Notes under the pieces: model-generated | Databases searched by the model: none | Seen by the model: the letters and a program-made list of their open reading frames with translations, nothing else | Told to the model about the DNA's origin: nothing | NCBI GenBank assembly: GCA_019635635.1 | Contig: JAHBZB010000001.1 | Location: 124,001 to 188,000 of the forward strand | Direction: 5' to 3' | Length of the DNA: 64,000 nucleotides | Source: Xanthobacteraceae bacterium | GTDB taxonomy: Bacteria; Pseudomonadota; Alphaproteobacteria; Rhizobiales; Xanthobacteraceae | Part shown: in pieces, positions 1 through 64,000 of the stretch | Layout: each line of letters opens with the position of its first letter | How positions within the stretch are numbered: the stretch's first letter is position 1 | Translations under genes and position numbers: made by a program

Positions 1-62
1 ATTTGCTCAAGCTGAGCTCGCGGAGCTTTGCGTAGTCCGCGTTCGGCGGGGCTAGTTATCAA
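1..62 (-). CDS. Possible RelE/ParE-type toxin, N-terminal fragment running off the window
   Basis: An open frame starts at a TTG (60-62) overlapping the end of the preceding antitoxin-like gene and continues past base 1. The roughly 20 visible residues (LITSPAERGLRKAPRAQLEQ) resemble the N-terminus of RelE/ParE toxins, where a strand is followed by an SPxAERxLRKxPR-like helix. The overlap with the upstream small gene is typical of antitoxin-toxin pairs. Too little is visible to be sure; it could also be chance coding. Confidence 0.35.
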   Translation of the reverse strand, partial: MITSPAERGLRKAPRAQLEQ

Positions 63-261
63 TAATCCCCACATCATTTCGCCATTGCGCGAGCGTCTGG
101 GTCTCGCCGCGGCGATAGGCATCTCGGCCGTCCGCTACGTCAGTACGGTCGTCGGTCGAAATTTCATCTACGTAGCGGATCAACTGACGCGCCGCTTTAT
201 CCTGAAAGTCTTCAGGAAGATCGCGCAGCTGTGCGAATGCTTGTTCAAGCAATTTACTCAT
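52..261 (-). CDS. Small antitoxin-like protein, 69 aa
   Basis: The 69-residue acidic/helical protein begins MSKLLEQAFAQLRDLPED and contains a QDKAARQLIRYVDE segment. This resembles small antitoxin-like proteins that precede ParE/RelE toxins, which often open with a K-LLEKAxxxxRxLPxxxQ pattern. I chose the ATG at 259-261 over the longer frame starting at 309 because family resemblance begins there. A second frame that looks like a toxin N-terminus overlaps its 3' end. The antitoxin role is inferred from size, opening motif and overlap; no DNA-binding fold is obvious. Confidence 0.5.
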   Translation of the reverse strand: MSKLLEQAFAQLRDLPEDFQDKAARQLIRYVDEISTDDRTDVADGRDAYRRGETQTLAQWRNDVGIIDN

Positions 262-548
262 GCCGCAATTGTAGCACGCTTGGAAGAAGCCGGAATCTTG
301 ACAGAACAAGATTTGCGTGTCGCAAAATAGAAATTGTGCGACCTATTCTATCGCGCAAATTTTCGCTGCCTTCGCGTTCACTTTTTTGGCTGTGTAGTTC
401 AACTACGCGACCACAAAAATCCAATTCGTCAAGGCACTTTTCTTTCAAAGAAATGGTCTTGCTTCTGCGTATTATTTTATGAGTCTCATTACACTGAATA
501 TCATTATAGAGGGGCGGAAGCTTTTTGCCGGTCTAGAACGGTAATTTG

Positions 549-568
549 CTTCCGGTCTTGACCGGAAG
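549..568. repeat. Palindromic operator- or iteron-like sequence
   Basis: A 9-bp perfect inverted repeat with a 2-base spacer (cttccggtc-tt-gaccggaag) lies just downstream of the winged-helix gene. A related ccggtctagaacgg sequence lies about 20 bases to the left. It could be an operator, an iteron-like element, or a weak terminator on the + strand, where a T-rich stretch follows. No + strand gene precedes it, so a binding site is the better guess. Confidence 0.45.
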
Positions 569-594
569 TTTTCTTCCAGTCTGCATGGAACATG

Positions 595-963
595 TCAGCG
601 GCTACCCGGCGGCTTAAGATTGAGTTCGTAAATGTTGGTCTTCCCCTGCCCGCGCTGCGTAATTGTGAGCAAGCCATGAACTTCAAGAGCCTTAAGATGC
701 GTTCGCACGCTGCGCTCGGTGATGCCCATATCCGCCGCAAGCTTCGCTTGGCCGGGAAAACAAAAATCGTTCTGCCACGCATAACTCAACAGCATCGCGA
801 AGGTGACTTTGTCGCCGGAACTAAGCTTCTTCGACTTCAAAAGAAAATTCGGCAGCTGCGTGAAGCCCATCGCCGTTGCGGCGTCGGCGCCTCTTAGAAC
901 AATATTTTTGTCCCGGATGAGATCGCCGATGCTCCTTCCCGAAGAAAACTCCATACAGCGCAT
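595..963 (-). CDS. Winged-helix (HTH_36-like) protein, possible replication or regulatory protein
   Basis: The 122-aa protein has a compact winged-helix domain spanning roughly residues 33-115. It includes TQLPNFLL, SSGDKVTFAMLLSYAW, FPGQAKLAADMGITERSVRTH and a wing-like GLLTITQRGQGKTNIYEL. This pattern matches HTH_36-type domains common in plasmid and phage replication proteins and in mobile-element regulators. It is the last gene of the leftward cluster and has palindromes at its 3' side. There is no long replication-initiator domain, so an actual initiator role is uncertain. Confidence 0.6.
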   Translation of the reverse strand: MRCMEFSSGRSIGDLIRDKNIVLRGADAATAMGFTQLPNFLLKSKKLSSGDKVTFAMLLSYAWQNDFCFPGQAKLAADMGITERSVRTHLKALEVHGLLTITQRGQGKTNIYELNLKPPGSR

Positions 964-1000
964 TATACGTCGAATTGGAGCGTGTCGCGGAAGCTATCCC

Positions 1001-1609
<609 letters not shown>

Positions 1610-1734
1610 TTATTGCCATTCGGCTTGCAACTCACCCTCTCGTAACAATTGGCGAAAGCCAGCAATTCGCTGCTGACTGGTGAGGAAGCTACAGGGTTCG
1701 CTCGGGTTTTGTGCCGTATAGAATGGGTTTTAAG

Positions 1735-2238
1735 TCAGCTATCTAGAAAGCGTTTGATCCGGCGCACCAATTTTGTCGGATGCTTTGTTTCGCATTCCCA
1801 AACCACCAGAACGCGCTTGCCCATTTTCTTTAACGTCTTCAAATTTTTTCGATCTCTCTCGGCGTTACGGGAGACTTTCTGCACCCAATACGAAGTATTT
1901 GTCTTCGGGACTCGAGCGCCTCTCGCGCATCCGTGCCCGTGCCAGAAGCACCCGTGAACGAAGACCGCCTTTTGAAGCCGTGATAGGACGATGTCGGGTT
2001 TTCCGGGAAGACTCTTCGAATGCAGGCTGTAGCGAAACCCGAGCGAGCCCAGAATTGATCTGACGAACAATTCGGGTTTCGTATCTTTACTCCTGACAGC
2101 GCGCATTATCGCGCTGCGGGCGGCATCAGCCTTCTTTATCTTCTTCTTCGTTTTCAGGGCCGACCTCGACTTCTTTCTCGCCTCCGAGCGCTTCAAATCG
2201 GCGTTGTGCAAGCCATTCGAGCCTTTGAGCTTGAGCAA
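1735..2238 (-). CDS. vsr: Very-short-patch mismatch endonuclease (Vsr)
   Basis: Vsr enzymes nick at T:G mismatches created when 5-methylcytosine deaminates, and they accompany C5-cytosine methyltransferases. Visible family signatures are KDTKPE (about residues 51-56 of the longest frame), LPGKPDIVL with the catalytic Asp, and VFVHGCFWHGH. The start is uncertain: the frame extends to a TTG at 2236-2238, overlapping the GIY-YIG gene by 113 bases, while the ATG at 2106 would cut into the conserved N-terminal helix. The true start is probably between these. It is the terminal gene of the methyltransferase operon. Confidence 0.88.
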   Translation of the reverse strand: MLKLKGSNGLHNADLKRSEARKKSRSALKTKKKIKKADAARSAIMRAVRSKDTKPELFVRSILGSLGFRYSLHSKSLPGKPDIVLSRLQKAVFVHGCFWHGHGCARGARVPKTNTSYWVQKVSRNAERDRKNLKTLKKMGKRVLVVWECETKHPTKLVRRIKRFLDS

Positions 2239-2893
2239 GCAACACGCGCCTCAGGCCGAACTTGACGCTTCGTTCCGAAATCACTTGCGCCAGCCGCGAG
2301 ACGATTAACGCGCGTCGAGCGATGCGCACGTCTGGATGCTGGCGAATTTCGAGCACGCGGTCAGAGATAATACGTCCGCGTCTAGAGGCTGGCAGCTCGA
2401 TTTTCACCGTTGGCGCTGGCGGGTCTTTTTCGTTCAGCACCGCCTTGAACTGGCTTTCGGCTTTTAGTCGCGTGAAAACCTCATGCTCAACCGCGTTTAG
2501 ATAAGCAAGCGCCGCTTTGAACTCTGCGCTGTGGCCTTTCCTGTACTCCTTATCGATGTGATTGAATTGGGGGAGAGGCCAAATCTCAATCTCAGCGACT
2601 TCGAACGGGTCAAGCACCGACATGGCGACCGCGTCAGTGCGTTGATTGGTGAGATGGCGCCCTACGCGACCGCTCACTTGCTCTTTGGTCTGACCGACGT
2701 AGATCGGCTCGCCGTCATAGTCGTAAAACGCATAGACGCCCCAAATATAGCTGCCAATCGTTTGCGACTTTCCGGTAATCGGGTCGTCGTAGCTTCCTTT
2801 GAAAAACTCGCTGATCTGCTTGCGAAGTTCAGCCGTTTCAAACGGCGGGCGTTTGAGTTTGTCGACATCTCCGAGTTTAGGCTGCTTGCTCAT
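2126..2893 (-). CDS. GIY-YIG nuclease family protein
   Basis: The 255-aa protein has a GIY-YIG core near residues 50-82: WGVYAFYD, IYVGQT, and an Arg-bearing helix SGRVGRHL, which are the expected catalytic positions. The remaining ~170 residues are helical and charged with an acidic tail (GPENEEEDKEG). It overlaps the upstream PD-(D/E)XK-like gene by 4 bases and the downstream vsr frame, so the genes are probably translationally coupled. In this context it is likely a restriction nuclease or an auxiliary nuclease of the modification system; target and cofactor use are unknown. Confidence 0.8.
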   Translation of the reverse strand: MSKQPKLGDVDKLKRPPFETAELRKQISEFFKGSYDDPITGKSQTIGSYIWGVYAFYDYDGEPIYVGQTKEQVSGRVGRHLTNQRTDAVAMSVLDPFEVAEIEIWPLPQFNHIDKEYRKGHSAEFKAALAYLNAVEHEVFTRLKAESQFKAVLNEKDPPAPTVKIELPASRRGRIISDRVLEIRQHPDVRIARRALIVSRLAQVISERSVKFGLRRVLLAQAQRLEWLAQRRFEALGGEKEVEVGPENEEEDKEG

Positions 2894-3750
2894 GTGCGGC
2901 GGATCGCTGTCATCGGTGATTGGCGTTGAACCTCACCGTTACGCACCACTTGTGTTGACCGAACGGTATCAGCCTCGGCATGCGCCACAGTGAACGTGAC
3001 GGAGTTTACATCCGTAGGATTGGCGTTGAAGCAGTCGGCAAACGCTTTGAGAATCTCAACGTCCTCCAAAGGCTGCGGCGCGGGGCTTGGGTTGTTGCGC
3101 GGGCTCGGTATGGTCGAGGGAAACAGATAGATGCATGGCGGTGGCAGACGGTAATGGCCTATCGTTGTAATGCGAGGATCGTTCTCACCCATCAACTTTG
3201 GACATGGCCGCCCGATCGTGCTGCACACCCAATCCCAAACGAGTAGTCCATCGACGCGCTGGGAGCGCGAAATGATCTCCGCACTCAGTCGCGTATGAAT
3301 TCCTGACCAGGCGTTTAGCCGGGGGTCGGCGCCTGGATTGCTGCAAACGCTCCAGATAATGAATTCGTGGGCGTGAGGCGGCCTTTCGAAGATATTCGTA
3401 TTGTTCCCGTCGAGGCAGCCCTTCAACTCGATAACGGCAGTGCGACCGCTCGGCATGGTGATCGTGTAGTCGTGCCTATTCTCGCTGCCTGATACGTTCC
3501 ACTCGCCGATGTGTCCGGCGTCTTGCATGTGATTGAGGACTTGCTGAACGAACTCGCGCTTCTCGCGCATAGTCGCAGAAAATTGACCGCGAATGCGTTC
3601 GATCGCGCCGCGAAAGAGCCCGCTGTTATAGAATTCGCTTTCTTCTAAACCGTGGTTGCCAAGTGTGTGGGCTTGGGTCTTTAGAATCTCTGCGAATTCC
3701 CGAATCTTGGTCTGGAGTGTCTCGTTAAGCTGGCAGGGGATAACGCTCAT
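2890..3750 (-). CDS. Putative PD-(D/E)XK restriction endonuclease-like protein
   Basis: I do not recognise a named family for this 286-aa protein. It contains a D-x13-E-x-K pattern (Asp94, Glu108, Lys110 in HDYTITMPSGR followed by AVIELKGC), the arrangement of PD-(D/E)XK nucleases. A helical N-terminus precedes it and a proline-rich stretch lies near residues 205-225. It overlaps the methyltransferase and the GIY-YIG gene by 4 bases each. A REase role is inferred from the motif and from its place directly after a C5 methyltransferase. A structural or accessory protein is the alternative. Confidence 0.6.
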   Translation of the reverse strand: MSVIPCQLNETLQTKIREFAEILKTQAHTLGNHGLEESEFYNSGLFRGAIERIRGQFSATMREKREFVQQVLNHMQDAGHIGEWNVSGSENRHDYTITMPSGRTAVIELKGCLDGNNTNIFERPPHAHEFIIWSVCSNPGADPRLNAWSGIHTRLSAEIISRSQRVDGLLVWDWVCSTIGRPCPKLMGENDPRITTIGHYRLPPPCIYLFPSTIPSPRNNPSPAPQPLEDVEILKAFADCFNANPTDVNSVTFTVAHAEADTVRSTQVVRNGEVQRQSPMTAIRRT

Positions 3751-4889
3751 GCGGCCCGACGAGTTTTTCCCTTCGCCTTGAGCAAGGGCTCAAAGATGTT
3801 TTGCGCCAGATAACGAACGACAGGAACGGCAACGCCGTCACCCGTCAAATGATACGCTTCGTTATAATTCTTCGGGAGTTGATAGCTGTCTGATAAGCCC
3901 ATAAGCCGCGCCGTCTCACGCGGTGAGATCAAGCGGGAGCGAACTTTCTTGCCCTCGACCACAACAATCACTTGGCGGCTAGAACCGCCCGCTGGCGTGC
4001 GTAAGCAACCTGCAACATCATCGAACCGCACTTCGGCTCTTTGAACCTTTCGGCCGACCGCGTCGCGTCTCGTGCGCTTGTAAACGGCTCCCACCATCCG
4101 ACGGCCGGCGCGCTTCGCCTCATCGACTTTTTGACGGTGAATAGCACTCATCATACCCAGCAACTTAGCTGTCTCGGCGGCGGTGTGCCACGCGACGCCT
4201 TGCGGGTTCTCTTCGATCAAATCCGCGAACGAGGTTTTTCTCTTTCCCGGGGTGGGAGCGCATAGCCAAATGAGATCATCGCGCACTTTGGGAGTTAAAC
4301 GCGCGCAAGCGTCTTGAAGGGCACGGGGATGCCATAGTCCTGCTTCGTCGCACACCAATTCATCCGGAATCGGCAAATCCTTGCGAATACCGACGACGAA
4401 TAAACGCGCTCGCGAATGAGGAACAAAGTTCACTGCATCGACGATGAGTGCGCCAAAACGATAACCAGCCTTTGAATAATTCGTGCAGATCGTCGCGAAG
4501 TCTTTGCCTTGGTGCGAAGAAAGAGTGCCGTACACGTTCTCTAAAACGATCAGCTTGGGAGCGCGGCCCTTGGCGATCAAGCCTTCCATCAAACGCCAGA
4601 ACGGCCAATAGGTGCCCGAACGGTCGCCGCGCAGCCCGGCTCCCGCGCCAGCGAGGGACAAATCCTGACAAGGGAACGACGCCCAGACGAGATCGGCTTT
4701 TGCAGGAAGTTCGTCGAGAGTGATTTTAGCGACGTCGCCGATCTTGAGCATATCCGACGGCGTCCAGTTGGCTTGATAGACAGCCGTCTTTTTCAGATCG
4801 AACTCGTTGGCGAAGAGGCACTTCCAACCGAGCCCGAACCCGGCTCGGGCCATCCCGCCGCCCGCGAAGAACTCGTAAAAACTATGCAC
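3747..4889 (-). CDS. DNA (cytosine-5-)-methyltransferase
   Basis: The 380-aa C5 methyltransferase shows motif I (FYEFFAGGGMARAGFG, residues 4-19), the catalytic PC motif IV (SFPCQDLSL, Cys74), motif VI ENV (117-119), and motif VIII-like HSRARLFVVGI. A basic target-recognition region precedes the C-terminal RETARLMGL segment. It starts at a GTG (4887-4889) that overlaps the small RHH-like gene by 8 bases, and it overlaps the next gene by 4 bases. It should methylate the host copy of a site recognised by one of the linked nucleases; the downstream vsr gene fits a 5-methylcytosine product. Confidence 0.93.
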   Translation of the reverse strand: MHSFYEFFAGGGMARAGFGLGWKCLFANEFDLKKTAVYQANWTPSDMLKIGDVAKITLDELPAKADLVWASFPCQDLSLAGAGAGLRGDRSGTYWPFWRLMEGLIAKGRAPKLIVLENVYGTLSSHQGKDFATICTNYSKAGYRFGALIVDAVNFVPHSRARLFVVGIRKDLPIPDELVCDEAGLWHPRALQDACARLTPKVRDDLIWLCAPTPGKRKTSFADLIEENPQGVAWHTAAETAKLLGMMSAIHRQKVDEAKRAGRRMVGAVYKRTRRDAVGRKVQRAEVRFDDVAGCLRTPAGGSSRQVIVVVEGKKVRSRLISPRETARLMGLSDSYQLPKNYNEAYHLTGDGVAVPVVRYLAQNIFEPLLKAKGKTRRAA

Positions 4890-5082
4890 TTCGACCGCCC
4901 ACGGGTGCAGGGATACCCGGTTCTCTCTTTTCGTGGGCGATTTTTTCGAGGATCGCCTCGGTTATCCAAGTATTGCGAGATACGTTCCCGGGGCGCTGCC
5001 TCCGTGCAGCGTCAATCGCCGCCCATTCCTGCGATTCCAGTCGTAGGTTCTGGCGGGGGCGCAAATCGGGGGTCTTGGCCAT
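4882..5082 (-). CDS. Small ribbon-helix-helix-like protein at the head of the modification operon
   Basis: This 66-aa protein has an Arc/CopG-like pattern: a basic strand QNLRLESQEW, then helices around AAIDAARRQR and SRNTWITEAILEKI. It is the first gene of the leftward methyltransferase operon and overlaps the methyltransferase start. A second possible ATG at 5098-5100 adds six residues. Position and fold suggest an operon regulator, comparable in role to controller proteins of restriction-modification systems. That role is inference. Confidence 0.6.
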   Translation of the reverse strand: MAKTPDLRPRQNLRLESQEWAAIDAARRQRPGNVSRNTWITEAILEKIAHEKREPGIPAPVGGRSA

Positions 5083-5232
5083 CGCAATCGCTCGATTCAT
5101 AGCGCGCCATTAGGCGCCCAATTGGCGCCAAAAACAAGAACGTTCTTAGAACATCGAAGGTAAATATCCGGTTTACGAGCGGAGTGCGCCAAAAATAGTC
5201 GTTGACGTGACTCACAGAACCCGGGTACGGCT

Positions 5233-5249
5233 TGTGTACATCTTACACA
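5233..5249. promoter_or_regulatory. Inverted repeat operator candidate before the Z1 gene
   Basis: TGTGTA-CATCT-TACACA is a perfect 6-5-6 inverted repeat ending 11 bases before the Z1 ATG and next to its ribosome-binding site (caggag). It lies in the region shared with the divergent methyltransferase operon, which also contains the palindrome TTGGCGCCAA near 5122. It could bind the Z1 protein's own HTH or the RHH-like protein. Confidence 0.45.
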
Positions 5250-5260
5250 GGAGTTCGGCG

Positions 5261-7588
5261 ATGGAACACGACATCGTGGGTATAAATGAAATCGCCGAGA
5301 TGGCGCGCGTCACCAGCCAAGCCGTTACCAACTGGCGATCCCGCGCGACTGACTTCCCGCGTCCGCTCCGCGAGCTTGCGTCAGGGCCTGTCTTCCGCCG
5401 CGCCCAAATCCGGGCATGGCTCCGTCGCAATAACCGCAAGCTCCAGCAGCTCGAAAACGGCTCTGATTTCTATGCCCGCCTGAAAAGCTACCGAAACGAT
5501 GACGACGCGCTTTCGGAATGCATCTCGCGGGTTATGACGAATCTCGAAGCGGTGAAGACCTCCGGCGACAATCCGGGGATGCTGCTCGGGAAGATTCAGT
5601 CAGGGAAAACGCGCGCCTTTGTCGGGGCGGTCGCGCAGGCTTTTGATCGAGGCTTCGACATCGCGCTAGTCCTCACCAAGGGCACGAAGACGCTTTCCGC
5701 CCAGACCGTGTCGCGCTTGAGCGCGGACTTCCGAGAATTTATCGACGAAGACGAAGTGATGGTTCTCGACATTATGAAGCTGCCGCAGCTTACGCGCAGC
5801 GAGATGCGTCGGAAGATGGTCATTGTCGCGAAGAAGCAGGCGCGCAATCTTGATAAGCTGATTGACTTCGTCAAAGAGCATGAAGGCCAGCGGAATCGAA
5901 AGGTGCTGCTTGTTGATGACGAGGCTGATCTCGCAAGCGTTCGCTTCGTCTCCAAAGCGGATGAAGGCATCAAGCAAGGCACGATCGCGGAACAGATCGA
6001 TGAACTGCGGAGCCTAGTGAAGGACGTGGCTTACCTACAAGTCACGGCCACGCCGTATTCTCTCTACCTTCAGCCCGAAGGCTACGAAGAGGCGTCAACG
6101 GGGAGCTATGTGTTCAAGCCGAAGCGCCCGGCGTTCACCGAGCTTCTTCCGATTCATAGCGCGTACGTTGGCGGCGACGACTATTTCGGGACATTCGACG
6201 ACGATGACCCGCGCTCACGCTTAATCGTTGAGGTGTCCGCTCTCGAACAGGACGCCCTTCGTAGGCCGGATCAGCGCCGCATCAGCGCCGACCGCGTTCT
6301 TGATAGCCCCAATACAGCGGGCATCCGGCGCGCCATTGTTACCTTTGTCGTGGCTGTTGGCGTTCGCCAATGGCAGCAGCGCGATGCCGGCGATAAGCCG
6401 CGCAAGTATGCGATGATCATCCACAACGATACTCAGCGATCTGCACATGCCTGGCAGGACCAAGTGATCAAGTGGATTTTTGACGCTATCGTGAATGCGG
6501 CAGAAGATCGTCCTGAAGAGTTGCGGCCCCTGTTTGACGACGCGTTGGACGATCTGACCGCGTCAGTGACTGCGGACGGAGGCGCTGTTCCGACACGCGA
6601 GGAAGCTTTCGATATGTTCATCGACGCTCTTCAAAGCGATGACATCGTCATCGAAAAAATCAATTCGGATCAAGATGTGATGAAGCTACTCGACGAGAAG
6701 TCTGAGCTGCGGCTGCGCACTCCTTACAATATTTTCGTTGGTGGCAATATTCTCGATCGCGGCATCACGATTCCAAACCTGATTGCGTTCTACTACGGAC
6801 GTAATCCCAAAACGATGCAGGCTGACACGGTCCTTCAACATTCCCGGATGTATGGCAACCGCGATCGTCGCGATCTCGCGGTTACGAGATTTTATACCTC
6901 GCGTTCGGTTTATGATCGGCTTTACACGATCAACGAGTTCGAGAACGCTCTACGAAAAGCGTTTGAAACGGGCGCTCATGATCGCGGCGTAGTTTTCATT
7001 CAGGCCGACGATGCCCGAAGAGTTCGCGCTTGCGCGCCCAACAAGGTGCTGTTGAGCGACGTTGTAACCGTGTCTAGCAATACGATGCTCTTGCCCACCG
7101 ACTTTCAAACGCGCGGGGGTATTGCGATGGCATCCATCCAGTCGAAACTGGAAAAGCTGATCAAACCTGAATGGCGCGACAAGGGCAAATTTTTCGAAAT
7201 CGATAAGAAAACGGTGCTCGCAATCATCGATCTAATCGAGCAGAGCATGGAATTCGATAGCGTCGAGTTTGAATGGGACGCCATGCGTTCGCTCATTGAC
7301 TACTACAGCGATGACGACCGCGGGGGCGATGGAAAGATTCTTGTTCTTGCTGAAACGGGCAGGCGTCTGTCGCGCGCAGGTTCAGGCGATAAATCCGGCC
7401 GTTCCATTCTCGGTACGGCGCTCAGAACAAAAGTACTCGGTACCCGGCGCAAGAAGCCTGTTCTTGTTCTGCTTCAGCAGGACGGCGGACGTGAACTCGG
7501 TTGGACCGCGCATCACTTCTGGTGGCCTGTATTCGCGGCCCCCACTGATGCAGAGCCGTGCGTTTTCGCGACCAAAACCGCATCCTAA
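5261..7588 (+). CDS. Z1-domain SF2-type ATPase with N-terminal DNA-binding domain
   Basis: The 775-aa protein begins at the ATG at 5261, which follows a good ribosome-binding site (acaggag, 8-base spacing); the open frame extends 18 codons further upstream. Residues about 5-55 form an AlpA/MerR-like winged HTH (INEIAEMARVTSQAVTNWR). An ATPase core follows: Walker A GKIQSGKT (110-117), Walker B DDEAD (219-223), TATP (262-265), and helicase-C-like GGNILDRGIT and LQHSRMYGNR (about 494-532). This matches Z1-domain proteins, which are known from methylase-linked restriction systems, often with MORC-type ATPases. It is divergent from the C5 methyltransferase operon. Here it probably supplies ATP-driven DNA translocation or remodelling, an inference. 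Confidence 0.8.
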   Translation: MEHDIVGINEIAEMARVTSQAVTNWRSRATDFPRPLRELASGPVFRRAQIRAWLRRNNRKLQQLENGSDFYARLKSYRNDDDALSECISRVMTNLEAVKTSGDNPGMLLGKIQSGKTRAFVGAVAQAFDRGFDIALVLTKGTKTLSAQTVSRLSADFREFIDEDEVMVLDIMKLPQLTRSEMRRKMVIVAKKQARNLDKLIDFVKEHEGQRNRKVLLVDDEADLASVRFVSKADEGIKQGTIAEQIDELRSLVKDVAYLQVTATPYSLYLQPEGYEEASTGSYVFKPKRPAFTELLPIHSAYVGGDDYFGTFDDDDPRSRLIVEVSALEQDALRRPDQRRISADRVLDSPNTAGIRRAIVTFVVAVGVRQWQQRDAGDKPRKYAMIIHNDTQRSAHAWQDQVIKWIFDAIVNAAEDRPEELRPLFDDALDDLTASVTADGGAVPTREEAFDMFIDALQSDDIVIEKINSDQDVMKLLDEKSELRLRTPYNIFVGGNILDRGITIPNLIAFYYGRNPKTMQADTVLQHSRMYGNRDRRDLAVTRFYTSRSVYDRLYTINEFENALRKAFETGAHDRGVVFIQADDARRVRACAPNKVLLSDVVTVSSNTMLLPTDFQTRGGIAMASIQSKLEKLIKPEWRDKGKFFEIDKKTVLAIIDLIEQSMEFDSVEFEWDAMRSLIDYYSDDDRGGDGKILVLAETGRRLSRAGSGDKSGRSILGTALRTKVLGTRRKKPVLVLLQQDGGRELGWTAHHFWWPVFAAPTDAEPCVFATKTAS

Positions 7589-7653
7589 CAGTGAGGCGGC
7601 AACTCGCTAGCTTCGGGCAACAAACTGACAACCCGGCAGGGCTACAAGAAAAC

Positions 7654-7679
7654 GACCCCCGGCTTGGACACCGGGGGTC
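7654..7679 (-). terminator. Hairpin terminator downstream of the AlpA-like gene
   Basis: A perfect 9-bp stem (gacccccgg / ccgggggtc) with an 8-base loop is followed on the minus strand by GTTTTCTTG. It lies 10 bases past the AlpA-like stop. It also faces the Z1 gene end 65 bases away and may stop transcripts from both sides. Confidence 0.75.
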
Positions 7680-7689
7680 GGCTTCCTTT

Positions 7690-7926
7690 TCAGGAAGCAT
7701 TCCAATCGTCTGTAACTTTCAGACCGTGGGACTCAAAGTAGGCGAGGATTTCGCTCATTCGCCACACCGGGTGAGCGTTTGGATGCTTACCGAGTTTGCG
7801 GCACGCCGGGAAACGGCGGTCCCCATACTCCGGGTCGAACATCAAGCGCCACGTATGGGCTCGTGAGTAGCACCAGCCGAGCTTCTTAAGTCCCTTCCAA
7901 TCGACAATGAGTGGTCGGTTAGACAT
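7690..7926 (-). CDS. AlpA-like small DNA-binding protein (putative excisionase or regulator)
   Basis: The 78-aa protein carries an HTH-like core (GLKKLGWCYSRAHTWRLMF, then DRRFPACRKLG and PVWRMSEILAYFESHGL). This is the arrangement of AlpA/Xis-type prophage and island regulators that bind near att sites. I chose the ATG at 7924-7926 because of an upstream GGGAG. The longer frame (to 8025) would run through the integrase terminator. It is adjacent to and co-oriented with the integrase, which fits an excisionase or integrase-control role. Confidence 0.65.
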   Translation of the reverse strand: MSNRPLIVDWKGLKKLGWCYSRAHTWRLMFDPEYGDRRFPACRKLGKHPNAHPVWRMSEILAYFESHGLKVTDDWNAS

Positions 7927-8004
7927 TGCAAGACTCCCTTTGAAGGAGAGCTTGCAAGCCCCCGGTTCACCACCGATGGACCTTGAGAAGGTATGCAAAG
8001 AAAA

Positions 8005-8033
8005 GAGGAGCCACAAGATACTCATGGCTCCTC
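8005..8033 (-). terminator. Rho-independent terminator of the integrase gene
   Basis: A 9-bp stem (gaggagcca / tggctcctc) is followed on the minus strand by TTTTCTTT. The integrase stop codon (8032-8034) lies at the edge of the stem, so termination occurs immediately after translation ends. Confidence 0.85.
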
Positions 8034-9165
8034 ATTGTTTCTTCTTAAGAATCTGGCGCAGCCGAGATTCCCATTTCGCAAGCGCCTTAACCTTCTCGTC
8101 GAGGTAGTCGTAGCGGTCGTAAATCTCGTCGAGGTCGTTCCTGTTAGCTCCGGTGACGTGGTTGAGCATGATCTCCGCGATCTCCCGAGGCACCTTCAGC
8201 TTGGCCAGGTTCGACCGGAACGTCCGCCGAATATCGCGGAGCTGCCAGTTGTGGACGCCTGACACTCGGTCAAGGTCCGCCTTGAGCTTTCCCCACGAGC
8301 CGTCATTGAGGAACGTATCCGGTGACTTACCCGGAAATAAGAACGCGCCCTCCGGCTGTCGGGAAAGCACCTTCTTTGCGAGAGGAAGAAGCGGGATCGC
8401 GTGGGCGCGCTTGTTCTTCGTTACCTCTCCCGGGATCGTGAGAACGTTGTCTTCGACCCACAAGCGCTGGATGCGCGCGGTCTCTCCATTTCGTGTCCCC
8501 CAGAGGATGAGGAGCCGAAACAAGCCGCCGTAGCGACCTGTAGCGGCCTTCCAAATCTTCGCGAGTTCAGCATCGGAGAGTACGCGCGTGCCTTTCCGAT
8601 CTTCTCCGGGCGGCTCGTATCCTTCGAGCGGACTGTGCGGAATGTACCGGCGCGGAGGCCGCGTACACCATTTCAGCATCGTTCGAATTGCGCGGAACGC
8701 ATGGAGCTGCTCGCTTGGTGTCTTGGCAAGTTTTGAAAGAACGGTTCCCACGTCCGTATCGGTAATTTCGGAAATTGGCCGCTTACCAAAAGCCGAGGTG
8801 AAGTGTCGCTCAAGCAATCGTTTCGCTTCTGCTTTGGTACGTGGCCTTTTGCTTTTGTAGTTCTCCTCGAGAAACTGGTTGCACGCAATTTCGAACGAAA
8901 TTCCGGACGGTTTCGGCTTTGCTATGCCCAAAGTCTTCTCGGCGAGGATACGTTTTGCTTCGGCTCTTGCTTCCGCAAGAGTAATAATTCCGAACTTGCC
9001 GATCGTTTGGCGCTTCCCACTTCCGACGAGAACGATGAAAGTCTTCGTGCCTCCGGCGGAAATACGCACTCCGACAGGGCTGCTTGAATCCCAAACGGTG
9101 ATCTGACCACGTGCGGGAGCCTTTAGCGCCCGCACGGAAATATCCGTGAGGACGGCTTTAGGCAT
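8032..9165 (-). CDS. Tyrosine recombinase/integrase of the island
   Basis: The 377-aa P4/DUF4102-type integrase starts at the ATG at 9165, preceded by GAGAGGTG; the open frame is 30 codons longer. The N-terminal half holds the arm-binding and SAM-like core-binding domains. The catalytic domain shows Arg I in WGTRNGE, Lys in KNKRAHAIPL, the box II segment LRDIRRTF, MLNHVTG, and the nucleophile Tyr in EIYDRYDY. The usual box II HxxR reads RDIRR, so the first His is Arg, as I recall for one island-integrase subfamily. It probably mediates recombination at the tRNA-Gly site found at 11994-12030. Confidence 0.93.
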   Translation of the reverse strand: MPKAVLTDISVRALKAPARGQITVWDSSSPVGVRISAGGTKTFIVLVGSGKRQTIGKFGIITLAEARAEAKRILAEKTLGIAKPKPSGISFEIACNQFLEENYKSKRPRTKAEAKRLLERHFTSAFGKRPISEITDTDVGTVLSKLAKTPSEQLHAFRAIRTMLKWCTRPPRRYIPHSPLEGYEPPGEDRKGTRVLSDAELAKIWKAATGRYGGLFRLLILWGTRNGETARIQRLWVEDNVLTIPGEVTKNKRAHAIPLLPLAKKVLSRQPEGAFLFPGKSPDTFLNDGSWGKLKADLDRVSGVHNWQLRDIRRTFRSNLAKLKVPREIAEIMLNHVTGANRNDLDEIYDRYDYLDEKVKALAKWESRLRQILKKKQ

Positions 9166-9177
9166 TTTCGGGCACCT

Positions 9178-9226
9178 CTCAGGCACCGATTGGATGGGTG
9201 TAGCCGCGCTTTTCAATGTGCAGCTA
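9178..9226. repeat. Direct repeat, left copy (upstream of integrase)
   Basis: This 49-base sequence, starting ctcaggcaccga, lies immediately upstream of the integrase start. It matches 11865-11912 at 44 of 48 aligned positions with a single one-base indel. Similarity fades into patchy matches for another 30 bases. Placement suggests integrase arm-type binding sites or attP-proximal DNA. Confidence 0.85.
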
Positions 9227-9443
9227 GGAATAGGATAACACGCGAAAAGCCCCAAAAAACGGAGCTCTTCTTCATCTATGATGAGCCACGAAATTCATTT
9301 CGCGTTCGAATGCGTGCAAGGAAGCCAATTCGCCTACCCTGAGACCGGTTAAATAGGGCAGCCGTTGAAAAGCCTGAATCCTTATTGCAGGCCGGGGTCC
9401 ACATGCCCACATTGCTCGGAATTCGTGGTCAACGGGGGCGGGC

Positions 9444-10301
9444 ATGAGCCTGACGTCTGAGAATCTCGTGGGCTACCTGCGAGCCGAGTTCAAAAAGGCT
9501 GCCTTGCTGCGGAAATGGCTCTTCGGTCTGCAGCTCGCCGCGGCTTTGCCGGCGGCGATCTCCGTCGTGGTGCCTGATACGGAAAAGAACCTGATCTACG
9601 GCCTCGCAATCGCTGGCGGCGTCCTGCTGATCGCCTGGTGCGTCGTGAACTATTTCTACGTCAAGGCCCGATCTGCGGCGAACGCCGCCCGGCGTGGTGC
9701 CCTCCTCCTCGGCGGCCTCGGCCAGCAGCTGTCGACCAGCGAGATCCAGAGCCTGCGCGGCCGGTTCACGGTCGAATCAGCCGACGCGACGAAATGCGAA
9801 GACCCAAACTACTACGCGACCAATAAGCCTCCTGGCGCGCCTCGGCTCGCGGAGATGTTGGAAGAGTCGGCGATCTACAGCGAAGAGCTCCACCGAATTA
9901 GCGCCGTGGTGATGTTCAGCATCCTGATTTCATTCGGCATCCTTGCACTTGCGATCGCGCTCGGCACGACGCCCTACGCGACCCGCGACACGGCTTTCGT
10001 CATGGTTCGCATTTTCCTCGCGATCCTTGTGTTTGTGCTCTCGTCGGACGTGCTCGGTGCGTGGCAAGCGCATCTGTCCGCCGCGAAGGACATCAAGGAA
10101 ATCCGGCAACGGCTCATGACTGCGGATCGCGCGGGTTACCCGATGGCGGACGTGCTGCTCGCGATGACCGACTACAACGCCGCGATCGAAGGTGCGCCTG
10201 AGATCGTGCCATTCGCATACCAGCTTCGGCGGAAGAAACTAGATCAGCGCTGGAAGGACTATCAAAAGGATCGCGCCGCAGATCGGACCAGCCGCGAATG
10301 A
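9444..10301 (+). CDS. S-4TM family membrane effector (CBASS)
   Basis: The 285-aa protein has four hydrophobic segments arranged as two pairs: about residues 28-46 and 52-75, then 157-178 and 185-208. A soluble region with Gln-, Ser- and Arg-rich helices lies between the pairs. This is the layout of S-4TM (SMODS-associated 4TM) proteins, predicted membrane-disrupting effectors paired with cyclic-oligonucleotide synthases. It overlaps the CD-NTase start by 4 bases (ATGA), so translation is coupled. In the family model, the nucleotide second messenger triggers the effector to permeabilise the inner membrane and abort phage infection. The ligand is unknown. Confidence 0.82.
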   Translation: MSLTSENLVGYLRAEFKKAALLRKWLFGLQLAAALPAAISVVVPDTEKNLIYGLAIAGGVLLIAWCVVNYFYVKARSAANAARRGALLLGGLGQQLSTSEIQSLRGRFTVESADATKCEDPNYYATNKPPGAPRLAEMLEESAIYSEELHRISAVVMFSILISFGILALAIALGTTPYATRDTAFVMVRIFLAILVFVLSSDVLGAWQAHLSAAKDIKEIRQRLMTADRAGYPMADVLLAMTDYNAAIEGAPEIVPFAYQLRRKKLDQRWKDYQKDRAADRTSRE

Positions 10302-11755
10302 AACACGTCGATCTGTTCAACGATTTCCTGAAAGACACGGTCAACCTCAACTCGACGCGCGTCAAAAATCTCGACGACAGCCTCAATCCCATCAAAGACG
10401 CCGTGCGCGGATCGGACTGGAAGCCACACCTGCATGGGTGGTTGGAGCAAGGCTCGTGGGCTCATAAGACCATCATCAAGCCGGTCGATCAAGGCGAGTT
10501 CGATGCCGACTTGATCGTGTTCGTGAAGCCGATCGATGGATGGGACGCAGCTAACTACATCAACACCCTGCTCGACGCTTTCAAAGCGAACAGCACCTAC
10601 AAAGACATGGTGAAGGCGTGGTCGCACTGCGTCACGATCACCTATGCGAACGACAAGAAGATCGATGTCGCGCCTTGCTTGGTTGATCGCGGTGGATTCA
10701 CACGCTTCGAAGTTTGCAATCGCGACACGAACCAATTCGAGCGATCTGAACCCGAGAAGTACACGGCGTGGCTCGTCGAGAAGAACAGCTTTTCGGGAAG
10801 CAACAGCTTTCGAAAGGTCACGCGTCTTATCAAGTACCTGCGCGACATTAAGACCCGTTTCACCTGCTCTTCGGTGTTGCTCACGACGATCCTGGGCTAT
10901 CGCATCACGTCGGCCGACAAAGACACCGCCGCGTTCGCCGACACGCCGACCGCGCTGAAGACAATCTTCGGGCGCATGGACGATTGGCTGCAGGTGAACC
11001 TGACGAAGCCCGCAGTAGCCAATCCGTTCTTGCAATCTGAGAATTTTGCCGACGCCTGGACGGACGATCAGTATTCAAACTTCCGCGACAAGATCCACAC
11101 ATACCGCGAATGGATCGATGACGCGTACGACGAACAAGATCGGTCCGAGAGCATCGCAAAGTGGCGTCGCGTTTTCGGCGAAGACTTCGCGAGTGGCGCG
11201 GTGCTCGACGAAGGCAAGTCGGTCAGCAAAGCGTTGGTCGCTGATGTGCGGCGCCAGTTGGTAGAGGCCTCACAGTTTGCGGGCGATTTAGTGGATGCAA
11301 TCAAGCGCTTCGGCGCGAGTATCCTCCCGGCGACCTTCAATAAGAAATCGTACATGGAAGCGCCGAAGTGGAAGCGCGTTGCGGCAAATCAGATGATGTC
11401 GGTGACCGTGAAGGCCGATCTGCATCGGAGCAAGTACGGCACGCAGATCGTCAATGCGGTGAACTCACTCGACCCGCTGCAGCCCGGCTACTATCTGCAT
11501 TTCAGGGCCGTCACGAACACCGGGATGCCTTTCGACTCGTCGCTCTATACGGTGCAATGGCGCATTACGAATACCGACGAGGCCGCTGCTGCGGCGGGCG
11601 CCTTGCGTGGGAAATTCGAGAAGCCGGAGATCGATAACCGACGCTGGGAAGAGCTGAAGTACCGGGGCGTCCACCTGGTCGAGGCTTTCGTCATCAATAA
11701 GCGGACCGATCGGATCGTGGGGCAGAGCGACGCCTTCAGGGTGATGATCGAGTAG
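10298..11755 (+). CDS. CBASS cyclic-oligonucleotide synthase (CD-NTase) with AGS-C domain
   Basis: The 485-aa protein has the polymerase-beta-like nucleotidyltransferase core of SMODS/CD-NTases: QGSWAHKT (Gly52-Ser53), FDADLIVFV (Asp69, Asp71) and a third Asp in KIDVAPCL (Asp123). An OAS1-like helical region follows. The C-terminal ~130 residues (YLHFRAVTN, YTVQWRITNTDEAA, LRGKFE, YRGVHLVEAFVI) match the Adenylyl/Guanylyl-SMODS C-terminal sensor domain. All catalytic residues are present, so it should make a cyclic di- or tri-nucleotide on infection. No Cap2/Cap3 or HORMA/TRIP13 genes follow, so this is a minimal two-gene (type I-like) CBASS. Confidence 0.9.
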   Translation: MKHVDLFNDFLKDTVNLNSTRVKNLDDSLNPIKDAVRGSDWKPHLHGWLEQGSWAHKTIIKPVDQGEFDADLIVFVKPIDGWDAANYINTLLDAFKANSTYKDMVKAWSHCVTITYANDKKIDVAPCLVDRGGFTRFEVCNRDTNQFERSEPEKYTAWLVEKNSFSGSNSFRKVTRLIKYLRDIKTRFTCSSVLLTTILGYRITSADKDTAAFADTPTALKTIFGRMDDWLQVNLTKPAVANPFLQSENFADAWTDDQYSNFRDKIHTYREWIDDAYDEQDRSESIAKWRRVFGEDFASGAVLDEGKSVSKALVADVRRQLVEASQFAGDLVDAIKRFGASILPATFNKKSYMEAPKWKRVAANQMMSVTVKADLHRSKYGTQIVNAVNSLDPLQPGYYLHFRAVTNTGMPFDSSLYTVQWRITNTDEAAAAAGALRGKFEKPEIDNRRWEELKYRGVHLVEAFVINKRTDRIVGQSDAFRVMIE

Positions 11756-11864
11756 CGACAATGCACAAGCCTCACGGACCACGGAGTCTTCGGCGGTTCT
11801 TTTTCATGCTGCTTGCCTCAATACCAGTATTTCCGACCGTATACTCTAACAATCTGAGGCACCG

Positions 11865-11912
11865 CTCAGGCACCGATGGATGGTTGTAGCTGCGTTTTTC
11901 TATGTGCAGCTA
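11865..11912. repeat. Direct repeat, right copy (near the tRNA junction)
   Basis: This is the second copy of the integrase-upstream repeat, in the same orientation, 2.69 kb to the right of the first. It ends about 80 bases from the tRNA-Gly fragment and no integrase gene follows it. The two copies exactly bracket the CBASS pair. Confidence 0.85.
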
Positions 11913-11993
11913 AGAGTAAGGCGGCGCAGGCAAAGCCTCAAAAACAGGCGCTAATCATGAAACATGGCGAATGATGCAACGCGCGTAGTCTGA

Positions 11994-12030
11994 TTGGGAA
12001 GCTGTCGTTCTACCACTGAACTACGCCCGC
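11994..12030 (-). pseudogene. tRNA-Gly(CCC), 5' half only, at the island junction
   Basis: Read on the minus strand, 37 bases match the 5' half of a tRNA-Gly: acceptor strand GCGGGCG, D arm GTTC...GAAC, anticodon stem ACAGC, and loop TTCCCAA with anticodon CCC. The next bases (TCAGACTACG) cannot pair with ACAGC and no T arm follows, so the tRNA is interrupted in the anticodon loop. The backbone, including any promoter, is on the 12031 side. The missing 3' half should lie at the other end of the island, outside the window. Confidence 0.8.
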
Positions 12031-12086
12031 GACGCCGTGAAGATTACTGGAACCCGCTAACGTAGAAAAGGCGGTTCCCGCCGGAT

Positions 12087-12129
12087 TTGCATTATTCCGA
12101 AGAGTCTCTTATATTCTTATTCATGAATA
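12087..12129 (+). promoter_or_regulatory. Promoter and operator of the ArsR-type repressor gene
   Basis: TTGCAT (12087-12092) and TATATT (12110-12115) are separated by 17 bases. The -10 ends only seven bases before the ATG at 12123, so the transcript may be leaderless. An inverted repeat ATATTC (12111-12116) / GAATAT (12124-12129) overlaps the -10 and the start codon, as expected for an autoregulated BigR-like repressor. Confidence 0.55.
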
Positions 12130-12434
12130 TTAAAAACCTCGAACACAAGGCCGACGAGGCTGCTGAATTTCTGGGGCTGCTCAGTTCGCCGCACCGCTTG
12201 CGGATTCTCTGCCTGCTCGGCGAAGGCGAGATGTCGGTCGGGGAAATCGTGGAGGCCACGAAGCTGCGGCAGGCGGCCGTCTCCCAGCAGCTTGCATTGT
12301 TGCGCGAACACAAGATGGTCAGCGCGCGCCGCGAAGGCACCACGATGTTCTATTCGATCTCGCATCCCGGGGCGGAGAAAATCATCAAGACGCTTTATGG
12401 CGTCTTCTGCGAGCCGGCGAAGGGCCGAAAATAA
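12123..12434 (+). CDS. ArsR/SmtB-family repressor, BigR/SqrR-like (predicted sulfide/persulfide sensor)
   Basis: The 103-aa winged-helix repressor has SSPHRLRILCLLGEGEMSVGEI and a recognition region around KLRQAAVSQQLALLREHKMV. It carries two cysteines at positions typical of BigR/SqrR proteins: one in LRILCLL and one near the C-terminus in YGVFCEP. In that family they form a tetrasulfide or disulfide and release DNA. I chose the ATG at 12123 over a frame starting at 12087 because that would cross the promoter. It is followed after 45 bases by the DUF4395 gene, its likely target. Confidence 0.8.
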   Translation: MNIKNLEHKADEAAEFLGLLSSPHRLRILCLLGEGEMSVGEIVEATKLRQAAVSQQLALLREHKMVSARREGTTMFYSISHPGAEKIIKTLYGVFCEPAKGRK

Positions 12435-12479
12435 GTCCGGCACGCTCCCGAAAATTGAAACGAAATAAGGAATACTGGA

Positions 12480-13196
12480 ATGCGTGCGCTGCTCGGATTC
12501 GGAGACAATCTTCCGGGTTATGATGTCCCGGTGCTGAACGAGCGGGAAGCGCGCGCGGGCGCCGGCATTCTGTTTGCGATTTCGCTGATTGCGTTCATGA
12601 ACGCGTTCCTTGTCGGCAACTTCGCACCCATCCGCGTGGTTGCGGCCGTCTTCTTCATCGACTTTTTCATCCGGGTATTGATCAGCCCTAGATTCGCACC
12701 GAGCCTCGTTCTTGGCCGGATGATGGTGCGCAGCCAGACGCCGGAATTCGTCGGCGCCCCGCAGAAGCATTTCGCATGGGCGCTCGGTCTGGCGCTGGCC
12801 ACCGTCATGGTCGTGCTGGTCGCCGGGTTCGACGTGCGCGGACCGATCAACATGCTGATCTGCGTAACCTGCCTGACGCTGCTCTTTTTCGAAACCGCAT
12901 TCGGAATCTGCATCGGCTGCGTTCTTTACCGCGTGGTGCTGCGCCGGGAGACCGGGTTATGCCCGGGCGGCGCATGTGAAGTAAAGGTGATGCATCCGGT
13001 TCAGTTGACCAGCAAAGCGCAACTCGCGGCGCTCGCGCTCGCGGGATTTCTCGCGATCGGCGCGGGCAGCGTGATCGGCAGCCGTACCTATGCGGCGCCG
13101 TTCGCGGCGCAGGGCGCGGAGCGCTGCAAGGTGCCGCAGTTCGCGATCGCACTCGGACATGAAGAAATGTGGAAGCGTCACAACAACTGTCTGTAG
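12480..13196 (+). CDS. DUF4395 family membrane protein
   Basis: The 238-aa protein has hydrophobic segments around residues 28-46, 53-68, 98-120 and 128-150 and the DUF4395 pattern. This includes a GYDVPVLNEREARA N-terminus, NAFLVG, and a cysteine-containing FGICIGCVLY near residue 140. The C-terminal part (from about 180) has another hydrophobic segment and ends EEMWKRHNNCL. DUF4395 genes are often next to BigR-like repressors and sulfur-related genes. A role in sulfur handling at the membrane is inferred from this context. The stop is directly followed by the next gene. Confidence 0.75.
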   Translation: MRALLGFGDNLPGYDVPVLNEREARAGAGILFAISLIAFMNAFLVGNFAPIRVVAAVFFIDFFIRVLISPRFAPSLVLGRMMVRSQTPEFVGAPQKHFAWALGLALATVMVVLVAGFDVRGPINMLICVTCLTLLFFETAFGICIGCVLYRVVLRRETGLCPGGACEVKVMHPVQLTSKAQLAALALAGFLAIGAGSVIGSRTYAAPFAAQGAERCKVPQFAIALGHEEMWKRHNNCL

Positions 13197-13197
13197 C

Positions 13198-13677
13198 ATG
13201 CCAGTTCGTCCCGACTTCACGGAACGCCCGAATACGATCCCCTGGCCGCCGCTGCTTTTGCTCGCCGGCATCGCGGCGGGTGTGGCGCTCGGCGCGTGGC
13301 TGCCGATCCCGGTTTCGCCGCCTGCGGCCGTTCAAATTGCCGGGTATTTTCTTATCGCTATCGGCATCGCATTCGACTTTTCCGCGATCTGGACGATGTG
13401 GCGGGCGCGCACCAACATCCTGCCCCACAAGGCGGCCGGAGAACTCGTGACCAGCGGCCCGTTCCGGCTCTCGCGCAATCCGATTTATGTCGGCAATACG
13501 ATTACGCTGTTTGCGATGGCGTTCACGTTTTCAAACCTGTGGTACGCGATCGCGGCGCTCGTCATGGCGCTCCTGGTTGACCGCCTCGCCATCCGCCGGG
13601 AGGAAGCGCATCTCGCAGCGCGCTTCGGCAAGACGTGGAATGCCTATGCTTCCCGGACGCCGCGCTGGTTGTTCTGA
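13198..13677 (+). CDS. Isoprenylcysteine carboxyl methyltransferase (ICMT/PEMT)-like membrane methyltransferase
   Basis: The 159-aa membrane protein has three or four hydrophobic segments and the SAM-binding signature of the ICMT/PEMT superfamily: LVTSGPFRLSRNPIYVG, followed by EEAHLAARFGKTWNAYASRTPRWLF. Its substrate cannot be read from sequence; small membrane methyltransferases of this type modify lipids, isoprenoids or small thiols. Its ATG is two bases after the DUF4395 stop, so it is co-transcribed with the ArsR-type repressor. That raises the possibility of a sulfur-linked methylation. Confidence 0.8.
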   Translation: MPVRPDFTERPNTIPWPPLLLLAGIAAGVALGAWLPIPVSPPAAVQIAGYFLIAIGIAFDFSAIWTMWRARTNILPHKAAGELVTSGPFRLSRNPIYVGNTITLFAMAFTFSNLWYAIAALVMALLVDRLAIRREEAHLAARFGKTWNAYASRTPRWLF

Positions 13678-13749
13678 AGCGTCGAACGCCCCTTGCCTCC
13701 CGGCCGCGCCCTGATTTAATGCCGCCGCAATCACGGGCGGAAAATCCAA

Positions 13750-14637
13750 GTGGCAAAGCGCGCAAATCCGACACGCGAAATTCAAGCGACCTGGGGCGGC
13801 GCGCCGCTCGAGAAAATGCGGCACTTTCTCGAGCACCCTACGACCGAGCGCGTGCTTGCCGGACTGATCACCTTGAACGCGCTGGTGCTCGGCCTCGAAA
13901 CCAGCACGAAGCTCATGGCAAAATACGGCTGGCTGCTCGAGCCGCTCGATCACATCCTGCTCGGCATTTTCGTGGTCGAAGTTCTGGTGCGCCTGCTCGT
14001 CACCGGCCGCGGCTTCTTCCGCGATCCGTGGAACGTGTTCGACTTCATCGTGATCACGCTCTCGCTGATGCCGCAGACCGGGCCGCTTTCGGTGCTGCGT
14101 GCGCTGCGCATCCTGCGCGTGCTGCGTCTCGTTTCCGCGGTGCCGACGCTGCGGCGCGTGGTCGGCGGTCTGATCGGCTCGATGCCCGGCATCGGCGCGA
14201 TCGCGTTCCTGCTGACGCTCGTCTATTACTGCTTCGCGGTGATGGCGACGAATTTGTTCGGACCCGATTTTCCCGAATGGTTCGGCAACATCGCGAAATC
14301 GTCCTACACGCTCTTTACCGTCATGACGCTGGAGGGCTGGAACGAACTCGCGAACAAGGTGATGGAGAAACATCCCTATGCGTGGCTGTTCTTCATTCCG
14401 TACATTCTGACCACGACCTTCACGGTGCTGAACCTCTTCATCGCGATCATCGTGACCGCGATGCAGAACGAAGCCGACAAAATCCGTGAGGCGGAAGAAC
14501 GCGAACACCGCGAGGAACAGCAGGCGCTGCAATCGCTCAAATCGAAAGAGTCGGTCATTCTCGAAGAATTGCAGGCGATGCGCGCGGAAGTGCGCGCGCT
14601 TTCGAGAAAGAAAAAAAAGAAGCCGGCTGCCCGCTAG
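13750..14637 (+). CDS. Voltage-gated-type ion channel (NaV/bacterial ion transporter family)
   Basis: The 295-aa protein has six membrane segments of a single-domain bacterial channel. S4 carries regularly spaced arginines (about residues 117-136: RALRILRVLRLVSAVPTLRR). The pore loop contains FTVMTLEGWNE with TLEGW at 193-197, matching the TLExW selectivity filter of NaV-type channels. S6 follows (about 215-240), then a Glu/Arg-rich coiled coil that would mediate tetramerisation. It starts at GTG 13750. Its end overlaps the convergent dCTP deaminase gene by 4 bases. Confidence 0.85.
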   Translation: MAKRANPTREIQATWGGAPLEKMRHFLEHPTTERVLAGLITLNALVLGLETSTKLMAKYGWLLEPLDHILLGIFVVEVLVRLLVTGRGFFRDPWNVFDFIVITLSLMPQTGPLSVLRALRILRVLRLVSAVPTLRRVVGGLIGSMPGIGAIAFLLTLVYYCFAVMATNLFGPDFPEWFGNIAKSSYTLFTVMTLEGWNELANKVMEKHPYAWLFFIPYILTTTFTVLNLFIAIIVTAMQNEADKIREAEEREHREEQQALQSLKSKESVILEELQAMRAEVRALSRKKKKKPAAR

Positions 14638-15767
14638 AGCGGCTTGAAGTGCTTGGAGAGTTTCAGGCCCTGCGCCTGATAATTCGAGCCGACTTCGCCG
14701 TATAGTTTCTCCGGCCGCTCGGTCAGGCGCTCGTAGACGAGACGGCCGACGATCTGTCCGTCCTCGAGCATGAACGGCACCTCGCGCGAGCGGACTTCCA
14801 GCACCGCGCGCGCGCCATGACCACCGGCCTGCGCGTGGCCGAATCCGGGATCGAAGAAGCCCGCGTAATGCACGCGGAATTCGCCGACCAGCGGATCGAA
14901 CGGCACCATCTCGGCGGCGTATTCCGGCGGAACGTGCACGGCTTCCTTCGAGGCGAGAATGTAAAACGCATCCGGGTCGAGCACGAGGCGCTTCGACGAG
15001 TGCGCAGGCAACGGCTCCCAGAAATCCATCACGTCGTAGCCCGCGCGCTTGTCGACATCGATCAGGCCGGTATGACGCTTGGCGCGGAAACCGGCGAAGC
15101 CCTTGCCGAAGTCGGAAAGATCGACCGAGACCGCAACTCCGCCACCGCGCAGATCCGGCTCGGCGGCGCTTACCAAGGTTTCGCGCGCCTGCAAGGCGGC
15201 GAGTTCTTTCACGTCCAGTTTCGCTTCGCCGCGGCGAAAGCGGATTTGCGAAAGACGCGAGCCGCGCCGCACCAGAACCGGAAAGGTGCGCGGCGCGATT
15301 TCAAGATAGAGCGTGCCGGTATAGCCCGCCGGAATCGTGTCGAAGGCGGCGACACGATCGCCGATCACGCGCGTGAACACGTCGAGACGGCCGGTCGAAC
15401 TTTTCGGATTGGTCGCGGCGGCAATGTCTTGTGGCAGCGCGAGCCGCTCCTCGACTTCGACGATGTAGACGCAGCCGGTTTCCAGCACCGTGCCGTCCGC
15501 GTTCAGCGAAATCGAATGCAGCGCGAGATCGTCGAGGCGTTCGGCGATCGGCGTCTTGCTCGACGGCAGAAAGCTCGCGCGGATGCGCCAGGCGCGCGCG
15601 CCGAGCCGAAGATCAAGCGACGCCGGTTGAATCTGGTCGGCGTCGAAATCGCGCTCGGCCACGATCGCCTTCTTATCCGCGAGTTCGCGGATCGCGCGCG
15701 CCGGCAGGATGCCCTGCGACATTCCTTGGACGGCTTGCGGGAGGCGGTGCGCGGCGGCGGTTTCCAT
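14634..15767 (-). CDS. dcd: dCTP deaminase, double-length form
   Basis: This ~377-aa protein carries two consecutive dUTPase-fold halves. The first has GILPARAIRELAD, IQPASLDLRLG and the catalytic-type TNPKSSTGRLDVFTRV. The second has VDLSDFGKGFAG, a YILASKEAVHVPPEY strand and a C-terminal YGEVGSNYQAQG. It converts dCTP to dUTP for thymidylate synthesis. Duplicated forms of this length are usual in alphaproteobacteria, while E. coli Dcd is about 190 aa. I chose the ATG at 15765-15767; a GTG nine bases upstream is the alternative. It is single and convergent with the channel gene. Confidence 0.9.
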   Translation of the reverse strand: METAAAHRLPQAVQGMSQGILPARAIRELADKKAIVAERDFDADQIQPASLDLRLGARAWRIRASFLPSSKTPIAERLDDLALHSISLNADGTVLETGCVYIVEVEERLALPQDIAAATNPKSSTGRLDVFTRVIGDRVAAFDTIPAGYTGTLYLEIAPRTFPVLVRRGSRLSQIRFRRGEAKLDVKELAALQARETLVSAAEPDLRGGGVAVSVDLSDFGKGFAGFRAKRHTGLIDVDKRAGYDVMDFWEPLPAHSSKRLVLDPDAFYILASKEAVHVPPEYAAEMVPFDPLVGEFRVHYAGFFDPGFGHAQAGGHGARAVLEVRSREVPFMLEDGQIVGRLVYERLTERPEKLYGEVGSNYQAQGLKLSKHFKPL

Positions 15768-15829
15768 CCACTTCACCTAGAATAGGCAGAACTTGACGCC
15801 AAGCGCGTGGGAGGCATAATCCCCGCACT

Positions 15830-15885
15830 TCGTGGTCATTTGAGCCGGCCGGCTTGCAGCCACGTAAAATAAATCGCTAAAAGGC
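15830..15885 (+). ncRNA. SAM-II riboswitch
   Basis: The conserved SAM-II core is present. P1 strand CGTGG (15831-15835) pairs with CCACG (15860-15864). The loop carries TCATTTGAGCCGGCCGGCTTG (in part), and the 3' pseudoknot strand CGCTAAAAGG follows an A-rich linker. It sits 68 bases upstream of metZ, a standard location in Rhizobiales, and should sense S-adenosylmethionine. Confidence 0.93.
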
Positions 15886-15898
15886 CGGGGACGCGTGT

Positions 15899-15934
15899 AC
15901 CCGGCTCATGGGCTAACCCCCCGGCCGGGTTTTT
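15899..15934 (+). terminator. Intrinsic terminator, SAM-II expression platform
   Basis: A 7-bp stem (acccggc 15899-15905 / gccgggt 15924-15930) is followed by TTTTTG just upstream of the metZ ribosome-binding site. The strand ggccgggg (15883-15890), overlapping the aptamer's 3' end, is complementary to ccccggcc (15919-15926). It could form an antiterminator in competition with this hairpin, so control looks transcriptional. Confidence 0.7.
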
Positions 15935-15952
15935 GTTTGGAAGGACCGCGTC

Positions 15953-17161
15953 ATGACCGTGAAGATTCCCCGCCCCGCTCCCGATGCCGCATCGCTGCGT
16001 CCGGAAACCCGCCTGATCCATTCGGGCATCCTGCGCTCGCAGTTCGGCGAAAACGCCGAGGCGCTCTACCTGACACAGAGTTTCGTTTACGACAGTGCCG
16101 AGCAAAGTGCCGCGCGCTTCCGGGGCGAAGACGACGGCTTCATCTATTCGCGCTTTTCCAATCCCACGGTCGCGATGTTCGAGGAGCGCCTCCGCGCGGT
16201 CGAAGGCGCGGAAGCGGCCCGCGCGACCGCGACCGGCATGGCGGCGGTGACCTCCGCGCTGCTTTGCTTTCTCAAGGCGGGCGATCACGTAGTCGCGGCC
16301 CGCGCGCTGTTTGGTTCCTGCCGTTACGTGATTGAGGAACTGCTGCCGCGCTTCGGGATCACCTCGACGCTGGTGGAAGGCACCGACCTGAAAGCATGGG
16401 AGAATGCGATCCGCCCGGAAACACGCGCCTTCTTCCTCGAAAGCCCGACCAATCCGACGCTCGAAATTCTCGACATCGCGGAGATCGCCAAACTCGCGAA
16501 AAAGGCGAAGGCGACGTTCATCGTCGACAACGTGTTTGCGACGCCGCTCCTGCAAAGCCCGCTCGCGCTCGGCGCCGATGTCGTCTGCTATTCCGCGACC
16601 AAGCACATCGACGGCCAGGGCCGATGTCTGGGCGGCGCGATCCTCGGCTCCCAGCAATTCGTCAAAGACCATCTGCATACGTTCCTGCGCCAGACCGGCC
16701 CGGCGATGTCGCCGTTCAATGCCTGGGTGCTGCTTAAGGGCATCGAGACGATGCAGATCAGAATCGAGAAAGCGCAGGACAACGCGCTTAAAGTGGCGGA
16801 CTTTCTCGCGGGAAAGCCGAAACTCAAAAAGGTGCTCTACCCGTTCCGGAAAGATCACCCGCAATACGAGCTTGCGAAGCGCCAGATGAAAGGCGGCTCG
16901 ACGCTCTTGTCGTTCGAGGTCGAGGGCAACCAGGCGGGCGCGTTCCGCTTCGCGAATGCGCTGCGGCTGATCCGCATTTCCAACAACCTCGGCGACGCGA
17001 AAAGCCTGCTCACGCATCCCGGCACCACGACGCACCAGCGCTTCACGCCGGAAGCGCGCGCGGAAATGGGCATCGGGGAAGGCCTGTTGCGGCTTTCGGT
17101 CGGCCTCGAGCACCCCGACGACCTGATCGAAGATCTGTCTCGCGGGCTTGCGGCGGTCTGA
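15953..17161 (+). CDS. metZ: O-succinylhomoserine sulfhydrylase
   Basis: The 402-aa PLP enzyme of the Cys/Met-metabolism family condenses O-acylhomoserine with sulfide to give homocysteine. The PLP lysine is in YSATKHIDGQGR (Lys217). Upstream are EGAEAARATATGMAAV, IVDNVFATP with the cofactor Asp, and a C-terminal SLLTHPGTTTHQR. Length and residues fit MetZ rather than cystathionine synthase. It begins at the ATG at 15953 after a ggaagga site and is controlled by the SAM-II riboswitch. apaG follows after 14 bases and is probably co-transcribed. Confidence 0.93.
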   Translation: MTVKIPRPAPDAASLRPETRLIHSGILRSQFGENAEALYLTQSFVYDSAEQSAARFRGEDDGFIYSRFSNPTVAMFEERLRAVEGAEAARATATGMAAVTSALLCFLKAGDHVVAARALFGSCRYVIEELLPRFGITSTLVEGTDLKAWENAIRPETRAFFLESPTNPTLEILDIAEIAKLAKKAKATFIVDNVFATPLLQSPLALGADVVCYSATKHIDGQGRCLGGAILGSQQFVKDHLHTFLRQTGPAMSPFNAWVLLKGIETMQIRIEKAQDNALKVADFLAGKPKLKKVLYPFRKDHPQYELAKRQMKGGSTLLSFEVEGNQAGAFRFANALRLIRISNNLGDAKSLLTHPGTTTHQRFTPEARAEMGIGEGLLRLSVGLEHPDDLIEDLSRGLAAV

Positions 17162-17175
17162 TTATAATCGCGGGC

Positions 17176-17568
17176 ATGTATCGCGCGACCACCCGCCAGG
17201 TTCAGATCACGGTAACGCCGGAATATTCGTCCGAACGCTCCGAGCCGGACGAGGACGAATATTTCTGGGCCTATACGATCGAGATTCTCAATCTCGGCGA
17301 AGAAGCCGTGCAGCTCATCTCGCGGCACTGGATCATTACCGACGCGAACGGCCGCACCGAGGAAGTCAAAGGGGCCGGCGTGGTCGGCAAGCAGCCTCTT
17401 CTGCGGCAGGGCGAGCGCTTCGAATACACGAGCGGCGTGCCGCTCAAGACGCCATCGGGTTTGATGCGCGGCACGTATCAGATGGTGACGGAAGACGGCG
17501 AGGACTTCGACGCCGAGGTGCCGGCATTTTCGCTGGACGCGCCGTCGATGAAGCGCGTGGTGCACTAG
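17176..17568 (+). CDS. apaG: ApaG domain protein
   Basis: The 130-aa protein covers the ApaG/DUF525 beta-sandwich: ITVTPEYS, YTIEILNLGEEAVQLISRHW, ITDANGRTEEVKGAGVVGKQPLL and FEYTSGVPLKTPSGLMRGTYQM. ApaG proteins bind Mg/Co ions or pyrophosphate-like ligands. The E. coli protein was linked to cobalt resistance and Mg efflux, but the molecular role is unsettled. It follows metZ closely, an arrangement common in Rhizobiales, so it likely shares the SAM-regulated transcript. The end faces the small exported protein gene 30 bases away. Confidence 0.92.
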   Translation: MYRATTRQVQITVTPEYSSERSEPDEDEYFWAYTIEILNLGEEAVQLISRHWIITDANGRTEEVKGAGVVGKQPLLRQGERFEYTSGVPLKTPSGLMRGTYQMVTEDGEDFDAEVPAFSLDAPSMKRVVH

Positions 17569-17598
17569 CGCTAAGCGCTACACACGAACCGGGCGACC

Positions 17599-18024
17599 TC
17601 AGTCATTCACGCCAACCTCGGTGAAGAGGAAGCCCGCCGGTGTCTTCGTAAAGACGAAGATGTCATCGTCGCAGAAGATGAAATAACTTTCGTTTTTATA
17701 GTCATCGCGGCTGTAGACGCCCTTGCCGCGCTGGATGCAGGTCCGAATTTTTGCATTGAAGATGCTGCGATAAGTCTTTGCACGAAACTGCGCAGCGTCA
17801 ACGCTAGGGTCAGCGCCGAAGGGAAATTTCGTCATTTCCGCGATCGCTGATGCATCGTTCGCCTTCAGCGCTGCCCGAAACTTGGCGATGAACGCCTCGA
17901 ACTCCTTTTGCAGAGCAGGAGATGCGACGTCAGTATCCGGTGCTTGTGTATTCGGCGTTTGCGCGAAGGCCGGAACAGAATTCACAAGAGCGATCGTAAG
18001 CGCGATTCTCAACAAGGCTTTCAT
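17599..18024 (-). CDS. Small exported protein of unknown function
   Basis: The 141-aa protein starts with a clear signal peptide (MKALLRIALTIALVNSVPAFA, cleavage after AFA). The mature part is mixed alpha/beta, with EAFIAKFRAALKANDASAIAEM, a CIQRG segment, and a C-terminal YFIFCDDDIFVF. Two cysteines could form a disulfide in the periplasm. The shape (short helix pair, then a strand-rich half) recalls SnoaL/NTF2-like periplasmic proteins, but I do not recognise a family. I chose the ATG at 18024, with GGAG upstream; the frame extends eight codons further. Confidence 0.7.
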   Translation of the reverse strand: MKALLRIALTIALVNSVPAFAQTPNTQAPDTDVASPALQKEFEAFIAKFRAALKANDASAIAEMTKFPFGADPSVDAAQFRAKTYRSIFNAKIRTCIQRGKGVYSRDDYKNESYFIFCDDDIFVFTKTPAGFLFTEVGVND

Positions 18025-18066
18025 GGCTTGTCTCCGCTTCCCATGCACTTGAACAGGACGACGCGA

Positions 18067-19047
18067 TTACTTCGTTTCCGCCTCGACCTCGTCAGGCTCG
18101 AACGGATAGACCCGGCCGCAGAATTCGCAGGTCACGGTGATCTTGCCGTCCTTGACCATGCTCGCGCGGTCTTCCGGCGTGAAGCTTTTGAGCATGTCAT
18201 AGACGCGGTCGCGCGTGCAGGAGCAATGCGCCTCGACCGGGAGCGCGTCGAACACGCGCACGCCGCGCTCGTTGAAAAGCCGCCACAACAGCCGCTCGCT
18301 CGAAAGCGAAGAATCGAGGAGTTCGTGATCTTCGACCGTTTCCACGAGCGACTTCGCCTCGATCCAGGCGTCGTCTTCTTTTACTTCGTGTTTCGGCGTG
18401 CCTTCCGGCGCGTCGCCCGGATCGATGTCGCCCTGCTGGGCGCGCGCGGATTCTTTCGGCAGGAACTGCACGAGGATGCCGCCCGCGCGCCAGCGCATCT
18501 TTTCTCCTGCAAGCATTTCCTCGCCTACTGCGATGCGCGCGCGGGTCGGAATTTGCTCTGAATTCTGGAAATACGTGTGCGCGGCTTCTTCGAGCGAAGC
18601 GCCGTTCAGCGCGACGATGCCCTGATAGCGCTGGTTCGCAGCACCCGTTTCGACCGTCATCGCAAGATGGCCGTTGCCGAGCAATTCGCCAGTCGTCGCC
18701 TTTCCGGCCGCCGCGAGGCGCTTGCGGTTGAAGCGCGCATAGGCGCGGACTTTTTCGGGCGCCACGACATCGACCACCATGAAGTCGATCGGGCCGTCGG
18801 TCTGGGTCTGCAAGATCAGGCGGCCCGCATCCTTCAGCGTGGAACCGAGCAACACCGCGAGCGTGATCGCTTCCGAAAGCGCGCGAGCAACGGGCGCCGG
18901 GTAGTTGTGATTTTCGATCGCCTTGTCGAGCGCGGTGCCTAGCCGCACCACGCGGCCGCGCACGTCGAGCGGATCGACCTGAAACGGCAGTACCTTGTCG
19001 TCGTCGGCGTGCTGGGTCGGCAGGCGCGCGGCTTCCTGCGCACTCAT
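18067..19047 (-). CDS. hslO: Redox-activated chaperone Hsp33
   Basis: This ~326-aa protein is Hsp33. An N-terminal folding domain ([35 protein letters not shown]) is followed by a linker and a C-terminal zinc site with HCSCTRDR (CxC) and CEFCG (CxxC). Under oxidation the zinc is released and the protein becomes a holdase. The ATG at 19047 overlaps the argF stop (ATGA), so it is translationally coupled to argD-argF. This argD-argF-hslO order is common in Rhizobiales. The acidic linker near residues 195-220 is longer than in E. coli Hsp33. Confidence 0.94.
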
Positions 19048-19967
19048 CCCGCCTGCGCTCCCATGCACCAGGCGAGAATGCCCTTCTGCGCGTGCAGCCG
19101 GTTTTCGGCCTCGTCGAACACCACCGACTGCGGACCATCGATCACCTCGTCGGTGACTTCCTCGCCGCGATGCGCGGGCAGGCAATGCATGAAGATCGCG
19201 TCGGATTTCGCGTGCTTCATCAGCGTGCGATTGACCTGATAGGGCTTCAGGATGTTGTGGCGGCGCTTGGCTTCCTTGTCGCCCATCGAGACCCAGGTGT
19301 CGGTGACGATGCAATCGGCGCTGTCCACCGCTTCCTCGGGATCGCGCATGAAGCGGATCGCGGCACCGGATTCCTTCGCCCATTTCGTCACGATCGGCTT
19401 GGCCGCGAAATCGCGGGGCGTCGCCACGTTCAGCTCGAATTCGAAACGCGCCGCGGCATGCACCCACGAGGTGAGCACGTTGTTCGCGTCGCCGGTCCAG
19501 GCCACCTTGCGGCCCTTGATCGAACCCTTGTGCTCCTCAAACGTCATCACGTCCGCCATCACCTGACAGGGATGCGAGAATTTCGTGAGCCCGTTGATCA
19601 CCGGCACGGTCGCGTGGGCCGCGAGTTCCTGCAACGACTTATGATTGAGAATGCGGATCATGATGCCGTCGACATAGCGCGACAGCACCCGCGCGGTGTC
19701 GCCGATGGTCTCGCCGCGGCCGAGCTGCATTTCCGCGCCGGTGAGCATGATCGAATGGCCGCCGAGCTCGTGCATCGCGACGTCGAAGGATACGCGCGTG
19801 CGCGTTGAAGGCTTTTCGAAAATCATCGCAAGCGTGCGGCCGGCAAGCGGACGCTTCGGATCGCTGTCACGCTTCTTCTTCAACTGCGAAGCGAGCGAAA
19901 GAATTTCGCGCAGTTCTTTGCCGGAGAACTCGGAGAGATCGAGGAAATGTTGCACGCCGTTACTCAT
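19044..19967 (-). CDS. argF: Ornithine carbamoyltransferase
   Basis: The 307-aa enzyme makes citrulline from ornithine and carbamoyl phosphate. Carbamoyl phosphate is bound by [11 protein letters not shown] (about residues 51-61), and the ornithine site includes DTWVSMGD and [11 protein letters not shown]. Length matches the anabolic family. The start ATG (19965-19967) overlaps the argD stop by one base and its stop overlaps the hslO start. The protein belongs to the arginine pathway together with argD here and argB at 54.9 kb. Confidence 0.95.
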
Positions 19968-21160
19968 TACGCGGCTCCCTTGGTCGTCGCCGCTTCGAGC
20001 TTCCGGCACGCCGCCGACATTTTGGAGATGGCTTCGTTGATTTCGGTTTCGGTTACGATCAGCGGCGGCAACAAACGCACTACGTTCTCGCCGGCCGCGA
20101 CCGTGAGCAGCCCTTCGCCCATCGCGGCGTTCACGAATTCGCCGTTCGGCACCACCGTTTTCAGGCCGAGCAGCAAACCCTCGCCGCGCACTTCGGCAAT
20201 GATGCCCTTGTGCGTGTCTTTCAGTTCCGCGAGCCGCTGCTTCGCGAACAGGCTCATCTGCCGGACATGATCGAGGAAGCCCGGCGCCAGCACCTGATCG
20301 AGCACGGCGTTGGCCACTGCCATCGCAAGCGGATTGCCGCCGAAGGTCGAGCCGTGCGTGCCGGGCGTCATGCCCTTGCCGGCTTCCGCGGTCGCAAGAC
20401 AAATGCCGAGCGGAAAACCGCCGCCGATGCCTTTGGCGACCGCCATGATGTCCGGCGTCACGCCCGACCACTCGTAGGCAAAGAGTTTTCCGGTGCGGCC
20501 GACGCCGGTCTGCACTTCGTCGAAGATCAGAAGCAGGCCGTGCTGGTCGCAAAGCTCACGTAAAGCTTTCAGGAAGCCCGGCGGCGGGACGCGAATGCCG
20601 CCCTCACCCTGGATCGGCTCGATCAAAATCGCGGCGGTCTCATGCGTGATCGTTTTCTTCACCGCTTCGAGATCGCCGAACTTCACCTGCACGAAGCCGG
20701 GCATACGGGGCCCGAAGCCTTCGAGATATTTCTCGTTGCCGGTCGCGGCAATCGTCGCGAGCGTGCGGCCGTGAAAGGCGCCGTCGAAGGTGATGATCTG
20801 GTTGCGCTCGGGCTTGCCGGACACGGACTGATATTTCCGCGCCATCTTGATCGAGCACTCCATCGCTTCCGCGCCGGAGTTCTGGAAGAAGGCGGTGTCG
20901 GCGAAGGTGTTATCGATCAGGCGCTTCGCGAGCCGCTCGCCTTCCGGGATCTTGTAGAGGTTCGAGACGTGCCAGAGCTTCTGCGCCTGTTCCGAAATCG
21001 CCTTCACCAGCGCGGGGTGGGCATGGCCGAGCGCGTTCACCGCGACGCCGGAACCGAAGTCGAGATATTTCTTGCCGTCGGTCGAGGTCAGCCATGCGCC
21101 TTCGCCGCGCTCGAAACTGACGTCGGCGCGTGCGTAGGTCGGCAGTACGGGCGCGATCAT
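19967..21160 (-). CDS. argD: Acetylornithine aminotransferase
   Basis: The 397-aa class III PLP aminotransferase interconverts N-acetylornithine and the semialdehyde. Motifs seen are [53 protein letters not shown] and the PLP-lysine segment [13 protein letters not shown]. Many homologues also take succinyldiaminopimelate, which would link it to dapD and dapE in this window. The ATG at 21160 follows a GGGAGG; the open frame extends 19 codons upstream. It is the first gene of argD-argF-hslO. Confidence 0.94.
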
Positions 21161-21531
21161 GGCATGCGCCTCCCATTTCCCTCGGTTCTGACCCCTAAAA
21201 CGAAATCTGCCGCCCATTACGAGCGGCGCGACGGACGGTCTTGGGGCTGGTCGGCCTTATTTACAACGCGTCCCGCGCCCGTTCAACCGGCCCTTTCCGA
21301 CTCGAAATCGTCACAACTGTGGGGAAAAACGCATTGAGAGCAGCGGACTCTTGAAGGGCCGAGTCTGCCTATTGTAGCGTTTTATCCGTCGAATACGACA
21401 TACAGTGCGGCGGACGATCTCAGGCGAAGCGTAGAAGGCCAATCCGGGAGACGGGGAAAACTCCGATTCCGGCGAGCGCGGAAGGATTCTGTCTCGTGGC
21501 CACAGGCGGCGCCCAGGAACAGGGGACTACT
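21161..21531 (+). promoter_or_regulatory. gcrA upstream region with clustered GANTC (CcrM) sites
   Basis: This 371-base gap between divergent argD and gcrA has no gene. It contains five GANTC sites, at 21299, 21346, 21361, 21465 and 21485, where about 1.4 would be expected by chance. Two, GACTC (21346-21350) and GAGTC (21361-21365), lie in a short near-palindromic stretch. GANTC methylation by CcrM is the signal read by GcrA, so autoregulation or cell-cycle timing is likely. Confidence 0.5.
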
Positions 21532-22029
21532 ATGAGCTGGACCGACGAAAGAGTTGAACTGCTCCGGAAGCTCTGGGCCGATGGCCTGTCGGCGAGTCAA
21601 ATTGCCGCGGAACTCGGCGGCATCACCCGCAATGCGGTGATCGGCAAGGTGCACCGCCTGCAGCTTTCCGGCCGCGCCAAGCCTTCCTCTTCGGTGCCGC
21701 GCATCCGCAAGCCGCGCGCCTCGACCGGTGTCATGCGTCCGCGCATGCGCTACTCGGGCAACAACGCGCTGGCCCCCGATTACGTGCGCGAGGCCGAACC
21801 CGATCTCGATCCGATCGCGAACGTGGTGCCGATCGGGCCGCGCGTCTCGATCACGGAACTGAACGAAAACACCTGCCGCTGGCCGGTAGGCGATCCGGGC
21901 GCGGACGACTTCGGCTATTGCGGCGCGAAACCGAAAGCGGGCGTCGTCTACTGCCCGTATCACGCGCGCGTCGCCTATCAGCCGCTCGCCGACCGGCGGC
22001 GCGAGCGCCGGGCCGCACAAGCGCGCTAA
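21532..22029 (+). CDS. gcrA: Cell-cycle regulator GcrA
   Basis: The 165-aa protein begins with the GcrA DNA-binding domain MSWTDERVELLRKLWADGLS, then ASQIAAELGGITRNAVIGKVHRL. A basic, disordered linker follows, then a C-terminal sigma-interaction domain with CRWP, GYCG and YCPYHARVAYQP. GcrA recruits sigma-70 RNA polymerase to promoters with methylated GANTC sites and drives S-phase genes in alphaproteobacteria. I chose the ATG at 21532, preceded by AGGGGAC. Its transcription ends at the strong hairpin at 22045-22075. Confidence 0.96.
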   Translation: MSWTDERVELLRKLWADGLSASQIAAELGGITRNAVIGKVHRLQLSGRAKPSSSVPRIRKPRASTGVMRPRMRYSGNNALAPDYVREAEPDLDPIANVVPIGPRVSITELNENTCRWPVGDPGADDFGYCGAKPKAGVVYCPYHARVAYQPLADRRRERRAAQAR

Positions 22030-22044
22030 AGGCAAACCAAACAA

Positions 22045-22075
22045 AAACCCCGGAAAGATTTTCCGGGGTTTTTTA
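22045..22075. terminator. Bidirectional terminator between gcrA and phoB
   Basis: A near-perfect stem (accccggaaa / tttccggggt, 4-base loop) is flanked by A-runs on one side and T-runs on the other. It gives U-tracts in both directions, so it can end both gcrA (+) and the phoB operon (-), whose stop is at 22079. Confidence 0.9.
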
Positions 22076-22078
22076 TTT

Positions 22079-22783
22079 TCAGGCCGCGTTTTCCGCAAAG
22101 CGTTCGTTGAAGGAATAGCCCGACCCGCGCACGGTGCGGATCGGATCCGCTTCTTTCCCGCGCGTGAGTGTCTTCCTCAGGCGGCCGATATGTACGTCGA
22201 CCGTGCGCTCGTCGATATAGACGTCCCTGCCCCAGACCGCGTTCAACAACTGCTCGCGCGTGAACACGCGGCCGGGCGACATCATCAGAAACTCGAGCAA
22301 GCGAAATTCGGTCGGGCCGAGATGCACTTCTCGATCCTTGCGGTGAACGCGCTTCTTCTCGCGGTCGAGTTCGATGTCGCCGGATTTGAGCTGTTGCGAT
22401 ACCTGCTCGGGGCTGGCGCGGCGCAAAAGTGCGCGCACGCGCGCAACGAACTCGGGCACCGAAAACGGCTTCACCATGTAATCGTCAGCGCCGGTCGAGA
22501 GCCCGCGCACGCGTTCGGACTCTTCGCTGCGCGCGGTCAGCATCAGGACCGGCAGCCGCTCGGTTTCCGCGCGGGCGCGGAGGCGGCGGCAAAGCTCGAT
22601 GCCGGAAAGGCCCGGCAGCATCCAATCCAGCACGACGATGTCGGGCAGATTCTCCTTCAGCCGGATTTCGGCCTCGTCGCCGCGATTGACGGTCTCGACG
22701 TCGTAGCCTTCGCTTTCCAGATTGTAGCGAAGCAGCACCGCGAGCGCTTCTTCGTCCTCTACCACCAGAACTTTCGGCTTCAT
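22079..22783 (-). CDS. phoB: Phosphate response regulator PhoB
   Basis: The 234-aa OmpR/PhoB-type regulator has a receiver domain with VVEDEEA, phosphoacceptor Asp53 in IVVLDWMLPG, Thr in LMLTAR, and Lys in YMVKPF. The winged-helix output domain carries LGPTEFRLLEFLM and IDERTVDVHIGRLRK. It binds Pho boxes when phosphorylated by PhoR. It is the last gene of pstSCAB-phoU-phoB and lies 15 bases after phoU. Confidence 0.95.
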   Translation of the reverse strand: MKPKVLVVEDEEALAVLLRYNLESEGYDVETVNRGDEAEIRLKENLPDIVVLDWMLPGLSGIELCRRLRARAETERLPVLMLTARSEESERVRGLSTGADDYMVKPFSVPEFVARVRALLRRASPEQVSQQLKSGDIELDREKKRVHRKDREVHLGPTEFRLLEFLMMSPGRVFTREQLLNAVWGRDVYIDERTVDVHIGRLRKTLTRGKEADPIRTVRGSGYSFNERFAENAA

Positions 22784-22798
22784 GCGGTTCGTTTCCGG

Positions 22799-23512
22799 TT
22801 ATGCCTTGGGATAGGCGACGCTGGTCATGCTGGAAGCATCCGACTTCGGACGCTCATCGACAAGCTGCTCGCCGACCACGAGATAATGCACGGTTTCGGC
22901 GATATTGGTCGCGTGGTCGCCGATCCGCTCGACGTTTTTCGCCGCAAACAGAAGATGCGTGCACATCGTGATCTGGCGCGGATCTTCCATCATGTAGGTG
23001 AGCAATTCGCGAAACAGCGAAGTGTAGAGATCGTCGACCGCACCATCGCGCTTCCAGACCGCCATGGCCCGTTCCGCGTCGCGCGCGCCGAAGGCATCCA
23101 GCACCTCTTTCAACTGCTCGAGCACGATCTCGCTCATGTGCTCGACGCCGCGCAGAAGTGCTGCCGCCTGGTACTCGCCCTTGAGCGCAAGCACGCGCTT
23201 GGCGGTGTTCTTGGAAAGATCGCCGATCCGCTCGAGATCGTTGCAGATGCGGATCGCGGAGACGACCTCGCGCAGGTCCACCGCGAGCGGCTGGCGCTTG
23301 GCGATCAGCGTGATCGAGTCACTCTCGATCTCGCGCTGCAACTGGTCGAGTCGGGTGTCGGCGGCGATCACGCGCTGGGCGAGAATGGTGTCGCGCTTGA
23401 TCAGCGCGTCGATGGAATCGACCACCGACTTCTCGGCAAGCCCGCCCATTTCGGCGACCTTGCGGTTGATGTCGCGGAGTTCATTTTCGAAAGCGGTAAC
23501 GATATGTGCCAT
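22799..23512 (-). CDS. phoU: Phosphate signalling protein PhoU
   Basis: The 237-aa all-helical protein has two PhoU repeats, each with the E(D)xxxR metal-binding helices: FENELRDINRKVAEMGGLAE in the first and ICNDLERIGDLSKN, VERIGDHATNIAE as the metal sites. It damps PhoR activity when phosphate is ample and modulates the PstSCAB transporter. Located between pstB and phoB, 16 and 18 bases from its neighbours. Confidence 0.95.
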   Translation of the reverse strand: MAHIVTAFENELRDINRKVAEMGGLAEKSVVDSIDALIKRDTILAQRVIAADTRLDQLQREIESDSITLIAKRQPLAVDLREVVSAIRICNDLERIGDLSKNTAKRVLALKGEYQAAALLRGVEHMSEIVLEQLKEVLDAFGARDAERAMAVWKRDGAVDDLYTSLFRELLTYMMEDPRQITMCTHLLFAAKNVERIGDHATNIAETVHYLVVGEQLVDERPKSDASSMTSVAYPKA

Positions 23513-23529
23513 GGTGAACCTCGCCGGCC

Positions 23530-24330
23530 TTAGCCGAAGCGTCCCGTAATATAGTCGAGGGTGCGATTGTCCTTCGGATTGGAGAACATCGATGTCGTGG
23601 GGCCGGCCTCGATCAGGTCGCCGAGATACATGAAGGCGGTCTGATCGGCGACGCGGGCGGCCTGCTGCATGTTGTGGGTCACGATCACGATCGTGAAGTC
23701 GCGCTTCAATTCGTCGATCAGTTCTTCGATCTTCGCGGTCGAGATCGGATCGAGCGCGGAAGTCGGCTCGTCGAACAGAACGACCTCAGGCTTGATCGCG
23801 ACCGTGCGCGCTATGCAAAGGCGCTGCTGCTGGCCGCCGGAAAGTCCGAGCGCGGATGTGTGCAGGCGGTCCTTCACTTCGTTCCAGAGCGCGGTGCGTG
23901 TGAGGGAGGATTCCACGATCTGGTCCATCTCGGCACGCGACGGCTTCATGTAAAGCCGCACGCCGAAGGCGATGTTGTCGTAGATCGTCATCGGGAATGG
24001 CGTCGGCTTCTGGAACACCATGCCGACCTTGGAACGCAGGAGATTCGCATCCAACTTCGGATCGAGGATGTTCTCGCCGTCGAGCGTGATCACGCCTTCC
24101 GCGCGCTGCCCCGGATAGAGCTCGTAGATGCGGTTCAGGATGCGGAGCAAGGTCGACTTGCCGCAACCCGAAGGGCCGATCAGGGCGGTCACGCGCTGCT
24201 CGTAGAGCGGAAGCGAGATATTCTTCAGCGCCTTGTTTTCGTTATAGAAGAACGAGACATCCTTGATGTCCATTTTCGGCTTCGCGTTGGAAAGCGAGTC
24301 CGCCGCGGCGTTTACTGCGAAATGAGCCAT
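23530..24330 (-). CDS. pstB: Phosphate ABC transporter ATP-binding protein PstB
   Basis: The 266-aa ATPase shows Walker [11 protein letters not shown]-loop [15 protein letters not shown], signature [16 protein letters not shown], Walker [14 protein letters not shown] and the switch His in VTHNMQQA. The Q-loop and PFPMTI pattern are specific to PstB. I chose the ATG at 24328-24330, which overlaps the pstA stop by one base. The open frame runs further upstream through pstA and is not coding there. Confidence 0.95.
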
Positions 24331-25172
24331 TAGCTTTCCTTCCGGGATACGAGGACACGCGCGAGAATGCTGAGGGTGAGCACCGCGACGGTAATGAGAA
24401 GTGCGCCGGTCCAGGCCAGCCGCTGCCAGTCTTCGTAAGGCGAGAGCGCGAACTGGAAGATGACCACCGGCAGGCTCGGCATGGGGCCGAGAATGTTGGT
24501 GCTCCAGAACTGGTTGTTCAGCGCGGTGAATAGCAACGGCGCGGTCTCGCCGGAGATGCGCGCGATCGCAAGCAGGATGCCGGTGATGATGCCGGTCTTC
24601 GCCGCGCGATAGCTGACATAGCGGATCACGGTCCAGCGCGGCGCGCCGAGGGCGGCCGCCGCCTCGCGCATCTGGTTCGGCACGAGCAGCAGCATGTCTT
24701 CGGTGGTGCGGACCACGACCGGCACGACGAGGATCGCAAGCGCGACCGAGCCGGCGAGGCCGGAGAAATATCCCATCGGGCGGACCATGATGCCGTACAC
24801 GAAAAGGCCGATCACGATGGACGGCGCGGACAAGAGAATGTCGTTGATGAAGCGCACGATATTCGTAAGCTTCGAATAGCGGCCATATTCGGCCATGTAG
24901 GTGCCGGCGAGGATCGCAAGCGGCGTGCCGATCGCAACTCCGAGGAAGGTCAGGATCAGGCTGCCGACGATGGCGTTGAGCAATCCGCCGTCGCTGCCCG
25001 GTGGCGGCGTCATCTGCGTGAAGACCGCGAGGTTCAGGCCGCCGAGACCTTTGATCAGCAGCATCGCGAGAATAAAGACAAGCCAGCAAAGGCCGAATGC
25101 CGCGGTCAGCACCGACATCGTCAGGTGAAAGCGGTTGCGAAGCCTGCGGCGCTGATAAAGGCTGTTATCCAT
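24330..25172 (-). CDS. pstA: Phosphate ABC transporter permease PstA
   Basis: The 280-aa membrane protein has six hydrophobic segments and the ABC-2 type EAA loop of phosphate permeases ([34 protein letters not shown]). The N-terminus carries the PstA basic stretch [12 protein letters not shown] before the first segment. A long periplasmic loop between the first two segments contains [18 protein letters not shown]. It pairs with PstC to form the inner-membrane channel. It overlaps pstB by one base and begins 3 bases after pstC. Confidence 0.95.
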
Positions 25173-25174
25173 GA

Positions 25175-26176
25175 CTAGCCTCCCGCGCGCTTGTTTAGGC
25201 TTGCGAGAAGAAGCCGCGCGCAGGCCAGTACGAAGAAGGTAATTATAAAGAGAACGAGGCCGAGCGCGATCAGCGACGAGGTGTGCAACGTCTGCAATGC
25301 CTCGACGAACTCATTCGCGATCGCTGCCGAGATCGTCGTGCCCGGCTGCAACACGGACGCGCTGATGCGGTGCGCGTTGCCGATCACGAAGGTGACGGCC
25401 ATGGTCTCGCCGAGCGCGCGACCGAGTGCCAGCATGACGCCGCCGATGACACCGGCGCGCGTATAAGGAAGCACGACCTTCCAGACCACTTCCCAGGTCG
25501 TTGCGCCAAGACCGTAGGCGGATTCCTTCAGGACCGGCGGCACGGTCTCGAAAACGTCACGCGTGATCGAGGCAATGAAGGGCAGCACCATGATGCCGAG
25601 GATCAATCCTGCGGTCAGCACGCCGATGCCATAAGGCGGGCCTGCGAACAGCGCGCCGATGCCCGGGATATTGCCGAGCGTGTCGATCATCACGGGCTGC
25701 ACGTAGCGCTGGAGAAACGGCGCGAAGATGAAGAGACCCCAGATTCCGTAAATGATCGAAGGAATGCCGGCGAGGAGTTCAATTGCAATGCCGATCGAAC
25801 GGCGCAGCGACTGCGGGCAAAGTTCGGTGAGAAAGATCGCAATGCCGAGACCGACCGGAACCGCGACCAGCATCGCGATGATCGAGGTGACCACCGTGCC
25901 GTAGATCGGTGCGAGCGCGCCGAAGCGCTCCTTCACCGGATTCCATTCCTCGGTCCAGAAGAAGCTGATGCCGAACTGCTTCAGGGCGGGCAGCGAACCT
26001 TCGATCAGCGTAAGGATGACGCCGAACAGAAGCGCCAGCACCAGAAGTGCGGCGAGGCGCGTGAAATTCTTGAAGAAGCGATCCGTCAGGATCAGGCGGC
26101 CGAGGGATGCACGGCGCGGATCGCGCTGCTTCTCTTCCGCGCGCGCGTCCGCCGGATCGAACGTCAACTCAACCAT
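25175..26176 (-). CDS. pstC: Phosphate ABC transporter permease PstC
   Basis: The 333-aa permease has six segments, the first at about residues 42-63. Family sequence is seen in [48 protein letters not shown] and the EAA loop [27 protein letters not shown] chose the ATG at 26176, where homology begins; the frame extends 13 codons upstream. The N-terminal cytoplasmic part is charged and precedes the membrane domain, as usual. Confidence 0.95.
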
Positions 26177-26238
26177 CTGCGCCCCCCTGCGGCAGCGTGC
26201 GAGAACCTGGAACACTATTTTTGTCGTTCATGAAGCAA

Positions 26239-26268
26239 GCCTGCGGGACCGGTTGCGGCCCCGCAGGC
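26239..26268 (-). terminator. Hairpin between pstS and pstC
   Basis: A 9-bp stem (gcctgcggg / cccgcaggc) lies 24 bases beyond the pstS stop, with no immediate U-run on the minus strand. It probably acts as an attenuating or RNA-stabilising hairpin that keeps pstS message high relative to pstCAB, a common arrangement in transporter operons. Confidence 0.6.
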
Positions 26269-26291
26269 CATGATCTGTGTTAAGCGGTCAA

Positions 26292-27347
26292 TTACGAGCC
26301 GTGGTTGTAAAGCGGCTTGCCGTCCGCACCCTTGATCTCGCCCCAGGCCTTGCGGATGAGCGCGATGGTGCTTTCGGGAAGCGGAACGTAGTCGAGCGCT
26401 TCGGCTTCCTTCGCGCCGTTCTTGTAAGCCCAGTCGAAGAACTTGAGCGCGTCCGCGGCGGCAGCGGCATCCGCCGGCTGCTTGTGGATCAGGATGAAGG
26501 TCGCGCCCGCGATCGGCCAGGTCTTCTCGCCCGGCTGATTGGTCAGGATCACGTTGAAGCCCTTCGCGTTCGCCCAATCGGCACCGGCAGCGGCAGCCTG
26601 GAAGGCGGCGATGCTCGGCTCGACGGTCTTGCCGTCCTTGTTGACGAGGTTGAGGTGCGTAAGCTTGTTCTGCTTCGCATAGGCGTATTCGACGTAACCG
26701 ATCGCGCCCTTGGTCTGTGCGACGGTGTTGGCAACACCTTCGTTACCCTTGGCGCCGATACCCGCCGGCCACTTCACGGCCGTGGACACGCCGACCTTTT
26801 CGTCCCAGTCCTTGCTGACCTTGCCGAGGTAGTTGGTGAAGATGAAGGTCGTGCCGGAGCCGTCCGAACGGTGCACGATCGCAATCGCCGTGCTCGGCAG
26901 GTTCACGCCGGGGTTCAGTTTCTTGATCGCCGCATCATCCCAGGTCTTGATGTCGCCGAGGAAAATCTTCGCGAGCGTGTCGCCGTCGAGCTTCAACTGG
27001 CCGGCCTTGAAGCCGTCGAGGTTCACGACCGGAACCACGCCGCCGATCACCGTCGGAAACTGCACGAGGCCGTTCTTCTCGAGGTCTTCGCCCTTCAGCG
27101 GCGAGTCGGTCGCGCCGAAAGTCACGGTCTTGGCAACGATCTGCTTGATCCCGCCGCCGGAGCCGATCGACTGATAGTTCAGGCCGATCTTGGTCTGCTT
27201 TTTGTAGCTGTCGGCCCACTTCGCATAGACCGGATAGGGGAAGCTCGCGCCCGCGCCGGAGATGTCGGCGGCAAGCACGGTTCCGAAAATCGTTGCGCCG
27301 CCGAGGATTGCGGAGGCCGCGATGAGAGTGAGCGATTTGTGTTTCAC
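26292..27347 (-). CDS. pstS: Periplasmic phosphate-binding protein PstS
   Basis: The 351-aa protein has a Sec signal peptide ([20 protein letters not shown]..., cleavage near residue 26). The phosphate-binding motifs are [29 protein letters not shown] and [16 protein letters not shown]. It captures phosphate and delivers it to PstCA. It is the first gene of the operon, preceded by the Pho box at 27461-27478. The gap to pstC (115 bases) holds a hairpin. Confidence 0.96.
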
Positions 27348-27460
27348 GGAGATGCTCTCCTTCCTGTGAAAACCCGCCCGGGCGGCAGCCCCGCTGCCTT
27401 TCCAAAAACCGGACGCTGCGGACTCCTAGGAGCCCTGCATTTCGCTTCTATGACGCCGCC

Positions 27461-27478
27461 ATGACAGGCACATGACAG
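27461..27478 (-). promoter_or_regulatory. Pho box upstream of pstS
   Basis: Read on the minus strand, CTGTCAT-GTGC-CTGTCAT has two 7-base direct repeats in the same phase (11-base period), the classic PhoB-binding arrangement. A degenerate third unit (GCGTCAT) lies next to it. It is about 114 bases upstream of the pstS ATG and downstream of phoR, so it should control pstSCAB-phoU-phoB. Confidence 0.9.
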
Positions 27479-27513
27479 CGCAAACCGCTCTATTCGCTGG
27501 AAAATTGCCGGCG

Positions 27514-28605
27514 TCAGCCGGTGGATAAAGGAATACGCACGATGAAAACGGCGCCCTTGCCGGGCTCGCTCTCGATCATGAGACGCGCGCGGTGGCGCGC
27601 GGCAATGTGCTTGACCAGCGCAAGACCAAGACCAGTGCCGCCCTGCTCGCGGCTATGTGCGACATCGACCCGGTAAAAGCGCTCGGTAAGGCGCGGCAGA
27701 TGCTCGGGTGCGATGCCGGGACCGAAATCGCGGACCGACAGCACGGCTTCCGTGCCCTCGGTCTTGAGCGAGATTTCCACGCGCTTGCCGCTCGCGCCGT
27801 ATTTCAGCGCGTTCTCGACAAGATTCTCGAGCAACCGGATCAGGTCGTCACGCTCGCCGCGCACCATTACCGGCGCTTGCAGCGCTTCGAGCGCGATCTC
27901 GACTCCCCGGTCGCGCGCCAGCGGCGAGAGTGCATCCCGCACATGCGCGGTCAACGGGACCAGATCGACCGCCGCTTCCGGCGGGCGGTGCACGTTCATC
28001 TCGACCCGCGAAAGCGACAACAGATCGTCGATCAGCCGCGACATGCGCCGCGCCTGTTCGCCCATGATGTGCAGGAATTTTTCTCGCATCGCCGGATCGT
28101 CGCGCGCGGGACCGCGCAACGTATCGATGAAACCGGCGAGCGAGGCGAGAGGAGTCCGCAATTCGTGGCTCGCGTTCGCCACAAAGTCGGCACGCATCTG
28201 ATCGACGCGCATTGCCTGGGTCAGATCGCGGAACACAAGCATTACGAGATCGGGCGCGCGCGCCGCTTGTGCCGCAGAATCGAAGCGGATCGGGAGCACA
28301 TGGGCTTCGAAAGAACGCTCGACCGGCACGCGCAGATTGAAGGTCACGAGATGGGAAGCGCCGCCGATGCCGGCGTCGCGTGCTGCCTCGACCACTTCGG
28401 GCGCGCGCAATGTGAGCGAAACCGGCGCGCCGATGCGCGCGGGGCCAAGCATGGCTTCGGCGGCAGCGTTGCCCGCGAGCACGACGCCCGCGGGCGTAAG
28501 CAGCAGCGTCGGTTCCGGATAGGCGCGCACCAGTGCCGCAAGCCGCGGATCGAGATCCTGATCCCTGCTCCGGCCGGCTGCGGCATATGAAGAAATATCG
28601 CTCAT
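27514..28605 (-). CDS. phoR: Phosphate regulon sensor kinase PhoR (no obvious transmembrane segment)
   Basis: The 363-aa kinase contains a PAS-like domain (about residues 25-135), a HisKA domain with the phosphoacceptor His147 in ANASHELRTPLASL, and an ATPase domain with LVENALKYG, VRDFGPGIAPEHL and GGTGLGLALVKHI. Family members usually have one or two N-terminal membrane segments. None is visible here, and the upstream open frame ends just before this start. It may be a soluble kinase tethered through PhoU/PstB contacts. It is upstream of pstS on the same strand. Confidence 0.9.
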   Translation of the reverse strand: MSDISSYAAAGRSRDQDLDPRLAALVRAYPEPTLLLTPAGVVLAGNAAAEAMLGPARIGAPVSLTLRAPEVVEAARDAGIGGASHLVTFNLRVPVERSFEAHVLPIRFDSAAQAARAPDLVMLVFRDLTQAMRVDQMRADFVANASHELRTPLASLAGFIDTLRGPARDDPAMREKFLHIMGEQARRMSRLIDDLLSLSRVEMNVHRPPEAAVDLVPLTAHVRDALSPLARDRGVEIALEALQAPVMVRGERDDLIRLLENLVENALKYGASGKRVEISLKTEGTEAVLSVRDFGPGIAPEHLPRLTERFYRVDVAHSREQGGTGLGLALVKHIAARHRARLMIESEPGKGAVFIVRIPLSTG

Positions 28606-28731
28606 TCTAATCGGTTGCCTGTTCCGCCCTCATAACGCAGCGGCCTCGAATTGGGCAAACGCAGTCCAGCCACCATAGCCGCGCCACCGGCGGCGTGGTA
28701 TCTGCCGCTGCGGCAAACAAAGGAATAAGGC

Positions 28732-29349
28732 ATGAGCGGCCCGCGCTTCCGGCTCTCGCGGATTTTCACGGCGGCATGGATTTCGCTCGTACCCCTCGCC
28801 GGCTTTGCGAACGCGGAGCCCGTTCCCTTGCCGACCATCGACTATGAAGCGAAAGCGAAACTTCTCAACGAGGGCACGCTCTTCGTGCGCCACTCCAACG
28901 GCAAGATGCGGATCGAAGTACAGTTGCCGCATATTGCCGAGCCGGTCGTCGGCTTCATCGATCTTAACCGCAAGAAAATGGTGCTGATGCTTCCGATTCC
29001 CGGGGTCCAGAATACCGCGATGGAAGTCGATTTCGGCAACGAAGCGATCTTCGGTCAGGTGCTCGGCGAAGGTCAGCCGCGCGGCAATGATGTTGTCGCG
29101 GGCGAGCGCTGCACGATCTGGAAAATCGTGGCCCATGACAACGATAACCGCGCGGTTGCCTGCATCACCGGCGACAGCATCGCGCTGCGCACGCAGGCGA
29201 CGGTCGACGGGAAAACGCGGACGGTATTCGAAGTTACGGAGTTGAAGCGTCAGCCGCAGAACCCGGCGGATCTGGAAGTTCCGGCCAATGTGCGGACGAT
29301 GAAGTTGCCCAAGGGCTTCAAGGGAATTCCGGGTTTCCCGCCGCTCTAG
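28732..29349 (+). CDS. Exported protein of unknown function (DUF4412-like)
   Basis: The 205-aa protein has a signal peptide (FTAAWISLVPLAGFANA) cleaved before EPVPLP. The mature part is rich in beta strands: TLFVRHSNGKMRIEVQLP, VVGFIDLNRKKMVLMLPI, CTIWKIVAHDNDNRAVACIT and TRTVFEVTELKRQP. It ends in NVRTMKLPKGFKGIPGFPPL. The strand pattern is reminiscent of LolA-like folds or DUF4412, but no named family is certain. It is divergent from phoR and stands alone. Confidence 0.7.
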   Translation: MSGPRFRLSRIFTAAWISLVPLAGFANAEPVPLPTIDYEAKAKLLNEGTLFVRHSNGKMRIEVQLPHIAEPVVGFIDLNRKKMVLMLPIPGVQNTAMEVDFGNEAIFGQVLGEGQPRGNDVVAGERCTIWKIVAHDNDNRAVACITGDSIALRTQATVDGKTRTVFEVTELKRQPQNPADLEVPANVRTMKLPKGFKGIPGFPPL

Positions 29350-29364
29350 CGCCGGTGTTTCGCG

Positions 29365-29709
29365 CTAGTTCTTGCGGATACGCTCCATCACCTGCTGGTA
29401 AGCCTTGAAGGCTTCGCCGTCTTTCTTGCAGGCGTCGGGCAGCGTCTTTTCGAAATTGGTTTCAACCTGCTCGTAGAGCACGTCGGCGGCGTCGTCTTTC
29501 AGACCGAGCTTCTTCTGCAACGCGGTCGCAGCCTGGATAAGCTTATCCGCCTCCGCCTCGTCGAGATGGAAGTCGCAGCGGTCCGCGGCAATCGACGCGA
29601 AATAGAGCGTCATCAATTCGCGCCGGTCGTCTTCGGACGGGTTCTGCGCGGCAGCGCCGCCCGCGAACAAGGCAAGCATTCCAAACGCGGCGACAATGCG
29701 CGCGATCAC
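29365..29709 (-). CDS. Small exported protein of unknown function
   Basis: The protein is about 114 aa. The start is a GTG at 29707-29709 that overlaps the upstream gene's stop (GTGA). The signal peptide VIARIVAAFGMLALFAGGAAAQ is cleaved near AAAQ. The mature part has two cysteines (RCDFHLDEAEADKL and DACKKDGEAFKAYQ) in a small helical fold. It is linked by overlap to the UPF0104 gene upstream, so the two are probably co-expressed. I do not recognise a family. Confidence 0.65.
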   Translation of the reverse strand: MIARIVAAFGMLALFAGGAAAQNPSEDDRRELMTLYFASIAADRCDFHLDEAEADKLIQAATALQKKLGLKDDAADVLYEQVETNFEKTLPDACKKDGEAFKAYQQVMERIRKN

Positions 29710-30851
29710 TTGCTTTTCCTTTTCGCACTCTTCGGCTTTGCGGCTTTCTTCACGGACGTTTTTGCCGAGGCGCTTTTGCGAACCTTGCCTGCCTTGGAAG
29801 CATCTTCCTTCCTCGCCTCCGCAATCTTTGCCACCACGTGCGAAGCGTTGACTTCGCGCGGCGGCGGCATTTCCTGCGCCGGCGGCTTGATGTCGAGCAC
29901 GAATTCGCGGATCACGATGATCACCAGCGAAATCGCAAACGGCGCGATGAAATAGAACAGCCGGAACAAGAGCAGCGACGCGAGCAATTGCTCGGGCGCG
30001 AATTGCGGCAGCGCAATCAGCATTGCCGCGTCGAATACGCCGAGCCCGCCCGGCGAGTGGCTCGCAAAGCCGAGCAGCGTCGAGGAAACGAAAATCACCG
30101 CAAGCGAGATAAAATCGAGCTTCGGCGACACCGGCATCAGCACGTACATGGCCAGCGAACAGCAGGTCAGATCGACGATGCCGATAAGGATTTGCAGGAT
30201 CGTCAAACGGCCCGCGGGGAGCGTGACGCTCCAGTTCGAGCGGCCGATCACGCGCGGTTTCACGCTTACGTAATAAGTGTAGACAGCAAGCGCGGTCAAA
30301 AGGCCGATGCCGATCACGCGATTGACCGCGGGCGGGAGCTGATCGACCATCGAGGCGGCTTCGGGATGGATCGTCATGCCGAGACCGAGCACGGCGATGT
30401 TGCCAAGCCAGAACGTAAGCCCTGCGATGAAACAAAGTTTTGCGACCTCGACGGCACTCAATCCGCTCGAGGCGGAATAAATCCGGTAGCGCACCGCGCC
30501 GCCGGAGAACGCGGTGAAGCCGACGTTGTGGCCGATGGAATAGCTCGTGAAGCCGCCGACCGCCGCGATGTGATACGGCACTTCCTCGCGGCCGATCGTC
30601 TTCAACGCGAAGTAGTCGTAGAAGGTCAGCGTCAGATAGGCGAGCGCCACGAAAAACGCGGCAAGCGCCAGTTGCGTCCAGGTGACGCTCGAAATCGCGT
30701 GTCCGACCTCGGCAATGCTGATCTTGCGCAGGATGCGATACAACACGAAGGCCGCGATCGCAAAAACGGTGACGCCGACGGCAATTCCGATGCGATGCAG
30801 GCCGATATGCTTTTCGAACCAGTCCGACAGGTTCTTAAGAAACTTGGGCAT
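29706..30851 (-). CDS. UPF0104/LPG synthetase-like integral membrane protein
   Basis: The 381-aa protein has about eight membrane segments and the lysylphosphatidylglycerol-synthase-like signature near FTSYSIGHNVGFTAFSGGAVRYRIYSASGLS (split), with STLLGFASHSPGGLGVFDAAML. These are conserved in the MprF N-terminal (flippase-like) and UPF0104 families. The C-terminal ~60 residues are a very basic, Lys/Ala-rich tail (residues 320-381) with no fold. There is no soluble aminoacyl-PG synthase domain, so a lipid flippase role is more likely than synthesis. That is inference. Confidence 0.82.
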   Translation of the reverse strand: MPKFLKNLSDWFEKHIGLHRIGIAVGVTVFAIAAFVLYRILRKISIAEVGHAISSVTWTQLALAAFFVALAYLTLTFYDYFALKTIGREEVPYHIAAVGGFTSYSIGHNVGFTAFSGGAVRYRIYSASSGLSAVEVAKLCFIAGLTFWLGNIAVLGLGMTIHPEAASMVDQLPPAVNRVIGIGLLTALAVYTYYVSVKPRVIGRSNWSVTLPAGRLTILQILIGIVDLTCCSLAMYVLMPVSPKLDFISLAVIFVSSTLLGFASHSPGGLGVFDAAMLIALPQFAPEQLLASLLLFRLFYFIAPFAISLVIIVIREFVLDIKPPAQEMPPPREVNASHVVAKIAEARKEDASKAGKVRKSASAKTSVKKAAKPKSAKRKSK

Positions 30852-30995
30852 TCCCTTCCCTGGGCATTTTTTGGCCGAATCCCTCTTCCGGCGATCCAGC
30901 CTCTAGCAGAGGCCCGTAAACGGCGCGACTCCAGAGGTAGTCCGCCCGCGCGCGGGTTCAACCGGGCGGTAAATCAAATTCGATTACGCCGCGTA

Positions 30996-32705
30996 TTAGT
31001 GGCGTTTTGACGCGCGGAGTGCCGCAATCGTGGTGCGGCTGGAGACCTGCTCGGGATCGGTCATCAGTTCGATCACGGCAGCCTTGCCCGATTTCAGGGC
31101 ACGCTCGAATGCGGGCATGAAGTCGGCGGTCTTTTCGACCCGTTCGGCGTGGCAGCCGAAGGCTTTTGCGAAAGCAACGAAGTCAGGATTGACCAGATCG
31201 GTACCTGACACACGCGCGGGGTATTCGCGCTCCTGATGCATGCGGATCGTACCGTACATGCGGTTATTGAACAAAAGCACGATCGGCTTGCCGCCATGCT
31301 GCACGGCCGTGCCGATCTCCTGCCCGCTCATCAAAAATCCGCCGTCACCGACGAAGCTCACGACGACACGGCGCGGATCTGCGATCGAGGCGGCGACGGC
31401 CGCGGGAACGCTATAGCCCATCGCACCGGAAGTGGGCCCGAGCTGGCGGCAGGGCCGCGCATAACGAAGGAAGCGTTGCGGCCAGCCGGAAAAATTTCCG
31501 GCATCGATGGTGACGACGAAATCTTCCGGCAATGTCTTCGCAAGCTCGCCCATGGCCTTGCCCATATCGAGCGGAAAACTCACTGCCGGCGCGGTAGATG
31601 CCTCGACATAATCCTTACGCGCGCTTTCGCGCCAGCTTTTCCACTTCGCTCCCCCGATCGGAGGCAAACCGGCCGCCGCTTCGGCAAAAGCAGACGAAGA
31701 CGAGACGATTGCAAGATCGGGCACATAGACACGGCCGATCTCGTCGGCGTCTGCGTAAACGTGGATAAGTTTCGGCTTTGGCGTCGGCGACTCGATCACG
31801 CGATAAGTCTGGGTCGTGATTTCGCCGAGCCGCGCACCGACGACGAGCAGCAGATCCGCTTCCTTCACGCGCTTCGTCAGTGACGCCGCGACCGAAGTCG
31901 AAAGGTCGCCAACATAATTTTCGGAAGCGTTGTCGAACACATCCTGACGGCGGAACGAACAGGCGGCGGGAATTCCGTTCGCCTCGGCAAAGGCGACAAT
32001 GCCGCGACAGCCTTGATCGCTCCAGCCGCTGCCGCCGACGATCAGAAGCGGACGCTCGGACTTCGCGAGCAGCTCGCGCATCGCGTTCATCTGCGCGGCG
32101 TCGGGGGCCGCCTGCGCGGTCACATAAGGCTTCGCGTCCTCGACGTCCGCGGTTTCCGAAAGCATGTCTTCGGGCAGCGCGAGCACGACCGGCCCGGGGC
32201 GGCCCGAGGTCGCGATCTGGAAGGCGCGCGCCATATATTCGGGGATGCGCGCGGTGGTTTCGATTTCGGCGGCCCATTTCGCGACCGGCCCGAACATCTG
32301 GCGATAGTCGATTTCCTGAAACGCCTCGCGGTCGCGCGTGCCGCGCGCGATTTGACCGACGAGCAGAATCATCGGCGTCGAATCCTGATAGGCGGTATGC
32401 ACGCCGATCGAGGCGTGACAGGCGCCGGGGCCGCGCGTGACCATGCAGATGCCGGGCTTGCCGGTCAGCTTGCCGTAGGCTTCCGCCATGTTCGCAGCAC
32501 CCGATTCGTGCCGCGCATTTACGAGCTTGAAACGGTCGCGCACGTCATAGAGTGCATCGAGCACTTCGAGATAGCTTTCGCCGGGTACGCAAAAAGCGAG
32601 ATCGGCGCCGTGGATCAGCAACTGATCGACAAGTATGCGCCCGCCGGTGCGGGCGTTGGATTGCGCTTTGGCGGAAATCGAGGACGTGCGTTCTTGAACG
32701 GTCAT
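30996..32705 (-). CDS. Thiamine pyrophosphate-dependent enzyme, acetolactate synthase large subunit-like
   Basis: The 569-aa protein has the three-domain TPP-enzyme layout. The N-terminal pyrimidine-binding domain holds FCVPGESYLEVLDAL and the catalytic Glu in NARHESGAANMAEAYGK. The central NAD-like domain has LPEDMLSET. The C-terminal PP domain has VVSFVGDGGFLMSGQEIGT and the metal-binding ...FNNRMYGTIR. Overall it resembles IlvB, but no small subunit (ilvN) is next to it. The substrate could be pyruvate, sulfopyruvate or another 2-keto acid. It is a single-gene unit. Confidence 0.88.
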   Translation of the reverse strand: MTVQERTSSISAKAQSNARTGGRILVDQLLIHGADLAFCVPGESYLEVLDALYDVRDRFKLVNARHESGAANMAEAYGKLTGKPGICMVTRGPGACHASIGVHTAYQDSTPMILLVGQIARGTRDREAFQEIDYRQMFGPVAKWAAEIETTARIPEYMARAFQIATSGRPGPVVLALPEDMLSETADVEDAKPYVTAQAAPDAAQMNAMRELLAKSERPLLIVGGSGWSDQGCRGIVAFAEANGIPAACSFRRQDVFDNASENYVGDLSTSVAASLTKRVKEADLLLVVGARLGEITTQTYRVIESPTPKPKLIHVYADADEIGRVYVPDLAIVSSSSAFAEAAAGLPPIGGAKWKSWRESARKDYVEASTAPAVSFPLDMGKAMGELAKTLPEDFVVTIDAGNFSGWPQRFLRYARPCRQLGPTSGAMGYSVPAAVAASIADPRRVVVSFVGDGGFLMSGQEIGTAVQHGGKPIVLLFNNRMYGTIRMHQEREYPARVSGTDLVNPDFVAFAKAFGCHAERVEKTADFMPAFERALKSGKAAVIELMTDPEQVSSRTTIAALRASKRH

Positions 32706-32761
32706 GGCGTCATTTTGGCATCGCGTCCGGTCGGGAGCAACGCAGGCGCACTGCGGGTGCC

Positions 32762-35548
32762 CTAGGAGGGGACGCCCACCGAGTTCAGCGCGGCCTTGAG
32801 GTCCTTCAGGTCGTAAGGCTTGCCCAGCACCGCGACCTTTTCGGCTTCGCGCAGCTCTTTGGGCAGAGAATCGCCGCTATGGCCGGTCGCGACGATGATC
32901 GGCAGGTCGCCGCGCAGCTTGCGAAGCTCGGCTGCTAGTACGTCGCCTTTCTTGTCAGGCAGCCCGATGTCGACGATCGCAACCTTGATGCCGGCGGCAT
33001 CCTTCGCCGCGTGGTCGAGCGCCGCTTTCGCGCTTGTCACCTCAACGACCTCGAAACCGATGTCGCGCAGATTCTCGGCGGCGATCGCCGCGACCAGAAC
33101 TTCGTCCTCGACCAGAAGAATTACACTCTTATCTTTGCCATCAAACACGGCGCGTACCTTTGCTGAAAGCTCGTCGAAGGTGAAAGGCTTGGTGACTACC
33201 TGTGCGTTCGCGTCGAGACGTCCCTGACGGAGGATGTCCGTTCGCGCGTAGCCGGTAGTGTACAACACTCTTAAGTACGGTCGCCGACGCCGGGCCTCGT
33301 CGGCAAGCTCTTTGCCATTGTAGTCACCCGGCAAGCCGACATCGGTAAACATGAACCGGATTTCCGGGCGCGTCTCGAGAATGCGCAGCGCCGCGGTGCC
33401 ATCGGCCGCTTCCAACACGCCGTAGCCCAGTTCGCGGAAAAGGCTGGTCGCGTAAAGCCGCACGTCGTCGTCATCCTCGACGACAAGCACGGTATTGCGA
33501 TCATCCTCGTCTTCTGCCTTCTTGCCGTTCTTCTTGCCGGCGGCCGCGCCGTGATAACGCGGCAGATAAAGCGTCACCTTCGTGCCCGAGCCGACGATGC
33601 TGTCCATGGTAACATGTCCGCCGGACTGCTTCACGAAGCCGTAAAGCTGGCTTAATCCCAGACCGGTGCCCTCGCCCGCCGGTTTCGTCGTGAAGAACGG
33701 TTCGAACACGCGCGCCAGGGTCTCGGGCGACATGCCGATCCCGGTATCGCTTACCGTGATCGCGACATATTCGCCGGGAATCACGCCGTCGTGCTTCGCG
33801 GCGAAGGCCGCGTCGAGTTTTCGATTCGCGGTTTCGATGGTGAGCGAGCCACCCTTGGGCATCGCGTCGCGCGCGTTGACGACGAGATTGAGAAGCGAAG
33901 CCTCGAACTGGTTCGGATCGGCCTCGACGGTCCAGAGGTTCTCGACGATCGCGGTCTTGAGCGATACTTTTTCGCCGAGCGTGCGGGCAAAGAGCTCGGT
34001 CATGCTGGAAACGAGTTCGTTCGCATTGACCGGCTCGGGATCGAGCGGCTGGCCGCGCGAGAAGGCGAGCAACCGCTTGGTCAGAGCGGCGGCGCGGCGC
34101 GCGCCCTGCATCGCGAATTCGGCGTAGTTGCGCACCTTCTCGTCTCCGCCGTCTTTCGTGCGGCGCTGCATGGCTTCGATATTGCCCATCACGACGGTGA
34201 GCAGATTGTTGAAGTCGTGCGCGAGCCCGCCGGTCAGCCGGCCGACCGCTTCCATCTTGGAGGCCTGGCGTAGCTGCTCCTCGGCACGCGCACGCTCCTG
34301 AATTTCGGAGCGCAGCCGTTCTTCCGCGATCGAGCGCTCGAAAATCTCCTCACGCAGCTTTTCGTTGGCTTCGGCCATCTGCGCCGTGCGAACCGCCACG
34401 ATCTCGGTGATATCGGTCGCGGTACCAAACCAGCGTTCGATCTCGCCTTCGGCGTTATGCAAGGGCAAAGCGCGGGCAAGAAACCAGTGATACTCACCGG
34501 ATTTGCTGCGGAAGCGATATTCGATTTCGTAAGGCTCGCCGGTTTTGAGCGAATGCTCCCAGGCTTGCCGCGTGCGTTCGTAATCGTCCGGGTGAAGCAA
34601 ATCCTTCCAGTCATTGCCCGGCGGCGTGCCCGCGAATTCGATGCACTGCTCGTTATAGAAATCGAAGGTGCCGTCGGGCCGGTTCGACCAGACCAGTTGC
34701 GGCATCGCATTCGTGACTACGCGGAATTTGCGCTCGCTCGCGCCCAGCGCCTGTTCCGCCTTCTTCGCTTCTGCGATGTCGAGCAGTGCCACGCCGACGA
34801 CTTCGACCTCGCCCCGCTCGTTATGGACCGGGAAGAATCCCGCGAGCCAGGCGCGTAGCGCGTCCTGGTCGCCGGGCGTTTCGCGGACCAGTTCGACGCC
34901 CGAAATCGAATCGCCGGTTTCGAACACCTCGCGAATTGCGGCTTGCGCCTTCTTCGCATTCAGCGGCGGAAATTCTTCCAGCGGGCGGCCGACAATATAC
35001 TCGTGACGCACGCCGAATACATGGGCGAGCTCGGCATTGACCTGCGCGTAATTGTACTCGCGATCGATAAAGCCGTAACCGATCGGCGCGTGGGCAAGCA
35101 CCGCATCAAGTGTGCGGAAAAATTCCTGCCGCTCGCCCGAGAGAAGCTGCTGCGCGTCCTCGGCACGGCGGCGGCGGATCATGGCGTTGCGAAGTGCGGC
35201 CGCTGCGAGCGCCATCAAGCCGCAATTCACAAAGAAGACCGCGATCGTGAACAGCTGCGGCAGCTCGGTCTGCGACGGCATCGCGCGCATGCCGATGAAC
35301 AGATAGGACGCGATGAAGATCGAAAGGACGGTGGCAAGAATGCCGAAGAAAAATCCACCGGCGGCCGCGGCGAACAATACGGCTGGGAAATAGAAGCCGA
35401 AGGGAACGAGCGTCGAGGTCGGAACGAAGAAGCCGAGCAGAAAGCGGGTGCCGGTCGCAGCGACGAGCGCGAGCAACATGATCCCGAAGGCGCGCAAAAA
35501 GGAGCGCGGTTGCCCGATCCAATGCAGAAAGGCCGTTGCCGCGTTCAA
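32762..35548 (-). CDS. Hybrid histidine kinase with two PAS and two receiver domains
   Basis: The 928-aa protein has four or five hydrophobic segments in an N-terminal DUF4118-like membrane part (residues ~18-120), two PAS domains (~145-262 and ~272-385), and a coiled coil. HisKA follows with the phosphoacceptor His444 in GGLAHDFNNLL, then an ATPase with DTGIGMSPETL and GEGTGLGLSQLYGFV. Two C-terminal receiver domains (~690-805, ~812-925) contain DVGLPGDYNGK and DIGLPDKKG. No cognate regulator is adjacent. The His-x-FNN H-box is typical of hybrid PAS kinases in Rhizobiales. Signal unknown. Confidence 0.92.
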   Translation of the reverse strand: MNAATAFLHWIGQPRSFLRAFGIMLLALVAATGTRFLLGFFVPTSTLVPFGFYFPAVLFAAAAGGFFFGILATVLSIFIASYLFIGMRAMPSQTELPQLFTIAVFFVNCGLMALAAAALRNAMIRRRRAEDAQQLLSGERQEFFRTLDAVLAHAPIGYGFIDREYNYAQVNAELAHVFGVRHEYIVGRPLEEFPPLNAKKAQAAIREVFETGDSISGVELVRETPGDQDALRAWLAGFFPVHNERGEVEVVGVALLDIAEAKKAEQALGASERKFRVVTNAMPQLVWSNRPDGTFDFYNEQCIEFAGTPPGNDWKDLLHPDDYERTRQAWEHSLKTGEPYEIEYRFRSKSGEYHWFLARALPLHNAEGEIERWFGTATDITEIVAVRTAQMAEANEKLREEIFERSIAEERLRSEIQERARAEEQLRQASKMEAVGRLTGGLAHDFNNLLTVVMGNIEAMQRRTKDGGDEKVRNYAEFAMQGARRAAALTKRLLAFSRGQPLDPEPVNANELVSSMTELFARTLGEKVSLKTAIVENLWTVEADPNQFEASLLNLVVNARDAMPKGGSLTIETANRKLDAAFAAKHDGVIPGEYVAITVSDTGIGMSPETLARVFEPFFTTKPAGEGTGLGLSQLYGFVKQSGGHVTMDSIVGSGTKVTLYLPRYHGAAAGKKNGKKAEDEDDRNTVLVVEDDDDVRLYATSLFRELGYGVLEAADGTAALRILETRPEIRFMFTDVGLPGDYNGKELADEARRRRPYLRVLYTTGYARTDILRQGRLDANAQVVTKPFTFDELSAKVRAVFDGKDKSVILLVEDEVLVAAIAAENLRDIGFEVVEVTSAKAALDHAAKDAAGIKVAIVDIGLPDKKGDVLAAELRKLRGDLPIIVATGHSGDSLPKELREAEKVAVLGKPYDLKDLKAALNSVGVPS

Positions 35549-35655
35549 GCGGTCTCCCCCAACGTTGCCGTACGTGCATTATACAAAGCACATTCGGGCA
35601 GAGCGAAGGCGCCGCAAACGCGACGCCCTCAAATTCGTTTATCGTTTCAATTCCG

Positions 35656-36186
35656 TCAGTTAACCGCCGCGAAATCGTGGGATTGCGGAATCTGCGTAAT
35701 GCAACGGCTCGGCATCCGTGCCAGTTCCTCGCCCGCGGTATGGGCGGTGACCGCGGATTCGCAACCGTCGCCGGGCGCCGTCGGGCTCAGGACCGGCCGA
35801 ATGCCTTCAACTGGCATGACCTGCACGGCGGAGTCGGCGAGTTCTCGAACCGTGACTTCGGGCAAGACCACACCCTTGGTCACGACGGTGACGTTGGAAA
35901 CCGGGTCGGTTTTGAACAGCATATTACCGTCTCGGTCACGGTAGACGATCGCGGCATCTTCGATGCCGACGACTTCGACCGTCGTGATGCGTTTCGGCGT
36001 TTGCGTATTTACGACAGCCGGCAGTGCGTCGGCTTTACCGTTACGATTGATCTGGGCGCTTTGCGTCGGCGTGGTCGCGATCGCAGCGAATTGCGTCGCA
36101 AGCAGATTATCGGCGCCGACAAGCGCGGTGGTGAGAACGGCACCGGCAGCAATTGCGCCGGCAATGGCGGCAGCTTTGCGCAACAT
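35656..36186 (-). CDS. Exported or anchored protein of unknown function with a stress-type promoter
   Basis: The 176-aa protein starts with MLRKAAAIAGAIAAGAVLTTALVG, a signal peptide or anchor. The mature part has a strand-rich segment (ITTVEVVGIEDAAIVYRD, DGNMLFKTDPVSNVTVVTK) and a C-terminal part with two cysteines (GDGCESAVTAH and SRCITQIPQ). No family was recognised. It has a GGAAC-N17-GTT promoter 71 bases upstream, which places it in the predicted EcfG regulon. Confidence 0.7.
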   Translation of the reverse strand: MLRKAAAIAGAIAAGAVLTTALVGADNLLATQFAAIATTPTQSAQINRNGKADALPAVVNTQTPKRITTVEVVGIEDAAIVYRDRDGNMLFKTDPVSNVTVVTKGVVLPEVTVRELADSAVQVMPVEGIRPVLSPTAPGDGCESAVTAHTAGEELARMPSRCITQIPQSHDFAAVN

Positions 36187-36256
36187 GGAACCTCTCCCGC
36201 ATCCTGGATCACTTATCCTGAGGGGCGCCCCACAGTGAGGGCGTTTCTGCCTATAA

Positions 36257-36281
36257 AACCCGGTCAGGAAGGAATGGTTCC
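36257..36281 (-). promoter_or_regulatory. Predicted EcfG-type promoter for the gene at 35656
   Basis: On the minus strand, GGAAC (36277-36281) and GTT (36257-36259) are separated by 17 bases and followed by TTATAG. This is the sigma-EcfG pattern (GGAAC-N16/17-CGTT). The start codon of the exported protein is 71 bases downstream. Confidence 0.6.
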
Positions 36282-36299
36282 TGCATCCAAAAGAGGCGA

Positions 36300-38150
36300 T
36301 TACGCAGTTGCGAAGAGGTGATGTTTGGGGATCGTCACCACGCAGGCGAGGCCATCTTCGGCAAAACTCAAATCGACATCCGCTTCCAGCGAACGCGACA
36401 GGTTGCGCTGGATCGCCATGGTGCCGAAGCCGAATTTTTTCGGCTGCGCGACCTTCGGGCCGTCGCGCTCGATCCAGCGGATGACAATTCCATTGCCCGG
36501 ATCTGCCTGCTCCCAGACGATATCCACGTGCCCTTTCGGCACGGAAAGCGCGCCGTATTTGGCGGCGTTCACCGCAAGCTCATGCAAGGCGAGGCCGAGG
36601 CTTTGCGCAGCTTCCGGCTTCAGATGCACCGCCGGCCCTTCGATGCTGATCTGCGATTCGTTCCGGTCGAGGTAATGACCCAGTTGCGAGCGGACGAGAT
36701 CGCGCAGGCCCGCCGAGTGCCACTCCTCCTGCACCAGAAGATCGTGCGAGCGCGACAGCGCCTGCAGCCGCGCACTGAATTCCTCGAGAAAGCTGTCGAG
36801 CGAACCGGCATGGCGCGAGGTCTGCCGCGCCAGCGCCTGGATCACCGCCAGCAGGTTTTTCGAGCGGTGCGTGAGTTCGCGCATCAGAAGGCGCAGATGC
36901 TCCTCGCCCGCCTTGCGTTCGGTGATATCGACGGCGGCGCAGGTAAGCCCGACCACGTGGCCTTCCACATCGCGCAAAGGCTCGAAGTGAAAATCGTACC
37001 AGCGGCTCGCAGACGGGCCCTTCAGCCGCAATTCGGCATCCACCGGTTCCCCCGAAGAAAGCGCCTTCTTCTTCAGTTCGACGATGGTGGCGCGGTCGGA
37101 GACCGGTACCACGTCTTCGTCGGTAAGGCCGATGATCTGATCGACACGGCGGCCGAGAAAGGCGTTGCTGATCGAGGTGTAACGCAGATCGCGGTCCTGC
37201 GTGAATACGGTCACGTTCGAGCCGCGCAGCGCAATCTCGTAGCGATGCAACGCGTTGCGGAGTTCTTCCGCAAGGCGCCGCTGTTCGCCCTCGAGCGAAC
37301 GAATGCGCGTGATGTCGGCGGCGGCACAACGTACGCCCGCGATATCGCCGTCGAGATTTTTGAGCGGCTCGATAAAGAGTGCAAAGAGCACGCGGCCTTC
37401 CGGCATCTCATACCAGGCTTCGATCTCCGCCGGTTCGCCGCTTTCGAGCACCTTGCGCTTGATCGCGGTGATCGCGTCACGCTCGGGCGCGACCAGAATT
37501 TCGTCGTCGGTCCGCCCCAGCATCTGCGTACCGGCATCGTCGCCGCGGGGGCCGAAGACGCCGTTATAACGAAGGTCCTTATCCTGTGAGAATAGATAGA
37601 CCTTGGCGCCGCGTAGGCAGGTGTCGAGGCGGCTCGATACGGTCGCGAGTTCGCCGGTCTTCTCGATCAGCGTATTTTCCAGTTGCGCCCGCAGCGCGTC
37701 GGCTTCGTTGGCGCGCTGTACCTCGACCTGGAGATCGCCTTCTGCGCGTTCGCGTTCATAGATCAACTGGGCGGGCGACGGCACGTTCGTGAGCCGGCGG
37801 AAAAGCATCCAGAGCACAATCAGCCAGACCAGACCCACTACCGTGCTGGTCGCAGCGAGCGCATCCGGCGTTGGAAATTCAAACGCGCGGCTCAACGGTG
37901 TCGTGAGCTGCCAGACCGCAAAAGCGAAGCTCGCGAGAAAAAGCACGGCCGCGGCGATGCGCGCTGCCGCCGACAAATCGGGGCGGCGCCATGACATCCA
38001 CACCACGCCGGCAGGAATCAGAAAATAGGTGAGCGCGGAGAGCCAGCTTGCAGCCGCCAGCATGGCTTCCGACGACGGCTGCCTCCAAAACGCGACATCT
38101 GCGGGAATTGCATCGCCAAGCTGCGATAGCCAGGCAAAAACGCCTTCCAT
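36300..38150 (-). CDS. HWE-family histidine kinase with two PAS domains (candidate PhyK)
   Basis: The 616-aa kinase has three N-terminal hydrophobic segments (about residues 37-53, 63-82, 102-118), a coiled coil, and PAS domains at ~175-285 and ~300-410. The HWE/HisKA_2 dimerisation domain carries His428 in LLMRELTHRSKNLLAVIQAL. The ATPase shows VWEQADP and IRWIERDG (the W-x-E that names the family). Kinases of this type phosphorylate PhyR in alphaproteobacteria, and this one lies 0.6 kb from phyR. I chose the ATG at 38150, preceded by GGGAAG; a GTG six codons upstream is the alternative. Confidence 0.88.
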   Translation of the reverse strand: MEGVFAWLSQLGDAIPADVAFWRQPSSEAMLAAASWLSALTYFLIPAGVVWMSWRRPDLSAAARIAAAVLFLASFAFAVWQLTTPLSRAFEFPTPDALAATSTVVGLVWLIVLWMLFRRLTNVPSPAQLIYERERAEGDLQVEVQRANEADALRAQLENTLIEKTGELATVSSRLDTCLRGAKVYLFSQDKDLRYNGVFGPRGDDAGTQMLGRTDDEILVAPERDAITAIKRKVLESGEPAEIEAWYEMPEGRVLFALFIEPLKNLDGDIAGVRCAAADITRIRSLEGEQRRLAEELRNALHRYEIALRGSNVTVFTQDRDLRYTSISNAFLGRRVDQIIGLTDEDVVPVSDRATIVELKKKALSSGEPVDAELRLKGPSASRWYDFHFEPLRDVEGHVVGLTCAAVDITERKAGEEHLRLLMRELTHRSKNLLAVIQALARQTSRHAGSLDSFLEEFSARLQALSRSHDLLVQEEWHSAGLRDLVRSQLGHYLDRNESQISIEGPAVHLKPEAAQSLGLALHELAVNAAKYGALSVPKGHVDIVWEQADPGNGIVIRWIERDGPKVAQPKKFGFGTMAIQRNLSRSLEADVDLSFAEDGLACVVTIPKHHLFATA

Positions 38151-38265
38151 TACTTCTTCCCTGCGCACCCCGCGCTTTCGCGCACATCGATAAAGCTCAT
38201 GAACTTAACCTGACCGGTTCCGGAATGTTCAATTCCGACACTCTGAAAACCTTTTTGCAACACAG

Positions 38266-38290
38266 GGAACCGGGACGCGTGAATCGCGTT
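38266..38290 (+). promoter_or_regulatory. Distal EcfG-type promoter upstream of csbD
   Basis: GGAAC (38266-38270), then 17 bases, then GTT (38288-38290), with CGTTTT fitting the -10. It lies about 195 bases upstream of the csbD ATG on the same strand. The rest of the 335-base gap holds only the proximal site. Confidence 0.55.
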
Positions 38291-38405
38291 TTCCTGATGC
38301 AACCGGCCACCCCACCAGCCCTCCCCCGTAACATGGCCGGTCGTATCGGACGCAGTTGGCGAAATGCCTTCTGCGTCCGAATTTTTTTGTGCGACCGCCG
38401 ACACA

Positions 38406-38430
38406 GGAACGGAGCGATGCATCGTGCGTT
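38406..38430 (+). promoter_or_regulatory. Proximal EcfG-type promoter upstream of csbD
   Basis: GGAAC (38406-38410), 17 bases, GTT (38428-38430, reading CGTTTG). It is 55 bases upstream of the csbD start, the best-placed of the two. Confidence 0.7.
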
Positions 38431-38485
38431 TGCTCCACGGCAATCCGCCATCCCCGAAAACACAAAATGAAAGAGGAGTTCGCCA

Positions 38486-38686
38486 ATGAATTGGGATCGC
38501 GTTGAAGGTAACTGGACGCAGTTCAAGGGAAAAGTGCAGGAGCAGTGGGGCAACCTCACGAGCGATGACCTCGACAAAATCGAAGGCAATCGCAAACAGC
38601 TCTCCGGCCGCATCCAGGAACGCTACGGCATTGCGAAAGAGCAGGCCGAGAAAGATATCGACACCTGGCTGAACAAGGTCAACTGA
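38486..38686 (+). CDS. CsbD family stress protein
   Basis: The 66-aa acidic, helical protein matches the CsbD family: MNWDRVEGNWTQFKGKVQEQ, LTSDDLDKIEGNRKQLSG, RIQERYGIAKEQAEKDIDTW. CsbD proteins are strongly induced by general stress sigma factors, and their biochemical function is unknown. Two EcfG-type promoters precede it, and a strong terminator (38704-38733) follows, so it is a monocistronic stress gene next to phyR. Confidence 0.93.
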   Translation: MNWDRVEGNWTQFKGKVQEQWGNLTSDDLDKIEGNRKQLSGRIQERYGIAKEQAEKDIDTWLNKVN

Positions 38687-38703
38687 TCGAAGTAAAGCAA
38701 ATG

Positions 38704-38734
38704 AGCCCCGGAGAATTTCTCCGGGGCTTTTTTA
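38704..38734 (+). terminator. Rho-independent terminator of csbD
   Basis: An 11-bp stem (agccccggaga / tctccggggct, 3-base loop) is followed by TTTTTTATT. It directly follows csbD and ends at the phyR stop codon region. Confidence 0.93.
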
Positions 38735-39541
38735 TTAGCCGACGGCCCGCTGCTGGTCCTTGCGCTGCGCCTTGTTCTGGAAGAACAGCGCCTGACTGAT
38801 GACCGCAGAAACGGTCGCGGGCTGATAGGGCTTCGGAATCAGGAACGCAGGCTCGGGCCGCTCGCCGGTGAGGAAGCGCTCCGGATAAGCGGTGATGAAA
38901 ATCACCGGCGTGGTGAAGGATTTGAGCAGCTCGTTCACCGCGTCGAGACCGGAGCTGCCGTCGGCAAGCTGGATATCCGCAAGAATAAGACCCGGCTGCT
39001 GTTTCTTCGCGATCTGGATCGCTTCGGCGTGGGTGCGGGCGATGCCGATGACGCCATGGCCGAGGCTTTCCACCAGGCTTTCGATGTCCATCGCGATCAG
39101 CGGTTCGTCCTCGATGATGAGCACGTCGGTCGCGATTTCGGAGGCGAGCTCGCGGCCCGCACCTTCCATCAGATTGCGTACCGTTGGCACATCCACGTCG
39201 AGAATGCGCGCCGCGTCGGTTTCGCTGAAGCCTTCGAGGGCGATCAGCAGAAATGCCTGCCGCGGCCGCGGCGTGATCTGGGTAATGCGATGCTCGGCCG
39301 GCATCTTCTTGGAGCCAGGCTCGGTGGCGCCGTTCACGGACATGGAATTCCAGAGTTTCGTGAAGGTGCGGTAGAGGCCGACACGCGGATCGTCTTCGGT
39401 TTCGACAGCGCTCGGATCCTCGATCAGGACCTCGAGCACGGCTGCGACATAGGCGTCACCCGACTGCTGGTTGCCCGTCAACGCACGAGCGTAACGGCGC
39501 AAAAACGGCAGATGTGGCGCAATAATTTGCGATAGGGACAC
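38735..39541 (-). CDS. phyR: General stress response regulator PhyR
   Basis: The 268-aa protein has the PhyR layout: an N-terminal sigma-like domain (residues ~1-130, with a sigma2-like part LPFLRRYARALTGNQQSGDAY and a sigma4-like part PRPRQAFLLIALEGFSETDA) and a C-terminal receiver domain (~140-258) with phosphoacceptor Asp189 in LILADIQLADG. When phosphorylated, the sigma-like domain is released and binds NepR, freeing EcfG. The start is a GTG at 39539-39541 with GGAGG upstream. It is divergent from nepR-ecfG and has its own EcfG-type promoter. Confidence 0.97.
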   Translation of the reverse strand: MSLSQIIAPHLPFLRRYARALTGNQQSGDAYVAAVLEVLIEDPSAVETEDDPRVGLYRTFTKLWNSMSVNGATEPGSKKMPAEHRITQITPRPRQAFLLIALEGFSETDAARILDVDVPTVRNLMEGAGRELASEIATDVLIIEDEPLIAMDIESLVESLGHGVIGIARTHAEAIQIAKKQQPGLILADIQLADGSSGLDAVNELLKSFTTPVIFITAYPERFLTGERPEPAFLIPKPYQPATVSAVISQALFFQNKAQRKDQQRAVG

Positions 39542-39579
39542 GATGGCCCTCCCTCTTTGTTCCCAGCGGTCGCCATCTT

Positions 39580-39604
39580 AACCCGGCCGGCGAATAAAAG
39601 TTCC
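39580..39604 (-). promoter_or_regulatory. EcfG-type promoter of phyR
   Basis: On the minus strand, GGAAC (39600-39604), 17 bases, and GTTAA (from 39582) lie 39 bases upstream of the phyR GTG. It lies 7 bases from the divergent nepR promoter. Confidence 0.7.
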
Positions 39605-39611
39605 ATCCCGT

Positions 39612-39636
39612 GGAACCCCCCGCAAACAAGGGGGTT
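39612..39636 (+). promoter_or_regulatory. EcfG-type promoter of nepR-ecfG
   Basis: GGAAC (39612-39616), 17 bases, GTTATAA (from 39634). The nepR ATG is 44 bases downstream. EcfG would thus activate its own operon. Confidence 0.75.
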
Positions 39637-39679
39637 ATAAGGGTTCGAGCGGGGCAGCGCTTGGGGTGGGAAAAAGCGA

Positions 39680-39910
39680 ATGTCAGAAAAACCTAAAGGA
39701 CCGGACCCGAATATGAACAACCAAGCAGTCGCGGGAGCCAAGCCCAAATCCGGGGGGCTGGACCGCCAGGTACAAGCAAAGATCGGACAGCAGTTGCGCG
39801 CCATGTACGACGAGGTCGTAGATCAGGGCGTTCCCGACCGTTTCGCCGAGCTTCTTCAGAAGCTGGATAGCGCGCAAGGCGCTCCGAAAACGGAAGAGGA
39901 GCCGCGATAA
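39680..39910 (+). CDS. nepR: Anti-sigma factor NepR
   Basis: The 76-aa protein has the conserved NepR core: DRQVQAKIGQQLRAMYDEV, VPDRFAELLQKLD, with disordered flanks rich in Pro, Lys and Glu. NepR binds and holds EcfG, and PhyR-P displaces it by partner switching. Its stop overlaps the ecfG start by one base (TAATG), so the two are translationally coupled. The start ATG (39680) follows ggtggga. Confidence 0.96.
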   Translation: MSEKPKGPDPNMNNQAVAGAKPKSGGLDRQVQAKIGQQLRAMYDEVVDQGVPDRFAELLQKLDSAQGAPKTEEEPR

Positions 39911-40461
39911 TGAAAACCGATCCGGCGACCATGCAAATCATCATGGCGATCGTACCGAAGCTGCGCGCGTTCGCGATTTCGCTGAGCGGTAATGTCGATC
40001 GCGCGGACGATCTCGTGCAGGAAACGCTGATGCGGGCGATCGCCAATATCGACTCGTTCGAGCCGGGCACGAACATGCAGGCGTGGCTGTTCACGATCCT
40101 GCGCAATCGTTTCCGCTCGGAATACCGCAAGCGCCGCCGCGAGGTCGAAGATGCGGACGGTCATTACACCGAAAGCCTCGTCGCGCAGCCCGAGCAGAGC
40201 GCCAAGCTCGAATACAAGGAATTGCGGGCGGCACTCGACAAGCTTCCCTCCGACCAGCGCGAAGCGCTGATTCTCGTCGGCGCCTCGGGCTTCTCTTATG
40301 AAGAAGCCGCCGCGATCTGCGGCTGCGCCGTCGGCACCATCAAGAGCCGCGTCAACCGCGCGCGTAACCGGCTTGCGACCGAACTCGACGTAAACTCCTC
40401 GGAAGATTTCGGTCCGGACCGCAACACGCGCGCGGTAATTGCCGCCAACGAACGCCGGTAA
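39910..40461 (+). CDS. ecfG: General stress sigma factor EcfG
   Basis: The 183-aa ECF sigma factor has sigma region 2 (residues ~12-80: IVPKLRAFAISLSG, ADDLVQETLMRAIANIDSFEP, MQAWLFTILRNRFRSEYRKR) and region 4 (~115-170: LPSDQREALILVGASGFSYEE, CAVGTIKSRVNRARNRL). Both are typical of EcfG/group ECF15. It directs RNA polymerase to GGAAC...CGTT promoters, several of which lie within 4 kb. Coupled to nepR. The C-terminal tail (SEDFGPDRNTRAVIAA) is short. Confidence 0.96.
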   Translation: MKTDPATMQIIMAIVPKLRAFAISLSGNVDRADDLVQETLMRAIANIDSFEPGTNMQAWLFTILRNRFRSEYRKRRREVEDADGHYTESLVAQPEQSAKLEYKELRAALDKLPSDQREALILVGASGFSYEEAAAICGCAVGTIKSRVNRARNRLATELDVNSSEDFGPDRNTRAVIAANERR

Positions 40462-40465
40462 TTTC

Positions 40466-40491
40466 GGAACCAAGTTCCCTCCAAGCAGGTT
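40466..40491 (+). promoter_or_regulatory. Candidate EcfG-type promoter of the DUF1328 gene
   Basis: GGAAC (40466-40470) is separated by 18 bases from GTT (40489-40491). The spacing is one base longer than in the neighbouring sites, and the -10 reads GGTTG. The ATG of the small membrane protein is 52 bases downstream, a plausible leader. Confidence 0.45.
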
Positions 40492-40542
40492 GTCTCCGCG
40501 AAGGCGCAATGCATCGCGCCGCTATCAATGGGAGACGAAACC

Positions 40543-40722
40543 ATGATCGGCTGGGCAATTACCTTTCTTCTGATCGCGCTGATTGCAGGCGCACTCGGCT
40601 TCGGCGTCATCGCAGGGACCGCGTTCGAGTTCGCGAAAATCGTATTTTTCGTTGCGATTGTGTTGTTCGCGATTTCCGCGGTCGTCGGCCTGTTCCGCGG
40701 CCGTTCGCCGGACGTGCCGTAA
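40543..40722 (+). CDS. DUF1328 small membrane protein
   Basis: The 59-aa protein has two hydrophobic helices ([20 protein letters not shown] and [23 protein letters not shown]) around a short AGTA turn. This matches DUF1328/YtjA, small stress-induced membrane proteins of unknown mechanism. I chose the ATG at 40543 with GGGAGA upstream; the longer frame starts at 40528. It lies directly downstream of ecfG with its own EcfG-like promoter. Confidence 0.88.
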
Positions 40723-40741
40723 AGCACCGCGGGAAGATTTC

Positions 40742-40770
40742 CTCCCCGCAGCGTTCGCCGCTGCGGGGAG
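40742..40770 (+). terminator. Hairpin after the DUF1328 gene
   Basis: An 11-bp stem (ctccccgcagc / gctgcggggag) with a 7-base loop is followed by cgtttgcc, a weak U-tract. It may be a terminator or a partial barrier before the DUF992 gene. Confidence 0.6.
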
Positions 40771-40814
40771 CGTTTGCCTGCATTCTTCATTTTCCATTTC
40801 CAAAGGAGATCATC

Positions 40815-41306
40815 ATGAGCATTCGCATGCGCGCGCTGGCCAGCGCTTTCGCCGTCACGGCTCTTGCCGCCACCACGGCCATCGCCACCGCACAGCCGCA
40901 GGACCGCATTCAGGCAGGTACGCTCAACTGCGACGTTTCGGCAGGCCTCGGCCTCATCATCGGCTCGCAGAAGGAAGTGACCTGCCAATTCATTCCCGCC
41001 GACAATAACAGCCCGCGTGAGGTCTATGTCGGCGTCATCAACAAATTCGGCCTCGACATCGGCGCTACTTCGAAGGGCCAGATGGTCTGGAACGTTTTCG
41101 CGCCGACGAGCCGCCCGGTCGCCGCACTCAGCGGCGACTATGTCGGCGCCGGCGCGGAAGCGACGGTCGCAGTCGGCCTCGGTGCCAATGTGCTTGTCGG
41201 CGGCAACAACCGCACGGTCGCATTGCAGCCGGTTTCGATCCAGGCGCAGGAAGGCCTGAACGTCGCCGCCGGCGTCACCGAACTGAAACTGCGCCCGGTG
41301 CGCTAA
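40815..41306 (+). CDS. DUF992 family exported protein
   Basis: The 163-aa protein has a signal peptide (ALASAFAVTALAATTAIATAQ). The mature domain has the DUF992 signature: IQAGTLNCDVSAGLGLIIGSQKEVTCQF, VYVGVINKFGLDIG, MVWNVFAPTSRP, LSGDYVGAGAEATVAVGLGANVLVGG. DUF992 proteins are periplasmic and common in Rhizobiales, often several per genome, with unknown function. It follows an AAAGGAG ribosome-binding site and ends before a strong terminator. Confidence 0.92.
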   Translation: MSIRMRALASAFAVTALAATTAIATAQPQDRIQAGTLNCDVSAGLGLIIGSQKEVTCQFIPADNNSPREVYVGVINKFGLDIGATSKGQMVWNVFAPTSRPVAALSGDYVGAGAEATVAVGLGANVLVGGNNRTVALQPVSIQAQEGLNVAAGVTELKLRPVR

Positions 41307-41324
41307 GATCGATTCCGCATGAAA

Positions 41325-41360
41325 AAAACGGCCGCTCCTCGGGGATGGCCGTTTTCTTTT
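41325..41360 (+). terminator. Rho-independent terminator of the DUF992 gene
   Basis: A 9-bp stem (aaaacggcc / ggccgtttt) is followed by CTTTTT, 18 bases beyond the stop codon. Confidence 0.85.
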
Positions 41361-41430
41361 TGGCGGCTCCATGACCGGAATGCGGTTCACGCCGCCATGT
41401 GGAACCGCAACCGAGCGTGACGCGATTTCC

Positions 41431-41456
41431 GGAACGATGCGCGAGAGGCCGGCGTT
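41431..41456 (+). promoter_or_regulatory. EcfG-type promoter of the DUF1236 gene
   Basis: GGAAC (41431-41435), 18 bases, GTT (41454-41456, reading CGTTTT). It lies 40 bases before the ATG of the DUF1236 gene. The CGTT box fits the consensus with a 17-base spacer to the C. Confidence 0.6.
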
Positions 41457-41496
41457 TTCCTCTGTCTCGATTTTCACGCAGACGGGAGAAAGAACC

Positions 41497-41865
41497 ATGA
41501 ACCATTCGCTCAAAGCCGCCCTGCTCGGCGCCGCGATCCTGTCGATGCCGGCAGCCGCGCTCGCGCAGACGACTACGATCACGACGACCACGCGCACCGA
41601 GCGCGGGCCGGTTGTGCTGACGCCGGATCAACGCACCACGGTTTATCGCCGCGTAATCCGCGAGGAACGTGCGGTGCCGCGCGGCCCGGTGGTCGAATAT
41701 CAGGTCGGCACGCGCGTACCGCGAGAGGTCGAACTGCGCAGTTTCGACGACGACGTCTATGTCGAAGCGCCGGCGTTGCGCCGCTATCGCTACGTTCACG
41801 TGAACAACCAGCTCGTGCTGGTGGATCCGGAAACCAGCGAAGTCGTCGAAATCATCCACGACTAA
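41497..41865 (+). CDS. DUF1236 family exported protein
   Basis: The 122-aa protein has a signal peptide (LKAALLGAAILSMPAAALAQ), a Thr-rich start to the mature protein (TTTITTTTRTERG), and the DUF1236 domain with VEYQVGTRVPREVELRSF and YRYVHVNNQLVLVDPETSEVVEII. Such proteins are periplasmic and frequent in Rhizobiales; the function is unknown. An EcfG-type promoter precedes it, so a stress-linked envelope role is likely. The ATG at 41497 follows GGGAGAAAG. Confidence 0.9.
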   Translation: MNHSLKAALLGAAILSMPAAALAQTTTITTTTRTERGPVVLTPDQRTTVYRRVIREERAVPRGPVVEYQVGTRVPREVELRSFDDDVYVEAPALRRYRYVHVNNQLVLVDPETSEVVEIIHD

Positions 41866-41876
41866 GCGCGCTAACG

Positions 41877-41908
41877 AAAACTCCGGGCTTTCGGCCCGGA
41901 GTTTTTTT
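41877..41908. terminator. Bidirectional terminator between DUF1236 and kefB-like genes
   Basis: The stem aaactccgggc / gcccggagttt (5-base loop) has an A-run before and a T-run after. It can end both the + strand DUF1236 transcript and the minus-strand antiporter transcript, whose stop is at 41907. Confidence 0.9.
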
Positions 41909-43712
41909 ATTGCTTCGCCGCCGGCGCGGCGTCGCCCTCCGGGTCGATCGGCGCCTGCTTGCCGGTGACGGCGGCAAGATTGCCGCGGATGAGTTGCCGC
42001 CCGGCATAGATGCCACCCACGATCTGCATCTCGAAGCGCTCGCGGTCGTTGCGGATCACTTCGTCCATCACTTCCTGCACTTCGCCGTCCGGAACGCCGA
42101 GTTCTTTCAGCGCTTCCCGGCCGAACGCGACCGCGGAATTGAGTACCTCACGAATCTGATAATCGACGCCCATACGGACGAGTTCGAGCGCGTGTTCGCG
42201 GTCGAAGGCGCGGACCATCACCTTGACCAGCGGGAATTCCGCTTTCACCAGCTCGACGATCTTGTTCGCGGCCGCCCAGTCGTTGATGCAGACCAAGATC
42301 GCCTGCGCCCTGCCGGCGCCGGCCGCCTGCAACACATGCAGGTGTGTGCCGTCGCCGTAATAAACCTTGAAGCCGAAATCGCCCGCATCGCGGATGATCT
42401 GGGTCTGGTTGTCGATGATCGAGATATCGATGCCGCGTGCGAGCAGCGGCTGGCTCACGACCTGACCGAAACGGCCGAAGCCGATGATGAGCACGCTGCC
42501 CGAAAGATCTTCTGCCGCTTCGATCCCGTCCATCGAAGGCTTTTCCTTCGGCATCACCCAGCGCAGCGCGAAAACCAGAAGCGGGGTCAGGATCATCGAG
42601 ACGATGACCGCCGCCGTCATCAGCGCGTTCACTTCGGTCGTGAAAATTCCGGCCTGTGCGGCGGCGGCATACAGAACGAAAGCGAATTCGCCGCCCTGTG
42701 CCATCATGGCCGCGCGGTAGAGCCCTTCGCCATGTTTGCTGCGCAGCCGCGCGACCGCGTAAATGCCGATGCCTTTGACTAGCATGAACGAAAGCGTGCC
42801 GAGGAGAATCAGCGGCCACTGTTTCGCCATCAGCGCGACGTCGATCGACATGCCGACGCCCATGAAAAACAGGCCGAGCAGAATGCCGCGAAACGGCTCG
42901 ATATCGGCCTCTAACTGATGGCGGAAGGTGGATTCGGACAACAGCACGCCGGCAAGGAACGCGCCCATCGCCATCGAGAGACCGCTGACCTCCATGATCA
43001 GCGCCGCGCCCAGTACGACGAGGAGTGCGGCCGCCGTCATCACTTCGCGCGCATGCGATTCCGCGAGCAGCCGGAAGAACGGGCTCAAGAGCCAGACACC
43101 GGCCGCGACCAGCAGCGCAATCGCACCGGCGGCGATTCCGATCGCCTGCCAATATTCGGCCGGCGCAAGTTTCGCGGCACCCGGCGTCAGCAACGTCACC
43201 AGAATGAGCAGCGGCACGATCGCAAGATCCTCGAGCAGCAGGATCGAAACGATGCGCTGGCCGCGCGGCGAGGAGATTTCCCTGCGCTCGTCGAGCAACT
43301 GCATGACGATCGCGGTCGAAGTCAGCACGAAGCCCATCGAGGCGAAGAAGGAAACCAGCGGCGACAGCCCCCAGGCCATGCCGGTGAGCGTCAGCAGAAG
43401 ACCGCAGACCAGAACCTGCGCGACGCCGAGGCCGAAAATTTCCTTGCGCAGACTCCAGAGCCGCGAAGGCTGCATCTCCAGCCCGATCACGAACAGGAAC
43501 ATCACCACGCCGAGTTCTGCGACATGCAGGATCGCCTGCGGATCGGTGAAGAGGCGAAAGCCGAAGGGGCCAATCGCGAGTCCCGCCGCGAGATAGCCGA
43601 GTACCGAACCGAGACCGATGCGCCGGAAGATCGGCACCGCGATCACTCCCGCCGCGAGCAGCGCCACGACCTGAACGAGCTGGGATCCGGCTTCGTGCGC
43701 TTCAGCGGCCAC
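41907..43712 (-). CDS. Monovalent cation:proton antiporter-2 family protein (KefB/KefC-like)
   Basis: The 601-aa protein has an N-terminal Na/H exchanger domain with about 12 membrane segments (residues ~10-385, including LGYLAAGLAIGPFG and the AMGAFLAGVLLSE ion-binding region). A cytoplasmic TrkA-N domain follows (~400-520: SVLIIGFGRFGQVVSQPLLA, VYYGDGTHLHVLQAAG). This is the CPA2 family that includes glutathione-gated K efflux systems. The ancillary subunit (KefF/G) is absent, so the ligand and ion are unproven. It is a single gene, convergent with DUF1236. Confidence 0.9.
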   Translation of the reverse strand: MAAEAHEAGSQLVQVVALLAAGVIAVPIFRRIGLGSVLGYLAAGLAIGPFGFRLFTDPQAILHVAELGVVMFLFVIGLEMQPSRLWSLRKEIFGLGVAQVLVCGLLLTLTGMAWGLSPLVSFFASMGFVLTSTAIVMQLLDERREISSPRGQRIVSILLLEDLAIVPLLILVTLLTPGAAKLAPAEYWQAIGIAAGAIALLVAAGVWLLSPFFRLLAESHAREVMTAAALLVVLGAALIMEVSGLSMAMGAFLAGVLLSESTFRHQLEADIEPFRGILLGLFFMGVGMSIDVALMAKQWPLILLGTLSFMLVKGIGIYAVARLRSKHGEGLYRAAMMAQGGEFAFVLYAAAAQAGIFTTEVNALMTAAVIVSMILTPLLVFALRWVMPKEKPSMDGIEAAEDLSGSVLIIGFGRFGQVVSQPLLARGIDISIIDNQTQIIRDAGDFGFKVYYGDGTHLHVLQAAGAGRAQAILVCINDWAAANKIVELVKAEFPLVKVMVRAFDREHALELVRMGVDYQIREVLNSAVAFGREALKELGVPDGEVQEVMDEVIRNDRERFEMQIVGGIYAGRQLIRGNLAAVTGKQAPIDPEGDAAPAAKQ

Positions 43713-43794
43713 AGGGTTTCTCCAAGTTCAAAAGCATCGCCGGCCATGGGCGGAACCCGGCCGGATGCAACGTCTCATTATATGCGGAAGGAAA

Positions 43795-43871
43795 TGGCGC
43801 GCTCGGAGAGATTCGAACTCCCGACCCCCAGATTCGTAGTCTGGTGCTCTATCCAGCTGAGCTACGAGCGC
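43795..43871 (-). tRNA. tRNA-Arg (anticodon ACG)
   Basis: Read on the minus strand, a full cloverleaf is present: acceptor GCGCTCG with CGAGCGC, D arm GCTC...GAGC, anticodon loop CTACGAA (ACG), T loop GTTCGAATC, and an encoded CCA (43795-43797). It lies between the antiporter and the methyltransferase genes and is not disrupted. Confidence 0.97.
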
Positions 43872-43888
43872 TAATCGAGGCCAGCGAA

Positions 43889-44422
43889 CTACCCGCCCTG
43901 CCCGCCATTTGCAAGCGCCGGGCCGGGTGCGGCCGTGGCTTCCGCCAGCGCCCGCTGCTCGATGCGGATCCGCCATACCAGAAGCCCTGCGTTCAGCACG
44001 GAAAACAGGACCGCGACCCAGATCAGGCCGAAGGCGAGCGGCAGGAGCGCGACTTCCAGCACCACGATCAGATAGTTCGGATGGCTGAAAAAGCGGTACG
44101 GCCCGTGGCGGACCATCGAGGCACCGGGGATTACGAAGACCCGCGTGGTCCAGCGGTCGCCCAAGGTCGCAATCACCCAGTAGCGCAGCGGCTGGAGCGC
44201 GAGGAAGGCCGCAACCAGCAGGATGTTCGGCTCGAGGTTCCAGGCAAGCAGCCACAAGATGCCTAGCCAGGCGACATGCAGCGCCACCATCAGCGGATAG
44301 TGGTTGGCGCCGGCCTCGACCGCGCCGCGCAGCTTCAGCCGCGCCTCGTTCCGGCGCGAGAGCCATAGCTCGGATAGCCGCTGAAGCGTCACGAAAGCGA
44401 GCAGGAGAATCGCGTCACGCAT
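43889..44422 (-). CDS. ICMT-like methyltransferase partnered with the type III PKS
   Basis: The 177-aa membrane protein has about four hydrophobic segments and the ICMT signature GPYRFFSHPNYLIVVLEVALLP (in part) with a final RIEQRALAEA helix. Its start overlaps the stop of the polyketide synthase gene by 8 bases, so they form one unit. Paired type III PKS and ICMT-like genes (srsAB of Streptomyces griseus, bpsAB of Bacillus) make and O-methylate long-chain alkylresorcinols or alkylpyrones. That role is likely here, though the substrate is inferred. Confidence 0.82.
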   Translation of the reverse strand: MRDAILLLAFVTLQRLSELWLSRRNEARLKLRGAVEAGANHYPLMVALHVAWLGILWLLAWNLEPNILLVAAFLALQPLRYWVIATLGDRWTTRVFVIPGASMVRHGPYRFFSHPNYLIVVLEVALLPLAFGLIWVAVLFSVLNAGLLVWRIRIEQRALAEATAAPGPALANGGQGG

Positions 44423-45470
44423 GTCTCGTATCGACCGTTACCATCGTCGCGGTGAAGCCGGGCCCAAGCGCGCTCAGGGCAAGCACACCGCGCGGATTTT
44501 CCGCAAGAACGCGCTCGAGCGCAAATAAAACCGTCGGCGCCGACATATTCCCGTATTCGCGCAGCACGGCGCGCTCATGATCGAGCGAGCCGCGCTGCAA
44601 CTTCAGCGCGTTCTCGAGCGCATCGACCACCTTGCCGCCGCCGGGATGGCAGACATAGCGCGCGACCTCGCGCTCATCCACATTGCAGCGCGCAAGCAGC
44701 GACTTCGTCATCTCCGGCATGCGCCGCTCGACGAAAGACGGCACGGAGCGCGCGAGCACCACGCCGAAGCCCACCGGATCGAAGGTCCAGCCCATGACGC
44801 CAAGCGTGTTCGGCCAGGTATGCTCGGCAGAGCCGTTCACGCGCGCGAGACCCTGTTCTTCGCGAGATCGCAACACGATCGCCGCAGCGCCGTCGGCGAA
44901 GAGAGCCGCTGACACGACATCTTCCTTGATGTCACGGTCGGTGCGCAGCGCAAGCGTGCAAAGCTCGATCACGACGATCAGCGCCGTGGTGCCCGGCGTC
45001 GCGGAAGCGAGTTTCGACGCAATCGAAAGTCCGGTGACACCGCCCGCGCAGCCCAGACCGAACACCGGCACACGCCGCGTCCCGGGGCGCAGGCCCAGCT
45101 TCTCGAGCATGTGCGCTTCAAGACTGGGTGTCGCAACACCGCTGGTCGAGATCGTAACCACGAGATCGACTTCTTCCGGCCTGATACGCGCACGATCCAT
45201 CGCATCGCGAGCGACCTGCCCGTAAAGTTTCAAGGCCTCTTCGAGATAAACTTCCGAACGCTCGCGCCAGTCGTGCGGCTTCAGATACCACTCGAGCGGC
45301 CGCACCGCGCGGCGGCGCTCGATCCCGGCATTGTTGAAGACTTCGATCATGCCGGGAAAGCGTTCGAAAAATCCCGGCAGCGCCTTCGGCGCGACGGCCG
45401 CAACATCGCGCTGCTCGATGACATGAGACGGCGACGCGGTCGCAAGCGAGAGAATCGAAACGGCAGCCAT
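44415..45470 (-). CDS. Type III polyketide synthase (chalcone/alkylresorcinol synthase family)
   Basis: The 351-aa synthase has the catalytic Cys in FGLGCAGGVTGL, His in YVCHPGGGKV, and Asn in REYGNMSAP, the Cys-His-Asn triad of chalcone-synthase-like enzymes. The N-terminus is SILSLATASPSHVIEQRDVAA. It probably condenses malonyl-CoA onto a long-chain acyl starter to make phenolic lipids or pyrones. The overlapping ICMT-like methyltransferase is the likely tailoring enzyme. A stress or envelope role is inferred from related lipids in other bacteria. Confidence 0.9.
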   Translation of the reverse strand: MAAVSILSLATASPSHVIEQRDVAAVAPKALPGFFERFPGMIEVFNNAGIERRRAVRPLEWYLKPHDWRERSEVYLEEALKLYGQVARDAMDRARIRPEEVDLVVTISTSGVATPSLEAHMLEKLGLRPGTRRVPVFGLGCAGGVTGLSIASKLASATPGTTALIVVIELCTLALRTDRDIKEDVVSAALFADGAAAIVLRSREEQGLARVNGSAEHTWPNTLGVMGWTFDPVGFGVVLARSVPSFVERRMPEMTKSLLARCNVDEREVARYVCHPGGGKVVDALENALKLQRGSLDHERAVLREYGNMSAPTVLFALERVLAENPRGVLALSALGPGFTATMVTVDTRHA

Positions 45471-45506
45471 TCCGCAATTCCCTTCCGCGCAACCGCTAAG
45501 GGGCGT

Positions 45507-46982
45507 TTATGCGCGCAATCTGCTTTCGCGATAGGTGTCGAGTTGCGCGGGCCGGTCCGGAATCGAAATGCGGAAAGCCGCGCCGATGGTACCGTCGAGT
45601 AAACTGATCTCGCCGCCGTGCAGCCGCACGATTTCGGCGGCAATCGCAAGGCCGAGGCCGGTGCCACCCGAGCGCATCGAGCCATGAAACGGCTCGAACA
45701 GATGCTCGCGCGAGCGCGGCGGCAGGCCGGGTCCGGTGTCGGCGACTTCGAGCACCACAACCGCGCCCTCGCGGCGGCCGACTACGCGCACCTGATCGCG
45801 CGCCGGTTCGTTCGGCACGCGCGTCTGCAATGCCTCAATGCTGTTGCGGCAGAGATTGAGAAGCACGCGGAACATCTGCTCTGGATCGGCGTCGATCATC
45901 AGCCCGCGCTCGATCGAGGGCACCCAGCCGATCCGGCTCGCTTCGTTCAGGTTCAGCGTGTCGCACACTTCTTCCACCAGATGCTCGACGCTCACGGTCT
46001 TGCGCTCGGGCAAGGGCTCCTGCGCGCGGCCATAGGCGAGCGTCTGCTGGCAATAGGAAATCGCGCGGTCGAGCGCGCGCATCAACTTCGGCGCAAGCTG
46101 GCGAACCAGCGGCTCGCGCAAATCCGCGATGCGGTCCGACATCAGTTGCGCGGACGAAAGCAGATTGCGCAGATCGTGATTGATCTTGGAGACGGCAAGC
46201 CCGAGCGAGGCAAGACGGCTCTTCTGGTAGAGCGTCTGCGAGAGCTCGTATTGCATGCGCGCGAGTTCGCGCTCGGCGAGGCCGATCTCGTCGGCGCGGC
46301 GCGAAGGCGAAAGAATACGGCTCGCGTCCTCGGGGTTCTGCGCGAAGCGCATCATCTGCACGGTCATGTGCCGCAGGGGCCGCACGAACAGCCAGACCAG
46401 CGTCGCATAGACCAGCATCGCGGTGATGATCGAGATGACGAGCGACACCCAGAGAATGTTCTGCGAGGCCGAGAGCATCGCGCCGTAAAGCGGCCGCTCG
46501 GAAAGAATGACCTCGATGAACTCTCCGCCCATCGGCGCATTATCGAGTACGCGGATCGTGCGGTTGCCGCCGTTCGCGAGCGTCACGAAGGCGTCCATGA
46601 TCGAAGCCACAAAAGAATAAGTGCGGAGGTCGATGCTGTCCTGCACCGCGGGCGGCATGTCGGAGACCGAAAGCAGCCGGCGGGTATTGCCGAACTTCAC
46701 GGCGACCGCGGTCGCGCCGGCACCGTCGAGCAGGCGCTTGGCGAGTTCCTGCGGCACCATGTTGTCGGGGGTCGCGTCGAGCGCGAGCACGGCAAGGCGC
46801 GCGGTCGCGGCGCGGTCTTTCAGCCACATCGTGCGAACGTTCGCGATCGAAGGAACGTAGATCAGCACTTCCGCGAGCATGACGAAAAGAATCGTGAGCA
46901 GCAGAAGCTTGCCGGACAATCCGACCCGGAACGGCGGATTCGTCCGTTCGCTTGCGTGCGTCTCCGTCGGATTTTCGCTCAT
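45507..46982 (-). CDS. Membrane sensor histidine kinase
   Basis: The 491-aa kinase has two hydrophobic segments (about residues 24-46 and 176-199), a periplasmic sensor of ~125 residues, and a HAMP-like linker (FVRPLRHMTVQMMRFAQN). The H-box is unusual, with His269 in SKINHDLRNLLSSAQL, and is followed by an ATPase with DTGPGLPPRSREHLF and GGTGLGLAIAAEIV. No response regulator lies next to it, so the partner is unknown. I chose the ATG at 46982; the frame extends 31 codons upstream into the TVP38 gene. Confidence 0.88.
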   Translation of the reverse strand: MSENPTETHASERTNPPFRVGLSGKLLLLTILFVMLAEVLIYVPSIANVRTMWLKDRAATARLAVLALDATPDNMVPQELAKRLLDGAGATAVAVKFGNTRRLLSVSDMPPAVQDSIDLRTYSFVASIMDAFVTLANGGNRTIRVLDNAPMGGEFIEVILSERPLYGAMLSASQNILWVSLVISIITAMLVYATLVWLFVRPLRHMTVQMMRFAQNPEDASRILSPSRRADEIGLAERELARMQYELSQTLYQKSRLASLGLAVSKINHDLRNLLSSAQLMSDRIADLREPLVRQLAPKLMRALDRAISYCQQTLAYGRAQEPLPERKTVSVEHLVEEVCDTLNLNEASRIGWVPSIERGLMIDADPEQMFRVLLNLCRNSIEALQTRVPNEPARDQVRVVGRREGAVVVLEVADTGPGLPPRSREHLFEPFHGSMRSGGTGLGLAIAAEIVRLHGGEISLLDGTIGAAFRISIPDRPAQLDTYRESRLRA

Positions 46983-47028
46983 TGAGAAAGCATGCTCCCG
47001 GGTCGGAAAAGGGTCAATTCGGCAACGG

Positions 47029-47841
47029 TCAGGGCTTGGCGTGTTCGTTGCGCGCCGAGCGCCGGAATTTTGCAATTCGTTTACGGAATATGATCGGAAG
47101 CGCCGCGAGAACCGCGAACAGCACCAGCCCGACGATCAACTCGCGCGAAAGAAAATGCGTAAAATCAAACTCGATCTTGCATTCGGAGAGGTTTGCGGCC
47201 TCACAGGCGCGGAACGCCTGCAACTGCTTTTCCAGTCCCCGATCCAGTCCACTGCCGATGAAGCCGAAGCAGAATGCAATCGGCGCAATCCCGATCATGG
47301 TCGCGGCGATAAACGTCTTCAGCGGCACGCGAAACAGACCCGACGCGACATTGATCGCGATATAGGGCACCGCTGGAATCAGACGGAGCAGCGCGATGTA
47401 GCCGAAGGCGCCATTGCGGAATCCTTCGGCGAGCCGCCGGAACCGCGGCAGCTCCGCATGGCGCAGACTTTCGCCGAGCGACGCGCTGCCGATCAGCACG
47501 GTGATGACGCCGCCGATGGTCGAGCCGAGAATTCCGCCGAGCGCGCCGAAGAACCATCCGAACAGAAGGCCGCCGAACATCGTGAAGACGACCGCGCCCG
47601 GCGTCGCGCAGGCGATCGCGGCGCTATAGACCGCGACATAGATCGCGAAAGCCGTGAGCGGGTTTTCGTCGACGATCCGGTCCAGGAACTCGCTGTTCCG
47701 GACGGCGGCTTCGAGCGAGATATAGCGGTGCAGGCCAAGGCTGAAGACGGCCGTTGCTGCCGCGAGCAGCGCTACGAGCGGCAGATAGCGCAGCGCCAGC
47801 ACGAGACGGCGCGGCCGGATCGCTTCGTCGGAGTTCTGCAT
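47029..47841 (-). CDS. TVP38/TMEM64 family (VTT domain) membrane protein
   Basis: The 270-aa protein has about six hydrophobic segments. Its VTT/SNARE-associated signature is FTMFGGLLFGWFFGALGGILGSTIGGVI with FGYIALLRLIPAVPYIAINVASGL. These resemble DedA-related flippases, which may move isoprenoid or phospholipid carriers. It is on the same strand as the kinase gene after 46 bases. Confidence 0.9.
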   Translation of the reverse strand: MQNSDEAIRPRRLVLALRYLPLVALLAAATAVFSLGLHRYISLEAAVRNSEFLDRIVDENPLTAFAIYVAVYSAAIACATPGAVVFTMFGGLLFGWFFGALGGILGSTIGGVITVLIGSASLGESLRHAELPRFRRLAEGFRNGAFGYIALLRLIPAVPYIAINVASGLFRVPLKTFIAATMIGIAPIAFCFGFIGSGLDRGLEKQLQAFRACEAANLSECKIEFDFTHFLSRELIVGLVLFAVLAALPIIFRKRIAKFRRSARNEHAKP

Positions 47842-48161
47842 TGGTCGGCTTTGCCGGTTCCCTCGCGAGCGCTACGTGCTCGCGCCCGCGCTTATACTAT
47901 GTGCGCCGGAGCCTATGACCGGCGAATGACCCAAAAAGGCGATATTTGGCGCCATATCAGGGTGTCCGGTGGCCTTCGGCGGGCCTGTTTGCATTGACTT
48001 TAACGGCGCTTGGCCCCTATAAGCCCCGCGCGCAAGCTTGGGCCGATCTGAGCCCCCGCGGATCTTCCAAAATCCCGGTTTATGCGGGTTTCCCGCGCTC
48101 TCCCCGAGCCTCGCGCAATTCAGGTAGCCCTTCGGCTGCGATTTCTAGCGGAGTAACGACC
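47842..48161 (+). other. Gap upstream of rpmH
   Basis: This 320-base stretch contains the divergent starts of the TVP38 gene and rpmH. Apart from the rpmH promoter at 47994-48023 I see no gene. Stretches such as cgcgagcgctacgtgctcgcgcccgcg near 47863 are GC-rich and could form hairpins in either transcript. Confidence 0.6.
47994..48023 (+). promoter_or_regulatory. Sigma-70-type promoter of rpmH
   Basis: TTGACT (47994-47999) and TATAAG (48018-48023) are spaced by 18 bases, a near-consensus promoter. It lies about 140 bases upstream of the rpmH start, consistent with the high demand for this ribosomal gene. Confidence 0.75.
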
Positions 48162-48296
48162 GTGAAACGGACGTATCAACCGAGCAAAATTGTCCGCAAG
48201 CGGCGGCATGGTTTCCGTGCGCGCAAGGCGACCCTTGGCGGCGCCAAGGTTCTGGCGGCCCGCCGCCGGCGCGGACGCAAGCGTCTCTCGGCTTAA
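48162..48296 (+). CDS. rpmH: Ribosomal protein L34
   Basis: The 44-aa basic protein is a full L34: [21 protein letters not shown] (start read as Met from GTG), then a [19 protein letters not shown] tail. The start is the GTG at 48162 after GGAG, not an ATG, which is why a longer frame is found upstream. It is followed after 28 bases by rnpA. Confidence 0.97.
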
Positions 48297-48324
48297 TCGA
48301 GCGCGCCGGTTCGGGCTCGTCCTT

Positions 48325-48657
48325 ATGAACCGGATTTTGAAACGCGCGGATTTTCTCGCGGCGGCTAAGGCCGCTCGGGCTTCTTCCGTGCCTTTTTCCT
48401 TGCAGGCGCGCGACCGCAAGGATGACGCCGGGTTGCGGCTCGGCCTCACCGTCACAAAAAAAGTCGGCAACGCAGTGGAGCGGAACCGTATCCGCCGCCG
48501 CCTGCGGGCGGCTGCGCGCGCCGTTCTGCCGCAAGCGGGCAAGGACGGCTTTGACTATGTAGTCGTGGCGCGCAGGGCCGCGTTAACCGCCGATTTCGCC
48601 GACCTGACCCTCGGCCTCGAAAATACGCTCAAACAAGTCCATAAGAGCCGGCGCTGA
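48325..48657 (+). CDS. rnpA: Ribonuclease P protein component
   Basis: The 110-aa protein has the RnpA signature: LRLGLTVTKKVGNAVERNRIRRRLRAA (RNR motif). It binds the RNase P RNA for tRNA 5' processing. It begins at ATG 48325 and overlaps nothing. The C-terminal half has the FDYVVVARRAA strand. It is in the canonical order rpmH-rnpA-yidC; no yidD frame is seen between rnpA and yidC. Confidence 0.96.
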   Translation: MNRILKRADFLAAAKAARASSVPFSLQARDRKDDAGLRLGLTVTKKVGNAVERNRIRRRLRAAARAVLPQAGKDGFDYVVVARRAALTADFADLTLGLENTLKQVHKSRR

Positions 48658-48679
48658 AAAAGCTCCGACGGAGAACAGA

Positions 48680-50533
48680 ATGGCCGACCAAAAAAACACG
48701 ATTCTCGCGATCGTCCTTTCGGTGATCGTGCTTATCGGCTGGCAGTATTTCGTCGCGAGCCCACAGCTCGAAAAGCAGAAGCAGATTCAGAAGCAGCAGG
48801 AAGTGCTGACCAAGGCGCCGCAGCCGCAAGGCCCGCAAACGCCTTCGGCCAATCCGCAGTCGCCGTCCGCACCGCAAACGCCGAATGCTTCGCAGCCGCA
48901 GACGCCGGCCACCACGCAGCGGCCTGCGACCCTCACGCGCGACCAGGTGCTCACGGCTTCCGGCACGCGCATCCAGATCGAAACGCCGCGCATCCGCGGC
49001 TCGATCGCGCTCAAGGGCGCACGCATCGACGACGTCTCCCTGAACGATTACCGCGAGACGGTCGATCCGAAGAGCCCGAACATCATCCTGCTGGCACCCT
49101 CCGGCAGCCCGATGCCGTTTTATGCCGAGTTCGGCTGGGTCGCGGGCGACCAGAAGATCAAGGTGCCGGATGCCGACACCGTATGGACGCGCGATGGCGG
49201 CAACGGCGCGCTGACACCGGACAGCCCCGTCAAGCTCGTCTGGAATAACGGCGCGGGCATCACCTTCCGCCGCACGATCTCGATCGACAAGAACTACATG
49301 TTCAACGTGGTCGACGAGGTCGAGAACGGCACGCAGGAAACGCTGCAACTCTTTCCCTATGCGCTGGTTTCGCGCCACGGCACGCCGCACGTGCTCGGCT
49401 ATTACATTTTGCACGAGGGCCTCGTCGGCGTGACCGGCGACGGCAAGCTGCACGAACTGCAATACTCGAAGATCGTCGATAAGCCGGCGGAAATCTTCAA
49501 GACCACCGGCGGCTGGTTCGGCATCACCGATAAATACTGGGCGGCAGCACTGATCCCGCCGCAGAACGCGAGCCTTACCGCGCGTTTCTCCTCGGGCAAT
49601 CTCGGCGCGGCCAAGACCTACCAGTCCGACTATCTGCTCGACGCGGTTTCGGTGGCGCCCGGCAACAAGACGCAGACGCAGTCGCGACTGTTCGCCGGCG
49701 CGAAGGAAGTCGCGGTGGTCGATGCCTATGAGAAGAACGAGAACATCAAGAGCTTCGAACTCCTGATCGACTGGGGCTGGTTCTACTTCATCACCAAGCC
49801 GCTGTTTAAGCTGATCGACTACTTCTACAAGCTGTTCGGCAACTTCGGCTATTCGATCCTGATCGTGACCGTGCTGATCAAGATCGCCTTCTTCTGGTTC
49901 GCCAACAAGTCTTACGCCTCGATGGCGAAGATGAAGAAGGTGCAGCCGATGATGGAGGAAATCCGCAAGCGCCATGCCGACGACAAGGTCGCGCAGCAGC
50001 AGGCGCTGATGGATCTCTATAAGAAGGAGAAGATCAATCCGCTCGCGGGCTGCTGGCCGATCCTGATTCAAATTCCGGTGTTCTTCGCGCTCTACAAGGT
50101 GCTGTTCATCACGATCGAAATGCGTCACGCGCCCTTCATCGGATGGATCCGCGATCTTTCCGCGCCGGACCCGACCAACCTATTTAACCTGTTCGGGCTT
50201 CTGCCGTTCGATCCGACCATGATCCCGGTGTTCGGCCAGTTCCTGCATCTGGGCGTATGGCCGATCCTCATGGGCTTCACCATGTGGGCGCAGATGAAGA
50301 TGAATCCCTCGCCGCCGGATCCGACGCAGAAGATGATTTTCGACTGGATGCCGCTGATCTTCACCTTCCTGCTCGCCTCGTTCCCGGCCGGTCTCGTGAT
50401 TTACTGGACCTGGAACAACTTCCTCTCGGTGGTGCAGCAGGGCGTAATCATGAAGCGCAACGGCGCAAAGATCGAACTGTGGGACAACCTGCGGGCACTC
50501 CTGCCCAAGAAGAAAGCCGCGAACGACAATTAG
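48680..50533 (+). CDS. yidC: Membrane protein insertase YidC
   Basis: The 617-aa protein has an N-terminal anchor (TILAIVLSVIVLIGWQYFV), a proline- and glutamine-rich region (residues ~40-85), a periplasmic beta domain, and a C-terminal insertase domain with five membrane segments (FGYSILIVTVLIKIAFFW, CWPILIQIPVFFALYKVLF, LIFTFLLASFPAGLVIYWTWNN). It inserts membrane proteins alone or with Sec. It is 22 bases after rnpA and ends in a basic tail. Confidence 0.97.
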   Translation: MADQKNTILAIVLSVIVLIGWQYFVASPQLEKQKQIQKQQEVLTKAPQPQGPQTPSANPQSPSAPQTPNASQPQTPATTQRPATLTRDQVLTASGTRIQIETPRIRGSIALKGARIDDVSLNDYRETVDPKSPNIILLAPSGSPMPFYAEFGWVAGDQKIKVPDADTVWTRDGGNGALTPDSPVKLVWNNGAGITFRRTISIDKNYMFNVVDEVENGTQETLQLFPYALVSRHGTPHVLGYYILHEGLVGVTGDGKLHELQYSKIVDKPAEIFKTTGGWFGITDKYWAAALIPPQNASLTARFSSGNLGAAKTYQSDYLLDAVSVAPGNKTQTQSRLFAGAKEVAVVDAYEKNENIKSFELLIDWGWFYFITKPLFKLIDYFYKLFGNFGYSILIVTVLIKIAFFWFANKSYASMAKMKKVQPMMEEIRKRHADDKVAQQQALMDLYKKEKINPLAGCWPILIQIPVFFALYKVLFITIEMRHAPFIGWIRDLSAPDPTNLFNLFGLLPFDPTMIPVFGQFLHLGVWPILMGFTMWAQMKMNPSPPDPTQKMIFDWMPLIFTFLLASFPAGLVIYWTWNNFLSVVQQGVIMKRNGAKIELWDNLRALLPKKKAANDN

Positions 50534-50559
50534 CGGCGGCGAAACTCCTGACGAAATTG

Positions 50560-50589
50560 CATGACCCGTTTCCCTTGAAACGGGTCATG
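50560..50589 (+). promoter_or_regulatory. Perfect hairpin between yidC and the ABC-F gene
   Basis: A perfect 13-bp stem (catgacccgtttc / gaaacgggtcatg) with a 4-base loop starts 26 bases beyond the yidC stop and ends 19 bases before the ABC-F ATG. It is followed by tgctttagagg, so it lacks a strong U-tract. It may be a terminator, an attenuator or an RNA processing site. Confidence 0.6.
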
Positions 50590-50608
50590 TGCTTTAGAGG
50601 CGCGCATC

Positions 50609-52468
50609 ATGATCGTTCTCGACGACATATCGCTCCGCGTCGCGGGGCGCCTGCTGATCGACCACGCCTCGGTATCGATTCCGGAAGGCGCGCATGTCGG
50701 CGTGGTCGGCCGCAACGGCTGCGGCAAGACCACGCTGTTTCGCGCGATCGAGAACGAAATCGACATCGAGACCGGCTCGATCCACAAGCCGGCGCGAGCG
50801 AAGATCGGGCGGGTCACGCAGGAAGCGCCGTCCGGGCCGGACAGTCTTTTGGAGCGCGTGCTTGCCGCGGATGTCGAGCGCGCTTCGTTGCTCGCCGAGC
50901 GCGAAACCGCAACCGATCCGATGCGGATCGCGGAAATCGAAATCCGGCTCGTGGACATCGACGCCTATTCTGCGCCGTCAAAGGCCGCGAAGATTTTGTC
51001 AGGCCTCGGCTTCAACGAAGAAGCGCAGGCGCGGCCCTGCTCGTCGTTCTCGGGCGGATGGCGGATGCGGGTCGCGCTCGCGGCCCTTCTTTTCGTCGAG
51101 CCCGATCTGTTGCTGCTCGACGAGCCGACCAACTACCTCGACCTCGAAGGCACGCTATGGCTGCAGGATTATCTCGCGAAATATCCGCATACGATCATCC
51201 TAATCTCCCATGACCGCGATCTCCTGGACACTTCCGTCACGCACATTCTTCACTTCGACCAGAAGAAGCTGAAGCTCTATCGCGGCGGCTTCTCGTCGTT
51301 CGACCGCCAGCGCCGCGAAAAGCTCGTGCTCGACGAAAAGGCGCGCAAAAAGCAGGAAGCGGCGCGCGCCCATATGCAGGCCTTCGTTGATCGCTTCAAG
51401 GCCAAGGCCTCGAAGGCGCGACAGGCGCAGTCGCGCATAAAAGCGCTCGCGAAGATGGAGCCGCTCGCGGCCCACATCGAAGACGCGCCGGCGGCAATCT
51501 CGATTCGTCATCCCGAGAAGACACTGTCGCCGCCGATCATCGTCTATGACGGCGTCAATGTAGGCTACGAGCCGGGCAAGCCGATCCTGCGCAATCTCGA
51601 ACTGCGCATCGACGAAGACGACCGCATTGCGCTCCTCGGCCCGAACGGCAACGGCAAATCGACGTTCGCGAAGCTGCTCGCCGAGCGGCTTAAGCCCGAG
51701 GGCGGCAAGGTGGTGCGCGCCTCCAAAATGGAAGTCGCCTATCTCGCGCAGCATCAGCTCGACGAACTGAACCCCGAACATTCGCCGGCCGAGCACGTGC
51801 GCGAACTGATGCCGGGCGCGCATGAATCGAAAATCCGCGCGCGCGCAGCCGAAATGGGATTCTCGGCCGCCGCTGCTGACACGAAAGTCTCGCAGCTTTC
51901 GGGCGGCGAGAAGGCGCGGCTGTTGCTCGGGCTGGCGGCGTTTCACGGGCCGCATCTTCTTATTCTCGACGAACCGACCAACCATCTCGACATCGAGGCG
52001 CGCGCGGCGCTGATCGAAGCCGTGAACGATTATCCGGGCGCGGTCATTCTCGTTTCCCACGACCGGCATCTGCTGGAAGCCTGCGCCGACCGGCTGTGGC
52101 TGGTCGCGAACGGCACCGTGAAGCCTTACGAAGGCGACCTCGACCAGTATCGCGCGCAGGTGCTGGGCGGCGCGGGCGCGGACCGCATGAGCGGCAAGGA
52201 ACGCCGCGCGGCCGCAGCGGCTGTGCCGAAGAAGCCCTCGCTCGGCACCATCAACAAGAAGATTGCCGCACTCGAAGCGCAGGTGCAGAAACTCGAAGAA
52301 GAGATCGCGAAGCTCGACGCGCAGCTTGCCGACGTTTCGCTGCATCAGCGCGACCCGAAGAAAGCAAGTGCGCTTGGCGAGCGGCGCACCCAAGCGTCGG
52401 ACGCGCTCGCGAAAGCCGAAGCGGAATGGCTCGCGCTTTCCTCCGAACGCGAGGCGATGGGAGCGTGA
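50609..52468 (+). CDS. ABC-F family ATPase (Uup-like)
   Basis: The 619-aa protein has two ABC domains and no membrane segments. Walker A sequences are GRNGCGKTTL and GPNGNGKSTF, signatures SSFSGGWRMRVALA and SQLSGGEKARLLL, and Walker B segments LLLLDEPTNYLDL and LILDEPTNHLD. An interdomain linker with basic residues lies at ~215-300. A C-terminal coiled coil (residues ~530-610, with KIAALEAQVQKLEEEIAKL) is the Uup-type DNA/RNA-binding part. ABC-F proteins act on ribosomes. It sits between yidC and engB. Confidence 0.93.
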   Translation: MIVLDDISLRVAGRLLIDHASVSIPEGAHVGVVGRNGCGKTTLFRAIENEIDIETGSIHKPARAKIGRVTQEAPSGPDSLLERVLAADVERASLLAERETATDPMRIAEIEIRLVDIDAYSAPSKAAKILSGLGFNEEAQARPCSSFSGGWRMRVALAALLFVEPDLLLLDEPTNYLDLEGTLWLQDYLAKYPHTIILISHDRDLLDTSVTHILHFDQKKLKLYRGGFSSFDRQRREKLVLDEKARKKQEAARAHMQAFVDRFKAKASKARQAQSRIKALAKMEPLAAHIEDAPAAISIRHPEKTLSPPIIVYDGVNVGYEPGKPILRNLELRIDEDDRIALLGPNGNGKSTFAKLLAERLKPEGGKVVRASKMEVAYLAQHQLDELNPEHSPAEHVRELMPGAHESKIRARAAEMGFSAAAADTKVSQLSGGEKARLLLGLAAFHGPHLLILDEPTNHLDIEARAALIEAVNDYPGAVILVSHDRHLLEACADRLWLVANGTVKPYEGDLDQYRAQVLGGAGADRMSGKERRAAAAAVPKKPSLGTINKKIAALEAQVQKLEEEIAKLDAQLADVSLHQRDPKKASALGERRTQASDALAKAEAEWLALSSEREAMGA

Positions 52469-52470
52469 GC

Positions 52471-53127
52471 ATGGACTTCACCTCGCGCGAGATCGAAGCG
52501 GGCCGAAAACTGTTCGCGGGCGAATTCGAATTTTTCTGGGGCGCGGACAAGCCCGACACGCTGCCGAAGCCCAAAGGCATCGAGGTCGCCTTCGCGGGCC
52601 GCTCGAACGTCGGCAAATCGAGCCTGATCAACGCACTCACCAACCGCAAATCGCTGGCGCGCGTTTCGATCACGCCCGGCCGCACGCAGCAGATCAACTT
52701 CTTCAAGTCGCAGAGCGATCTCGTGCTCGTGGATCTGCCCGGCTACGGCTACGCGAAAGCGGCAAAGGAAAAAGTAAAAGCCTGGAGCGGCTTCGTCCGC
52801 GTCTACCTGCAAAAGCGCGCGAACCTCGGCCGCGTGATCGTGCTGATCGACGCGCGCCACGGCGTGAAAGCGAACGACGCCGAAATGTTGGACGAATTCG
52901 ACAAAGCGGCGGTCGGCTACATGGTGGTGCTGACGAAGTGCGACGAAGTGAAAGCCGCGGATCTCCCCAAGCGCATCGAGGAAACGAAAGCCGCGATCGC
53001 GAAACGCCCTGCGGCATTTCCGGAAGTGTTCGCTACCTCCTCGCACGAAGGCAAAGGTATCGCCGAAGTGCGCGCTGCGATCATCCGGCTGATGAACGAG
53101 CGCGGCTATTCCTCGTCTTCTTCCTGA
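52471..53127 (+). CDS. engB: Ribosome biogenesis GTPase EngB (YihA/YsxC)
   Basis: The 218-aa GTPase has G1 FAGRSNVGKSSLINAL, G2 ITPGRTQ, G3 DLPGYGYA, G4 TKCDEV and a G5 ATSSHEGKG. It assists in assembling the large ribosomal subunit. The ATG at 52471 is two bases after the ABC-F stop. The gene ends with a Ser-rich tail (GYSSSSS) and overlaps the convergent membrane-protein gene by 22 bases. Confidence 0.95.
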   Translation: MDFTSREIEAGRKLFAGEFEFFWGADKPDTLPKPKGIEVAFAGRSNVGKSSLINALTNRKSLARVSITPGRTQQINFFKSQSDLVLVDLPGYGYAKAAKEKVKAWSGFVRVYLQKRANLGRVIVLIDARHGVKANDAEMLDEFDKAAVGYMVVLTKCDEVKAADLPKRIEETKAAIAKRPAAFPEVFATSSHEGKGIAEVRAAIIRLMNERGYSSSSS

Positions 53128-54752
53128 TCTTTCTTCGGCTGATCAACCTTCTGCTTGTCGGCGTCCGGCTTCGTATCCGGCGTCTTGTCGGGCGCGGGAC
53201 GGATCACCTTGTAGAGCTGGAAGCGCGGCCCTTCCTTCACGAGTTCGAGGCGCTCGGTATCGGGATTGACCGCGCCGGGCTCGGTGAACAGCAGATAGAC
53301 GTAATCGAAATTCGTCGGCCAGTTGTCCCAGTAGTTGTCGGCCTCGTCGGCCTCGACCTCGGTCGCGAGAATGAACTGCCCGAGGCTCGGCGGCGTACCG
53401 TCGTCAGTATCGACGATCTTAGAGTATTTGTTCCGGGTCTGGAGAATCTGCTTGCCTTCGACGGTGAAGGCGGTCGTGACCAGCGAAGATTTTTCGATCA
53501 TCGCAAGACAGGCGGCGTGGATATAAGGCAGGTCGCGCCCCGCCTCGCCCGCGCTCGCATCGGCATAGACCACGAGCACGCGCGAGCCGCGCGCGATCTC
53601 GTTCACCGAGTTCCTGAATTCGAGCGTGCCACCCGATAACTGGCGCCACACGATCTCGACTTCCGCGACACGGATCGCGAGCAGCACGAAAAGCACGGCG
53701 GCGAATGCCTGCCGCACCGCTTTGCGCGTCAGTTCCAGATGCAGGCAGGCCGCGACCATGAAGGCGAGGCCGATCGGCAGCCGCTGGTCGGCAAGATAGG
53801 TCGCAAAGATCACGCGCGGCATCGCGAGATACACAACGCCGCCGACGGCAAGCAGGAACCAGCCGAAGCGATGAAAATGCAGCACGCGATAGCGCATCGC
53901 CCAGAGGCCGGCAGCGACCACGATCGCGGCGAGAATGATCGCGATCAGGTCGTAATAGGTCTCGAACACGAGCTTGATGCCGTCGACCTTGCCGTCGGCT
54001 TCCCACGAGATCGTGCTGACGAGTTGCAGCGTGGGGCTGAGATATAGCAGCGGCAGGACCACGAGAAACGGCAAGCCGGCCGACATGAATTCGAGATAGC
54101 GGCGCGTCGTGAGCTTTCCGGGTGTCTGCCACTGCCGATACATCTCGAACGCGAGCAGACCGACGCCGTAAACGCCGACCGCGAACAGATGGCAGAAGAA
54201 CAGCAAAAGCACGAACAAAAGCGACATGAAGTAGCGCAGCGGCCAGGCGCGCTCTCGCAATCCGATCCAGCTCGCGAGCGCCCATAGCGCGACGCCGACG
54301 CCGAAGAGATAGTTCATGACGCCGACCAGGAGCACGCCGTTATAAAGCAGCGGAAACGAGATCAGCGGCATCGCCGACCAGTAGCCGTAGAGCGCTCGGT
54401 TCAGCACGAGCGTGCCGGAGAGCGTCAGCACGAAAATCGAGATCACGAAAATCTGGCCCGCGGCATAGATGTTCATGAAGCGCTCGAGCACCGGAACCAC
54501 CAGATCCATGATCAGGTTCGGAATCACCGCCCACTCGATCTCGTAAAATCTGGCGAGCAGCGGATCGGAACCGATGGTCGAGATGACGTGCATGCGCGCC
54601 AGATGGTTCGCGTAATCGCCGAGCGGCACCAGCGGATGGGTCAGGACCGGCACCGCTGCGACGATGCTGAGCAGGACGAAAAGTGCCGCGATCGCGCGCG
54701 GTGAAAAGTCGCCGGGGCGCAACGCGCCCCGCTTTTGTGTCTTGGTTGCCAT
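53106..54752 (-). CDS. Large integral membrane protein of unknown function
   Basis: The protein (~548 aa) has about ten hydrophobic segments (from AIAALFVLLSIVAAVPVLT on), a periplasmic loop around residues 60-95 containing PLGDYANHLARMHVI, and a soluble C-terminal region. That region ends in a charged Lys/Asp/Glu tail (PDKTPDTKPDADKQKVDQPK). The organisation recalls GT-C glycosyltransferases, where an acidic Asp/His loop follows the first segment. I could not confirm the family. The start is uncertain: 54752 or 54764. Confidence 0.7.
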   Translation of the reverse strand: MATKTQKRGALRPGDFSPRAIAALFVLLSIVAAVPVLTHPLVPLGDYANHLARMHVISTIGSDPLLARFYEIEWAVIPNLIMDLVVPVLERFMNIYAAGQIFVISIFVLTLSGTLVLNRALYGYWSAMPLISFPLLYNGVLLVGVMNYLFGVGVALWALASWIGLRERAWPLRYFMSLLFVLLLFFCHLFAVGVYGVGLLAFEMYRQWQTPGKLTTRRYLEFMSAGLPFLVVLPLLYLSPTLQLVSTISWEADGKVDGIKLVFETYYDLIAIILAAIVVAAGLWAMRYRVLHFHRFGWFLLAVGGVVYLAMPRVIFATYLADQRLPIGLAFMVAACLHLELTRKAVRQAFAAVLFVLLAIRVAEVEIVWRQLSGGTLEFRNSVNEIARGSRVLVVYADASAGEAGRDLPYIHAACLAMIEKSSLVTTAFTVEGKQILQTRNKYSKIVDTDDGTPPSLGQFILATEVEADEADNYWDNWPTNFDYVYLLFTEPGAVNPDTERLELVKEGPRFQLYKVIRPAPDKTPDTKPDADKQKVDQPKKDQEEDEE

Positions 54753-54895
54753 GGCCGGCCGCATCTTGAAGTTGATCGATTCTCCGATTCGCGAATAATC
54801 CCGGCGCGATGAAGGCGGCATGAACGGGGGCGCCCGCCCTTTGGTTCCCGCCGCCAAATCGGCTAGAAAGTTCCGCCAATCCGGAAGCGAGTTTC

Positions 54896-55795
54896 ATGAG
54901 CAAAGACGCCATTCCCGCCGACGCCCACGAACAGGCGCGCATCCTCGCGCAGGCGCTGCCGCACATGCAGCGCTATGACGACGAGATCGTCGTGGTGAAA
55001 TACGGCGGTCATGCCATGGGCGACGAGCATCTGGCGCGGGAATTCGCCCGCGACATCGTGCTTTTGGAGCAGACCGCGATCAATCCGGTCGTGGTCCATG
55101 GCGGGGGCCCGCAGATCGGCCAGATGCTGGACAAGCTCGGCATCAAGTCCGAGTTCAAGGACGGCTTGCGCGTCACCGACCAGAAGACGGTCGAAGTCGT
55201 CGAGATGGTGCTCGCGGGCTCGATCAACAAGCAGATCGTCGGCTTCATCAACGAAGCGGGCGGCCGCGCCGTCGGCCTTTGCGGCAAAGACGGCAACATG
55301 GTGAAGGCGAAGAAGGTCACGCGCACCACGCGCGACAAGGACTCCAACATCGAGAAAGCAATCGACCTCGGCTTCGTCGGCGAACCGGCCGATGTCGATA
55401 CCACGGTGCTCGAGCAGATTCTCGGCCGCGAACTGGTCCCGGTGCTGGCGCCGGTCGCAGCGGGCGTCAATGGCGGCACCTTCAACGTGAACGCCGACAC
55501 CTTCGCGGGCGCCATCGCGGGTGCGTTGAACGCCAAGCGGCTCCTGTTGCTTACCGACGTTCCGGGCGTGCTCGACAAATCGAAGAAGCTCATTCCGGAA
55601 CTGTCGCTGAAAGACGCGCGCAAGCTGATCGCTGACGGCACGATCTCGGGCGGAATGATCCCGAAAGTGGAAACCTGCATCGATGCGCTGGAGCGCGGCG
55701 TCGAAGGCGTCGTCATCCTCGACGGCAAGGTGCAGCACGCGGTCCTGCTCGAGTTGCTCACCGACCACGGCGCGGGAACGCTGATCAAGCGTTGA
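54896..55795 (+). CDS. argB: Acetylglutamate kinase
   Basis: The 299-aa amino acid kinase phosphorylates N-acetylglutamate. Motifs seen are [47 protein letters not shown] and a C-terminal [14 protein letters not shown]. In Rhizobiales argB often follows engB, as here, with the membrane gene in between on the opposite strand. It is arginine-inhibited in most family members that, like this one, carry an N-terminal helix (about residues 1-25). The stop overlaps the next start by one base. Confidence 0.95.
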
Positions 55796-56787
55796 TGCGT
55801 TTTCTCCTCGCAGCGATCTTCCTGCTCGCTGCAAGCATTGCCGCGCGTGCCGATCTGGAGATCTGCAACCGCACGAGCTTCGTGATCGAGGCGGCGATCG
55901 GAATCGAAAGCAAGGGGGCCGCCGCGACGCGCGGCTGGTTTCGCGTCGATCCGGGCGCATGCCGGCTCGTGCTGCGCGGGGAGCTCTCCGCAGATCACCT
56001 TTATCTTCACGCCCGCGCGCTTGCGCTTTACGGCGCGCTCAGGCCCTTGAGCGCCGCGCATATCGATCTCTGCACCGGCAGCGGCGACTTTCTGCTGGCG
56101 GGCGCGAAACAATGCGCGAAGGCCGAAGACCGCCTGTTGCCGTTTGCGGAAGTGCGGCCGGGCAAATCCGGCGACAATTCCGCGCTCTTCGTCGCGGAGA
56201 GTGCTGGCTATGACGCCGAGCAGGCGCGCTTCGCCGCGATCCAACGGCTCTTGACGCTCGCAGGCTTCGACGCCGAACCGGTCGATGGCGTTCCGGGCGC
56301 GAAAAGCGAGCTTGCGCTCGCGGCGTTTCTCAAAAGCAGGAACCTCACCGCCGAAGCGGCGCTTCGCCCGGATTTCATCGACGTGCTGCTTGCCGCGGCA
56401 CGCGACGGTCAGGCGCCGGGACTTCTGTGGTGCAACGACACGAAGCACGCGGTGATGGCGGCCCTTGGCAGCGAGGAAGACGGCGCGGTCGTTACGCGCG
56501 GCTGGTGGCGGATCGAGCCCGGCGCCTGCCTGCGGCCGGACGTGCCGCGGCGGGTGTCGGCCCGTCTTTATAGTTTCGCGGAAGCGGTCGATACGTCGGG
56601 TGCCGTCGTCGAACGGAAGGGGCGCCCGCTCGCGTGGGGCGGCAACAACAAGTTCTGCGTGAAAAGCATCCGCTTCGAAATCCGCGATCATGCGAATTGT
56701 GAAGCGCGAGGGCTCGACACCAAAGGCTTCGCGCCGGTCGAACTCTCGCGGCAGAACGGCGCAACGCTGCGTTTTCGCGAGCCCTGA
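55795..56787 (+). CDS. Exported protein with two DUF1036 domains around a peptidoglycan-binding-like repeat
   Basis: The 330-aa protein has a signal peptide ([19 protein letters not shown]). Two DUF1036 domains follow, at about residues 20-105 (LEICNRTSFVIEAAIGIE, RGWFRVDPGACR) and 205-315 (LLWCNDTKHAVMAALGSE, RGWWRIEPGACL). A PG-binding-1-like repeat lies between them (about 145-185: AIQRLLTLAGFDAEPVDGVPG). It is likely periplasmic. The ATG overlaps the argB stop (TGATG). Single-domain DUF1036 proteins are the norm, so the duplication is notable. Confidence 0.8.
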   Translation: MRFLLAAIFLLAASIAARADLEICNRTSFVIEAAIGIESKGAAATRGWFRVDPGACRLVLRGELSADHLYLHARALALYGALRPLSAAHIDLCTGSGDFLLAGAKQCAKAEDRLLPFAEVRPGKSGDNSALFVAESAGYDAEQARFAAIQRLLTLAGFDAEPVDGVPGAKSELALAAFLKSRNLTAEAALRPDFIDVLLAAARDGQAPGLLWCNDTKHAVMAALGSEEDGAVVTRGWWRIEPGACLRPDVPRRVSARLYSFAEAVDTSGAVVERKGRPLAWGGNNKFCVKSIRFEIRDHANCEARGLDTKGFAPVELSRQNGATLRFREP

Positions 56788-56862
56788 ACTCCCCGCGGTT
56801 GACAACGCCATGCCCCGCACGGGAAAACCGCGCGCCATTTTTCATGAACCGGAGCCAAGCCC

Positions 56863-57711
56863 GTGAAGCCCGCCGAACTCGAAAAGATCATCGACGATGC
56901 CTTTGCCGACGCCGGAAAGATCAGCCCGAAGACCAAGGGCAAGGTCCGCAAGGCGGTCGATGAAGCGCTCGATCTGCTCGACGCCGGCAAGGCGCGCGTC
57001 GCCGAGAAACAAGCGAGCGGCGAGTGGCGCGTCAATCAATGGCTCAAGAAAGCGGTGCTGCTTTCTTTCCGTTTGAACGACATGGAAACGATCAAGGGCG
57101 GCCCCGGCCGCGCCGTATGGTGGGACAAGGTGCCGTCGAAATTCGACGGCTGGAAACCCGCGCAGTTCAAGAAGGCGGGCTTCCGCGCGGTACCCGGCGC
57201 AATCGTGCGCCGCTCGGCCTTCATCGCGCCGGGCGCGGTCTTGATGCCGAGCTTCGTGAACCTCGGCGCGCATGTCGGCGAGAACACCATGATCGACACC
57301 TGGGCGACGATCGGCTCCTGCGCGCAGATCGGAAAGAAGGTGCACATCTCCGGCGGCGCCGGCATCGGCGGCGTGCTGGAGCCGTTGCAGGCCGGCCCCG
57401 TCGTGATCGAGGACAACTGTTTCGTCGGTGCGCGTGCCGAAGTCGCCGAAGGCGTGATCGTGCGCGAAGGCTCCGTGCTTTCGATGGGCGTTTTCCTGGG
57501 TGCCTCCACCAAGATCGTCGATCGCGAAACCGGCAAGATCTACATGGGCGAAGTGCCGCCCTACTCGGTCGTGGTGCCGGGCACGATTCCGGGGAAGACG
57601 GTTGCGGGCTCGAACGAGCCGGGTCCGGGCCTCTATTGCGCGGTGATCGTGAAGCGGGTCGACGAAAAGACCCGCTCCAAGACCTCGATCAACGAGTTGT
57701 TACGCGACTGA
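56863..57711 (+). CDS. dapD: Tetrahydrodipicolinate N-succinyltransferase
   Basis: The 282-aa enzyme adds succinyl to tetrahydrodipicolinate in lysine/diaminopimelate synthesis. It has an N-terminal helical part ([17 protein letters not shown]), and a left-handed beta-helix of hexapeptide repeats from about residue 115 ([28 protein letters not shown], then [20 protein letters not shown]). The start is a GTG at 56863 with GGAG upstream. The dapE gene is 2 kb downstream. Confidence 0.96.
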
Positions 57712-57766
57712 AGTCGCGGCGCTTTCGCGTTCCTGTTAGCCTGCCGCCGGGGAACAGGGACGAGCG

Positions 57767-58207
57767 ATGGGCGAAAGCGGCGCGAATCAGGCGACAGCGC
57801 AAAGCGGCTGGATCGGAAAACTTCTCACCTTTCGCGGCAGGATCGGCCGGAAGGAATTCGTTCTGGGACTGGCCGCCGAGATCGGGGCGCTCCTTGCCGG
57901 CATGTATGCGCTCGCCGCGCTGAACAACCCCACGGGGTCGGGCGGCGGGGCGATCGTGATTGCGATCATCTTCCCGCTCACCGCGATCTATTTTCATTTA
58001 TGCCTGGTGGTGGCGCGGCTGCGGGATGCGGGTGCTGCCAAGCCGGTGCCGCTTGGCATTATCGTTGCCGTCCTGCCCTTCCTATGGGCCGCGCTTACCT
58101 TCGAACTGATCGAATATCTGTGGCCGCTGATCTTCGCCGTTTTCCTTCTGCTCTATTTCGGGCCGGCAATCTGCAAAACTCAGGCTGTCGAAGCGCCGCA
58201 ATCCTGA
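57767..58207 (+). CDS. DUF805 membrane protein (copy 1)
   Basis: The 146-aa protein has the DUF805 start FRGRIGRKEFVLG and four membrane segments: about residues 35-55, 60-85, 93-107 and 110-135. The family signature ARLRDAGAAKPVPLG follows segment two. DUF805 proteins are small inner-membrane proteins of unknown function. This copy has the least typical C-terminus of the three (FGPAICKTQAVEAPQS, lacking the GPNRYGPDPL end). Confidence 0.88.
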   Translation: MGESGANQATAQSGWIGKLLTFRGRIGRKEFVLGLAAEIGALLAGMYALAALNNPTGSGGGAIVIAIIFPLTAIYFHLCLVVARLRDAGAAKPVPLGIIVAVLPFLWAALTFELIEYLWPLIFAVFLLLYFGPAICKTQAVEAPQS

Positions 58208-58240
58208 TAGCGTGGCGCCTGTTTTTCCGGGGCGTTTCCA

Positions 58241-58696
58241 ATGAATCCGCTTTATCTCTTTACGAGCGTCGAAGGCCGTATTTCGCGCCAGACCTACTGG
58301 CTCGGCATCATCATCATCACCGTGGTCGGCCTGCCGGTGATCGCGGCCGCGACCTATCTAGGCGGCGGCACCGCGGGTGCGATCGCGAACCTGTTTTTCC
58401 TGTGGTGCGGCTTCGCGCTTTCGGTGAAGCGCGTACAGGACCGCAACCGGCATTATCTGTTCGTCGCGGCTTACTTCGCGCTGGTCGCGGTCGTAACCAA
58501 CCTCACCGCAAGTCAGTCCAAAATGATGGGCACGATGGCGACCGAGCAGCGTCCGCTCGCCATCATTGTCTCGCTCCTGTTTCTCGCTTACGTGATTTTT
58601 CTGTTCATCGAACTCGGCCTGCGCCGCGGCACCATCGGGCCAAACAAGTATGGCCCCGATCCCTTGCAGATGCCGGCGCAACCCTCGAACGCCTGA
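58241..58696 (+). CDS. DUF805 membrane protein (copy 2)
   Basis: The 151-aa protein opens with LYLFTSVEGRISRQTYWLGI, contains SVKRVQDRNRHYLFV, and ends GTIGPNKYGPDPLQMP, all characteristic of DUF805. Four hydrophobic segments are visible. It starts 33 bases after copy 1 and is 13 bases upstream of copy 3, so the array is one transcription unit. Function unknown; localisation is the inner membrane. Confidence 0.9.
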   Translation: MNPLYLFTSVEGRISRQTYWLGIIIITVVGLPVIAAATYLGGGTAGAIANLFFLWCGFALSVKRVQDRNRHYLFVAAYFALVAVVTNLTASQSKMMGTMATEQRPLAIIVSLLFLAYVIFLFIELGLRRGTIGPNKYGPDPLQMPAQPSNA

Positions 58697-58709
58697 AGTG
58701 GAATAACGA

Positions 58710-59144
58710 ATGAATTTCATCGACCTCTTTACGAGCCTGGATGGGCGCATCAACCGGAAGCGCTACTGGCTCAGCATCCTGGCGCTGCTCGTCGTATCGC
58801 TCGCCGTGCAGGTGATCGGCTATCTCGCGGGCGGAATGAACGGCGCGATGATCTCCGGCCTGGTCTTCGTCTGGCCGAGTTTCGCGCTCGCGGTGAAGCG
58901 CGCGCATGACCGGAACAAGACGGGCTGGATGCCCGCGATCTTTTTCGCGCTCGTACTCGCGGTCAATTACATGCAATTGGCCGGCCTTCACGAAGACGCC
59001 TTTGGCAAGCCTTCCCTCGTATTCGGAACGGTGTCGGTGGTGTTTCTCGGCTTCGCGATTTACGGCTTCGTGGTCTGGGGCTGCCTGCGCGGCACCACGG
59101 GGCCGAACCGCTACGGCCCCGATCCGCTTCAGCCTTCGAGCTAA
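58710..59144 (+). CDS. DUF805 membrane protein (copy 3)
   Basis: The 144-aa protein has IDLFTSLDGRINRKRYWLSI, AVKRAHDRNKTGWMPAIFF and TTGPNRYGPDPLQPSS, so it matches DUF805 closely and resembles copy 2 (FTSxxGRIxRxxYWL, GPNxYGPDPLQ). Four hydrophobic segments are seen. It is 15 bases upstream of the next membrane protein gene. Confidence 0.9.
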   Translation: MNFIDLFTSLDGRINRKRYWLSILALLVVSLAVQVIGYLAGGMNGAMISGLVFVWPSFALAVKRAHDRNKTGWMPAIFFALVLAVNYMQLAGLHEDAFGKPSLVFGTVSVVFLGFAIYGFVVWGCLRGTTGPNRYGPDPLQPSS

Positions 59145-59159
59145 TTTCCCGGTGCAGCC

Positions 59160-59876
59160 ATGAAGTATCGCTCGCTCGAATCGAACGAAATCGTCCGCAC
59201 GATCGACGAACTCCATATGCGGATTTCGGCGCGCTTTCCGCGCTCCGATCTCGCCGCGGTCTGCGAAGAACTGCTGGTCGTCGCGAAAGAGACCGAGGCC
59301 AAATCGCAGGCGGTCAATGCGCCGAACTTTCCGCTGCGCGCGATCATCATTCTGCTGATCGCCGCCGCGGTGGCGGTAATCGTTTTTCTGGTGCATGCGC
59401 TTCAGGTCAAAACCGGCGAAGTCGAAATCATCAACCTGCTGCAAGGTGTCGAGGCCGGCACCAATCTCATCATTTTCATCAGCATCGCGATCTATTTCCT
59501 GTTCTCGCTGGAATCGCGGACTTCGAGAACGCGGGCGCTGAACGACCTGAACGAGTTGCGCTCCATCGTGCATGTCATCGACATGCATCAGTTCAGCAAG
59601 GACCCGAGCGAGCTCCTGAGCTCCGACAGCACCGAAGGCATGACGCGCACAGATCTTACGCGCTATCTCGGCTATTGCAGCATCATGCTCTCGCTCGGCG
59701 CGAAACTCGCCGCGCTTTACGCGCAGAAACTCCCCGACGAAATCGTGATCGACGCCGCAAGCGACCTGCAAAACGTCGCAGGCGGACTGAGCCTCAAGAT
59801 CTGGCAGAAGATCGCGATTCTCGAATCCTACGAAGACTACCGCGAGAAGCAGAAGTTCAATTATGCCTCGATCTAA
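59160..59876 (+). CDS. Membrane protein of unknown function with two adjacent transmembrane segments
   Basis: The 238-aa protein has a soluble N-terminal part ([21 protein letters not shown]), two membrane segments (about residues 60-83 and 95-118) and a cytoplasmic helical C-terminal half ([21 protein letters not shown], then [20 protein letters not shown]). I do not recognise a family. Its stop overlaps the dapE start by 14 bases, so it is co-expressed with the DUF805 array and dapE. Confidence 0.75.
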
Positions 59877-61008
59877 CGCGGTCGAAATCGCCCAAGCGCT
59901 GATCCGCTGCCCTTCCGTCACGCCCGCCGAAGGCGGCGCGCTGGAGACGCTCGGCAGGATTCTCCGCGATGCAGGCTATGATGTGCATCGCGTTCCGTTC
60001 AGCGACGCCAACACGCCGGACATCGACAACCTGTTCGCGAAGACCGGCGACGGCGCGCCGCATTTCGTGTTCGCGGGTCATACCGATGTCGTGCCGCCCG
60101 GCGACACGGCAAGCTGGAGTCATTCGCCGTTCTCCGGAGACATCGCAAATGGCGAGCTGTTCGGGCGCGGCGCGTGCGACATGAAGGGCGCGATCGCGGC
60201 ATTCGCGGCGGCCGCCATTCAATTCGGCAAGCCGAAGCGCGGCACAATTTCCTTTCTCATCACCGGCGACGAGGAAGGTCCTGCCGTCAACGGCACGCGC
60301 AAGCTCCTGCGCTGGGCGCGCGAGCGTGGCGAGAAGTTCGACCATTGCATCGTGGGCGAGCCGACGAACGTGAATGCGCTCGGTGACATGGCGAAGATCG
60401 GACGGCGCGGCTCGCTCTCCGGCACGCTGATTTTCCGCGGGCTTCAGGGGCATGTCGCCTATCCGCATCTCGCCGATAATCCGGTGCCGATGCTCCTGCG
60501 CGCGCTTTCCGCGCTGATCGCGGAGCCCTTGGACAGGGGCACGGAAAACTTCGATCCGTCGAACCTCGAAATCACTGCGCTCGAAACAGGTAATCGCGCC
60601 TTCAACGTCATTCCGGCCGAAGCTCGGGCACAGTTCAACATTCGCTTCAACGACCTGCACACCGCCGATAGCTTGCGCGAACTTGTATTGCAGCGCGTGA
60701 TCGCGGCGGCCGGCGACGACGCGCATTTCCAGATCGACTGGGAGCCTTCGAGCGATTGCTTCCTCACGCAGCGCGGCGCCTTCACCGATCTTGTCGCGGG
60801 CGCGATCGAGGAAGCAACCGGCGTCGCGCCGAAGCTCTCGACTTCCGGCGGCACGTCGGACGCGCGCTTCATCAAGGACTATTGCCCGGTCGTCGAATTC
60901 GGCCTCGTCGGCCAGACCATGCACAAGATCGACGAGCGCGTGCCGGTGTCTGACGTCGAGAAGCTGACGCAGATTTATCTGCGCGTGCTCGAGCGCTATT
61001 TCGCGTAG
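59863..61008 (+). CDS. dapE: Succinyl-diaminopimelate desuccinylase
   Basis: The 381-aa dinuclear-zinc enzyme removes the succinyl group that DapD added. Metal-ligand motifs are [23 protein letters not shown] with a catalytic Asp, and TGDEEGPA. The dimerisation domain in the middle has [22 protein letters not shown], and the C-terminus ends [16 protein letters not shown]. It starts at ATG 59863 and overlaps the upstream gene by 14 bases and the convergent truA by 13. Confidence 0.95.
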
Positions 61009-61739
61009 TCCACCCGCACCAGATAAAGCCCGTCCGGCGGGGCGACGGGACCACAGGCGGCGCGGTCGCGCGCCTCTAACGCGCGCTTCATGTCGGCGGG
61101 CGACCACTTGCCCTCCCCGACCTGCACGAGCGAGCCGACGATCGAGCGCACCTGATGATGCAGGAAGGAGCGCGCGCTTGCCTCGAGCCGGATTTCCTGC
61201 CCGTCTCGCGTGACTTTCAAAACATCGAGCGTCTTTACCGGCGATTTTGCCTGACACTCGGCGGCGCGGAAGGTCGTGAAATCGTGATTGCCGACGAGAT
61301 GCTGCGCCGCCTCGTGCATTTTCTTCTCGTCGAGCGGACGCGCCACGCGCCAAGCGCGATTTTTCTCGAGCGCAAGATCGGCGCGGCGATTGAGAATACG
61401 ATAAACATAATGGCGCTTGATCGCCGAGAAGCGCGCATCGAAATCGTCCGCGACCTTCTCCGCCGAAAGGATCGCCACCGGATGCGGCCGCAGGTGTGCG
61501 TTCAGCCCGTCGCGGACCGTGTCGGTCTCCCAGTCTTTCGCGAGATCGATATGGGCCACTTGTCCCAGCGCATGTACGCCGGTGTCGGTGCGGCCCGCGC
61601 CGGAAACTTTTGTGCGCGCACCGGACAATTTTTCCACCGCGTCTTCCAGCACGCCCGCGACGGTCAGGCCGCTTTCCTGCACTTGCCAGCCGAGAAACTG
61701 CGAGCCGTCATATTCGATGGTGAGCTTGTAGCGGGGCAT
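60996..61739 (-). CDS. truA: tRNA pseudouridine(38-40) synthase
   Basis: The 247-aa enzyme makes pseudouridine in the anticodon arm. The catalytic Asp is in [17 protein letters not shown], and family elements are [14 protein letters not shown] and the [19 protein letters not shown] end. It overlaps the GNAT gene's stop by one base (TGATG). It is the last gene of def-fmt-GNAT-truA. Confidence 0.96.
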
Positions 61740-62245
61740 CAGGCGAGATCCGCGAAGGCTTTGGCATAGGCAACCGCGCCGCGCTCCGGAGCATTTCCAC
61801 CGAGCTTGAGCGCCATCATGTGCGGGCCATCATAAGGCGTTTGATACGCCTTCGCAGCGTCCTGCGAAAAGCCGAAGCGGCTATAGTAAGCGGGATCGCC
61901 AAGAACGAAGATCAGGCTTTCTCCCGATGCTGCGAGAACGCGATGCGACCCCCGGATGAGCGCGCCGCCGATGCCCTGCCGCTGCCGCTCGGGCAGAACG
62001 CCGACCGGCGCAAGCGCGATCGCGTTCTTATTCGCGCCATCAATCAGAAGCCGCGAATAGACCGCGCTGCCGACGATCGTGTCTCCGCTTGCCGCGACCA
62101 TGGAAAGCACGATGTCGCCGTCACGCGAGAGCGCCGCGACGAGATCCGCTTCGCCGGATGCGCCGAACGCAGCCCGGTGCACGGCAGCAATCGCATCGGC
62201 ATCCCCGTTTCGTGCCGGACGCAGGACGATCCCGCCCGCGTTCAT
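61739..62245 (-). CDS. GNAT family N-acetyltransferase
   Basis: The 168-aa protein has the GNAT fold: an N-terminal strand and helix ([23 protein letters not shown]), strand pair [20 protein letters not shown], and acetyl-CoA motif [11 protein letters not shown]. The substrate is unknown. The ATG at 62245 overlaps the fmt stop by 4 bases. It is inserted between fmt and truA, which are usually adjacent in Rhizobiales. Confidence 0.9.
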
Positions 62246-63168
62246 GCGAAGCGCGCACCTTTCGCAAGCTTCGCACCGCGCAGAAACTCTTCCGCGCCCA
62301 TGACTTTCGCGCCGGCCCGTTGCACTTCGATCAGCCGTACCGCGCCATCGCCTGCCGCTACAGTCAGATGATCGTCGATGAGCGTGCCCGGCGCGCCGTT
62401 TCCGTTTGTGCGCTCGGACCGCAGCACTTTCACCCGCACGGGCTTGCCTTCGATCCCGGCCTCGAACCACGCACCCGGAAACGGCGAAAGCCCGCGAATG
62501 TGGTTGTGCACCTCGCGCGCGGGCTTCGACCAATCGATTTTCGATTCGCTCTTCGCAATCTTGTTGGCATAAGTAACGCCTTCCGCCGCCTGCGGCGTGA
62601 AGGAAAGCGAGCCGCGCTCGAGTGCCGCGAGCGCACGCGCCATCAGGTCACCGCCGAGCAGCATCAAGCGGTCATGCAATTCGCCGGTCGTGACGTTCTC
62701 GGAAATCGCGACGCGCTCGGCGAGACCGACCGGGCCGGTGTCGAGCCCCTCCTCCATCTTCATCACCATCACTCCGGTTTCTTTATCTCCCGCCATGATC
62801 GCGCGATGAATGGGCGCGGCGCCGCGCCAGCGCGGCAACAGCGACGCGTGAAGATTGAGGCAGCCATAAGCGGTCGCTTCGAGAATCGCTTTCGGCAGGA
62901 TCAGGCCATAGGCGACAACGACCGCGACATCAGCCGCGTGCGAACGAAACAGCTCCGCCGCTTCGTCGCCGCGCAACGACTTCGGATGATGCACGGCGAT
63001 GCCGAATTTATCCGCGGTCTCGTGCACCGGCGATTTGCGCTCTGCCATGCCGCGGCCCGCCGCCGCCGGCGCGCGCGTATAGACCGCGACGACTTCGTGC
63101 CCGCGCGCAACGAGTTCGGAAAGCGTCGGCACCGCGAATTCGGGCGTGCCCAGAAAAACGACGCGCAA
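62242..63168 (-). CDS. fmt: Methionyl-tRNA formyltransferase
   Basis: The 308-aa enzyme formylates initiator Met-tRNA. The N-terminal formyltransferase domain has [34 protein letters not shown] with the Asn-His pair, and [19 protein letters not shown]. The C-terminal tRNA-binding domain (from about 205) carries [14 protein letters not shown]. It lies 18 bases after def. Confidence 0.96.
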
Positions 63169-63186
63169 GGGCTTTCCTTTCGCGCG

Positions 63187-63714
63187 TCAGCCCGCGATGG
63201 CGGCGCGCTTGCTGGCTTTCGCCACTTTCGTGAATTTCTTGGTGACGCGGTCGCGCTTCAGCTTGGAAATATGATCGATGAACAAGACGCCGTTCAGATG
63301 ATCGATCTCGTGCTGGAGCGCGCGCGCGAGCAGACCGTCAGCCTCGATCTCGTGCGTCTTGCCCTTCTCGTCCATGTAGCGGACCTTCACCTGCGAGGGC
63401 CGCTCCACTTCCTCGTAGAACTCCGCAATCGAAAGGCAGCCTTCTTCCTTCGCGTCGGTTTCGTCGGACGCGGAAACGATCTCCGGATTGATGAAGACCA
63501 TCGGCTTCTTTTCGTCGTCGCCGCGGGTCGCGTCGATCGTGACCACGCGCTTGGTTACGCCGATCTGCACCGCGGCCAGGCCCACGCCCGGCGCGTCGTA
63601 CATGGTCTCGAACATGTCCTCGATCAGCTTCTTGATCTCGGCGTCGATCTTCTGGACCGGGGTCGAGACCTTGCGCAGAACGGGGTCGGGCAACTGCAAA
63701 ATGGGACGGATCAT
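63187..63714 (-). CDS. def: Peptide deformylase
   Basis: The 175-aa Fe-dependent enzyme removes the formyl group from nascent proteins. Motif 1 is GVGLAAVQIG, motif 2 EGCLSI, and motif 3 QHEIDHLNG (HExxH), all intact. I chose the ATG at 63714; the longer frame to 63789 has no family similarity. It is the first gene of the leftward operon and diverges from rmuC. Confidence 0.96.
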   Translation of the reverse strand: MIRPILQLPDPVLRKVSTPVQKIDAEIKKLIEDMFETMYDAPGVGLAAVQIGVTKRVVTIDATRGDDEKKPMVFINPEIVSASDETDAKEEGCLSIAEFYEEVERPSQVKVRYMDEKGKTHEIEADGLLARALQHEIDHLNGVLFIDHISKLKRDRVTKKFTKVAKASKRAAIAG

Positions 63715-63824
63715 GCGCGCGAAATAAGTGATCGCCCGCACCGGGTCAACGCGCCGCCCACACTTGCGGTGACAGGCGGCAGGTGACATGTTCCCTCTTC
63801 GTTCTGGAAGGAATCGGCGGCGGT

Positions 63825-64000
63825 ATGAGCGAAGTTCTCTTTTCCATCAATGGATTGGCGGTAACGCTGGGCGCCCTAATCGCGGTTCTCAGCGCTCTCG
63901 CCGTGCTGCTTCTCGTGGGGCTGCTGTTCGCGCAAGGCCGGCAGAGCCGCGCGCGCACGCTGGAAGCGCAGGAGCAGTCGCTTCGCGTCGAGGAATTGCA
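63825..64000 (+). CDS. rmuC: DNA recombination protein RmuC, N-terminal fragment (continues past the window)
   Basis: The ATG at 63825 opens MSEVLFSINGLAVTLGALIAV, with one hydrophobic segment (about residues 12-36) and then a basic coiled-coil-like start (FAQGRQSRARTLEAQEQS), as in RmuC. Only about 58 residues are visible. RmuC next to def-fmt is common in Rhizobiales, which supports the call. Confidence 0.65.
   Translation, partial: MSEVLFSINGLAVTLGALIAVLSALAVLLLVGLLFAQGRQSRARTLEAQEQSLRVEEL

Follow-up and report, generated by a model that had tools for sequence, protein, structure and literature searches.

The leader of metZ in the window (the whole 64,000-nucleotide stretch of DNA that was analysed) very probably carries a SAM-II riboswitch that turns metZ, and probably apaG as well, off by premature termination of transcription. 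The switch would hinge on a single strand, GGCCGGGG at 15883–15890, for which three partners compete. When SAM is bound, this strand would be locked in the pseudoknot P2 with 15845–15850, the terminator at 15899–15930 would form, and RNA polymerase would release an RNA of about 105–110 nt. Without SAM, the same strand would take the 5′ arm of the terminator (15900–15906) once that arm has been made and could later move to 15919–15926; either of these antiterminator pairings would break the terminator, such that transcription reaches metZ. From the sequence we infer that the leader RNA binds SAM and terminates in response to it, and from modelled folds the order in which these events occur.

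The SAM-II aptamer that the earlier note recognized here is matched by the whole SAM_alpha model in an Rfam search (RF00521; model positions 1–79 of 79, E 5e-15) at 74.9 bits, the gathering score being 36 bits, and both P1 and P2 are present (Table 1). It is the only SAM-II match in the 3.37 Mb genome to which the window belongs and the only Rfam riboswitch match of any kind in the window, which holds no second aptamer. It is placed upstream of a methionine biosynthesis gene: NCBIfam models confirm that metZ and apaG follow, and spacing and strand suggest that apaG is probably on the metZ transcript. A promoter-like hexamer pair precedes the aptamer, and transcription would be expected to start near 15827. 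Pairs of this kind, scoring at least 9 of 12, were found at 13 of 156 SAM-II loci among the matches listed and at 0 of 148 control stretches; because so few loci have one, it is the genus only that backs the promoter of the window's leader. On the minus strand, a divergent gene of the dCTP deaminase family (2′-deoxycytidine 5′-triphosphate deaminase; 14634–15776; NF005734, 591 bits) has its start some 40 nt away from the −10 element ahead of metZ.

Table 1. Features of the metZ leader and the genes that follow it, in window coordinates.
Feature	Position	Strand	Support
Promoter-like TTGACG-16 nt-CATAAT	15793–15820	+	10/12 matches; hexamers invariant in 7/7 aligned same-genus loci
SAM-II (RF00521) aptamer	15822–15900	+	74.9 bits, full model
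Aptamer stem P1: 15831–15836 with 15859–15864	15831–15864	+	Rfam alignment; bases checked
Pseudoknot P2: CCGGCC 15845–15850 with GGCCGG 15883–15888	15845–15888	+	Bases checked; covaries across relatives
Antiterminator 1 (putative): 15883–15889 with 15900–15906 (terminator 5′ arm)	15883–15906	+	Folding, base check, covariation
Antiterminator 2 (putative; proposed in the earlier note): 15883–15890 with 15919–15926	15883–15926	+	Exact 8 bp; invariant in 7/7 genus loci
Intrinsic terminator: 15899–15906/15923–15930, inner stem 15910–15912/15917–15919, then TTTTTGTTT	15899–15938	+	Folding, base check
Likely Shine-Dalgarno GGAAGGA of metZ, outside the aptamer	15939–15945	+	Sequence
metZ, O-succinylhomoserine sulfhydrylase	15953–17161	+	NCBIfam TIGR01325, 563.6 bits (cut-off 510)
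apaG	17176–17568	+	NCBIfam NF003967, 173.2 bits (cut-off 106)

Between P2 and the metZ open reading frame lies the intrinsic terminator, which the earlier note had placed at 15899–15934: an 8-bp stem enclosing an inner stem of 3 bp, after which come T residues at 15930–15934, a G and a further TTT. In isolation it folds with −19.4 kcal/mol (z −2.1) when set against shuffled sequences, 5 of 200 of which do equally well. A generic scan of the 2-kb region showed no excess of terminators (3 found, 2.7 expected), and folds of the full leader had no extra stability over shuffles (z −0.48). Since the generic scan gave no excess, the reality of the terminator rests on its conservation within the genus and on a survey of relatives.

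For this survey, SAM-II matches were found in 39 of the 41 genomes searched, the window's genome included; of the 53 places that the search gave, three scoring under the family cut-off, one of them a partial match, were left out. A pattern scan gave at least 119 stretches, and as the pattern demands a canonical core, the sample leans toward canonical members and is less than the whole family. Among the matches listed, 169 loci were read, 9 of which lacked the aptamer pattern (leaving 160), 2 were exact duplicates (158) and 4 were followed by fewer than 140 nt of sequence (154). The genes downstream of the 158 loci were metZ-like in 95 cases (by tblastn, which may include close paralogues), metA-like in 25 (by an N-terminal motif) and other in 38. 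A terminator at least as stable as −12 kcal/mol lies in the 140 nt downstream at 140 of the 154 loci among the matches listed and is found in 58 of 462 shuffled copies; these counts come from the stricter of two scans, the looser one, with hairpins up to 60 nt, having given some spurious long folds.

Such a frequency of terminators weighs against the notion that the riboswitch acts chiefly on translation, with P2 covering the ribosome-binding site and the hairpin merely incidental. The metX SAM-II riboswitch is modelled as acting on translation (PMC10907184), and the translational view of the class stems from this well-studied example and its structure (PMC9373788, PMC10907184). The metX crystal structure shares the aptamer class with the window's leader, but its ribosome-binding site is inside P2, whereas the window's likely Shine-Dalgarno sequence lies about 50 nt beyond P2, behind the terminator. 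A Shine-Dalgarno sequence inside or beside P2, the mark of a translation-controlling SAM-II element, was thus not found in this leader, and direct covering of the ribosome-binding site was set aside on the position of the site. We consider action chiefly on translation extremely unlikely here. More widely, SAM-II is described as the one aptamer most often tied to terminators in alpha- and beta-proteobacteria (Barrick and Breaker 2007, PMC2258182).

Control by termination would require that the terminator compete with P2 for sequence. The pairing of GGCCGGGG with CCCCGGCC reported in the earlier note (15883–15890 with 15919–15926, ahead of metZ and apaG) is exact at those coordinates. The same strand has a second partner, absent from that note, in which 15883–15889 pairs with 15900–15906 through six G-C pairs and one G-U pair. 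Both antiterminators exclude the SAM-bound state, because 15883–15890 contains the 3′ strand of P2, which SAM binding would lock; the P2 strand can pair with terminator sequence as well, and by computation the two states are mutually exclusive. Taken in isolation, the terminator has an energy of −18.9 kcal/mol, the 5′-arm pairing −14.2 and the pairing with 15919–15926 −22.8. Nascent RNAs with their 5′ end at 15827 were folded at equilibrium, a treatment that takes no account of pausing, of how fast the polymerase moves, or of what the pseudoknot and SAM contribute in energy. When the strand is free, the 5′-arm pairing has a probability of 0.98–0.99 for the 3′ ends examined between 15905 and 15920, the pairing with 15919–15926 reaches 0.99 at 3′ ends 15926–15927, and beyond these the RNA is shared between the two. 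For 3′ ends from 15930 to 15938, the same folds give the terminator a probability of 0.04–0.09 with the strand free and of 0.97–0.99 when P1 and P2 are kept in place.

In the window's genus, the pairing with 15919–15926 may keep the terminator open once the 5′-arm pairing has opened the race, because it has the stronger isolated energy and follows in the nascent folds, a model without kinetics. One might go further and envision a two-step antiterminator, in which the P2 3′ strand would sit on 15900–15906 first and then be handed to 15919–15926 as this emerges; we regard this as a tentative and rather doubtful possibility for the genus, which, if true, could prolong the time in which SAM can act.

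When the P2 3′ strand is blocked in the folds, the terminator probability goes from 0.01–0.22 to 0.97–0.98 in the window and six other same-genus loci. Across the loci with a terminator (equilibrium folds, among the matches listed), a rise of at least 0.5 occurs in 34 of 90 metZ-type loci, in 10 of 33 others and in 0 of 17 of the metA type. Leaving the strand free still lets the terminator prevail in many relatives, and a rise of this size in only 34 of 90 metZ-type loci means that the simple fold model fails to separate the two states in most relatives, which may reflect the missing kinetics or a weaker coupling. The metA leaders appear from these folds to be without P2-strand coupling, in line with the S. 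meliloti metA terminator, for which no response is predicted (PMC9373788). Such cases lend some plausibility to a terminator in the window that is real but uncoupled from SAM, one that would set a constitutive limit on metZ and yield a small RNA from the leader, the role suggested for the metA terminator of S. meliloti. The strong response of the same-genus loci argues against it, as does the covariation of the P2 strand with the terminator 5′ arm; a SAM-uncoupled terminator is thus very unlikely in this leader, and coupling of the terminator to P2 is the preferred reading.

Which of the two pairings serves as antiterminator was addressed by comparison of the 140 loci with a terminator. The P2 3′ strand forms its stronger duplex with the 5′ half of the terminator in 97 of these and with the 3′ half in 43 (among the matches listed), and every same-genus locus in the test, the window's and six others, falls among the 43. 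Perfect Watson-Crick runs of at least 6 were found, again among the matches listed, with the 5′ and 3′ halves respectively in 55/90 and 16/90 loci upstream of metZ, in 1/17 and 4/17 upstream of metA, and in 20/33 and 2/33 upstream of other genes.

Covariation across alphaproteobacteria points the same way. The P2 3′ strand occurs as GGCCG, GACCG, GGTCG and other types, and the word CGGTC is present in the terminator 5′ half at 14 of 21 metZ loci with GACCG versus 6 of 55 with GGCCG (among the matches listed; Fisher p 3e-6, a value that ignores kinship and is too small because the loci are related). In the terminator 3′ half, CGGTC was found at 0 of the 21 GACCG metZ loci listed. One Shinella locus (L079) has all three strands changed jointly, the P2 5′ strand to CCGGTT, the P2 3′ strand to AACCGG and the terminator 5′ arm to CCGGTT. 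When partners were swapped between metZ loci, the mean run with the 5′ half fell from 5.83 native to 5.12 (200 swaps, maximum 5.38), and that with the 3′ half from 4.67 to 4.48, where at least one swap attained the native value, the maximum being 4.72. In terms of duplex energy across the 140 loci (among the matches listed), none of the 200 swaps was as strong as the native pairing for either half, which means that the 3′ half, too, carries some signal. Chance complementarity as a source of the pairings was set aside by the shuffle and swap tests.

These comparisons suggest that in metZ-type SAM-II leaders the antiterminator is mainly the P2 3′ strand paired with the terminator 5′ arm. The pairing of the earlier note is present and adds strongly to it in the window's genus, a stronger 3′-half pairing being found also in a minority of other loci. 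Both of its sides are invariant in the 7 same-genus loci that could be aligned (an eighth same-genus genome has its aptamer cut off by a contig end), which is conservation by identity and uninformative on covariation; across the family it is the 5′-arm pairing that is conserved as an alternative pairing. That 15883–15890 with 15919–15926 would be the sole functional antiterminator is therefore unlikely. It is the strongest of the isolated alternatives and unchanging in the genus, but the 5′-arm pairing forms earlier in the nascent folds and is the one that covaries, the 3′-half duplex prevails at a minority of loci, and the CCC of 15917–15919 is also required by the inner stem of the terminator.

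Transcriptional attenuation of metZ, which the earlier note had put forward as a useful variant of SAM-II control, remains the best reading of the sequence, but the novelty premise was wrong, because terminators after SAM-II aptamers were reported by Corbino in the 2005 discovery paper (after many of the aptamers; PMC1273637), by Barrick and Breaker in 2007 and by Scheuer in 2022 (PMC9373788). The last of these predicts termination on SAM binding for S. meliloti metZ and reports an RNA of about 100 nt whose level goes up with SAM as that of metZ mRNA goes down; this RNA is higher in rich medium and drops with lowered metK expression, and the mRNA does the opposite. The S. meliloti metZ element, with its RZ sRNA, shares with the window's leader the aptamer class, the gene and a terminator predicted to form on SAM binding, and its terminated RNA compares with the 105–110 nt expected here; it belongs to another genome and has a different leader sequence, the comparison covering class, gene and terminator. 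From the arrangement described in PMC2258182 (a promoter just upstream, a P1/P2 aptamer, a terminator and an OFF switch) the window shows no difference of substance. In tandem SAM-II/SAM-V leaders, SAM-II is said always to precede an intrinsic terminator among the 120 original examples (PMC9481103), an order that the window shares, without the second aptamer. In 26 of the 30 alphaproteobacterial genomes of a regulon study, SAM_alpha lies upstream of metY (PMC4239095), and we infer that this metY corresponds to metZ here.

The window's leader is therefore a real, well-formed and ordinary example of an arrangement described since 2005, and the addition made here is comparative, covariation indicating that the main antiterminator of metZ-type leaders is the P2 3′ strand paired with the 5′ arm of the terminator. 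This changes the field little; it is of modest use in marking the antiterminator strand of the SAM-II expression platform in these leaders. No direct demonstration in vitro that any SAM-II riboswitch terminates transcription in a SAM-dependent way was found in the literature searched, and the compact leader of the window would suit such a test.

A few loci of the survey have unusual downstream regions. Directly downstream of the core in four metZ SAM-II leaders (L048, L129, L146 and L161), a detectable terminator was not found. By eye, the P2 3′ strand of L048 and L161 is complementary to a CCCGGCC segment tens of bases downstream, near the metZ start and without a T run, perhaps a different expression platform. 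In L013 and L154, the region after the SAM-II core has a long hairpin that ends in CACCGGGTTTTTT, and a second similar word and T run follow close behind, possibly two consecutive terminators.
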